Below are positions 1 to 35,645 of a stretch of 35,645 nucleotides of DNA, one piece after another; position 1 is the stretch's first letter, and each line of letters opens with the position of its first letter. A program made the position numbers and the translations under genes. Below the pieces are notes generated by a model. The model ran no database searches, was not told the DNA's origin, and saw only the letters and a list, made by a program, of their open reading frames with translations. Source of the DNA: Citreicoccus inhibens (lineage in GTDB: Bacteria; Myxococcota; Myxococcia; Myxococcales; Myxococcaceae); contig NZ_JAHNZT010000053.1 of assembly GCF_019039035.1 (NCBI RefSeq), positions 1 to 35,645 on the forward strand, in the 5' to 3' direction.

Positions 1-2
1 CC

Positions 3-704
3 GCCCTGCGCGCCCGCGACGAGCACGCGCGCCGCGCCCAGGAGCCCGCCGCCGCCGAGCGCCCCGCCGCCCCCCGGCCTGCCCCCACGGGCTGGGCCGC
101 GCGCAATCCGCAGCTCGTGGGCGCGCTGTGGGGCGCGGGCGTGGTGACGTTCTTCGGAGGCTTGGGCTACCTGCTCGTCTCCGAGCAGCAGCCGCGCACG
201 GATGGACAGATGGCCACCGGGAAGATGCCGGGCGCCATGGGCAACGCGGCCCAGGCCGAGGCTCCCATGGCCCCGCGCGAGGACCCGGCCGTCAACGAGG
301 CCCGCGAGCGCCTGGCGTCCAACCCCGGCGACGTGGAGGCCGCGTCCCTCCTGAGCCACGAGCTCATCCGCGCGCAGCAGTTCGAGGAGGCCATGAAGGT
401 GACGGAGAAGGGCCTCGCGGCGGACCCCTTCAGCGTGGAGCTGCGCGTGCACCGAGGCGTCCTGCGCGCCGCCGCGCACGGAGACCTGGAGGGCGCCGAG
501 AAGGAGCTGACCCAGTTGGTCAACACCTGGCCGGACTCCCAGGAGGCCCTCATCTTCCTGGGCAGCCTCGCGCTGCGCCGAGGTGACAAGGCCCTGGCGC
601 TGGAGCACTTCGAGCGATTCTCCGTCGAAGTGCCCCGCAACATGCAGCCGCCCCAGCTCGGCGCGGCCATCAGCCAGCTTCGCGGCGAAGTAGGCACTCG
701 ATAG
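3..704 (+). CDS. TPR-repeat membrane protein, 5' end outside window
   Basis: The reading frame is already open at the left edge (first full codon at 3), so the N-terminus is missing. The visible part starts with an Ala/Arg/Pro-rich cytoplasmic stretch, then one hydrophobic segment (around 117-180, ending GGLGYLLV), then about 150 residues of helical TPR-like repeats (EARERLASNPGD, KGLAADPFSVELRVHRG, LVNTWPDSQEALIFLGSLALRRGD). The layout of membrane anchor plus periplasmic TPRs resembles CcmI/CycH cytochrome c biogenesis factors, and the upstream fragment LRARDEH would fit that. No cytochrome maturation gene is visible here, so this is a suggestion only. A GTG at 117 could serve as a start, but nothing requires it. 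The gene converges on exoI. Confidence 0.7.
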   Translation, partial: ALRARDEHARRAQEPAAAERPAAPRPAPTGWAARNPQLVGALWGAGVVTFFGGLGYLLVSEQQPRTDGQMATGKMPGAMGNAAQAEAPMAPREDPAVNEARERLASNPGDVEAASLLSHELIRAQQFEEAMKVTEKGLAADPFSVELRVHRGVLRAAAHGDLEGAEKELTQLVNTWPDSQEALIFLGSLALRRGDKALALEHFERFSVEVPRNMQPPQLGAAISQLRGEVGTR

Positions 705-751
705 CCCCACCTGCGCAACGGCGCGCTTGGTAGCGCTGCCTTCGCAACGAC

Positions 752-773
752 GTGGGCGCTCGCCAGCGCCCAC
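752..773. terminator. Hairpin between convergent TPR gene and exoI
   Basis: A perfect 9-bp inverted repeat (GTGGGCGCT / AGCGCCCAC) closes on a CGCC tetraloop. It lies in the 77-bp gap between the stops of two convergent genes and starts 9 nt past the exoI stop. There is no T-run on either side, so it would be a GC-rich, bidirectional terminator or mRNA 3'-end stabiliser. Confidence 0.6.
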
Positions 774-781
774 TGCGTGCG

Positions 782-1984
782 TCAGTGCACCGCCGCGCGC
801 CGCCGACGCTCGCGGCGGATGCGCTCGACCATCTCCGCGGGCAGCACCTGCTTCATGCCGTCGCGGAAGCGGCGTGCCCAACCTTCCGTGCGCGTGAACC
901 AACGCCCCACCCGCTGGGCCCCGTGCACGCGCACCGCGATGGTGCGCCGGCGCTGACTCACCCACTCGGACTTGTACGGCTCGGTGCCGCGCAGGAAGTC
1001 GTACGCGGTGAGACCCGCCGCCAGGGAGTCCTTGAACGTCTCGCCCACCAGCACCAGGCCCACGCTGCGGTTGTGCCAGCGCGGATCGTACCCGGACTGG
1101 AAGTAGACGAACGTCCCCGCGTGCACGAGCCCGTACACCGAGGCCACCGCGCGCCCGCCCACCTTCATCGTGTACAGCCGCAGCCGGCCGCGCTCCGCGA
1201 GCAACTGCGTGGCATCCCGGTGGAACGCCTCCACGCCCGCCCCCTTGATGCCCTGCGAGCCCCCGTCCGCGCGCCACCGCGCCGCGTGCAGGCGGAAGAA
1301 GTCCGTCATGGGGCCCGCGAGCTGACCGGGCTCCTCCGAGCGCTCGATGCGGTAGCCCTCCTGCTTCTCCAGCCACTTGCGCCGCCGGAGATAGTTGTCC
1401 CGACGGCTGCCGCGCTTGAGGAAGGCGTCAAAGGGCTCCTGCGGGGTGAGCGTCTCGTAAGGACAGATGTAGCGCTCGCGCTGGAGGACCTCGAGCGGAC
1501 CGAACAACTCCCGCAGGACACCCGGGGTCGCGGAGTCCTCGCGCAGGTCCGTCAGGTCCAGCACGTCCCACTCCTCGCGCAACCCGTGGAGCACCTGGAA
1601 GAAGGCGCGGGCCACCTCGGCCTCGTGGCCCCGGCGCGCCACCACGTCCAGGTAGTCGCTGCCCACGTGCGTCTCGCCGAGGAACCCCAGCCGGCGCACG
1701 CGCAGGCCCGCCACCCAGCGCTGCTCCAGCCTCAGGGGCAAGAGCCCCATCAAGCGCCCGGTCCGGTCCTTCGCGGTCAGCACCAGCGGGCGCACGTCCG
1801 GGTCGATGCGCCGGCACCACGGATAGAGCCACTCCCACGCGCTGAAGGGCCCCGCGTTGCTGGCATCCAGCAACTCGTCCCACGCGGCGCGCATCCCCGC
1901 CAGCTCCGACAGGTTGCTGAGCGCCGCCACGTCCAACCATGGCGCGGACTGCGGGCCCGACCTCACTTCGTCTTCGCGGATCAC
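782..1984 (-). CDS. exoI: ExoI: FemAB/GNAT-like acyltransferase
   Basis: A 400-residue protein of the Acetyltransf_6 (BioF2-like) group, whose fold is related to FemAB aminoacyl transferases. The C-terminal half has the family pattern: ASVYGLVHAGTFVYFQSGYD, then a helix, then AYDFLRGTEPYKSEW. It is the last gene of the exo operon and a distant paralogue of ExoG. In M. xanthus the operon product is the spore coat polysaccharide, so the enzyme probably acylates or otherwise modifies an amino sugar in the cytoplasm. Its substrate cannot be read from sequence. I chose the GTG at 1984 because GGAGG lies 7 nt upstream. The frame is open to a GTG at 2035, but that extension would translate a perfect hairpin. 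Identity rests on gene order as well as domain. Confidence 0.85.
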   Translation of the reverse strand: MIREDEVRSGPQSAPWLDVAALSNLSELAGMRAAWDELLDASNAGPFSAWEWLYPWCRRIDPDVRPLVLTAKDRTGRLMGLLPLRLEQRWVAGLRVRRLGFLGETHVGSDYLDVVARRGHEAEVARAFFQVLHGLREEWDVLDLTDLREDSATPGVLRELFGPLEVLQRERYICPYETLTPQEPFDAFLKRGSRRDNYLRRRKWLEKQEGYRIERSEEPGQLAGPMTDFFRLHAARWRADGGSQGIKGAGVEAFHRDATQLLAERGRLRLYTMKVGGRAVASVYGLVHAGTFVYFQSGYDPRWHNRSVGLVLVGETFKDSLAAGLTAYDFLRGTEPYKSEWVSQRRRTIAVRVHGAQRVGRWFTRTEGWARRFRDGMKQVLPAEMVERIRRERRRRAAVH

Positions 1985-2010
1985 CGTCTTGCCTCCACTC
2001 CACCCGACCC

Positions 2011-2029
2011 GGGGAGAGAGCCTCTCCCC
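2011..2029 (-). other. Hairpin in the exoH-exoI gap
   Basis: A perfect 8-bp inverted repeat (GGGGAGAG / CTCTCCCC) with a 3-nt loop. It sits between the exoH stop and the ribosome binding site of exoI. It has no T-run, so partial attenuation or mRNA protection is more likely than full termination. Confidence 0.5.
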
Positions 2030-2050
2030 ACTCACCCTCGCCCCGCCCGC

Positions 2051-3229
2051 TCAGCCCGCGCGCTTGCGCGTGCGATGGTCCGCGGTCACTGCCTCCCGCA
2101 CGGCCTGGGCCACGTCCGCCATCACCTCCGGAGACAGGTCCTGATGGCAGGGCACCTCGATGATGTCGCGGCGAAGCTGCGCCACCTCGGGGAACTCGGC
2201 GGGGTCGCACGCGGGATGGAAGCGCCGCCAGAAGTCGATGGCGTCAATGCCGCGCGCGTGCAGCCGCGCCATCATCTCCGCCTTGTCGTGCACGACGAGC
2301 GGATAGAAGAGCGGGCACGCCCCAGGCGGGAGCTGATTGAACAGCGGCGGGGACACGTCCCGCAGGCGCCCCAGCAGGAAGAAGTAGTTGCGGCGCCGCG
2401 CCTCGACGATGCCATCCAGGTCCTGCGCCAGCGCGATGCGCCTCGTCAGCGGGCTCATCCCCAGGTCCACATGGCGGCGGTCGAAGTGCTGCGTGCCCGT
2501 GGCCACCCGCTCGATGCTCGCGGCGCGCACGGTGCCTCGCCCCAGCGCGCGCACCAGGCGCCGCAGCCCCCGGCCCACGGCGCCGCCGCGCAGCTCCAGG
2601 TTCTGGAGCAACGCCGACGCGGTGTGGCTGAAGGTCGAGGCCAACGGGGGCGCGGGAGGCTCCGGCAGGCTGTACTGCCGCGGCCCATTCACCACGAGCG
2701 CCCCGCCGTTGGGCACAGGCAGCGTCTTGTACAGACAGAAGATGCCCACGTCGCCCGTGGTGCCCAGGGGCACCGCGCCGTCCGAGGACAGGAGCGACAG
2801 CGCGCAGTCCTCGATGAGTGGGATGCCGTGCTGATCCGCCAGGCGCCGCATCGCCGCGACCGGGCCCGGGAAGCCCGCGTAGTGGATGAGGTAGAGCGCC
2901 TTCGTCTTCGGGCCCACGCGCCGAGCCACGTCCTCCACATCCACGTCCCAGTGCTTGCCCACGCGGTAGAAGCGCGGCGTGGCGCCGGCGTCCACCAGCG
3001 CCTCCACCTCCACCCCGTGGTGGTAGGCGGGCATGAGCACCTCCCCCGCGTCCAGGCCCAGCATCTTCACCGTGAGCCAGACGGCGTTGCGCGCGAAATA
3101 GAAGTAGCGAACGTTGGGCGAGGCAAAGGGCGGATGCGCGCCCGGGCGCACGCGCGCCATCAGCATGCGCGGCCACAGCGTGGGCAGAGACGGAACGTAG
3201 AGCCTGCCGGAGTGATTCAGCGCTTCCAT
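2051..3229 (-). CDS. exoH: ExoH: DegT/DnrJ/EryC1-type PLP aminotransferase
   Basis: 392 residues, the usual size for PLP-dependent nucleotide-sugar aminotransferases of the DegT family. The cofactor aspartate is in LIEDCALSLLSS (Asp141). The PLP lysine is in IFCLYKTLPVPNGGAL (Lys168), followed by the family's glycine turn. The N-terminal part (PAYHHGVEVEALVDAGATPRFY) matches the substrate and PLP phosphate region. The expected role is to make an amino sugar for the spore coat polymer. The ATG at 3229 follows AAGGAGG with an 11-nt spacer and overlaps the end of exoG by 13 nt, which implies translational coupling. The frame stays open upstream only because it runs antisense-free through exoG in another frame. 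Confidence 0.9.
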   Translation of the reverse strand: MEALNHSGRLYVPSLPTLWPRMLMARVRPGAHPPFASPNVRYFYFARNAVWLTVKMLGLDAGEVLMPAYHHGVEVEALVDAGATPRFYRVGKHWDVDVEDVARRVGPKTKALYLIHYAGFPGPVAAMRRLADQHGIPLIEDCALSLLSSDGAVPLGTTGDVGIFCLYKTLPVPNGGALVVNGPRQYSLPEPPAPPLASTFSHTASALLQNLELRGGAVGRGLRRLVRALGRGTVRAASIERVATGTQHFDRRHVDLGMSPLTRRIALAQDLDGIVEARRRNYFFLLGRLRDVSPPLFNQLPPGACPLFYPLVVHDKAEMMARLHARGIDAIDFWRRFHPACDPAEFPEVAQLRRDIIEVPCHQDLSPEVMADVAQAVREAVTADHRTRKRAG

Positions 3230-4341
3230 CGCGACACGACCTCCTTCGCCGCGGGGATCCACCGGAACTTCGCCGCCCACAGCGCCCGGCAGAAGGGGGT
3301 GTCGTTGAAGAGGTACAGCCAGCTGTGCCGCCGCACCTTGTCCGTCCAGTCGCGCTTCCAGGTCATGTCCGGCCCCAGGAAGTCGAACTCGCGCAGGCCC
3401 TGGTCCATGCACGCGCCGACCACGTCCTCCATGAGGAGCTGTCCGGGACTGCAATCCCCCAGTCGCTCGTCGTAGCCGGGCTTGAGCAGGAAGTAGCGAC
3501 CGTCGTGCTGCAGGCCGTAGTGGAAGGCGACAGGACGCCCGTCCAGCTTCAGGAAGTACAGCCGCAGTTGCCCGCGAAAGGACGCGTCGCGCGCCAGCTC
3601 CGTGTAGAAGCCCCGCGTGCGCGTGTCCTGGGCCATGGCCGTGCCGCGCGTCCCCTTCCACCCGCTCTGCTCCAGCGCGAAGCCCTGCTCCAGGGCGCCG
3701 TCCAGTTCGAGCCCGCCCGTCACCACTTCAAAGCTGACGTGGCCCTTCTCCTCCAGCTTGCGGCGCCGCCGGCGGCAGTTGGCCTTGAACTTCGCGGGCA
3801 GCCCGTCGAAGTACGCCTCGCGTTTCGCGGGCAACGGGATGTAGGGCGAGTGGAGCGACGCCCACTCCCCCACGTGCAGCCCCGCGCGCCGCCCGGCGTC
3901 CAGCAAGCGGAAGCCACCCCCTCCGTCCGGGACGTCCGTCAGCCGAAGCACATCCCAGCCTCGCAGCCCCCGCAGGTGCGCGATGAAATCGGCCGCGGCC
4001 TGCGCGGGCGCGCGCGCCACCAGATCGAACCGGCACGAGTGGGCATTCGCCGTGCTGGAGAGCTGACGAACGGGCACGCCATGAAGCGTGGCGCGCTCTT
4101 CCCTCAAGGGCAGCACCGCGGACAGGACCCCGTTCGGGTCCCGCTGAATCAACACGCGCAGCCGCCCGCCCGCCGCGAAGTTATCCAGCCAGATGCGCAC
4201 GAATTCGTGCCGGTAGAACAGCTCGTGCGCGGTCGCCTCGACCAAGGCGTTCCACTCCGACTCCAGGGCCATGAACGCGGCCCGGTCGACAACCTCGACA
4301 ACGGAATGGGCAGGGCTCAGCGATCTGGCGTCAGTCGTCAT
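3217..4341 (-). CDS. exoG: ExoG: FemAB/GNAT-like acyltransferase
   Basis: 374 residues, of the same Acetyltransf_6/FemAB-related family as ExoI. A central region rich in arginine and lysine (KFKANCRRRRRKLEEKG) is followed by the C-terminal catalytic fold: VAFHYGLQHDGRYFLLKPGYD, then GLREFDFLGPDMTWKRDW. M. xanthus exoG is annotated as an N-acetyltransferase. The relationship to FemAB, whose members transfer amino acids from tRNA, leaves a second possibility open (see findings). The ATG at 4341 has a G-rich stretch (TTGGGGGCGCC) directly upstream and lies 32 nt after the exoF stop. The much longer open frame upstream overlaps exoF and is not used. Confidence 0.85.
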   Translation of the reverse strand: MTTDARSLSPAHSVVEVVDRAAFMALESEWNALVEATAHELFYRHEFVRIWLDNFAAGGRLRVLIQRDPNGVLSAVLPLREERATLHGVPVRQLSSTANAHSCRFDLVARAPAQAAADFIAHLRGLRGWDVLRLTDVPDGGGGFRLLDAGRRAGLHVGEWASLHSPYIPLPAKREAYFDGLPAKFKANCRRRRRKLEEKGHVSFEVVTGGLELDGALEQGFALEQSGWKGTRGTAMAQDTRTRGFYTELARDASFRGQLRLYFLKLDGRPVAFHYGLQHDGRYFLLKPGYDERLGDCSPGQLLMEDVVGACMDQGLREFDFLGPDMTWKRDWTDKVRRHSWLYLFNDTPFCRALWAAKFRWIPAAKEVVSRWKR

Positions 4342-4373
4342 GGCGCCCCCAAGGTGGTGACGGGCCGGCATCG

Positions 4374-5456
4374 CTACAACCCGCTGCGAGCCATCTTCAG
4401 GAGACAGGACGCGACCTTGCGACTGTCGTGTCGGATCTTGGACCCCTCGCGCAGGAGGTCTGCCTGCACGGGCACCACACCGAGCGCGAGCAGGTCGCGA
4501 TGGCTGGACTCCACGACGTACGAGCCCCGCAGGCCATAGCGCTTCGTCGCGTCCTCGGCGGGCAGGCGCGCGTTGATGAGCACCGCATCCAGGACCGGCC
4601 CCACGTGCTCCAACACCGACTGCACGTGGTCCCTGCACGTCATCCCGTCCGTCTCGCCCGGCTGGGTCATCAGGTTGGACACCAGCACCTTGAGGGCCCG
4701 CGACTCGCGCAGCGCCTGCGCCACCCCGTCCACCAGCAAGTTCGGCAGCACGCTCGAGTAGAGCGAGCCCGGACCAATGGCGACGAGGTCCGCCGCGTGG
4801 ATGGCCTCCAGCAGCCCATCCGCGGGCGGCGGCGAGCGGGGACTCAGGCTGACCCGCAGCACCCGCCCCTGCGCCCGGCAGATGTTGCGCTCCCCCACCA
4901 CCTCCGTGCGGTCATGCATCTGCGCCACCAACTGCACCGAGGCCAGCGTGCACGGCAGCACCTGTCCTCTCGCCCCCAGCATCTGCGCCGACACGCGCAC
5001 CGCCTCCAGGAAGTCCCCCTTGAGCTCCGCCAGCGCGGCGATGAGCAGGTTGCCCACCGCGTGTCCGGCCAGCCCGCGCGCCCCACCAAAGCGGTACTGG
5101 AACACCTCTTTGAGCGCGCTCTTGCCGCCCGCCAGCGCCACCAGGCAGTTGCGGATGTCACCCGGAGGCAACGCGCCGTGCAGGCGCCGCAGCCGACCGG
5201 AGCTGCCGCCGTCATCGCTCATGGTCACCACCGCGGTGATGTCCACCCCGGGGTCATCCGACTTCGGCAGCGCGCGCCGCGCCAACCCGCGCAGGACCAT
5301 GGGCAGGCCCGTGCCGCCCCCCATGGCCACGATGCGCGTCGGGCGGTCCGTTGGCGCTTGCAGCAGCTCGTTGCGCTCATGTGAGTGGTGCCGCCGCCGG
5401 GTGTCTTCGTCACTCCAAGCGTCCGGGAGCGGCGCGTCCACGTCCATTCCCACCAT
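4374..5456 (-). CDS. exoF: ExoF: YvcK/CofD-like nucleotide-sugar-binding protein
   Basis: 360 residues with the complete YvcK (gluconeogenesis factor, CofD-like fold) signature: RIVAMGGGTGLPMVLRGL (residues 41-58), then TAVVTMSDDGGSSGRLR (75-90), PPGDIRNCLVAL, and IGPGSLYSSVLPNLLV. Bacillus YvcK binds UDP-GlcNAc and helps set the flow of sugar nucleotides into the envelope. An operon-bound copy could sense or channel the UDP-HexNAc used for the spore coat. That is an inference; no catalytic role is shown. I chose the ATG at 5456, which has GGAGGGGGG about 10 nt upstream. The GTG at 5510 would place a hairpin inside the coding region. The N-terminal 40 residues are acidic/His-rich and not part of the fold. 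Confidence 0.87.
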   Translation of the reverse strand: MVGMDVDAPLPDAWSDEDTRRRHHSHERNELLQAPTDRPTRIVAMGGGTGLPMVLRGLARRALPKSDDPGVDITAVVTMSDDGGSSGRLRRLHGALPPGDIRNCLVALAGGKSALKEVFQYRFGGARGLAGHAVGNLLIAALAELKGDFLEAVRVSAQMLGARGQVLPCTLASVQLVAQMHDRTEVVGERNICRAQGRVLRVSLSPRSPPPADGLLEAIHAADLVAIGPGSLYSSVLPNLLVDGVAQALRESRALKVLVSNLMTQPGETDGMTCRDHVQSVLEHVGPVLDAVLINARLPAEDATKRYGLRGSYVVESSHRDLLALGVVPVQADLLREGSKIRHDSRKVASCLLKMARSGL

Positions 5457-5484
5457 GCTTCTTCCCCCCTCCCCACCCACCTCA

Positions 5485-5508
5485 GTCCGGCCCCCGCGGG
5501 GGACGGAC
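5485..5508 (-). other. Hairpin in the exoE-exoF gap
   Basis: A 24-nt inverted repeat (GTCCG, one mismatch, CCCCCGCGGGGG, then CGGAC) spans most of the 63-nt gap between exoE and exoF. It would form a very stable GC stem in the exo transcript shortly before the exoF ribosome binding site. Confidence 0.5.
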
Positions 5509-5519
5509 ACTCATCCTGA

Positions 5520-6887
5520 CTACCTCGCGCCGCGACCGAGCAACACGTGCCTCACCGTGTGGAAGATGATTCCCATGTCGAGGAACAACGAGCCGTTCTT
5601 CACGTAGTAGAGGTCGAACTCCAGCTTGTTGCGCGCGTCTTCAACGGATGCGCCATAGGGATAGCGAATCTGCGCCCAGCCGGTGATGCCCGGCTTGACG
5701 GCCTCGCGCAGCCCGTAGAACGGAATCTGTTGCTTGAGCTGTGCCACGAAGACCGGCCGCTCCGGCCTGGGCCCCACGAAGCTCATGTCGCCCAGGAGTA
5801 CGTTGAACACCTGGGGAATCTCGTCCACGCGCGTGCGGCGGATGAAGCGGCCCACGCGTGTCACCCGATCATCATTGGCCCGAGCCCAGACCGCGCCATC
5901 CTTCTCCGCGTCCGTGCGCATGCTGCGGAACTTCCACAGCCGATACGTGCAGCCCGCCAGGCCCACGCGCTCCTGCCGGTAGAAGACGGGCCCGCGCGAG
6001 TCCAGCTTGATGGCCAGCGACACGAACAACAAGAAGGGCGCGGCCGCGAGCAACAGCACCGCCGACACCGCGATGTCGAACGCGCGCTTGAAGCCCCGCC
6101 GCATCGACGACATGGTGAGCTCGTCCGCGAAGGCGAAGTCGCTGGCGCGCAGGAACAGCACCGGGATGCGCCGCAGCACGCGCTCGCAGAAGCCCGCGGC
6201 GTCGTACACGCGCCGGCCCTCCAGTCGACACCTCAGCAGCGCCTCCACCCAGTTGGCGCCGCGCATGTCGTCCGCGGCTTGCACCACGTAGGCCGCGTCC
6301 AGCCGGCGAGCCACGGCCTCCAGCGGCTCGGACGTCTGCCGCGGGTCCACCATCCCCACCACGCGAAAGCCATCCTCGCCGCCCGCCTCGATGGCGCCCA
6401 CCACCGCCCGGGCCTTCAAGCCATCCCCGACGAGCAGCACCGCGTCCGGCGCGCCCACCAGCGCGCGGATGGACACGCGCACCACCAGCGTCCCCGCGAG
6501 CGCGCCCATGGCGCCGCCCAACAGCGTCCCGGGAGGCAACCGCACCGGCAACACGAGCGGCAGCACCAACATGGCCAGCCCCGCCAGCATCGCCGTCACG
6601 CCCGCCGCCTTGAGGAAGCGGTAGCCGCGCACGCGGTCCTCCGCGGCGATGCGCAGGTCATACAAATCCAACAGGTACAGCGTGAACTGGAAGGTGACGA
6701 CGAACGCGGCGCCCAGCCCCACGAGCGTGGGCCACATCACCGAGAAGGGGGCGCGCGTCCCAGCCGGCGCGAGGAGCGCCGCGCACACCGCCGCCCCCGC
6801 CACGCACGCCAGGGCGATCGCCGAGCTCTCGGCGAGGAAGAACGTGAGTTTCTTGGCTGAGAAATAGTGATGGAAGACCCGAAGCAC
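5520..6887 (-). CDS. exoE: ExoE: polyisoprenyl-phosphate hexose-1-phosphate transferase
   Basis: A 455-residue initiating transferase of the WbaP/PglC-type bacterial sugar transferase family. The first 135 residues hold four hydrophobic helices. A Rossmann-like middle part follows (VLLVGDGLKARAVVGAIEAGG, GFRVVGMVDP). The C-terminal catalytic module begins with a membrane helix (FKRAFDIAVSAVLLLAAAPF) and carries the conserved KLDSRGPVFYRQERVG, WKFRSM, TRVDEIPQVFNVLLGDMSFVGPRPE and KPGITGWAQ motifs. It should load the first sugar phosphate (GalNAc-1-P is a reasonable guess from the known polymer) onto undecaprenyl phosphate in the inner membrane. The GTG at 6887 has GGGGGAG just upstream. The frame extends into exoD without a plausible start. 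Confidence 0.92.
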   Translation of the reverse strand: MLRVFHHYFSAKKLTFFLAESSAIALACVAGAAVCAALLAPAGTRAPFSVMWPTLVGLGAAFVVTFQFTLYLLDLYDLRIAAEDRVRGYRFLKAAGVTAMLAGLAMLVLPLVLPVRLPPGTLLGGAMGALAGTLVVRVSIRALVGAPDAVLLVGDGLKARAVVGAIEAGGEDGFRVVGMVDPRQTSEPLEAVARRLDAAYVVQAADDMRGANWVEALLRCRLEGRRVYDAAGFCERVLRRIPVLFLRASDFAFADELTMSSMRRGFKRAFDIAVSAVLLLAAAPFLLFVSLAIKLDSRGPVFYRQERVGLAGCTYRLWKFRSMRTDAEKDGAVWARANDDRVTRVGRFIRRTRVDEIPQVFNVLLGDMSFVGPRPERPVFVAQLKQQIPFYGLREAVKPGITGWAQIRYPYGASVEDARNKLEFDLYYVKNGSLFLDMGIIFHTVRHVLLGRGAR

Positions 6888-6928
6888 TTGCTCCCCCGAC
6901 CCGCCCGCCGTCCGCCGCTGTTCCCGCC

Positions 6929-6960
6929 ACTCCCGCCTCCCCTTTCGGGAGGGCGGGAGT
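6929..6960 (-). other. Hairpin in the exoD-exoE gap
   Basis: A long inverted repeat (ACTCCCGCC / GGCGGGAGT outer arms, TCCC / GGGA inner arms, one bulged G, five-nucleotide loop; about 13 paired bases). It begins 7 nt after the exoD stop inside the 80-nt gap. It has no T-run, so it could protect the exoABCD part of the message or reduce read-through into exoE. Confidence 0.55.
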
Positions 6961-6967
6961 CCGAGTG

Positions 6968-7705
6968 CTACCGCTTCACGTAGTTCTTCAGGTACGGGGT
7001 GCTGGTCGCCTCGGCCCCGTTCAGCACGCACCCCAAGAGCGGCGCGCCACCGAGCTGCTCCACCGCCTGGTTCACCGCCTTGGTGGGCGTGACGTTCGCT
7101 CGGATGACCATCAGCAGCCCGTCCGCCTGATGGCCGAGGATGCCCGCATCCGCGAACGGCAGCGTGGGCGGCAGGTCCACGTACACTTCATCGAAGCCGT
7201 CCCGCACGCCCTTGAGGAACTGCTTCATGCGGGCGCTGGCCAACACCTGCGTGGGCTCCTCCGGTGTCGTGCCCGCGGAGATGACCGCCAGCCGCGTGGA
7301 GCTGAAGCGCCGCACCACGTCCCGCACCTCGCACTCGCCCGCCAACAGCTCCGCGAGCCCGCCCTTGTTGCGCATGCCCAGCGTGCCCGCCACCCCGCCG
7401 CGCCGCAGGTCCGCATCCACCAGCAGGATGCGCCGCTCCGGATTGGCCCGCGCCGCCGCGAGCGCCAGGTTGACGCTCGTCACCGTCTTGCCCTCGCCCG
7501 GCATGGCCGAGGTCAGCGCGATGACCTTCATCGGCCGCAGCTCCCGCATCCGCTCCAGCCGGTAGTACAAACTCCGGTACTGCTCCGCCGCCGCGGACGC
7601 GGGCGCCGTCAACGTCACCACCCGACGGTCCACCGAGTTCGGCGACGCCGAGCTGTCGTCCACGCGGGGCAGGAAGTTCCCCGCCCGCTCCATGGTCTGA
7701 TCCAT
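6968..7705 (-). CDS. exoD: ExoD: bacterial tyrosine kinase (BY-kinase)
   Basis: A 245-residue stand-alone BY-kinase ATPase. It has Walker A in TSAMPGEGKTVTS (lysine about residue 73), Walker A' in ILLVDADLRRG (93-103) and Walker B in VYVDLPP. The extreme C-terminus has only two tyrosines (PYLKNYVKR, residues 238 and 242), a short version of the usual tyrosine cluster. The M. xanthus counterpart is also called BtkA, as I recall. With ExoC it would form the split Wzc system that controls polymer length and export by cycles of autophosphorylation. A GGAGG lies 8 nt before the ATG, 29 nt after the exoC stop. Confidence 0.93.
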   Translation of the reverse strand: MDQTMERAGNFLPRVDDSSASPNSVDRRVVTLTAPASAAAEQYRSLYYRLERMRELRPMKVIALTSAMPGEGKTVTSVNLALAAARANPERRILLVDADLRRGGVAGTLGMRNKGGLAELLAGECEVRDVVRRFSSTRLAVISAGTTPEEPTQVLASARMKQFLKGVRDGFDEVYVDLPPTLPFADAGILGHQADGLLMVIRANVTPTKAVNQAVEQLGGAPLLGCVLNGAEATSTPYLKNYVKR

Positions 7706-7734
7706 CTTCCGTCCTCCGTCCTTTTCCCAGCGCG

Positions 7735-9147
7735 TCAGTTCAACGAGGTGGGGGCCGACACGTTGTTGCGACCACCGGACGACGCGGGCAACAACACCCG
7801 CTTCTCCGTCTTGCCTTGCATGTTAGGGACCACCGCCAGCACCGGAAGCGTCAGGCGCTGCCGCACCTCGAGCCCGTCGCGAAGGCTGTCGTCGCGCATC
7901 TCCAGCACCGAGCCCGTGAGCAGGCCCACGCCCAGCGCCGCGACCAGCGCGATGAGCATGCCGCTCAGGCGATCCGGCCGCGCGGGCGTCACCGGCGCGC
8001 CCGCGGGAGAGATGACGTTGAAGAGGCTGCGCGCGCTCTTCGCCTCCAGCTCCTCGGCGATCTCCGCCTCCACCTTGCGGCTCACCACGCTCTGGTACTT
8101 CGTCCGGGCAATCTCGTAGTCCCGGTTCATCACCGCCAGCTCCTGTGCCCAGCGCGGCGTATTGTCGAGCCGCTTCTGGTACGCCTCGGCCTGCCGCTGA
8201 AGGTCCTCGATCTCTTTCTGCACCGTGGTGATGAGCGACCCCACCCGCGTGCGCTCCTGCCGCTCGGCCCACATGCGGCCCTCCGCGTCCTTGCGGCGCG
8301 TGGTCAGGTCCTCGAGCTCCTTCTGCATGCGCTTGATCTCCGGGTGGTCCTCCGTCCACTGGGTGCGCGCGTTGACCAACTGCCGAGACAGCCCGTCCTG
8401 CGCGACCTCCAGCCGGCCCGCCTCGCTGTCCACCGCGTTGTGCGCACGCGCCAGGTCCGAGCGCCGGGCCTCCGCCACGCGCAGCTCCTCGGAGCGCGTC
8501 TGCATGAGCGCGCTGATGCGCTCCAGGCCGCGCATGTTCATCTCCATCTGCTCCGGCAGCTCGCCCAGGTGGTCCACCTTGAAGCGGGCAATCTTCGTCT
8601 CCCACGCCGACACCGCCTTGCCCATGGAGCCCAGCTCGTCCCGGAACAGCTGCGTGGCGCGTGAGGCCTGCGCCTGACGAATCTTCAGGGTCGCCTCGGA
8701 GAAGATGGCCGGAAGCCGGTTGGCCACCTGCGCGGCCACCTGCGGATCCCGGCTGGCATACGTCAGCTCGAAGGACGTCTCCCCCTCCACGTGCACGGTG
8801 AGGTCCTTGCGCATCTGCTCCACCGCGGGCTCCATCCCCTTCTCCGAGACGATGTCTGGATAGAGGTTCATCTCCTCGATGGCCTCCTGGAGCACCGGCC
8901 GGGCCAGCAACTCCTGGCGGACCGTGAGCAGGCGCTGCTCGATGAGCTCGCTCACCGTGTGCTGCACCATCTCCTCGCCGGGCCGCTGCGGCTCCACGCG
9001 CACCACCACCGTCGCCTCGTACATGCTCGGACGAGTCCATACGATGGCCGCGCCCACCATGAAGACCGCCGCCGCGATCGCTCCCACCAGGGCCTTCCGG
9101 CGCCAGAGAGCCGCCAGCAGTTGGTCCGCCGTCATCCCACGCTCCAT
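7735..9147 (-). CDS. exoC: ExoC: Wzz/Wzc-type polysaccharide co-polymerase, no kinase domain
   Basis: 470 residues. One transmembrane helix is near the N-terminus (ALVGAIAAAVFMVGAAIVW, about 19-37), then a Wzz domain, then a long periplasmic coiled-coil region (about 170-350, rich in E/R/Q). A second transmembrane helix (LSGMLIALVAALGVGLLTGSV) is near 395-415, followed by a short cytoplasmic tail. There is no Walker motif, so this is the adaptor half of a two-gene Wzc; the kinase half is ExoD next door. It should bridge the inner-membrane assembly machinery and the ExoA export channel. A GGAGGAGG sequence lies directly before the ATG. Confidence 0.92.
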   Translation of the reverse strand: MERGMTADQLLAALWRRKALVGAIAAAVFMVGAAIVWTRPSMYEATVVVRVEPQRPGEEMVQHTVSELIEQRLLTVRQELLARPVLQEAIEEMNLYPDIVSEKGMEPAVEQMRKDLTVHVEGETSFELTYASRDPQVAAQVANRLPAIFSEATLKIRQAQASRATQLFRDELGSMGKAVSAWETKIARFKVDHLGELPEQMEMNMRGLERISALMQTRSEELRVAEARRSDLARAHNAVDSEAGRLEVAQDGLSRQLVNARTQWTEDHPEIKRMQKELEDLTTRRKDAEGRMWAERQERTRVGSLITTVQKEIEDLQRQAEAYQKRLDNTPRWAQELAVMNRDYEIARTKYQSVVSRKVEAEIAEELEAKSARSLFNVISPAGAPVTPARPDRLSGMLIALVAALGVGLLTGSVLEMRDDSLRDGLEVRQRLTLPVLAVVPNMQGKTEKRVLLPASSGGRNNVSAPTSLN

Positions 9148-9178
9148 GTTCCGCTCCTCCTCCCGTCCTCGCTGACTG

Positions 9179-10327
9179 CTACCAAGCCGTGTAAACGAGC
9201 CGGGCCGCCAGCACGTTGCGCGTGAGGTCTCCTGCCTCCACCGCGTTGGCCACGCCCACTTGCTCGATGCGATTGAACGCGCCCTGCATCGACAGGCCGT
9301 GACGCAGCCGGTACTCGACGCCAGCGCCCACCGCGTAGCCCTGGGCCACGTGGACCGTGTTCTTCCACTCGCCGTAGAACTGGTCCGGCGCCCGTCCGTT
9401 GCGGAAGTAGCTGCCCATCACAAAGGCAGACAGCGGCGCGGAGAACCGGTGGTTCACCACCATGGACGCGTAGTCCGCCCACACCGCGCCGACGAAGCCC
9501 GTCGCGCCCACCAGGTCATGCCCCACCGTGGCGCCCACGTCGAAGCGCTCGCCGTGGCGCGCCAGCTCCAACTGCACCCGAGGCAACCAACCGCCCTGCT
9601 GCCCCGCCGGCGCCACGTAGTCCACGGGCCCGCCCTGCAGCGTGAGCGTCATGGGGCGCGACAGGCGATAGCGCAGCATGGCGAACGCGCCGTGCGACTG
9701 GCTGTCGCGGCCCGCATAGAGGAAGCCCTGGTAGCGGTACTGCGCGCCCAGGCTCAGCCGCCGCGTGGCGTGGTACCAGAGCTCCAGGTTCGGCGAGTGC
9801 GAGGAGCCGCCCAGGCGACCCGGCTCGAGCACGCGCGTCGTCTCGAACGCATAGGCCCCGTGCAGGTCCATCCGTTGCGACAGCCGCGCCATCAGGCCCA
9901 GGCGGGCCTGCGCGTAGAACGTCGGAGCGTCCAGCCACGCCAGCCCCGCGCGCGGCAGCGACGTGGGGTCCGTCACCCGGAACACCCGCGCGGCGCCATC
10001 CACCTTGAACCGGCGCGACAGCCAGTGCTGTCCCTCCAGGCCCACCCGGTGGTCCAACGACACCTTGCCCGAGCCATGTCGCGCGAGCACATCCCCGGCG
10101 TAGAACGCATCGACCTCGGAGCGCTCGTCCTTCACGTTCACGCCGAGTTGCGGCGAGAACTTGGTCATCATCTGACCGCCTGTCGCCGCGGGGCCAACCT
10201 GCAGGTCGTCGTCGAAGCGCTCCTCGGCCATCAGCCGGAGCCGAGGCTGCACCACGCTCGACGCGTGCACGGCCGGCGCGCCGAGCAGCACGCACGCCAC
10301 CACCGCCCTCTTCCAGTCGCCGCTCAC
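9179..10327 (-). CDS. exoB: ExoB: predicted outer-membrane beta-barrel protein
   Basis: 382 residues: a signal peptide (KRAVVACVLLGAPAVHA, cleavage after VHA), then alternating beta-strand sequence rich in aromatic and Gly/Arg residues, ending in a strand with terminal W (VLAARLVYTAW), as in outer-membrane barrels. It belongs to the exo operon between the export lipoprotein and the co-polymerase. It probably forms or assists the outer-membrane exit for the polymer. The GTG at 10327 is preferred: GGAGGG lies 7 nt upstream and the signal peptide begins at once. The frame extends to a GTG at 10387, which would add a charged stretch before the signal peptide. No enzyme motif is visible. Confidence 0.85.
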   Translation of the reverse strand: MSGDWKRAVVACVLLGAPAVHASSVVQPRLRLMAEERFDDDLQVGPAATGGQMMTKFSPQLGVNVKDERSEVDAFYAGDVLARHGSGKVSLDHRVGLEGQHWLSRRFKVDGAARVFRVTDPTSLPRAGLAWLDAPTFYAQARLGLMARLSQRMDLHGAYAFETTRVLEPGRLGGSSHSPNLELWYHATRRLSLGAQYRYQGFLYAGRDSQSHGAFAMLRYRLSRPMTLTLQGGPVDYVAPAGQQGGWLPRVQLELARHGERFDVGATVGHDLVGATGFVGAVWADYASMVVNHRFSAPLSAFVMGSYFRNGRAPDQFYGEWKNTVHVAQGYAVGAGVEYRLRHGLSMQGAFNRIEQVGVANAVEAGDLTRNVLAARLVYTAW

Positions 10328-10387
10328 CGTCGCCCTCCGTCCCCTCACGCCCGCCTTCACCCGACCCCTCCGCCTCGCTCCCTCCAC

Positions 10388-10960
10388 TCAGGGAACGACG
10401 ATGGTGTCCCCCGGCCGCAGCACCACGTCCTGCCCCCCGTCCGGGGACAGCAGGTCGCTGTAGCGCACCGGAATCTGCCCGCCCTTGCCGTCGGTGCGGA
10501 TGACCGTGATGCCATCCGAGTTCGCGAAGTCAGTGAAGCCCCCCGCCAGCGCGATGGCCTGCAAGAGTGACACGCGACCCCGCAGCGGATACGCCCCCGG
10601 GTGCGTCACCTCCCCGGTGACGAAGACGCGGCTGCTGTTGACCTCACGGACGATGACCGTCACGCGCGGCTCCTGGACGTAGGGCTTCAGGCCATCCTTG
10701 AGGGCCTCGGCCAGCTCCGTGGGCGTCTTCCCCGCCGCGACGACCTCGCCCACCATGGGCATGGAGATGTAGCCATCCGGCCGCACGGGCACCGTGCGCG
10801 ACAGCTCCGGGTCCCGCCATACCGCCACGTCCAGCACGTCCTCGCGGCCAATGCGGAACGGCTGATCCGAGTTGTCCACCTTCAGCCCGCGGTCATGCGC
10901 GCACCCTGACAGGAGGAGCACCCCGACCATCACCCAGAACCCCGCGCTCTTCTTGCCCAT
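10388..10960 (-). CDS. exoA: ExoA (FdgA): Wza-type polysaccharide export lipoprotein
   Basis: 190 residues. It is a lipoprotein with lipobox LSGC (Cys20) after a hydrophobic signal (FWVMVGVLLL). A polysaccharide-export (Poly_export) domain follows (FRIGREDVLDVAVWRDPELSRTVPVRPDGYISMPMVGEV), and then an SLBB domain (VFVTGEVTHPGAYPLRGRVSLLQAIALAGGF). It should form the periplasm-spanning export channel of the Wzx/Wzy-type spore coat pathway; no flippase or polymerase gene is present in this window. In M. xanthus the gene was found as fdgA, a FruA-dependent developmental gene. The ATG at 10960 has GAGGGAGAG upstream. The frame is open to 11095, but that extension runs through the sigma-54 promoter described below. 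Confidence 0.95.
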   Translation of the reverse strand: MGKKSAGFWVMVGVLLLSGCAHDRGLKVDNSDQPFRIGREDVLDVAVWRDPELSRTVPVRPDGYISMPMVGEVVAAGKTPTELAEALKDGLKPYVQEPRVTVIVREVNSSRVFVTGEVTHPGAYPLRGRVSLLQAIALAGGFTDFANSDGITVIRTDGKGGQIPVRYSDLLSPDGGQDVVLRPGDTIVVP

Positions 10961-11053
10961 CGTCCGCTCTCCCTCTTGCGTCCCCAGCCGTCGCGCGCGC
11001 GCCGCACCTCCGGGGCCACCCCCGCCGGGCGCCACGCTTCCGGCGGCTGGCCT

Positions 11054-11070
11054 TAGCAGCGCGTGTGCCA
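11054..11070 (-). promoter_or_regulatory. Sigma-54 (-24/-12) promoter of the exo operon
   Basis: On the minus strand the sequence reads TGGCACACGCGCTGCTA. Against the sigma-54 consensus TGGCACR-N4-TTGCW it has a full TGGCAC -24 box, exact GG-N10-GC spacing, and CTGCT in place of TTGCW. Transcription would begin near 11044, leaving a leader of about 84 nt before exoA. As I recall, exo in M. xanthus is a target of the sigma-54 activator Nla6, which agrees. Confidence 0.7.
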
Positions 11071-11134
11071 CCTCGCGTCGAAAGGGAAAGGCCATGGATC
11101 GCCATGGGTTACGGTGTGCCTCTCCAGGCGACGT

Positions 11135-11173
11135 CCACGGCGTCGGGAAAAAATTTCCGACCTGCGACGCCGT
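11135..11173. promoter_or_regulatory. Nested palindrome, candidate enhancer site for exo
   Basis: Perfect 9-bp arms ACGGCGTCG (11137-11145) and CGACGCCGT (11165-11173) flank a 19-nt core containing GGGAAAAAATTTCC, a rare A/T-rich island. An inner inverted repeat, GTCGG / CCGAC with AAA / TTT (11142-11161), is nested inside. CCACGGCGTC at 11135-11144 fits the published Nla6 half-site as I remember it, C(C/A)ACGNNGNC. The centre is about 110 bp upstream of the predicted start, a usual place for an activator of sigma-54 promoters. Confidence 0.55.
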
Positions 11174-11238
11174 CCTTCACCCACCGCGTTCATCCGCGCC
11201 GCACCCCTGTCACGGCACCGCAGTTCCCACGCCATTCC

Positions 11239-11272
11239 CCTCGCGTTCCCACTTCCGGGGGGAAACGCGAGG
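11239..11272. promoter_or_regulatory. 12-bp inverted repeat upstream of the small membrane-protein gene
   Basis: Arms CCTCGCGTTCCC and GGGAAACGCGAGG (one bulged A) are separated by 9 nt. The element begins about 108 bp and ends 75 bp before the divergent small gene, and lies about 200 bp upstream of the exo transcription start. It is in intergenic DNA with no gene ending nearby, so an operator is more likely than a terminator. Confidence 0.45.
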
Positions 11273-11346
11273 CACGCGCCTTGAAACACCCCGCAACGAA
11301 CGCAAGGGGGCAAGGGCTCTCGGACACCGAGCGGAGGAGGCCGGGG

Positions 11347-11541
11347 ATGGGGAAGGCAGCGGGAGCGATGGGTGTGGTCTTCACGTTGGGCGCGGGCGTG
11401 ATGGCGATGATGGGCGCCGCGCTCGGAGCCCACATCGAGGCGGCAGTGGTGGGCGGCGTGGGACTGACGCTCTACGGCGTCAGCGCGCTGTTCCACGGGA
11501 AGGCGGCGGCGCCCTCCAGTGGCATGGCCAAGCAGGCCTGA
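11347..11541 (+). CDS. Small two-helix membrane protein, unknown function
   Basis: 64 residues with two hydrophobic segments (GAMGVVFTLGAGVMAMMGAALGA and AAVVGGVGLTLYGVSALF) joined by a short HIE turn and ending in a polar tail. AGGAGG lies 8 nt before the ATG, and a strong hairpin follows 6 nt after the stop, so it looks like a single-gene unit. It resembles no family I recognise. The frame is open a further 94 codons upstream, but the ribosome binding site and hydropathy favour this start. It diverges from exoA and shares the regulatory gap, so joint developmental control is possible. Confidence 0.65.
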   Translation: MGKAAGAMGVVFTLGAGVMAMMGAALGAHIEAAVVGGVGLTLYGVSALFHGKAAAPSSGMAKQA

Positions 11542-11547
11542 GCCGCT

Positions 11548-11580
11548 CGCGGCCCCGGAGTCCCAAGCTCCGGGGCCGCG
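11548..11580 (+). terminator. Strong GC hairpin after the small membrane-protein gene
   Basis: A perfect 13-bp stem (CGCGGCCCCGGAG / CTCCGGGGCCGCG) with a 7-nt loop begins 6 nt past the stop codon. There is no T-run, as is common in very GC-rich genomes. Confidence 0.7.
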
Positions 11581-11628
11581 CGGTGGCGCTGGCGAAGCGG
11601 GCCAGAGCCTGCTCTATGTTGCGCCGCC

Positions 11629-12078
11629 ATGGCGAAACCCCAGTACTGGCTCATCAAGAGCGAACCCTCGGTCTATCCGTTCGCGCAGCTCCAGCGGGAG
11701 GGCCGCACGGCCTGGACCGGGGTGCGCAGCTTCGAGGCGCGCAACAACCTGCGGGCGATGAAGCCCGGAGACCTGTGCCTCTACTACCACTCGAATGAGG
11801 ACAAGGCCGTGGTGGGCGTGGCGACGGTGCTCTCCGAGCCCGGCCCGGACGCCACCGCGCCCGGAGAAGACTGGGCCTCGGTGGACGTGGGGCCCGTGGT
11901 CGCGCTCGGCAGCCCGGTGACGCTCGCCACGGTGAAGGCCACCGCCGCGCTCAAGGACTTCCCGCTCGTCACGCGCAGCCGCCTGAGCGTGACGCCCGTC
12001 CCCACCGAGCACTTCAAGCTCATCCTCAAGCTGGGGAAGACGGCACTTCCGAAGACGCCCGCTCGCTCGGCGGGGTGA
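11629..12078 (+). CDS. EVE-domain protein (THYN1-like, PUA/YTH-like fold)
   Basis: 149 residues, almost entirely one EVE domain. It opens with the family start YWLIKSEPSVYPF, continues with WTGVRSFEARNNLRAMKPGDLCLYYHSNEDKAVVGVATV, and ends in PLVTRSRLSVTPV and FKLIL. EVE domains bind modified bases in RNA or DNA, and stand-alone bacterial copies are common but of unknown cellular role. The ATG at 11629 has no Shine-Dalgarno sequence, and a TATGTT -10-like box lies just upstream, so the mRNA may be nearly leaderless. Its last 53 nt overlap the end of the convergent permease gene. Confidence 0.9.
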   Translation: MAKPQYWLIKSEPSVYPFAQLQREGRTAWTGVRSFEARNNLRAMKPGDLCLYYHSNEDKAVVGVATVLSEPGPDATAPGEDWASVDVGPVVALGSPVTLATVKATAALKDFPLVTRSRLSVTPVPTEHFKLILKLGKTALPKTPARSAG

Positions 12079-13492
12079 CCAGGCTGACCTTGGGCCCCGT
12101 GAAGCGGTGGCGCTGCACACGCCACCAGTAGAGGCCCAGCACCGCCAGCGCGCCGGCGAAGGTGTACCCGGCGAGCTGGTTGGGCGGCAGCATGAAGAGC
12201 ACCATCACCGCGCCACTCCACCCCAGCGCCACGCCATTCACGAACGACGACGCGCGCCCCAGGTCCCAGGGACCGCGGTGCGTCCACGTCCCCGCGCGGC
12301 GCGCGCGCCACCCCATCCACACCGGCAGCGCGTAGGACGCGTAGAGCGCCAGCGTGCTGAGCGCCACCATCGCCGCGTAGGCCTCGCTCCAGAGCGCCAC
12401 GACGAAGGCCATGGCCACGGACACCCACACCGCCACGGCCGGGCTGCGGAAGCGCGGCGACACGCTGGCCAGCGGGCCCGACATGGGCAGGCCACCGTCT
12501 CGCGCGAACGCGAACAGCATGCGCGAGTTCGACGTCACCGACGACAGGCCGCAGAACCACATGGCCCCGATGGCCAGCCACACGAGCGCGTTGCCCAGCG
12601 TGGGCCCCAGCGCATGGGTCAGCACGAAGAGGAAGGGGTTGGGCGCGGCGACCGTCGACGGCAGGTCATGGATGGCGAGCGTGACGACGGCCAGGAGCAC
12701 CTGCCCCACCACCGCGCTGACCGCGACGGACAGGAAGATGCCCCACGGGGCATTGCGCGTGGGGTCCACCGTCTCCTCGGAGATGTGCGCGCTGGCGTCG
12801 TAGCCCGTGAAGGTCCACTGCGCCTGCAGGAGCCCGATGAGGAAGCCGTACGCGTAGAGCGGCGTCTCGGCGCTCACACGCGTGAAGAGGAAGTCCAGCG
12901 GCTGACGCGGGGCCAGGAGCACCAGCGCGCCGATGAGCACGCCCACCCCGACGAGGTGATACCAGGCGGACACATCATTGAGCCACGCGACCACGCGCAC
13001 GCCCACGTGGTTGAGCACCGCGTGGGACACGAGGATGACGGTGTACAGCGGCAGCACGTGCCACCGGTCGCGCGTGCCCAGGAGCATGTCCGCCACGAAC
13101 TCGGCCAGGCCGTAGTCGATGCCCGCGGTGATGGCGAACTGGCCCAAGGTGTTGAGCCACGCGGTGAAGAAGCCCACGCGCGGCCCGCCCAGCATCGCGG
13201 CCCAGTGGTATAGGGCCCCCGCGGTGGGGAACGACGAAGCGAGCTGCGCCAGGCTCGCCGCCACCGACAGCGTCATCACCGCCACCAAGGGCCAGCCCAC
13301 GCCCATGACGAAGGGCCCACCGAAGCGCAAGCCGTGGCCGTACAGCGTCACCGCGCCGGTGAGGATGGAGATGATGGAGAAGGACACCGCGAAGTTGGAG
13401 AACCCGCCCATGCTCCGCAGCAACTGCTGCGCGTAGCCAAGGCGCTGGAGCTGATCGGCGTCGTCCTGGAGCTGACGCTCGGAGGGGGCCAT
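12026..13492 (-). CDS. APC-superfamily amino acid permease
   Basis: 488 residues with about 12 transmembrane helices, of the amino acid-polyamine-organocation (APC) family, closest in style to the GABA/choline permease branch. TM1 carries the unwound-helix motif (SNFAVSFSIISILTGAVTLYGHGL), and the loop GALYHWAAMLGGPRVGFFTAWLN is typical of the family. FTGYDASAHISEETVDPTRNAPWGI marks TM6-7. The substrate is not predictable, probably an amino acid or amine. The ATG at 13492 has no clear ribosome binding site. Its 3' end overlaps the EVE gene tail to tail. Confidence 0.9.
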   Translation of the reverse strand: MAPSERQLQDDADQLQRLGYAQQLLRSMGGFSNFAVSFSIISILTGAVTLYGHGLRFGGPFVMGVGWPLVAVMTLSVAASLAQLASSFPTAGALYHWAAMLGGPRVGFFTAWLNTLGQFAITAGIDYGLAEFVADMLLGTRDRWHVLPLYTVILVSHAVLNHVGVRVVAWLNDVSAWYHLVGVGVLIGALVLLAPRQPLDFLFTRVSAETPLYAYGFLIGLLQAQWTFTGYDASAHISEETVDPTRNAPWGIFLSVAVSAVVGQVLLAVVTLAIHDLPSTVAAPNPFLFVLTHALGPTLGNALVWLAIGAMWFCGLSSVTSNSRMLFAFARDGGLPMSGPLASVSPRFRSPAVAVWVSVAMAFVVALWSEAYAAMVALSTLALYASYALPVWMGWRARRAGTWTHRGPWDLGRASSFVNGVALGWSGAVMVLFMLPPNQLAGYTFAGALAVLGLYWWRVQRHRFTGPKVSLVTPPSERASSEVPSSPA

Positions 13493-13760
13493 GGCGCCAG
13501 CATGGTCCGGCCCGCGCGCGACGGGGCCGAACGAGGCGAAGCGCTACTCACTGCTGAACAGTCCCTCGGAAACTCGGCATACTCCGGGCCCGATGGTCCC
13601 CACCGTTCGACGCATCCCTGCCTCGCGGACGCGCGCCCCACGGCGACTCGCGGTGTTTCCGGCGCAGCCGCCCGCAGCCCCGGCATCGGTGCGAGGGGGG
13701 CCTCGTTCGAGCCCCCGGGCCTCCACCTCCCTGACCTCCTGACGCGGTCCCTATCGTGCG

Positions 13761-14903
13761 ATGATGAAGGACAATCCCAACCTGGAAGCACTGCGCGCGG
13801 CCATCGAGCGGATCGACGAGGAGATCCTCGATGCCTTTCGCCGTCGCATGGCGGTGGCCGAGGATGTCGCCCGGACGAAGCTCGCGGCGGCGTGGCCCTT
13901 TCGAGACCCGCACCGCGAGGACCTGCTGCTGCGCAAGGTGCGCGCACGCGCCGCGGGCCATGGCTTGGATCCGCACGAGGTGGAGCGCATCTACCGCCTG
14001 CTGCTGGACATGTCCGTGGCGCGGCAGCAGGGGCTCGTCGCGCGACTGGACACCACCCCGCTGCGCGTGGGCTACCTGGGTGTCGAGGGCTCGTACAGCC
14101 ACCTGGCCGCGCGCCAGCGCTACACGGGCCGGCCGGGGGGCGTGCTCCTCACCGGCTTCAACCTCGCCCGCGAGGCCGTCCAGGCCCTGCGCAGCGGTGA
14201 GCAGGACTTCGTGCTGCTGCCCATCGAGAACACGACCGCGGGCAGCATGAACGAGACCTACGACGTGCTGGCCGAGGGTGGCGTGGTCATCACCGCGGAG
14301 CTGGTGAGCCAGGTGGATCACCGCCTGCTCGTGATGCCTGGGACGCGCATCGAGGACGTGCGCGAGGTGCACTCCCATCCCCAGGCGCTGGAGCAGTGCG
14401 AGTCCTTCCTGCGAACCCACCTGCCCCACGCGAAGCTCGTGCCGGAGACGGACACGGCGGGGGCGGCGAGGCGCGTGGCGGAGAAACACGACCGGAGCGC
14501 GGCGGCCATCGCCAGCGAATCCGCCGCGCAGCGCTTCGGCCTGGAGCTGCTCGCCACCGTTCTGCAGCCCGCGCTCGACTACACCCGGTTCGTCGAGGTG
14601 GGCCGCGAGGCCACGCCACTCGCGCCCGATGTCCCGTGCAAGACGTCGCTGCTCGCGGTGCTGGAGCACAAGCCGGGCGCGCTCGGACAGGTGCTCCAGC
14701 GAATCACCGAGCGCGGCGTCAACCTCACCAAGCTGGAGTCTCGCCCCATCCCTGGCGCGCCGTGGAAGTACCGCTTCTATCTGGACGTGGAGGGCCACGC
14801 CGCGTCGGCCGCGCTCACCGCGGTGCTGGAGGACCTGCGCCCGCTGACGTCGTCGCTGCGCGTGCTGGGCACCTACCCGCGCGCGGAGCAGCGCGATGGC
14901 TGA
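13761..14903 (+). CDS. pheA: Bifunctional chorismate mutase / prephenate dehydratase (P-protein)
   Basis: 380 residues in three parts. Residues 5-90 are an AroQ-type chorismate mutase (LRAAIERIDEEILDAFRRRM, then RDPHREDLLLRKV). Residues 100-285 are prephenate dehydratase, with VGYLGVEGSYSHLAA, LPIENTTAGSMNETYD, HSHPQALEQC and the catalytic TRF motif (275-277). Residues 293-375 are an ACT domain with GALG and ESRP motifs, the usual phenylalanine-binding residues. It converts chorismate to phenylpyruvate and should be feedback-inhibited by phenylalanine. The start is ATG 13761 (or the next codon); there is no obvious Shine-Dalgarno sequence. It overlaps the second dehydratase gene by 8 nt. Confidence 0.95.
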   Translation: MMKDNPNLEALRAAIERIDEEILDAFRRRMAVAEDVARTKLAAAWPFRDPHREDLLLRKVRARAAGHGLDPHEVERIYRLLLDMSVARQQGLVARLDTTPLRVGYLGVEGSYSHLAARQRYTGRPGGVLLTGFNLAREAVQALRSGEQDFVLLPIENTTAGSMNETYDVLAEGGVVITAELVSQVDHRLLVMPGTRIEDVREVHSHPQALEQCESFLRTHLPHAKLVPETDTAGAARRVAEKHDRSAAAIASESAAQRFGLELLATVLQPALDYTRFVEVGREATPLAPDVPCKTSLLAVLEHKPGALGQVLQRITERGVNLTKLESRPIPGAPWKYRFYLDVEGHAASAALTAVLEDLRPLTSSLRVLGTYPRAEQRDG

Positions 14904-15720
14904 CGCGCCTCCACGCATCGCGTTTCAAGGGGAACCCGGCGCCTTCAGCGAGGAGGCCACGCGCGCCCTCTTCGGTGCGGACGTGGACGCCCTGCCCCAC
15001 CCCACCTTTCGCGCGGTCTTCGAGGCCGTGACGCAAGGGCGCGTGGATGGAGGCGTGGTGCCAGTGGAGAACGCCATCGCCGGCCCCGTGGTGGACAACC
15101 TGGATCTGCTCATCGAGTTCCAGCCCCCGCTCTCGGGGGAGTGGGTGCTGCGCGTGCGGCACTGCCTGCTCGCGCCGCCCGGCCGCGCGCTCGCGGACAT
15201 CGAGCGAGTCCTCTCCCATCCGCAGGCACTGGCGCAGTGCGCGGGCTACCTTCGAGGAAAGGGCCTGCATCCGGTGCCTGAGTCCAACACCGCGGCGGCA
15301 GCGAAGCGCGTCGCGGAAGAGCTCCCACCGCGCACCGCCGCCATCGCCAGTCTGGCCGCCGCACGGCGCTACGGCCTGACGGTGTTGGACGAGGGCATCG
15401 AGGATTCGGCGGACAACGCCACCCGGTTCCTCGCGTTGGGCCGCGCGCGCCCTCCCAACGTGGGCACGCGGCGCAAGACGACGGTGTGCGTGAGCGTGGC
15501 GGACACCGCACGGGGCCTGAGCGAGGTGCTGGCCGCCTTCGCCTCGCGGAACCTCACCGTCACGGGACTCTTCCCACGCCCCGGAGGCGGAGCCTGGCGC
15601 CCCGTGTGGCTGATGGACGTGGAGGCCGCGGAGGACTCACCGCGACTCCTCGCCGCATTGGAGGACGCGCGCGCCGCGAGCACCACGCTGCGGGTGCTCG
15701 GCGGCTACGCGACGGGGTGA
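14896..15720 (+). CDS. Second, monofunctional prephenate (or arogenate) dehydratase
   Basis: 274 residues without a mutase domain. The catalytic part is complete: IAFQGEPGAFSEEA, VPVENAIAGPVVDNLDLL, LSHPQALAQC, and TRF at 176-178. The C-terminal ACT domain is altered. GALG becomes RGLS and the ESRP phenylalanine-binding motif becomes LFPRP. It is therefore probably active but less sensitive, or insensitive, to phenylalanine, or it binds another ligand. The ATG lies inside the last codons of the upstream gene (8-nt overlap), so the two are translated together. Two adjacent dehydratases of one pathway may form a mixed oligomer. The 3' end is 3 nt from the end of the convergent DAHP synthase-like gene. 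Confidence 0.92.
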   Translation: MADAPPRIAFQGEPGAFSEEATRALFGADVDALPHPTFRAVFEAVTQGRVDGGVVPVENAIAGPVVDNLDLLIEFQPPLSGEWVLRVRHCLLAPPGRALADIERVLSHPQALAQCAGYLRGKGLHPVPESNTAAAAKRVAEELPPRTAAIASLAAARRYGLTVLDEGIEDSADNATRFLALGRARPPNVGTRRKTTVCVSVADTARGLSEVLAAFASRNLTVTGLFPRPGGGAWRPVWLMDVEAAEDSPRLLAALEDARAASTTLRVLGGYATG

Positions 15721-15723
15721 CGC

Positions 15724-16866
15724 TCAGCGCGCGACCGCGAGGGCCGGGGCACGCGACTCGCTGCCCATGCCGTCGCCGTTCGCGACGACCTCGTCATAGG
15801 CGCCCCGGACGATCTGCACGTAGCGCTGGAGCGCCTTGAGCTGCTCCAGCCGCAGGGCCTGCGGTCCATCGCACAGCGCGGCCTCGGGCTGCGGGTGGAA
15901 GTCCACCAACACCATGGAGGCGCCCGCGATGATGCCCTGGCCAATCGCGTGGAAGATGTCCGGCAGCCCGTCCGGCGGCGCCTCGGCGCGACCGATGGCG
16001 TGCGATGGATCCACGCACACCGGCAGGCGCGTGAGGCGGCGCACCACGGGCACGTGCGCGAAGTCCACCATGTTGCGGTGCGGATCGCCCAGGTGCGTCT
16101 TCACGCCGCGGAGGCAGAAGACAATCTTCGCGTTGCCCTCGCTCGCCACGTACTCGCAGGCGTTGAGGGACTCCTCCAGCGTGATGCCCATGCCGCGCTT
16201 GAAGAGCACGGGGAACTCACGCTGCTGGCCAATGCTCTTGAGCAGCTCGAAGTTCTGCGCGTTGCGCGTGCCCACCTGGAGCATCACGCCCGTGGGGTTG
16301 CCGGCCTTCTCCAGCGCGTCGCGGATCTCATCGATGTGGCGCGGGTGCGTCACCTCCATCGCGACGACCTTCACGCCGTGCCGCCCCGCGGACTCGAACA
16401 CCCACGGAAGGCAGGAGGCGCCCAGGCCCTGGAACTCGTACGGGTTCGTGCGCGGCTTGTACGCGCCCATGCGCGTCGTCTGGATGCCGCAGCGAGCGAG
16501 CGCCGCCATCATCGCGTCCACGCTCTGCGGCGTGTCCACCGCGCACAGGCCCGCGAAGATGTTCACCGAGCGGTCATCGAAGGTGACGCCGTTGTACTCG
16601 AAGCCCGTCGTGACGCGCTGGCCACTGTGCCGGCCAATCATCCGGTACTTCTGCGACACGCGGACCACCTGCCGCACGCCCGCGAGCTGCTGGAACGCCT
16701 CCACGGGCACCTGGGACGTGGAGCCCAGCAGGTAGATCTCCGTGATGGTGGACTCGGCCCCCGAGATGACATGCGTCCGAGGCGTCACCCCCTTGTACTG
16801 CGAGACGACCTGAAGGACTCCGGACACGACGGATTCGGGGGAATCCGGCTCGAGCATCACGATCAT
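15724..16866 (-). CDS. Type I-beta DAHP synthase-like enzyme with altered active-site residues
   Basis: 380 residues: an N-terminal ferredoxin-like regulatory domain (MIVMLEPDSPESVVSGVLQVV, about 1-75) and an AroF/KDO8P-synthase-like barrel. Conserved barrel motifs include MGAYKPRTNPYEFQGLG, LQVGTRNAQNFELLK, PVLFKRGM, VDPSHAIGR and CDGPQAL. Several usually invariant positions differ: AGPC is AGLC (Cys108 kept), CERG is CLRG (251-254), and VEVHP is VDFHP, so the metal-binding Glu is Asp322. It may be a slow or specialised DAHP synthase, or may use another aldose phosphate. The ATG at 16866 has AGGAG 10 nt upstream. An extended frame to 16944 has no ribosome binding site. Confidence 0.85.
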   Translation of the reverse strand: MIVMLEPDSPESVVSGVLQVVSQYKGVTPRTHVISGAESTITEIYLLGSTSQVPVEAFQQLAGVRQVVRVSQKYRMIGRHSGQRVTTGFEYNGVTFDDRSVNIFAGLCAVDTPQSVDAMMAALARCGIQTTRMGAYKPRTNPYEFQGLGASCLPWVFESAGRHGVKVVAMEVTHPRHIDEIRDALEKAGNPTGVMLQVGTRNAQNFELLKSIGQQREFPVLFKRGMGITLEESLNACEYVASEGNAKIVFCLRGVKTHLGDPHRNMVDFAHVPVVRRLTRLPVCVDPSHAIGRAEAPPDGLPDIFHAIGQGIIAGASMVLVDFHPQPEAALCDGPQALRLEQLKALQRYVQIVRGAYDEVVANGDGMGSESRAPALAVAR

Positions 16867-17033
16867 ACGGGCTTCTCTCCTGTGGGGCGGCCTCGACGGG
16901 CCGGCCAGAAATTGAGGGTCGAGTGCGCTGTAACACCCGGGCAACGCCCCGCCCTCCGGCCCCGCGCGGGCACGCGAGAGTCACCGGAATGGCCGGGCAG
17001 GATGGGGCAACACGCGGAGCAGGCGGGAGGATT

Positions 17034-17058
17034 CCCGGCGGCTCAGGCTCCCGCCGGG
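17034..17058 (-). terminator. Hairpin overlapping the stop of the TPR gene
   Basis: Arms CCCGGCGG and CCGCCGGG (8 bp) enclose a 9-nt loop containing the stop codon of the TPR gene. A second, outer pair (GGCGGGAG at 17022 and CTCCCGCC at 17048) offers an alternative fold. There is no T-run. Terminator function is tentative. Confidence 0.35.
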
Positions 17059-17612
17059 CGCAGCCGACTGGCCAGCTGCGCGTAGTGGTCGCGCTGGGCC
17101 ATATCGCCCAGGTGCTCCCACACGTCCGACAGCGCCCTGGCGGCTTCCACGTAGGCGGGAGACAGCTCCAGCGCCAGCTCGAAGACCTGTCGAGCCAGGC
17201 GATAGCGCGCCTTGTCCGGACGCCGAGGCCCCTGGGTCAGCAAGGCGTTGCCCACCGTGTAGACCTCGACGGCGGCGGCCTCGCGGTAGCCCGGAGCGCT
17301 GTTGAGGTGGACGGCGCGCTCCATGAGGGCCGAGCCCGCCTCGGGCTCTCCCAGCTCCAGCTGACAGAGGGCGGCGTCGCGGTGCGGATCCGCCAGGTTC
17401 GGCTCCAACTCGATGGCGCGCTGAAAGCAGCGCAGCGCCTCCGGGGTCCGACCGAGCTGCTTCAGCGAGGACGCCTTCGCGGTCAGCGCCGGAAAGTGAC
17501 TGGGGTCCTCGGCCAGGACCTTGTCGAACGCCTGGATCGCGGCCTCATGGCTGCCGGCCATGGAGCGGTGAACGCCCTCGCTGTAGGCCGCGAACAACGA
17601 CTTGGACGACAT
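17043..17612 (-). CDS. Small TPR-repeat protein
   Basis: 189 residues made of about four tetratricopeptide repeats (HEAAIQAFDKVLAEDPSHFPALTAKASSL, PEALRCFQRAIELEPNLADPHRDAAL, then two looser repeats), with no signal peptide or enzyme domain. It is a cytoplasmic scaffold of unknown partner. The ATG at 17612 follows GAGGGG with 6 nt between. The long upstream open frame to 17939 overlaps the caspase gene and has no start signal. It lies 119 nt after the caspase-like gene on the same strand and may be its last co-transcribed gene. Confidence 0.82.
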   Translation of the reverse strand: MSSKSLFAAYSEGVHRSMAGSHEAAIQAFDKVLAEDPSHFPALTAKASSLKQLGRTPEALRCFQRAIELEPNLADPHRDAALCQLELGEPEAGSALMERAVHLNSAPGYREAAAVEVYTVGNALLTQGPRRPDKARYRLARQVFELALELSPAYVEAARALSDVWEHLGDMAQRDHYAQLASRLRPAGA

Positions 17613-17731
17613 CGTGACCCCTCGGGACAGGGTGGCGATGGCCGCGCAGGAGCGCGACCGGGTTCGCGAGCCTGACACCGGAGAAGCCCCGATGGAAAGG
17701 CGCCCCCCCGACTCGGACTGATGGCACCTAT

Positions 17732-19984
17732 TCAGATGCGCAGGCCGAGCTGCGCGCCCGGCCACAGCACGACCTTCCGCGTGCCTGCGTCGCTCGCCAG
17801 GCGACTGATGTGCCCGACCGTCTGGCCGCTCGTGGAGTGAAGGACGTTGAACGTAGGGCCGCCGATGAGCGCCAGATGCGGGGTGATCTGCCAACCGCCC
17901 ATCAGCCGCGCCTGGTGCAAGAGGCGGTTGGAGTCCCACCCCTCTTCCAGACCGAAGACGTTGTGGGAGATCACATCCACGTCCGCGAACAGACGCTCGG
18001 ACAGCGACAGGTGCGCGCCGAGCCCCAGACCGATGGTCCAGTGCCGCTTCTGGCCCGGCATGTCTCCCATGCCGGCGACGAGCGTCGAGTAGAAGGTCCG
18101 GCTGCCCGCCTTGAGGGCCACGTTGCCGGGGTTGATGTCGCTGCCGAACACCTCCACATGGAACTGCCCGTTGCGCGCGATGCTCAGCAGCCCCAGCGGC
18201 ACGCCCTCCATGTCGTTGGCCACGTTCACGACGCCGAGCTGCAGCCCTCGCATCTTCCCGGCGATGTTGATGAGGCCGAGCTGCGCGCCTGACACGTCCG
18301 TGCCCACATTGACGATGGACAGCTGCATGCCCTCGGCGGTGTCCGCCCAGCTCAGCCCCGCGGCCCCCTGGATGCCCTTCATCCGGCCGCGCACCATGTT
18401 GATGCCCGCGGAGAGCTGCACACCGGAGAGGTCTCCCTCGGCCCAGTTGGCCGCCGCGCCGAGCTGCGCGCCCCGCAGCTCCGCGCCGGAGAGGTTGACG
18501 CCCGAGGAGAGCTGGTACACCGACCCGCCCTTGCCCGCCAGGTTCACGCCCGAGGCGGCCTGGACACCGTCCACCCGGCCGCGCACCCAGTTGGCGCCCA
18601 CGCCCAGCAGCACACCCGAGGCATCCCCCTCCGAGTAGTTGCCGCCCACGCCCATCATCACTCCGCGCATCGACTCCGTGGTCCAGTTGCCGCCCAGCGC
18701 CATCGCCACGCCATCCACCCGGGCCATGCGCGCCACGCCCAGCGAGAGCGACAGCGCGTTGTCCCGCTCGCCTCCGCCCAGCAGGTCGTTCGTCTGGACC
18801 CCAGGGGCCACGCCCAGGTTGAGGAACGTCTGCCGATGCGGCGCGTCCGGCGGCGCAGCCTCCCCCGCGCCCTGAGCGACAGCCCCTCCCACCGAGCCCG
18901 TGGCAACGGGCCCGCCCACCGCGGGGCCGCCGCGCAGGGCCGTCAGCTCACCCGTGACGGCGTGGAAGTCCGCCTCCGCCAGCGCCGCGCGCGCGCCCTC
19001 CCGAACGACGATGGCCGCCTCGGAGCCCTCGCCCCGGCGCTCGCGCGTGATGACGTAGCGCCCCGGCTGGAGGCCGAGCTCGGTGGAGCGCCCCGCCAGC
19101 TTGTTCAGCTCCACCACGAGCCGGCCGGGCTCGTCGCGCACGAACATGCGCCCCTCGAGCCCATCGGCCAGCACGAGCGCGGCGGACGTGGCGCGCAGGT
19201 CCGTCATCACCAGGTCGCCCGTGCCCGCCAGTTCGATGTCATAGGCCGGGTGCTGCGCGCCCGCGCGCGTCTTCTCCGTGCGCGCGAGCGTCTCGTGGAA
19301 GGCGAACTGATAGGCCTCGTGCAGCGTCACCCGGCCGTCGCCGGTGGAGTCCGCCGCGCCGCGCAGGCCCGACACCAGGTTGTGGGTGAAGAACGAGCCG
19401 CCGATGCGATCCGACTCCTGCGACACCTCGTCCTCGGAGGAAGACGTGAGGATGGCGTGCCCCCGCACGGCCGACGACGCGTCCACGAGGAACGCGGGAC
19501 GCAGCACGCCCCCCTTCTGCCGCGCCAGGGTGCCGGAGGCGCAGGAGTCGAGGATGGCGATGCGCACGTCGGCCGGCAGCGACTCCAGCGCCTTGCGCAG
19601 CTCCGAGTAGCCGAAGCGATCATTCTTCAGCAGCAGCCCCTCCTCGTCCGAGTGGCCCGAGTAGTAGATGAGCGCCTCGGTCCGCCCCGCGCCCCGGGCC
19701 CCCTTCACCCGGTCGGAGAAGCGCTTCAGCGCCTCCACCAGCCCCGCGCGGTCGCTGTCCACCAGGAGGATGCGATCCGCGGGCTGCACGCCGCCCAACT
19801 CCACCAGCACATCCCCGAAGGCGCGCGCGTCCGACGCCGCATACCGAAGCGGCAGGCGGTTCGTGCCGCCATCGTTGACGCCCACCAACAGCGCGAAGCG
19901 ACGCACCGTCACGCCCGAGGGCTCATTGGGGGCCGCCGAGGCGAGCCAGGGAAGCAACAGGAAGGTCCAGGGGAGCCAGCGCAT
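17732..19984 (-). CDS. Secreted caspase-like (peptidase C14) protein with C-terminal surface repeats
   Basis: 750 residues. A signal peptide (FLLLPWLASAAP) leads into a caspase/metacaspase p20 domain (about 28-270) with catalytic His in IYYSGHSDEEG (about residue 111) and Cys in IAILDSCASGTL (about 148). Next come a beta-rich segment (280-350) and an Ala/Gly linker. From about 400 to 640 there are many short repeats of the form GVQLSAGINMVRGRMKGIQ or GAQLGLINIAGKMRGLQLG, which resemble the LA_2272-type surface repeat. A C-terminal region looks like a barrel. The catalytic dyad is intact, so cleavage after basic residues is expected, but the target is unknown. The ATG at 19984 overlaps the upstream TGA (TGATG); a GTG 3 nt earlier is the alternative. 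Confidence 0.87.
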   Translation of the reverse strand: MRWLPWTFLLLPWLASAAPNEPSGVTVRRFALLVGVNDGGTNRLPLRYAASDARAFGDVLVELGGVQPADRILLVDSDRAGLVEALKRFSDRVKGARGAGRTEALIYYSGHSDEEGLLLKNDRFGYSELRKALESLPADVRIAILDSCASGTLARQKGGVLRPAFLVDASSAVRGHAILTSSSEDEVSQESDRIGGSFFTHNLVSGLRGAADSTGDGRVTLHEAYQFAFHETLARTEKTRAGAQHPAYDIELAGTGDLVMTDLRATSAALVLADGLEGRMFVRDEPGRLVVELNKLAGRSTELGLQPGRYVITRERRGEGSEAAIVVREGARAALAEADFHAVTGELTALRGGPAVGGPVATGSVGGAVAQGAGEAAPPDAPHRQTFLNLGVAPGVQTNDLLGGGERDNALSLSLGVARMARVDGVAMALGGNWTTESMRGVMMGVGGNYSEGDASGVLLGVGANWVRGRVDGVQAASGVNLAGKGGSVYQLSSGVNLSGAELRGAQLGAAANWAEGDLSGVQLSAGINMVRGRMKGIQGAAGLSWADTAEGMQLSIVNVGTDVSGAQLGLINIAGKMRGLQLGVVNVANDMEGVPLGLLSIARNGQFHVEVFGSDINPGNVALKAGSRTFYSTLVAGMGDMPGQKRHWTIGLGLGAHLSLSERLFADVDVISHNVFGLEEGWDSNRLLHQARLMGGWQITPHLALIGGPTFNVLHSTSGQTVGHISRLASDAGTRKVVLWPGAQLGLRI

Positions 19985-20787
19985 CACGGCACCTTTTCCA
20001 ATGTGAAAGACGTCTGGGCCAGCGATTCTGGCAGAGGGAGGCGCAATTCACGCGCGGTCTGCGGCTGTCGCGCCACCCGGCGTGCCGCCTCTAGCACGGC
20101 CGCGACGTCGACCGGCGAATCACTCGTCACGAAGATGAAGCGCTCGAACGAGGGGGCGTCATCCAGCTCATACGCGTGCGGCAGGGACACGGCCTCTCCC
20201 GCCTTGAGCGCGGTCGAGCCCGTGAGGCGCTCCGGGAAGTGCAGCGTCACCGCGCCGCGTCCGTCCAGGGAGACCACGGCGCCATGGCGGCGGCCCCCGG
20301 ACAGGTAGCTGAGTTGCAACAGGTCGCCCCGGTGCGCCTGGGAGTGGTTGGGCAGCGACTCGGGCTCGCGCGCGCCCTGGCGGTGGACGAGCAGCCGGGC
20401 CGCGCCCTTGATGCGCACCGTCTCCCACTCCAGGGGGGAGACTCCCAGGGTGCGCGTCTCGGGAGTCAGGTCGCGCGAGGCGCTCAGCACCAGGAGAATC
20501 AGGCAGGCCGCCACGGGAAAGCCCAGGGTGAGCGAGCCGAACCAGGGATGGGCCACCGTCGCGTGCTCGGCGGCGAGGGCCTGGAGCCGGCGACGGCGCT
20601 CCACCTCGGCGGCCACCTGCGCGGGGGCGAAGCGCTCCAGGGTGCGGCGGGAGTCCTCTTCCAGTCGGGCCAATCGGGCGGGGCCATCGGATTCGGCCAG
20701 CAGGCGGGTGCGCGCAGCGACGTGAGAGGCGGGCAGCTCGTTCAGGGCGATGCGCTCCAGTAACCAGTCCGGCGTGTGGGCGACCAT
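19984..20787 (-). CDS. Single-pass membrane protein paired with the caspase (ActD-like)
   Basis: 267 residues. The N-terminus is helical and charged (WLLERIALNELPASHVAARTRLL ... RRTLERFAPAQVAAEVERRR), in the manner of anti-sigma factors. One transmembrane helix follows (FPVAACLILLVLSA, about 88-103), then a beta-rich outer domain with SHFPERLTG-like and FIFVTSDSPVDV segments. From memory, proteins of this build beside caspases are named ActD-like in myxobacterial annotations; I cannot check this. No sigma factor gene is adjacent. The stop and the caspase start share one base (TGATG), so the two proteins should be made in equal amounts. It may hold or sense the exported caspase. Confidence 0.78.
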   Translation of the reverse strand: MVAHTPDWLLERIALNELPASHVAARTRLLAESDGPARLARLEEDSRRTLERFAPAQVAAEVERRRRLQALAAEHATVAHPWFGSLTLGFPVAACLILLVLSASRDLTPETRTLGVSPLEWETVRIKGAARLLVHRQGAREPESLPNHSQAHRGDLLQLSYLSGGRRHGAVVSLDGRGAVTLHFPERLTGSTALKAGEAVSLPHAYELDDAPSFERFIFVTSDSPVDVAAVLEAARRVARQPQTARELRLPLPESLAQTSFTLEKVP

Positions 20788-20790
20788 GAC

Positions 20791-20892
20791 TCAGGCGACC
20801 TCCCAGCCCAGACAGCGCGCCCCCGAGACCTGGCGGCCGGCCTCGGCCCCCTCGCCCACCTGCGTCTCCCCCTGCTCATGTGTGGAATCCAC
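20791..20892 (-). CDS. Possible 33-residue micro-protein
   Basis: A GTG-initiated frame of 33 codons (starting VDSTHEQGETQVGEGAEAG, ending CLGWEVA) with AGGAG 7 nt before the start and its stop 3 nt before the ATG of the membrane-protein gene. It is acidic, with one Cys and one Trp. An 8-bp inverted repeat (20943-20950 with 20892-20899) could pair across its ribosome binding site. It may be a true micro-gene or a leader that couples translation of the next gene. It has no recognisable family. Confidence 0.35.
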   Translation of the reverse strand: MDSTHEQGETQVGEGAEAGRQVSGARCLGWEVA

Positions 20893-20966
20893 GGTGTTCT
20901 CCTCGTCTCACGCGGGGGATCAGCGCCCTCTCACGTCCAACCGAACACCGAGGCGGGCCAGGAGTG

Positions 20967-21515
20967 TCACCGGCCCCGTCCACGCCCCTCTCCCAGAGAC
21001 AGCGCCATGAACTCCTCGTCGAGGTAGGTGTCCCCCATGCGCAGCGCCCGGCGCTCCAGGCCATACGGCTCGAAGCCCAGCGACAGGTAGAGCGAGCGGG
21101 CCGCCGCGTTGTCGGCCACCACCGCGAGCAGCAGCCGCTCCACACCCGGCATCCGCCGCCCCTCCTCGATCAGCGCTTGCAACAGGCGCCGGCCCACGCC
21201 CGTCCCCCGAGCCTCCGGCGCCACGTACATGCCCCACACGGTCGCCTTGTGCCGAGTCTTGTGGCGCGCCTCGCGTCGCAGGCCGACCACGCCCACCAGC
21301 GAGTCACCGAGGAACGCGCCCACCGCGACCCGCTCCTCCGGAGCCTCTGCTCCGAGCCGCACGCGCATCTCCTCGATGGGCAAGGCGGCATCCTCTTCCG
21401 CAAGCGCTCCGAACGAGCGGGCGCTCTCACGCAGCGCGAGCTGGCGCAACGCGCGCACCCGCTCGGCCTCTTCGGGACGAAGCCTCCGCACAATCACGTG
21501 CGCCGTCGCGCTCAC
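20967..21515 (-). CDS. GNAT-family N-acetyltransferase of the act cluster
   Basis: 182 residues with a classical GNAT fold. Motif A binds acetyl-CoA (MYVAPEARGTGVGRRLLQALIEEG). Motif B is VERLLLAVVADNAAARSLYLSLGFEPYGLE, where the Tyr usually acts as general acid. It opens with VIVRRLRPEEAERVRALRQLALRES. The GTG at 21515 has GGAGGAGGAG upstream and overlaps the SDR stop by 4 nt (GTGA). The M. xanthus act operon contains genes called actC and actD that set the timing of C-signal production. This gene may be one of them, but I am not certain of the letter. Its substrate is unknown. Confidence 0.88.
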   Translation of the reverse strand: MSATAHVIVRRLRPEEAERVRALRQLALRESARSFGALAEEDAALPIEEMRVRLGAEAPEERVAVGAFLGDSLVGVVGLRREARHKTRHKATVWGMYVAPEARGTGVGRRLLQALIEEGRRMPGVERLLLAVVADNAAARSLYLSLGFEPYGLERRALRMGDTYLDEEFMALSLGEGRGRGR

Positions 21516-22312
21516 CGGGACTCCTCCTCCAGCACCGCCGTGAAGCCGGCCTCGAAGTCGGGATGCTGGGGCGCCCAACCGAGCCCCTTCAAGCGCGCAG
21601 CGCAGATGGCGCGGTCGCCGCGCAGCGACTCATGCAGCTGCGCCAGCGGCAAGGTCGGGGGGAGCGGCAAGCCCAAGCGTTCGCAGAGCCAGCCCACTGT
21701 CTGTGCGAGCGTGGCGGGCCGATCATCGGCCACGCAGTAGACGGAGCGCGACACCCCACGCTCCAGCGCGACCTGAATGGCCCGCCCCAGGTCATCCACA
21801 TGGATGCGACTGAGCCGCCCCCCACCCGACTCGGGGAGCCGCAACGCCCCCGTGCGCAGTCGCAGATGCGCGCCCCGTCCCGGGCCGTAGATGCCCGCGA
21901 TGCGCAACACCACCGCGCCCACCGCGAGATAGCGCGCCTCGGCCTCCAGCCGGCCCCCAGCCGTGGGCGAGGAGGAGTCCACCGCGGTGTCCTCATCCAC
22001 ATGGCCTCGCGCTGCGCCATACACGCCCGTGGAGGACAGGTAGACGAGGCGCACGGGAGGCGCCGCCGCGAGCCCCCCGGCGACCCGCTCATCCAGCCCC
22101 GCCTCGGGAGGCAGCGACACGACGACGTGCGCCCCGGGCGCCCGCGAGAGCGCCTCCTCGAGCGAGCCCACACACGCCCCGGCATGCGCGAGTCGTCCGC
22201 GCCGGTCCGGGTCGCGCGTCGCGGCGTGGACCTCACGGCCCGCCGCGGCCGCCGCCACGGCAAGGCGCGTCAGCGTGTACCCCGAGCCCAGCAACACCAG
22301 TGGAGGCGACAT
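21512..22312 (-). CDS. Extended SDR (NAD-dependent epimerase/dehydratase-like) of the act cluster
   Basis: 266 residues. The Rossmann start LVLLGSGYTLTRLAVAAAAAG has a modified GxGxxG. Next come VYLSSTGVYGAARGHVDEDTAVD (an active-site region with the SST and VYG motif), RIAGIYGPGR, and SRIHVDDLGRAIQVALERG, which mark an extended SDR of the YeeZ/epimerase-like group. The catalytic YxxxK is not obvious, so it may bind NAD(P) without turning over a sugar. It lies 42 nt after actB and overlaps the GNAT by 4 nt, so it is part of the act operon. The C-signal protein CsgA is also an SDR, but of the classical short type; this gene is not csgA. Confidence 0.82.
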   Translation of the reverse strand: MSPPLVLLGSGYTLTRLAVAAAAAGREVHAATRDPDRRGRLAHAGACVGSLEEALSRAPGAHVVVSLPPEAGLDERVAGGLAAAPPVRLVYLSSTGVYGAARGHVDEDTAVDSSSPTAGGRLEAEARYLAVGAVVLRIAGIYGPGRGAHLRLRTGALRLPESGGGRLSRIHVDDLGRAIQVALERGVSRSVYCVADDRPATLAQTVGWLCERLGLPLPPTLPLAQLHESLRGDRAICAARLKGLGWAPQHPDFEAGFTAVLEEESR

Positions 22313-22354
22313 GCCCGCGCGATAGCGGGCCCGGGCGTCACGCGCAAGTCGAAG

Positions 22355-23971
<1,617 letters not shown>

Positions 23972-24016
23972 CCCCTCGCCTCCGCTCGCCCTCTGCATCG
24001 AACCCTCCCGCCTTCC

Positions 24017-24970
24017 TCACACGGACAGCCGGGTCGGTGCCCCGGCGGCCCGCCGAATCTCGCGCGTGCGGCGCAGCGTCTGGAGGGCCGCGCTCAGCAA
24101 CTGCACGGGCGTGCCCACCGCGTCTGGGAAGCTCACCGCCCCCAACCCCAGCGCCGTCTGCACCACGCGCCCCTCCACCTGGAAGCGCGCCGCGTCGAAT
24201 CGAGCCCCCACCCGGGCCACCACGTCCTGCACCGCTTCAGCGGGCGTCCCCGGCAGCAGCACGGCGAACTCGCAGTCGCCCACGCGCGCCACCGCGTCCG
24301 CCTCCCGCACCGTCTGCCCCAACACCACCGCGCAGTACACCAACAGCCGCTCCGCCATCCCCCGCCCGTACTCCTTGCGGAACGACGCCCAGCCATCCAC
24401 CCGCGCCGCCAGCACGCTGAAGCTGCCGCCGTAGCGCTCCGCGCGCCGCGTCTCCAAGCCAATCAACGCGAGCACGAACGGTCGGTTGTAGAGCCCCGTC
24501 ACCGCGTCATGCAGCGCCAGCGCGGTGCTCGACTCCTCACCCACCGCCGCGCGCTCCACCGCGTGCTTCAAGCGCAGCTGCGCATGCAGCTTCATGGGCA
24601 GCTCGTCCCCACTCCCCGAGCGCGGCGCCACGTCCACGCACTGCCCTTTCTGCAGGCAGTGCCGCCACGCCTCAGGGTCGTGCGGATCCACCAGGTACAT
24701 CAACGGCACCGTGCCTCGGCTGATCTGCCGCAGCCGCCTCGCCACCTGCACCGCCGCGAAGTCCGGCGCCTGCGCGGCCAACAGCGCGGCGTCCGGCCGC
24801 ACCACCTCGAACAGCGGCGCCGCCGCGTCGAAACGCGTCACTGGAACCACGCGGAACCCCGCCTCCCCCAGCAGGGTCCGGGTCCGCTCCAGGGCGTCAG
24901 CCCGGGGCTCGACCAGCAGCACCGTGGGAGGCTGTCCCGCCCGTCCCACGCGCTTGTGTCTCACACCCAC
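24017..24970 (-). CDS. actA: ActA: degenerate receiver plus degenerate GGDEF protein
   Basis: 317 residues. Residues 15-130 have the receiver fold (TVLLVEPRADALERTRTLLGEAGF), but the phosphorylated aspartate is replaced by alanine (PDAALLAAQAPD, Ala65). Residues 150-300 have the diguanylate cyclase fold, beginning DAVTGLYNRPFVLALI. The active-site loop reads VGDCEF (231-235 GDCEF) where GGDEF is expected, so cyclase activity is unlikely. M. xanthus ActA is a receiver-GGDEF protein needed for normal C-signal levels. This version looks like a signalling scaffold or ligand sensor rather than an enzyme. The GTG at 24970 follows GGGGAGGG. It leads the act operon, 46 nt before actB. Confidence 0.82.
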   Translation of the reverse strand: MGVRHKRVGRAGQPPTVLLVEPRADALERTRTLLGEAGFRVVPVTRFDAAAPLFEVVRPDAALLAAQAPDFAAVQVARRLRQISRGTVPLMYLVDPHDPEAWRHCLQKGQCVDVAPRSGSGDELPMKLHAQLRLKHAVERAAVGEESSTALALHDAVTGLYNRPFVLALIGLETRRAERYGGSFSVLAARVDGWASFRKEYGRGMAERLLVYCAVVLGQTVREADAVARVGDCEFAVLLPGTPAEAVQDVVARVGARFDAARFQVEGRVVQTALGLGAVSFPDAVGTPVQLLSAALQTLRRTREIRRAAGAPTRLSV

Positions 24971-25066
24971 CGTCGCGCCCTCCCCGACAGCACTTTTTGA
25001 CCCACGATGCCCTCCGCCCGCCGCCCGGAATTACAGCCCCTCCCCCTCCTCCACGGCGTGCATCCC

Positions 25067-25080
25067 CCTGGATTTCCAGG
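25067..25080. promoter_or_regulatory. Palindrome upstream of actA
   Basis: CCTGGA and TCCAGG (6-bp arms) with two T's between, about 97-110 bp before the actA start in the 124-nt gap after the glutaredoxin-like gene. It is symmetric like an operator. No matching -35/-10 or sigma-54 promoter is clear here. Confidence 0.3.
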
Positions 25081-25094
25081 AGAAGGGCGCGGCC

Positions 25095-25373
25095 CTACCC
25101 ATCCCGGGCGAGCGTTTTAGCAACGGGTGTGCCACCCAGTGCCTCACGCACCCGGGCTTCCAACGCCACGGCATCCACGTGGAGCGTGAAGGCAGGCACC
25201 CCGTCGATGACCACCACGGGGATTTCGTAACGCCAGCGGGTCAACAGCTCAGGGTCCTCCAGGATGCTGAGGATCCGCAGCTCGAAGGGGATGCGAGCGC
25301 GCACCTCCTCGACCACGACCCTCGCCTTCTCGCAGAGGGAGCAATTGGGTTTCGAGTAGATATCGACTCTCAT
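25095..25373 (-). CDS. Glutaredoxin/thioredoxin-fold protein (DUF836-like)
   Basis: 92 residues. It begins MRVDIYSKPNCSLCEKARVVVEEV, with a CxxC redox pair (Cys11, Cys14) in the glutaredoxin position. The cis-proline loop is YEIPVVVIDG, and the length fits the small glutaredoxin-like family. Probably a cytoplasmic thiol-disulfide protein. It lies 124 nt before actA on the same strand and could be the first gene of that transcript. Its ATG is only 21 bp from the divergent DUF4388 start, and there is no clear ribosome binding site. Confidence 0.85.
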   Translation of the reverse strand: MRVDIYSKPNCSLCEKARVVVEEVRARIPFELRILSILEDPELLTRWRYEIPVVVIDGVPAFTLHVDAVALEARVREALGGTPVAKTLARDG

Positions 25374-25394
25374 GCGTTGCAGGATGGGCGTTCG

Positions 25395-26573
25395 ATGCGT
25401 GGCCTGTCTGGTGACTTCTCGACGATGCCCCTCAAGGACCTCGTCGTCCATCTCGGGAATCGCCGCGTCACGGGCACCCTGAGGCTGGAGCGGGGGGACG
25501 TGCGCAAGCAGTTCGCGCTGAGCGAGGGCCACGTCACCAGCGCCAGCTCCAACCAGGCGCGCGAGTTCTTCGGTCAGTTCCTCATCAACATGGGGCACCT
25601 GACGGAGGACCAGTTGGAGAAGGCCTTCGCCACCCAGGCCGAGACGCGCATCTTCCTCGGGAAGATCCTGGTGATGACGGGCCTCGTCCCCGAGTCCACC
25701 GTGCGCAACACGCTGAGCCACAAGTTCCGCGAGATGCTGCTGGACGCGTTCCCCTGGCAGGACGGTGACTTCGCCTTCGAGGCCGTGGACGACGCGCCGG
25801 ACATCGAGGGCCTCGACATCCGCGTGGACCTCCTCGACGTGCACCGCGAGGGAGAGTTCCGGGAAACGGCCTGGGAGGCCATCCGCGCCGTGTTCCCCCT
25901 GGGCGGCGTGCGCCTGACGGTGGACGAGCGCAAGCTGCCGGAGCGCAAGCCCGGCGGCGTCGACGAGCGCATCGTCCAGCACATCAAGGAGGGGCTCTCC
26001 ATCGACGGCATCGCCATGGCGATGCACGCGACGGACTTCTTCCTCTACCAGCGTCTCTACGCGCTCTATCGATTGGACGCGGTGAAGGTCTCGGACGAGC
26101 CCCCCGAGACCGCGCCCATGCGAGCCTCGGGGCCGGTCGTCGTCATGGAGGACGAGGACGCGCCGCCCGACGGAGTCATCGGCTCGGAGTCGTCCTCCGA
26201 CGAGGTGCTCCAGGCCGCCCAGATGTTCCTGGACGCGGGCAACCTGCGCGACGGCGAGGCGCTGGCGCGCCGCGCGCACGAGATGTCGCCCTCCCCCGCC
26301 TCGAGCGCACTGCTCAAATCCGCCGAGGCGAAGCTGCTGACGCTGCTGCGCAAGGAACTCATGGAGCCCGGGCGCGTGCCCGGCCTGTTGGTGACTCCCG
26401 CGCAGCTCAAGACCACGCCGCTGTCCGCCCCCGAGCGCTACCTCTTGTCGCGCGTGGATGGCCGACGCGACGTCGCCGCCATCGTCCACGTGTCGCCGCT
26501 CCAGGAGCTGGAGGCGCTGAAGTTCTTCCAGGGGTTCGTGGACGCGGGGCTCTTGCAGCTCGCCCCGCGCTGA
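25395..26573 (+). CDS. DUF4388-domain signalling protein
   Basis: 392 residues. The N-terminal DUF4388 (PatA-like) domain begins LSGDFSTMPLKDLVVHLGNRRVTGTLRLERGDVRKQFALSEGHV. A helical middle follows (GHLTEDQLEKAFATQAETRIFLGKIL), which resembles the N-terminal domain of GspE/PilB-type ATPases. An acidic Ser/Glu linker (MEDEDAPPDG) leads to a C-terminal helical repeat part with SPLQELEALKFFQGFVDAGLL. Such proteins are frequent in myxobacteria, often with motility or two-component systems; the role here is unknown. The ATG at 25395 fits the usual start of the domain. Any earlier start would run through the divergent gene. The end lies 4 nt from the convergent PBP gene. Confidence 0.83.
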   Translation: MRGLSGDFSTMPLKDLVVHLGNRRVTGTLRLERGDVRKQFALSEGHVTSASSNQAREFFGQFLINMGHLTEDQLEKAFATQAETRIFLGKILVMTGLVPESTVRNTLSHKFREMLLDAFPWQDGDFAFEAVDDAPDIEGLDIRVDLLDVHREGEFRETAWEAIRAVFPLGGVRLTVDERKLPERKPGGVDERIVQHIKEGLSIDGIAMAMHATDFFLYQRLYALYRLDAVKVSDEPPETAPMRASGPVVVMEDEDAPPDGVIGSESSSDEVLQAAQMFLDAGNLRDGEALARRAHEMSPSPASSALLKSAEAKLLTLLRKELMEPGRVPGLLVTPAQLKTTPLSAPERYLLSRVDGRRDVAAIVHVSPLQELEALKFFQGFVDAGLLQLAPR

Positions 26574-26577
26574 AGCC

Positions 26578-27996
26578 TCAGTGCTTGCCCGCCGCCGAGG
26601 CCGGCGCGGTGAGCTCCATCGGCGCGGGCACCCGCTCCAAGCCCAGGCGGAGGGCCTCGCGGCCCAGGTACGAGCCGCGGATCCGCCACTTCGGATCATT
26701 CACCACGAGCGCCGCCACGGCCACGCGCGGGTGCTCCTTGGGCGCGAAGCCCACGAACCACGAGTAGTCGTGGAATGGCTCGCGATCCGCCAGCGTGCCC
26801 GTCTTGCCCACCGCGCCGTCCACGCGGAAGCCGCGCTCCCGGAAGATGTGGCGCGCGGTGCCGTGCGTGACGGTCTCCTCCAGCATCGCGGTGAGGGCGC
26901 GCGCGGTGGTGGGCGTGAGCACCGCCTCGCCCTCGGGCGGAGGCGCGGTCAGGTCCGGCTCGAAGAGAACGGGATCCACCCAGCGGCCCCCATTCGCGGC
27001 CACGGCGGCCAGCAGCGCCCCGTGCAGCGGCGACAGGAACACGTCCCCAAAGCCCGCGCCGGTGTTGGCCAGCCCGAACTCATCCTCGGGGATCGCGGCC
27101 AGCGACACGTCGGTGGGGACCGCGAAGGGAATCTCGCGGTTGAAGTGGAAGCGCGCGGCCATGCGCCGCAGGGTCTCCACGCTCAGGTGCTTGTGGGTCA
27201 TCTTCGCGAAGATGACGTTGGCGCTCTTGCCCATGGCCAACGCCAAGGACAGACACGCGCCGTCGCGGTCGCTGTCCTCCAGGTGCTTCTCGGACAGGCG
27301 CCGCTTGCCCCCGTGGAAGCACTCCTCGGTCTCGGGCGTCACCCCCGCCTCCAGCAGCGCGCTGCCGGTGACGATCTTGAAGATGCTCGCCGCGGGGAAC
27401 GCCGCGCGCACCGCCAACCCGCGCAGGTCCGGCCGCGCTTGCGAGTGCTCGGCCATGGCCAGCACGCGGCCCGTGGCGGGCTCCAGCACCACGGCCGCGC
27501 CAAACGGCACTTCATAGGTCCGAAGAATCTGGGTGAGCGAAGCCTGGAGCACCGGATCGATGGTCAGCGCGCGCGCCTTCGCCCCCTTGCCGTCCTTCAC
27601 CACGAGCTGCTCCCCCTCCAGCTTCGCGCGGGCGAGGAGATCCACGGCATGGGGCAACCCCTGGACCTTGAGCAATGGAGGCGCCTTCTCACGCGACGGC
27701 ACTGGCGACGGAGGCACGAGCCCCACCATCGCGAGCGTCCCTCCATCCAAGCCAGCTCCCCCAGCAACCAGGGTGCCGCCAACGGGCAGCCCCGCATCCG
27801 CGGTCATCACCGCCGAGGCCGCGGAGGATTCCAGAGACACACCCGAGTCCCCGGACTGCGCTGTCACCGCGCCCGCATCACTTGACGCCAGGGCCTCGAC
27901 GCGGGGCGCACTCGGAGGCGGAGCGGGCTCCGTGGCGCCGAGAAGGAACGCGAAGGGGACCAGGAGCGCGGGGACGGCGAAGAGGCGACGGTGCAT
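26578..27996 (-). CDS. Penicillin-binding transpeptidase-domain protein
   Basis: 472 residues. A signal peptide or anchor (LFAVPALLVPFAFLLGA) is followed by a long Ala/Ser/Pro-rich low-complexity region (about 22-110). The transpeptidase domain has all three active-site motifs: SIFK (S204-K207), SAN (258-260) and KTG (398-400). The intervening sequence (AVVLEPATGRVLAMAEHS) is that of class B-like PBPs. It lacks an obvious dimerisation (pedestal) domain and is shorter than PBP2/FtsI, so it is more like a monofunctional PBP or a cell-wall enzyme used in development. The leader is C-rich without a Shine-Dalgarno sequence. It converges on the DUF4388 gene. Confidence 0.88.
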   Translation of the reverse strand: MHRRLFAVPALLVPFAFLLGATEPAPPPSAPRVEALASSDAGAVTAQSGDSGVSLESSAASAVMTADAGLPVGGTLVAGGAGLDGGTLAMVGLVPPSPVPSREKAPPLLKVQGLPHAVDLLARAKLEGEQLVVKDGKGAKARALTIDPVLQASLTQILRTYEVPFGAAVVLEPATGRVLAMAEHSQARPDLRGLAVRAAFPAASIFKIVTGSALLEAGVTPETEECFHGGKRRLSEKHLEDSDRDGACLSLALAMGKSANVIFAKMTHKHLSVETLRRMAARFHFNREIPFAVPTDVSLAAIPEDEFGLANTGAGFGDVFLSPLHGALLAAVAANGGRWVDPVLFEPDLTAPPPEGEAVLTPTTARALTAMLEETVTHGTARHIFRERGFRVDGAVGKTGTLADREPFHDYSWFVGFAPKEHPRVAVAALVVNDPKWRIRGSYLGREALRLGLERVPAPMELTAPASAAGKH

Positions 27997-28003
27997 CGTG
28001 CTC

Positions 28004-28023
28004 GGGGGGCGGGGGGGGCGGGG
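28004..28023 (+). other. G-tract with G-quadruplex potential between divergent genes
   Basis: A run of 6 G, C, 8 G, C and GGGG within 20 nt. It offers at least four tracts of three or more G with 1-2 nt loops on the plus strand. It lies directly before the PBP start (as a C-tract in its leader) and upstream of the ABC exporter genes. Confidence 0.45.
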
Positions 28024-28089
28024 CGATCCTAGTCGCTCCCGGCCCGCTGTCCACGTCCGCTTCCCCGTCTGCTAGGGTCCGCGCCCATC

Positions 28090-28977
28090 TTGGACGGATT
28101 CAAAGAGACAGTCGTGATTTGGAGCGCCGAGCTGCGCCGAGCCGTGAGAAGCGGCCGCGTCGTGGTCCTGCTCGGGCTCTACAGCATGTTCTCGGCCCTG
28201 GTGTTGCTCGTCGTGGGCTACGCCACGCGGGAGATGCAGGCCCAGGTGAACGCGAAGCTCGCGGAGGTAGGCGCGGACGCGGAGGCCTCGGCGCGCGCCG
28301 CGGAGGAGATCCACAAGGGGATGCTGGGCGTCCTCACCAGCAATGACGCCGCGATGATGGAGGCGCTGTCGCAGGTGCCGCTGGTGGTGCTCATCGTCTT
28401 CAAGGTCACCCTGTTCTTCTTGCCGGCCTACGTGGCTCTGATGGGGTTCGATCAGCTCAGCGGCGAAGTGGGCCCGCGCTCCATCCGCTTCCTCACGGTG
28501 CGCGCGCGCCGCTCGTCGGTGCTGACGGGCAAGTTCCTGGCGCAGGCCACGCTGCTCGTGGGGCTCGTGCTCGTCGTGGACCTGGCCATCTTCATCTACG
28601 CGCGGATGACGAACCCGGACTTCAGCGCCGCGATGCTGGTGCTCAACCTGGTGAAGTTCTGGCTGGCGGCGGTGGTGTTCTCGCTGGCGTACGTGGCGCT
28701 CACCGCGCTGTGCTCCAGCCTGTTCCGCCTGCCGGCCGTGAGCCTCGTCTTCAACTTCGTCCTGCTCTTCGTCTTCTGGCTGATGGACACCATCGGGCGC
28801 GGCGTGGCGGACACCAACCCGGTGCGCTTCGTGCGTTACCTGTCGCCGTCGTACTACGCGGGCAATCTCCTGCACCCGCAACTCTCCGAGTTCGGCGCGA
28901 GTGGCGCGGCCTATGCCGCGTTCGCGCTCGTCTTCCTCCTGGGCGCCCACGGCGTCCTGCGCGCGAGGGACCTGTGA
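28090..28977 (+). CDS. ABC-2-type transporter permease
   Basis: 295 residues with about six transmembrane helices (VVVLLGLYSMFSALVLLVVGYA, VPLVVLIVFKVTLFFLPAYVALMGF, and others) and a charged extracytoplasmic loop between the first two (residues about 45-85). This is the layout of ABC-2 exporters. It forms a pair with the ATPase next to it, whose GTG overlaps this stop (GTGA). A TTG at 28090 is the proposed start, 12 nt after an extended -10-like TGCTAGGGT. A GTG at 28114 is the alternative, and neither has a good ribosome binding site. The exported substrate is unknown; possibilities are a lipid, peptide or drug. Confidence 0.85.
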   Translation: MDGFKETVVIWSAELRRAVRSGRVVVLLGLYSMFSALVLLVVGYATREMQAQVNAKLAEVGADAEASARAAEEIHKGMLGVLTSNDAAMMEALSQVPLVVLIVFKVTLFFLPAYVALMGFDQLSGEVGPRSIRFLTVRARRSSVLTGKFLAQATLLVGLVLVVDLAIFIYARMTNPDFSAAMLVLNLVKFWLAAVVFSLAYVALTALCSSLFRLPAVSLVFNFVLLFVFWLMDTIGRGVADTNPVRFVRYLSPSYYAGNLLHPQLSEFGASGAAYAAFALVFLLGAHGVLRARDL

Positions 28978-29888
28978 GCGAGTTGGCCATCGAGCTGTTC
29001 AACGTCACCAAGCGCTTCGGACCCAAGGTCGCCGTCAAGTCGGTGAGCCTCCAGGTTCGCCGCGGAGAGGTCTACGGACTCATCGGCCCCAACGGCGCCG
29101 GCAAGACGACGACCTTCTCCATGATGTGCGGCTACCTCTATCCGTCGGAGGGCACGCTCCAGGTGATGGGCGTGGACCCGTCAACGCCGGGTGCCCTCAA
29201 GCGCCGCCTGGGCGCCTTGCCCCAGGACGCCGTGCTTCCGCCCGGCTGGGAGGTCGGCGCCCTGCTCACGTACTGGGCCAAACTGTCCGGTCTTGAACAG
29301 CCCGACAGCGAGGCGCGCGGCGCGTTGGAGAAGGTCGGACTCACCGAAGCGTGGTCGGTGCAGACCCAGGCGCTCAGCCACGGCATGGCCAAGCGCGCGT
29401 CCATGGCGCAGGCGCTGATGGGCCGTCCGCCGCTGGTTCTCCTGGACGAGCCCACCGCGGGATTGGATCCGCGCATCGCCGCCCAGGTGCGTCAGGTCAT
29501 CAAGGACATGCGCGGCCAGCAGCAGACGGTGGTCGTCTCCAGCCACAACCTCCAGGAGTTGGAGGAGCTGTGCGACGCGGCCGCCATCCTCGACAAGGGC
29601 GCGCTGGCCAAGGCCGGCAGCATGACGGAGCTGACCGGCCAGGGCGCCGAGTTCCGGGTGCAGATCGCCCAGGGCGACGTCATCATCCCGGAGCTGACGG
29701 CCATGCCCGGCGTCACGGCCGCGCGCATGGAGTCCCCTGGCGTATTGCTCGTGCGCTTCGAGGGACAGGCGCATCCGCCCGAGCAGATCATCAGCCGCGT
29801 CGTGGGCCACCTGCTGCAGCACGGCGTGCTCATCCTCGGCGTCAGCCGGGGCCAGCGGCTGGAGGATCGCGTCCTTCAGCTCGTCTGA
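28974..29888 (+). CDS. ABC transporter ATP-binding subunit
   Basis: 304 residues of an ABC-2 exporter ATPase. Walker A is GPNGAGKTT, the Q-loop is ALPQDAV, the signature is LSHGMAKR (variant of LSGGQ), Walker B is LVLLDEPTAGLD, and the H-loop is VVVSSHNLQ. The C-terminal 80 residues (VQIAQGDVIIPELTAMPGVTAARMESPGVLLVRFEG) form the extra domain common in this class. The GTG start at 28974 overlaps the permease stop, so the two genes are coupled. Two copies with two permeases would make the exporter. Confidence 0.93.
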   Translation: MSELAIELFNVTKRFGPKVAVKSVSLQVRRGEVYGLIGPNGAGKTTTFSMMCGYLYPSEGTLQVMGVDPSTPGALKRRLGALPQDAVLPPGWEVGALLTYWAKLSGLEQPDSEARGALEKVGLTEAWSVQTQALSHGMAKRASMAQALMGRPPLVLLDEPTAGLDPRIAAQVRQVIKDMRGQQQTVVVSSHNLQELEELCDAAAILDKGALAKAGSMTELTGQGAEFRVQIAQGDVIIPELTAMPGVTAARMESPGVLLVRFEGQAHPPEQIISRVVGHLLQHGVLILGVSRGQRLEDRVLQLV

Positions 29889-29898
29889 AGTCGCGGGC

Positions 29899-30132
29899 TC
29901 ACCCCGCCTTGCGCACCCACCCGACGTAGTGGTGGGTGCCTCGGCGCTCCAGGCGAACGAGCAGGTGGCCGGTCGCCTCGCACCACGCGGGCAGATCCGC
30001 CTCCAGGCCCACGTCCGTGGAGATGAGCTCCACCAGCGTTCCGGGCGCCACGCGCCGCATGGCCTTGGCGATCTCCAGGATGGGCACCGGGCAGAACGCG
30101 CCAGAGGTATCCACACGCACGGCTGCTTCCAT
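29899..30132 (-). CDS. TusA-family sulfur-carrier-like protein
   Basis: 77 residues of the SirA/TusA fold. The signature is GAFCPVPILEIAKAMRRVAPGTLVELISTD, with the CPxP motif (Cys14) that carries persulfide sulfur. The remainder (LPAWCEATGHLLVRLERRGTHHYVGWVRK) is the usual C-terminal half. It could pass sulfur for tRNA thiolation or cofactor synthesis; its partners are not nearby. It converges on the ABC ATPase gene with a 10-nt gap. Confidence 0.9.
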   Translation of the reverse strand: MEAAVRVDTSGAFCPVPILEIAKAMRRVAPGTLVELISTDVGLEADLPAWCEATGHLLVRLERRGTHHYVGWVRKAG

Positions 30133-30249
30133 GGGGGTGAGTCTGGCATGCGCCCCCCTTCGCCGCCGAGGTGGAATATTTCGGAAAAGCGGTCAGTTTC
30201 CGGCCCCTTGGGGGCCTGGACGCGGCAGCCGCGAGCGCTCCCGCATGGC

Positions 30250-30278
30250 TTGCGGTTCTCGAAATCCCTCTGTTAAGT
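30250..30278 (+). promoter_or_regulatory. Possible sigma-70-type promoter of the triple-DsbA gene
   Basis: TTGCGG and TTAAGT with 17 nt between, 85 nt before the gene, in an A/T-richer patch of the 230-bp gap. The -10 match is poor, so this is tentative. A small inverted repeat (GGCCCC TTG GGGGCC, near 30202) lies just upstream. Confidence 0.3.
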
Positions 30279-30362
30279 ACCCCCGCCTTCCTCCACACCA
30301 CACACACTGACACCCGCTTGGCGTCCGCAGTCGGACCGATGGCGAAGGAGCAAATCCAACCC

Positions 30363-32327
30363 ATGAAGCCCCATGTCATCGTGGCCCTGCTGGTGGGCCT
30401 GGTGCTCGGGTTCGTTGGCGGCCGCGCCACCAACGCCTCGAAGAGCACGAGCACCACGCCCACCGCTGCCGCCCCTGCCCGGCCCAACGCGCGCCCCGTG
30501 GATCCGACGGTGTTCAAGGTCCCCATCGAGGGCTCGCCGGTGAGGGGCGGCGAGAACGCGCTCGTCACCATCGTCGAGTTCTCCGACTATCAGTGCCCGT
30601 TCTGCAGCCGCGCGCACGTGACGGTGAAGAAGCTCGAGGACGACTACGGCAGCAAGCTGCGCGTCGTCATGCGGCAGAACCCGCTCTCCTTCCACCCGCG
30701 CGCCCGTCCTGCCGCGCTCGCCGCGCTCGCCGCCGGTGAGCAGGGCAAGTACTGGGAGATGCACGACATGCTCTTCGCGAACCAGAAGAGCATCGAGGAC
30801 GCGGACCTGGAGAAGTACGCGACCCAGCTGGGCCTGAACCTCGAGAAGTGGAAGAGCGACATGGCCAGCCCGAAGCTGGCCGACATCATCTCCAAGGACT
30901 CCACCGCGTCCTCGCAGTTCGGCGCCAACGGCACCCCGGCCTTCTTCATCAACGGCCGCTTCCTGTCCGGCGCGCAGCCCATCGAGAACTTCAAGGCGCT
31001 CATCGACGAGGAGATGGCCAAGGCCGAGGCGCTCGTGAAGAGCGGCGTGCCCGCCTCGCAGGTGTACGCGAAGGCCGTCGAGAAGGGCCTGGAGCGCGCT
31101 CCGTCCCGTCCGCAGCAGGGTCAGCCGGCCGGCCCCACCGTGTTCAAGGTGGACGTGCCGTCGGACTCGCCCGTGTTCGGCCCGAGCAACGCCAAGGTGA
31201 CCATCGTCGAGTGGTCTGACTTCGAGTGCCCGTTCTGTGGCCGCGTGGTCCCCACGGTGCAGAAGATCAAGGAGACCTACCCGAAGGACGTGCGCATCGT
31301 GTGGCGCAACCAGCCGCTCTCCTTCCACGCGAGCGCCAAGCCGGCCGCCATGGCCGCCATGGCCGCGCACGAGCAGGGCAAGTTCTGGGAGATGCACGAC
31401 AAGCTGTTCGCCAACCAGCGCGCGCTCGACGGCGCCTCCCTGGAGAAGTACGCCCAGGAGCTGAAGCTGGACATGGCGAAGTTCAAGGCCGCCATCGCCA
31501 CCAACAAGTTCAACACGAAGATCGAGTCGGACATCGCCGCGGGCAACGTGGTGGGCGCCAACGGCACCCCGACCTTCTTCGTCAACGGCCGCCAGCTCGT
31601 CGGTGCGCAGCCCTTCGAGGCCTTCAAGACGATGATCGACGAGGAGATCGCCAAGGCCGACAAGGCGCTCGCCGCCGGCACCAAGCCGGAGGACCTCTAC
31701 ACGAAGCTGAACGCGGACAACGTCGCGGCGGCCCCGGCCGCTCCGTCGGCGCCCTCCGCGGGCGCGGCGCCTGAAGGGGCCGTGCAGAAGATCGAGCTGG
31801 GTGAGGCCCCGGTGAAGGGCCCCAAGGGCGCCCCTGTCACCCTCGTCGCCTGGTCCGACTTCGAGTGCCCGTTCTGTGGCCGCGTCGTCCCGACGCTCCA
31901 CCAGTTGGAGCAGGACTACAAGGGCAAGGTGAAGTTCGCCTTCAAGCACCAGCCGCTGCCCATGCACCCGAACGCGAAGGCCGCCGCGCAGGCGTCCATG
32001 GCGGCCCACGAGCAGGGCAAGTTCTGGGAGATGCACGACAAGCTGTTCGCCAACCAGCGCGCGCTCGACCGCGCCTCGCTGGACAAGTACGCCCAGGAGA
32101 TTGGCCTCAACATGGCCAAGTTCAAGGCGGCCATGGACAGCAACAAGTTCGACAAGCAGATCGAGGCCGACATGACCGCGGGCGCCGCGGTGGGCGCGAG
32201 CGCCACGCCCAGCTTCTTCATCAACGGCCGTCCGCTCGTGGGCGCGCAGCCGCTCGAGTCCTTCAAGCGCGTCATCGACGAGGAGCTGAAGAAGGCGGGC
32301 GGCGCGGTGGCGGCGGAAGCGAAGTAG
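30363..32327 (+). CDS. Triple DsbA-like thioredoxin-fold fusion protein
   Basis: 654 residues. An N-terminal hydrophobic anchor or signal (VIVALLVGLVLGFVGG) leads to three complete DsbA-type (thioredoxin_4) domains, each with a CPFC redox centre: C78-C81 (CPFCSRAH), C289-C292 and C502-C505 (both CPFCGRVV). Each has a cis-Pro loop (NGTPAFFING, NGTPTFFVNG, SATPSFFING). Single DsbA domains are about 190 residues, so this is a tandem triplication. It should act outside the cytoplasmic membrane on disulfide formation or exchange. Domains 2 and 3 are nearly identical in parts, even at DNA level. The ATG at 30363 is chosen for the signal sequence; ATG 30339 (MAKEQIQP) is possible. A terminator follows 33 nt after the stop. 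Confidence 0.92.
   Translation: MKPHVIVALLVGLVLGFVGGRATNASKSTSTTPTAAAPARPNARPVDPTVFKVPIEGSPVRGGENALVTIVEFSDYQCPFCSRAHVTVKKLEDDYGSKLRVVMRQNPLSFHPRARPAALAALAAGEQGKYWEMHDMLFANQKSIEDADLEKYATQLGLNLEKWKSDMASPKLADIISKDSTASSQFGANGTPAFFINGRFLSGAQPIENFKALIDEEMAKAEALVKSGVPASQVYAKAVEKGLERAPSRPQQGQPAGPTVFKVDVPSDSPVFGPSNAKVTIVEWSDFECPFCGRVVPTVQKIKETYPKDVRIVWRNQPLSFHASAKPAAMAAMAAHEQGKFWEMHDKLFANQRALDGASLEKYAQELKLDMAKFKAAIATNKFNTKIESDIAAGNVVGANGTPTFFVNGRQLVGAQPFEAFKTMIDEEIAKADKALAAGTKPEDLYTKLNADNVAAAPAAPSAPSAGAAPEGAVQKIELGEAPVKGPKGAPVTLVAWSDFECPFCGRVVPTLHQLEQDYKGKVKFAFKHQPLPMHPNAKAAAQASMAAHEQGKFWEMHDKLFANQRALDRASLDKYAQEIGLNMAKFKAAMDSNKFDKQIEADMTAGAAVGASATPSFFINGRPLVGAQPLESFKRVIDEELKKAGGAVAAEAK
31368..31430 (+). 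repeat. 63-bp perfect direct repeat, copy 1 (domain 2 of the DsbA fusion)
   Basis: Identical base for base to 32007-32069, 639 bp downstream. It encodes the HEQGKFWEMHDKL helix region of domain 2. A second identical run of 29 bases surrounds the CPFC codons (near 31218 and 31857). Confidence 0.9.
32007..32069 (+). repeat. 63-bp perfect direct repeat, copy 2 (domain 3 of the DsbA fusion)
   Basis: Copy of 31368-31430. Flanking codons differ, including at synonymous sites. The identity therefore points to recent duplication or gene conversion between domains 2 and 3. Confidence 0.9.
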
Positions 32328-32360
32328 TCGTCCCGCCCCCTCGCTTCCGTTGAAAGCACG

Positions 32361-32401
32361 AGGCCGTCGGACTCCCTTCGGAGCCGACGGCCTTTGTGTT
32401 T
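32361..32401 (+). terminator. Rho-independent terminator of the triple-DsbA gene
   Basis: Stem AGGCCGTCGG / CCGACGGCCT with a further CTCC / GGAG section, one bulged A and a CTTC loop, followed by TTTGTGTTT. It is the only clear T-tailed terminator in the window. It may also stop transcription of the convergent ridA gene, whose stop is 17 nt away. Confidence 0.85.
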
Positions 32402-32417
32402 CGTGGGAGTGGCGGAC

Positions 32418-32804
32418 TCAGGAGACGGCGATGGCGTCGATCTCCACCTTCGCGCCACGCGGCAGCGCGGCCACCTGCACCGTCGCGCGCGCCGGAGGAG
32501 CGCCGGTGAAGTAGCGACCATAGACCTCGTTCACCCGGGCGAAGTCCCCCAGGTCCGTGAGGAAGATGGTGCAGCGCACCACGTGGGAGAAGTCACAGCC
32601 CGCGGCGGCGAGCACCGCCTTCAGGTTCTCCATCACCCGCTCGGCCTGCGCGACGACGTCGCCCGGGACCATCTCCATGGAGGCAGGGTCCAGGGGGATC
32701 TGGCCGGAGAGGAACGTCATCTTCCCCGCCTCCACCTGGATGGCCTGCGAGTACGGACCAATGGCCTTGGGGGCCTGGTCGGAATGGATGACTTTGCGAG
32801 CCAT
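32418..32804 (-). CDS. ridA: RidA-family enamine/imine deaminase
   Basis: 128 residues, full family length. It has IGPYSQAIQVEAGKMTFLSGQIPLDP near the N-terminus and the C-terminal signature PPARATVQVAALPRGAKVEIDAIAV, with the substrate-binding Arg. It hydrolyses reactive 2-aminoacrylate and similar enamines formed by PLP enzymes. The ATG at 32804 has GAGGT 8 nt upstream. The open frame to 32873 is not used. It lies 79 nt after rel on the same strand and may be co-transcribed with it. Confidence 0.92.
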   Translation of the reverse strand: MARKVIHSDQAPKAIGPYSQAIQVEAGKMTFLSGQIPLDPASMEMVPGDVVAQAERVMENLKAVLAAAGCDFSHVVRCTIFLTDLGDFARVNEVYGRYFTGAPPARATVQVAALPRGAKVEIDAIAVS

Positions 32805-32883
32805 GGGGCGCACCTCGGAGTGATGCGGCGCCCCAAGTGGGGGGCCGCGGGTTTCCGGGGCCCTGTAGCACAACCGCGCGCGG

Positions 32884-35106
32884 TTAGATTCGCTCGACGG
32901 AGTAGACGCCGTTGAGACGCTCGATGGTGCGCATCAAGTCCGTGAGCTGCTTGAGGTCGGAGATGGTGACCTCGAAGGTGTTCACCGCGCGGTCATCTCC
33001 CGTGGCCCGGCAGTTGGCCTGGGAGATGTTGACGCCCTTCTTGGAGAAGATGTTCGTCATGTCCGCGAGCAGGCCCGGCCGGTCCGCCGTGAGCACACGC
33101 AGGGTGACGGGCCGCTTGAAGTCGCCTCGCACGTCCCACATCACGTCCACGCGCCGCTCGGGGTCCGTGGCCAGGGCCTTCTCGCACCCCACCGTGTGCA
33201 CCGTCACGCCCCGCCCTCGGGTGATGAAGCCAGCGATGGGGTCACCCGGAACGGGGTTGCAACAGCGCCCGAAGCGCACGAGCACGTCATCCACGCCGCC
33301 AATCTGCACGCCGCTGCGGCTGCTGCGGCCCACCAGGCGCTTGGCCAGGTCGGTCATGCGAGACAGGCCCGGCAACATGGAGGAGGAGGAACCCGAGGTC
33401 CCGGTCGGCGCACCCGAAGCGTCGCTCGGCCGAGCATTCACCTCCGCGGCGCTCAGCTTCTCCTGGGGAACGAAGCGCTGGACGAGCTGCTGCGGCGTCA
33501 CCTTGCCGTAGCCAATGGCCACGAGCAGGTCGTCCTCGACGCGGAAGCCGAACTCCTCGGCGACCTTCTTCATCTCGCCGGACTTCATCTGCTTGTTGAA
33601 GTTGAGCTGGAAGCGGCGGAACTCGCGCTCCGCCAGCTCGCGTCCGAGTTGCAGGCTCTTGTCGCGCTGCTGCTGCTTGATGAAGCCGCGGATGCGCTGC
33701 TGGGCCCGGCTCGTCTTGACGAAGGTGAGCCAGTCCTTCGAGGGGTGCGCCTGGGGGCTGGTGAGCACCTCCACGGTGTCGCCGTTCTTCAGCTTGTAGC
33801 GCAGCGGGACGATCTTCCCGTTCACCTTCGCGCCCACGCACCGGCTGCCCACGTCCGAGTGGATGGCGAACGCGAAGTCCACCGGCGTGGCCCCGCGCGG
33901 CAGGCTGCGCACATCGCCCTTGGGTGTGAAGACGAAGACCTCATCGGTGAAGAGGTCCACCTTCACCGTCTCGAGGAACTCCTTCGGATCCTTGAGGTCC
34001 TGCTGCCACTCCATGAGCTGGCGCAACCACGCGAACTTCTCATCGTCCTTGGAGATGGACGCGCGCCCTTCCTTGTAGGCCCAGTGCGCGGCGATGCCTT
34101 CCTCGGCGATCTTGTGCATGTCCGGCGTGCGGATCTGCACTTCCACGCGCTCGCTCAACGGACCAATCACCGTGGTGTGCAGGGACTGGTACATGTTGGG
34201 CTTGGGGATGGCGATGAAGTCCTTGAAGCGCCCCGGCACCGGCTTCCACATCTGGTGCACCATCCCGAGCGCCTCGTAGCAGGAGGGCACCGAGGGCGTG
34301 ACGATGCGGAACGCGATGATGTCGTGGATCTGATCGAAGTCGATCCCCTGCGCCTTGATCTTCTTGTAGATGCTGTAGACGTGCTTGAAGCGACCGCTGA
34401 CCTCGCCCTTGAGGTTGCGCTCCTCCAGCTTCGAGCGCACCAGCGCGACGGTGTCCTCGATGTACTTCTCGCGCTCCTTCTTGCGCTTGTTGAGCTGCTC
34501 CTGGAGCGCGAAGAACTCCTGCGGCTTCACGTAGCGGAAGGACAGGTCCTCCAGCTCGGTCTTGATCCACGAAATGCCGAGTCGGTTGGCCAGCGGCGCG
34601 TAGATGTCCAGGGTCTCCTGGGCGATGCGCGCCTGCTTCTCCTCGGACATGTGATCCAGCGTCCGCATGTTGTGCGTGCGGTCCGCCAGCTTCACGAGGA
34701 TGACGCGGATGTCCTGCGCCATCGCGATGATCATCTTCCGGAAGTTCTCCGCCTGCTTCTCCTCTTGGGAGAGCGTCGCGGACGCGGAGAACTTGGACAG
34801 CTTGGTGACGCCGTCCACCAACTGCGCCACCTCGGGACCGAACAGCTCGGTCAGCTCCTCGGCGGTGGCGAGCGTGTCCTCGATGGTGTCGTGGAGGAGA
34901 CCCGTGACAATGGAGGCTTCGTCTAGCTTCAGCTCCGCGAGGATGCCGGCAACCTCCAGCGGATGAACCAGGTAGGGCTCCCCGGACTTGCGAAGCTGTC
35001 CCTGATGGACCTTGGCGGAGTAGACGTATGCCTTCTTGATGATGTCCAGATCAGGGTCAGGGTGGTACGAGGCAACCCGCTGGAGAATGTCGTTCAGGCG
35101 AATCAT
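32884..35106 (-). CDS. relA: Bifunctional Rel (p)ppGpp synthetase/hydrolase
   Basis: 740 residues with the full long-RSH layout. The hydrolase HD domain (about 25-180) has HPLEVA, LLHDTIEDT (HD at 72-73, ED at 76-77) and KLADRTHNMRTL, all intact. The synthetase domain (about 230-350) has RFKHVYSIYKKIKAQG, HDIIAFRIV and PGRFKDFIAIPKPNMYQSLHTTV. The RFKD (RxKD) motif is that of bifunctional Rel, not mono-functional RelA (ExDD). TGS (VFVFTPKGDVRSLPRGATPVDFAFAIHSDVG), helical and zinc-finger-like parts, and a C-terminal ACT domain (about 665-740) complete it. In M. xanthus (p)ppGpp made by this enzyme starts fruiting-body development. The start MIRLNDIL at 35106 matches relatives and has no Shine-Dalgarno sequence; ATG 35139 is the alternative. 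Confidence 0.95.
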   Translation of the reverse strand: MIRLNDILQRVASYHPDPDLDIIKKAYVYSAKVHQGQLRKSGEPYLVHPLEVAGILAELKLDEASIVTGLLHDTIEDTLATAEELTELFGPEVAQLVDGVTKLSKFSASATLSQEEKQAENFRKMIIAMAQDIRVILVKLADRTHNMRTLDHMSEEKQARIAQETLDIYAPLANRLGISWIKTELEDLSFRYVKPQEFFALQEQLNKRKKEREKYIEDTVALVRSKLEERNLKGEVSGRFKHVYSIYKKIKAQGIDFDQIHDIIAFRIVTPSVPSCYEALGMVHQMWKPVPGRFKDFIAIPKPNMYQSLHTTVIGPLSERVEVQIRTPDMHKIAEEGIAAHWAYKEGRASISKDDEKFAWLRQLMEWQQDLKDPKEFLETVKVDLFTDEVFVFTPKGDVRSLPRGATPVDFAFAIHSDVGSRCVGAKVNGKIVPLRYKLKNGDTVEVLTSPQAHPSKDWLTFVKTSRAQQRIRGFIKQQQRDKSLQLGRELAEREFRRFQLNFNKQMKSGEMKKVAEEFGFRVEDDLLVAIGYGKVTPQQLVQRFVPQEKLSAAEVNARPSDASGAPTGTSGSSSSMLPGLSRMTDLAKRLVGRSSRSGVQIGGVDDVLVRFGRCCNPVPGDPIAGFITRGRGVTVHTVGCEKALATDPERRVDVMWDVRGDFKRPVTLRVLTADRPGLLADMTNIFSKKGVNISQANCRATGDDRAVNTFEVTISDLKQLTDLMRTIERLNGVYSVERI

Positions 35107-35119
35107 CGAGGCGTTGGCA

Positions 35120-35148
35120 ATCGTAACTGCCGAAATCATGAGGGGCAA
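35120..35148 (-). promoter_or_regulatory. Possible rel promoter with overlapping inverted repeat
   Basis: On the minus strand TTGCCC, 17 nt, TACGAT: 4 of 6 matches in each box. The start site would fall about 7 nt before the rel ATG, so the mRNA would be almost leaderless, which agrees with the missing ribosome binding site. The -35 lies in one arm of the inverted repeat GGGGCAA-TG-TTGCCCC (35142-35157), a possible operator. Confidence 0.4.
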
Positions 35149-35226
35149 TGTTGCCCCGGGGTCGAATCGCGGCCCCGAGTGACCGGACCGCATGCGGCCA
35201 GCCCAGTGCCGGCGCATTTGCTTTCA

Positions 35227-35256
35227 TTGACCCGACGTTTTACGCGCCAATAGATT
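35227..35256 (+). promoter_or_regulatory. Possible sigma-70-type promoter of the zinc-ribbon gene
   Basis: TTGACC, 18 nt, TAGATT in an A/T-rich patch 11 nt before the ATG at 35267. The -35 is good and the -10 fair. It would also give a very short leader. Confidence 0.4.
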
Positions 35257-35266
35257 CGCCCCGCCC

Positions 35267-35645
35267 ATGTCACAGCTCCTGCTGTCCGCACTTCCCGTGG
35301 TGTGCCCGAACTGTGACGGCCTCAATCCGCCTCGCTCGGCGGCCTGCGCCCTGTGCAGCCAGGCACTCGTCTCGGCCCCTCCCGCCAGGCCCGTGGCGCC
35401 AGCCGGGACCCCGCCCCGCCCCCCCGCCCCCCCGCCCGCCCCCGCAGGGCGGCCGGTCGCCGTGGCCACCTTCCCCCGAGCGGGCGAGCCCACCGCGCCC
35501 CCCACTCCCCCGCCGCCCCCGAGCGCCGTGCCGCCGGGCATGAGGCCGTCCGCTCGGACGCCGCCCCCCACCGCGGCCGGTCTCCCCCTCGAGCCCCGAG
35601 CGCCCGCGCGCACCGCGCCCCCCGTGCTCGGCCCCGCCCAGGGCC
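35267..35645 (+). CDS. Zinc-ribbon, proline-rich protein, 3' end outside window
   Basis: 126 codons are visible and no stop is reached. Near the N-terminus two CxxC pairs (VVCPNCDGLN and ACALCSQAL) form a zinc ribbon. After it the chain is extended and Pro/Ala/Arg-rich (PPRPPAPPPAPAGRP, PTPPPPPSAVPPG). Zinc ribbon plus proline linker at the start of a myxobacterial protein often precedes an FHA, TPR or membrane domain, but that part lies beyond the edge. It diverges from rel. The frame on the opposite strand (129 codons) is its shadow. Confidence 0.65.
   Translation, partial: MSQLLLSALPVVCPNCDGLNPPRSAACALCSQALVSAPPARPVAPAGTPPRPPAPPPAPAGRPVAVATFPRAGEPTAPPTPPPPPSAVPPGMRPSARTPPPTAAGLPLEPRAPARTAPPVLGPAQG

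Follow-up and report, generated by a model that had tools for sequence, protein, structure and literature searches.

The window, that is, the 35,645-nucleotide stretch of DNA analysed here, carries in front of exoA what looks, from its sequence and conservation, like a well-conserved sigma-54 (RpoN) promoter of a known kind. The best reading of the whole upstream region is an older promoter of the RpoN/Nla6 type, onto which control by the FruA lineage appears to have been grafted later. We give a probability of roughly 0.6 to the scheme in which the promoter is activated by Nla6, receives FruA input at a conserved block (block b) and uses ActB as an auxiliary at most. The conservation and spacing of the elements and the distribution of the regulator genes were observed directly in the relatives compared.

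In the mechanism that we infer, the RpoN polymerase would transcribe the exoA–I operon from the site at 11070–11055 (minus strand), starting near 11044. An activator of the NtrC type, with Nla6 as the likeliest candidate, would bind GGAA..TTCC dyads about 107 bp upstream, with a second activator dyad about 173 bp upstream in many relatives, and the dyad-bound activator would loop to the polymerase at −24/−12 and open the promoter. In FruA-bearing lineages, FruA input would enter at block b, which lies at a fixed distance between the dyad and the core promoter, and ActB may assist or sustain exo expression without being essential to the existence of the promoter. The exo operon serves spore-coat deposition, and starvation control through enhancer-binding proteins would meet contact signalling through FruA at this point, and the separation of old from FruA-associated elements offers a guide to the first targets for mutation. 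Coordinates of all features are collected in Table 1.

Table 1 Features of the exo promoter region and of the act operon in the window
Feature	Position	Strand	Basis or remark
exoA (fdgA) coding sequence, 190 aa, ATG at 10960	10388..10960	-	Poly_export and SLBB domains
Predicted transcription start	11044	-	Inferred from sigma-54 geometry (C of −12 plus 12 nt)
Sigma-54 core promoter TGGCACACGCGCTGCT (−24/−12), facing exoA	11055..11070	-	Sequence and conservation
Block b CGTAACCCATGGCGATCCATGGCCTTTCCC (about −69 to −40), candidate operator of the FruA lineage	11084..11113	-	Conservation
Outer palindrome arm, left (ACGGCGTCG)	11137..11145	.	Overlaps CCACGGCGTC at 11135-11144 (+)
A/T-centred dyad core TCGGAAATTTTTTCCCGA, candidate enhancer	11143..11160	-	GGAR-N3..6-TTCC pattern
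Outer palindrome arm, right (CGACGCCGT)	11165..11173	.	Substitution in sister species L045
Second dyad further upstream (GGGAACTGCGGTGCC), window copy degenerate	11214..11228	-	GGGVAA-N3..7-TTCC
Divergent sigma-54-like element AGGCACGCGCCTTGAA, TTGA for TTGC at −12	11270..11285	+	Conservation
Gene of divergent small hydrophobic protein, 64 aa	11347..11541	+	Open reading frame
actB, NtrC-type response regulator	22355..23998	-	Response_reg, Sigma54_activat, HTH_8
actA	24017..24970	-	GGDEF domain; taken to be actA from its position beside actB
act operon sigma-54 site TGGCACACCCGTTGCT	25119..25134	-	Sequence match

Core promoter and start codon of exoA

The sequence-only reading of this DNA had described a sigma-54 promoter with GG-N10-GC spacing facing exoA, and such a site is present: on the minus strand (11070–11055), GG at 11069–11068 and GC at 11057–11056 are separated by ten bases. 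The site has the form TGGCAC-N5-CTGCT and agrees with TGGCACNNNNNTTGCW in 10 of 11 letters, the mismatch being a C in place of the first T of TTGC. Sigma-54 sites with at most one mismatch number three in the 35.6-kb window against 1.07 expected, and because 6 of 100 shuffles also give three sites or more, chance could account for the exoA site taken by itself. Across the window's own genome, there are 11 exact copies of the sigma-54 consensus and none of its reversed control.

The comparison drew on ExoA relatives at 35 loci of named genomes (L009–L043, of which L009–L033 are myxobacterial, one of them titled Comamonas), and ExoA was also sought in 96 genomes of the window's family, 70 of which gave a match at E <= 1e-50. 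From the 104 upstream sequences, 25 were dropped as identical to another over the last 250 bases, and the ten ExoA homologs from outside the family (L034–L043) were excluded from the promoter counts, resulting in 69 distinct promoters including that of the window; the later addition of G080 brought the set to 70. Because the species share ancestry, counts of regulator distribution in this set are not independent trials. The record titled Comamonas (L027; BNCN01000010.1) holds a Myxococcus-like exo locus, which is identical to G066 (L084) over the last 250 bases 5' of exoA, and its title is probably a mislabelling or reflects contamination.

The motif TGGCAC-N5-[CG]TGCT was found 5' of exoA in all 70 distinct promoters (69/69 including the window, plus G080). 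Its hexamers are invariant while the five bases of the spacer are variable, every exoA promoter compared has C or G in place of the first T of the textbook TTGC, and the distance from the motif to the inferred exoA start codon ranges from 28 to 110 bp over 69 promoters. On the level of sequence comparison, it is this conservation, not the count of matches in the window, that settles the site as a real promoter.

The transcription start proposed earlier near 11044 agrees with the position predicted from sigma-54 geometry. The same reading had discarded a longer exoA frame (235 aa, ATG at 11095), and we likewise rejected it because its ATG precedes the predicted transcription start; moreover, this frame is unconserved, with a stop-to-stop frame of just 203 aa in three relatives. 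An ATG at the position matching 10960 is present in 67 of the 69 rows. In the window, this ATG is preceded by a ribosome-binding-like GAGGGAGAG at 10967–10975, and ExoA shows a lipobox-like LSGC, both read by eye.

Nla6 and ActB as candidate activators

Nla6 was located in the genome G062 by means of the Nla28 half-site pair CTGCGTGG-N9-ACGCGGAG, as printed in the accessible part of its source (PMC9765219). This pair occurs once in the 400 kb examined, just 5' of a kinase/activator pair. The sigma-54 site printed for nla6 in the same accessible part has no exact match at this G062 locus, and a Protein Data Bank search for the Nla6S kinase returned six weak matches, none of them so named. The C-terminus of the Nla6 thus located was found in 70/70 genomes with exoA, including two (G081 and G082) with neither a detected ActB nor a close FruA, and among the 26 genomes lacking exoA it was found only in G051, with a partial match in G083. 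This distribution favours Nla6 as the putative exo activator, and because Nla6, ActB, FruA and exoA all share a clade, their co-distribution amounts to few independent events.

The half-site motif C[C/A]ACGNNGNC of Nla6, which CCACGGCGTC would fit, could be matched in 13 of 69 promoters over the 330 bp scanned, at no common position. The earlier proposal that CCACGGCGTC is an Nla6 half-site is not supported as it was put, this sequence being present in 2/69 promoters. Giglio et al. reportedly described in 2015 the target promoters of Nla6 and its regulation of sporulation genes, and exo is presumably among the Nla6 targets in M. xanthus. During glycerol sporulation of M. xanthus, according to the portion of the study available, fdgA/exoA, nla6 and rpoN fall into class I (peak at 0.5–1 h), and nla6 is among the genes whose mutation leads to a significant glycerol sporulation defect (PMC2875238).

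The 20 nla6 leaders compared also contain conserved elements, which are not clearly the exo dyad. A block consisting of CGGCAAGAATTACCG, CCCAGGGTTGACG, about 17 nt and TAAATC was seen by eye 5' of nla6S in 19/20 leaders, L188 being the exception (G062 C1, about 4918174–4918360, minus strand, and L174–L192), and its layout is like that of a sigma-70 promoter preceded by a dyad. For nla6, however, the promoter given in the accessible part of the source is a sigma-54 site that lies inside a gene, further upstream than this block (PMC9765219).

The sequence-only reading had also raised the question of whether ActB acts at exo, and in its strongest form this would have ActB, an old neighbour activating the adjacent operon, act at the exo promoter directly as its enhancer-binding protein. 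We regard this as unlikely, even though the two loci are closely associated. In the window, some 11.4 kb separate the start codon of exoA from the actB gene, which is upstream of and co-directional with exo in all 59 genomes that have both on one contig, at distances of 2.7 to 68 kb (<=25 kb in 50 of the 59); in nine genomes they are on separate contigs. The linkage seems older than FruA because it is kept in G044, G043, G048 and G001, all without close FruA, with distances of only 2.7 kb in G048 and 5.8 kb in G044. The C-terminal part of ActB was found in 69/96 genomes, comprising 68 of the 70 with exoA plus G051, whereas the two exoA-bearing exceptions, G081 and G082, retain the exoA sigma-54 promoter with ActB undetected. 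In the glycerol sporulation study, so far as its text was available, both act mutants are said to form no glycerol spores (data not shown there), but actB belongs to class II (2–4 h), peaking later than fdgA, though actA is in class I like fdgA (PMC2875238). The act operon site has the form TGGCACA-N4-TTGCT, the same as that printed for M. xanthus actB in the accessible part of the source (PMC9765219), and inspection by eye of the 265 bp preceding it showed no conspicuous dyad like that of exo, which also speaks against a direct role of ActB at exo. The suggested action of ActB is favoured by gene order and weakened by the two genomes that keep the promoter with no detectable ActB.

In these two genomes (L151 and L152), an ActA-like protein (39–42% identity) adjoins exoA. 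In the window, the aromatic amino acid genes are separated from the act operon by a stretch that encodes a caspase-like (Peptidase_C14) protein (17732–19987, minus strand).

Upstream dyads and block b

For the Nla6-activated promoter that we prefer, the candidate enhancer is the A/T-centred dyad core. The pattern GGAR-N3..6-TTCC was found in 52 of 70 promoters, against a mean of 0.7 and a maximum of 4 in letter shuffles; the shuffles used for dyads and elements preserve letters, not neighbours. The core has the form CCGGAA-A/T-TTCCCGG or near it, and it is positioned at −85 to −89 from TGGCAC in 51 of these 52 promoters and at −72 in one. It is also present in three of the six genomes without close FruA, a number reached by 0/5000 shuffles. 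The strict pattern is missing in 18/70 promoters, and the spacer differs by 1–2 bp between lineages.

This core is the part that remains of the enhancer-like palindrome proposed earlier. The outer arms, in the window perfect over 9 bp, separated by 19 nt and enclosing GGGAAAAAATTTCC (plus strand), were found together with CCACGGCGTC only in the window and, with a substitution in one arm, in its sister species (2/69 promoters), and as a conserved enhancer they were rejected. The sequence-only reading had itself named loss of the palindrome in close relatives as evidence against its proposal, and outside these two promoters the arms and CCACGGCGTC are absent. As judged from the alignments, the conserved part of the palindrome is the inner A/T-rich GGAA...TTCC core, which appears to be old. 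The earlier figure of about 95 bp further upstream is loose, the core (11144–11159) beginning 74 bp upstream of −24 and having its centre some 107 bp 5' of the predicted start.

The A/T run of the core, lying in GC-rich DNA, keeps its position while its length and letters vary, as might be expected if it were an intrinsic bend or a nucleoid-protein site easing the looping of DNA, not a specific activator site. This seems rather improbable, since most rows retain the flanking GGAA and TTCC as well as the A/T run, and we keep to an activator-binding dyad as the preferred reading. A second dyad, GGGVAA-N3..7-TTCC, was found in 37/67 promoters, mostly near −155 (shuffles: mean 0.11, maximum 3), and the window copy falls outside this strict pattern. 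Both this dyad and the divergent element described below were counted in 67 of the 70 rows, the other three each having too short upstream DNA. In the window's own genome, a relaxed form of the dyad gave 25 matches versus 33 for the reversed control, and among these 25 only the exo dyad has an all-A/T centre.

Between the dyad and the core promoter lies block b, which, like the divergent sigma-54-like element, was missed by the sequence-only reading. Across promoters, it follows the pattern CGTAACCCA....GATCC..GG..TTTCCC over 30 bp, and CG[T/C]AACCC (with at most one substitution) is found at −43/−42 from TGGCAC in 63 of 69 promoters. No second copy of block b occurs in the window's own genome at up to three mismatches, and because a comparable dyad was likewise absent there, block b and the dyad gain no support from a regulon.

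We take a 229-aa atypical receiver/LuxR-type protein of the window's own genome to be FruA, an assignment made by its features. Matches to it with at least 79% identity were found in 64 genomes, all of which have exoA, and in six exoA-bearing genomes (G001, G043, G044, G048, G081 and G082) the best match is at most 46% identical. Block b is present in 63/64 promoters from FruA-bearing genomes and in 0/6 from those without close FruA, a difference that represents few independent events. The FruA-bearing exception is G080, in which block b was not recognisable, contrary to a prediction written beforehand; because this prediction failed, the link between FruA and block b is suggestive only. The ExoA tree groups G080 with Archangium relatives, which carry block b (support 83/93), and with its long branches and open forks it does not settle the number of gains or losses of the block. 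In M. xanthus, binding of FruA has been reported 5' of the exo promoter, and MrpC2 showed no binding at exo from −100 to +1, as stated in the part of the report available (PMC4320627). Presumably, on these distributions and positions, block b is the site through which FruA modulates the exo promoter. A 2024 study reportedly found a negative effect of FruA on exo in early development, and a protein placed between the enhancer and the core could hinder looping, which would fit such an action. A natural comparison for these roles is provided by the six relatives that have exoA and its sigma-54 promoter but lack close FruA, ActB being undetected as well in two of the six.

Related promoters and the divergent element

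The main parts of the promoter are already known from M. xanthus; the present comparison adds the divergent element, sets the old parts apart from those bound to a lineage and ranks the candidate activators. The exo operon of M. xanthus (fdgA, MXAN_3225–3233) has the identical 16-mer TGGCACACGCGCTGCT in strain AM003 (L014), together with its own versions of block b and the core dyad at the same distances as in the window, whereas the genus of the window adds the outer arms and CCACGGCGTC and has an A/T core longer by one base. Nla6 target promoters resemble that of exo in combining an RpoN promoter with upstream dyads and differ in that the Nla6 half-site is unconserved at exo. The NmpR sites of M. 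xanthus, GCGCA-N5-TGCGC, are likewise paired dyads upstream of −24/−12, as far as the accessible text shows (PMC11841059), whereas the exo dyads have other letters and are accompanied by the extra conserved block between the dyad and the core promoter. In the accessible parts of the literature searched on Nla6 or FruA and on exo or the spore coat, mostly without subscription papers, we found among the matches listed no description of a sigma-54 site at the exo promoter (sources including PMC2875238, PMC4320627, PMC9765219, PMC4048283, PMC9548883, PMC7910581, PMC11841059 and PMC8561891).

The divergent element, HGGCAY-N6-TGN, was found in 65/67 promoters. Its last base is A in 50, G in 10 and T in 5 and never C, so that the −12 position reads TGA, TGG or TGT in all 65 and TGC, with the GC of sigma-54 promoters, in none. 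By this pattern, it looks like a sigma-54 promoter in which the C of −12 has been replaced; for characterized sigma-54 promoters of M. xanthus, single changes in GC or GG are reported in the part of the source available (PMC7910581). An open reading frame for the small protein is present in 62/69 rows under a loose rule, and when 12 rows, of 14 tried, were translated and compared by eye, the C-terminus read AK(Q/E)A in 11; the 64-aa protein of the window has no Pfam family above cut-off. Being small and hydrophobic, it is a possible partner of spore-coat export. From the gene numbering, we guess that its gene corresponds to MXAN_3224, which is unmentioned in the literature searched, where MXAN_3225 appears in four papers.

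A role of the palindrome as repressor operator or as a factor site of the divergent gene, not as an enhancer of exoA, is very doubtful: it does lie between two divergent genes, the divergent element is likewise conserved, and its dyad symmetry would suit many repressors, but its core keeps a near-constant distance from the exoA core promoter, whereas the distance of the divergent element from the exoA sigma-54 site spreads over 147 to 220 bp. Returning to the preferred reading of an Nla6-activated promoter with FruA input, we can offer a fuller form of the grafting only tentatively, with the odds against it in all its details. A promoter of the RpoN/Nla6 type predating FruA would have gained a FruA operator between the enhancer and the core in FruA-bearing Myxococcaceae, so that C-signalling would gate looping and hence spore-coat synthesis, and the same region would also drive, in the opposite direction, the conserved small membrane protein from a sigma-54-like promoter whose −12 is unusual. 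Just before the divergent element, a 12-nt inverted repeat (92%), CCTCGCGTTCCC and GGAAACGCGAGG with 10 nt between them, is located at 11239–11272.
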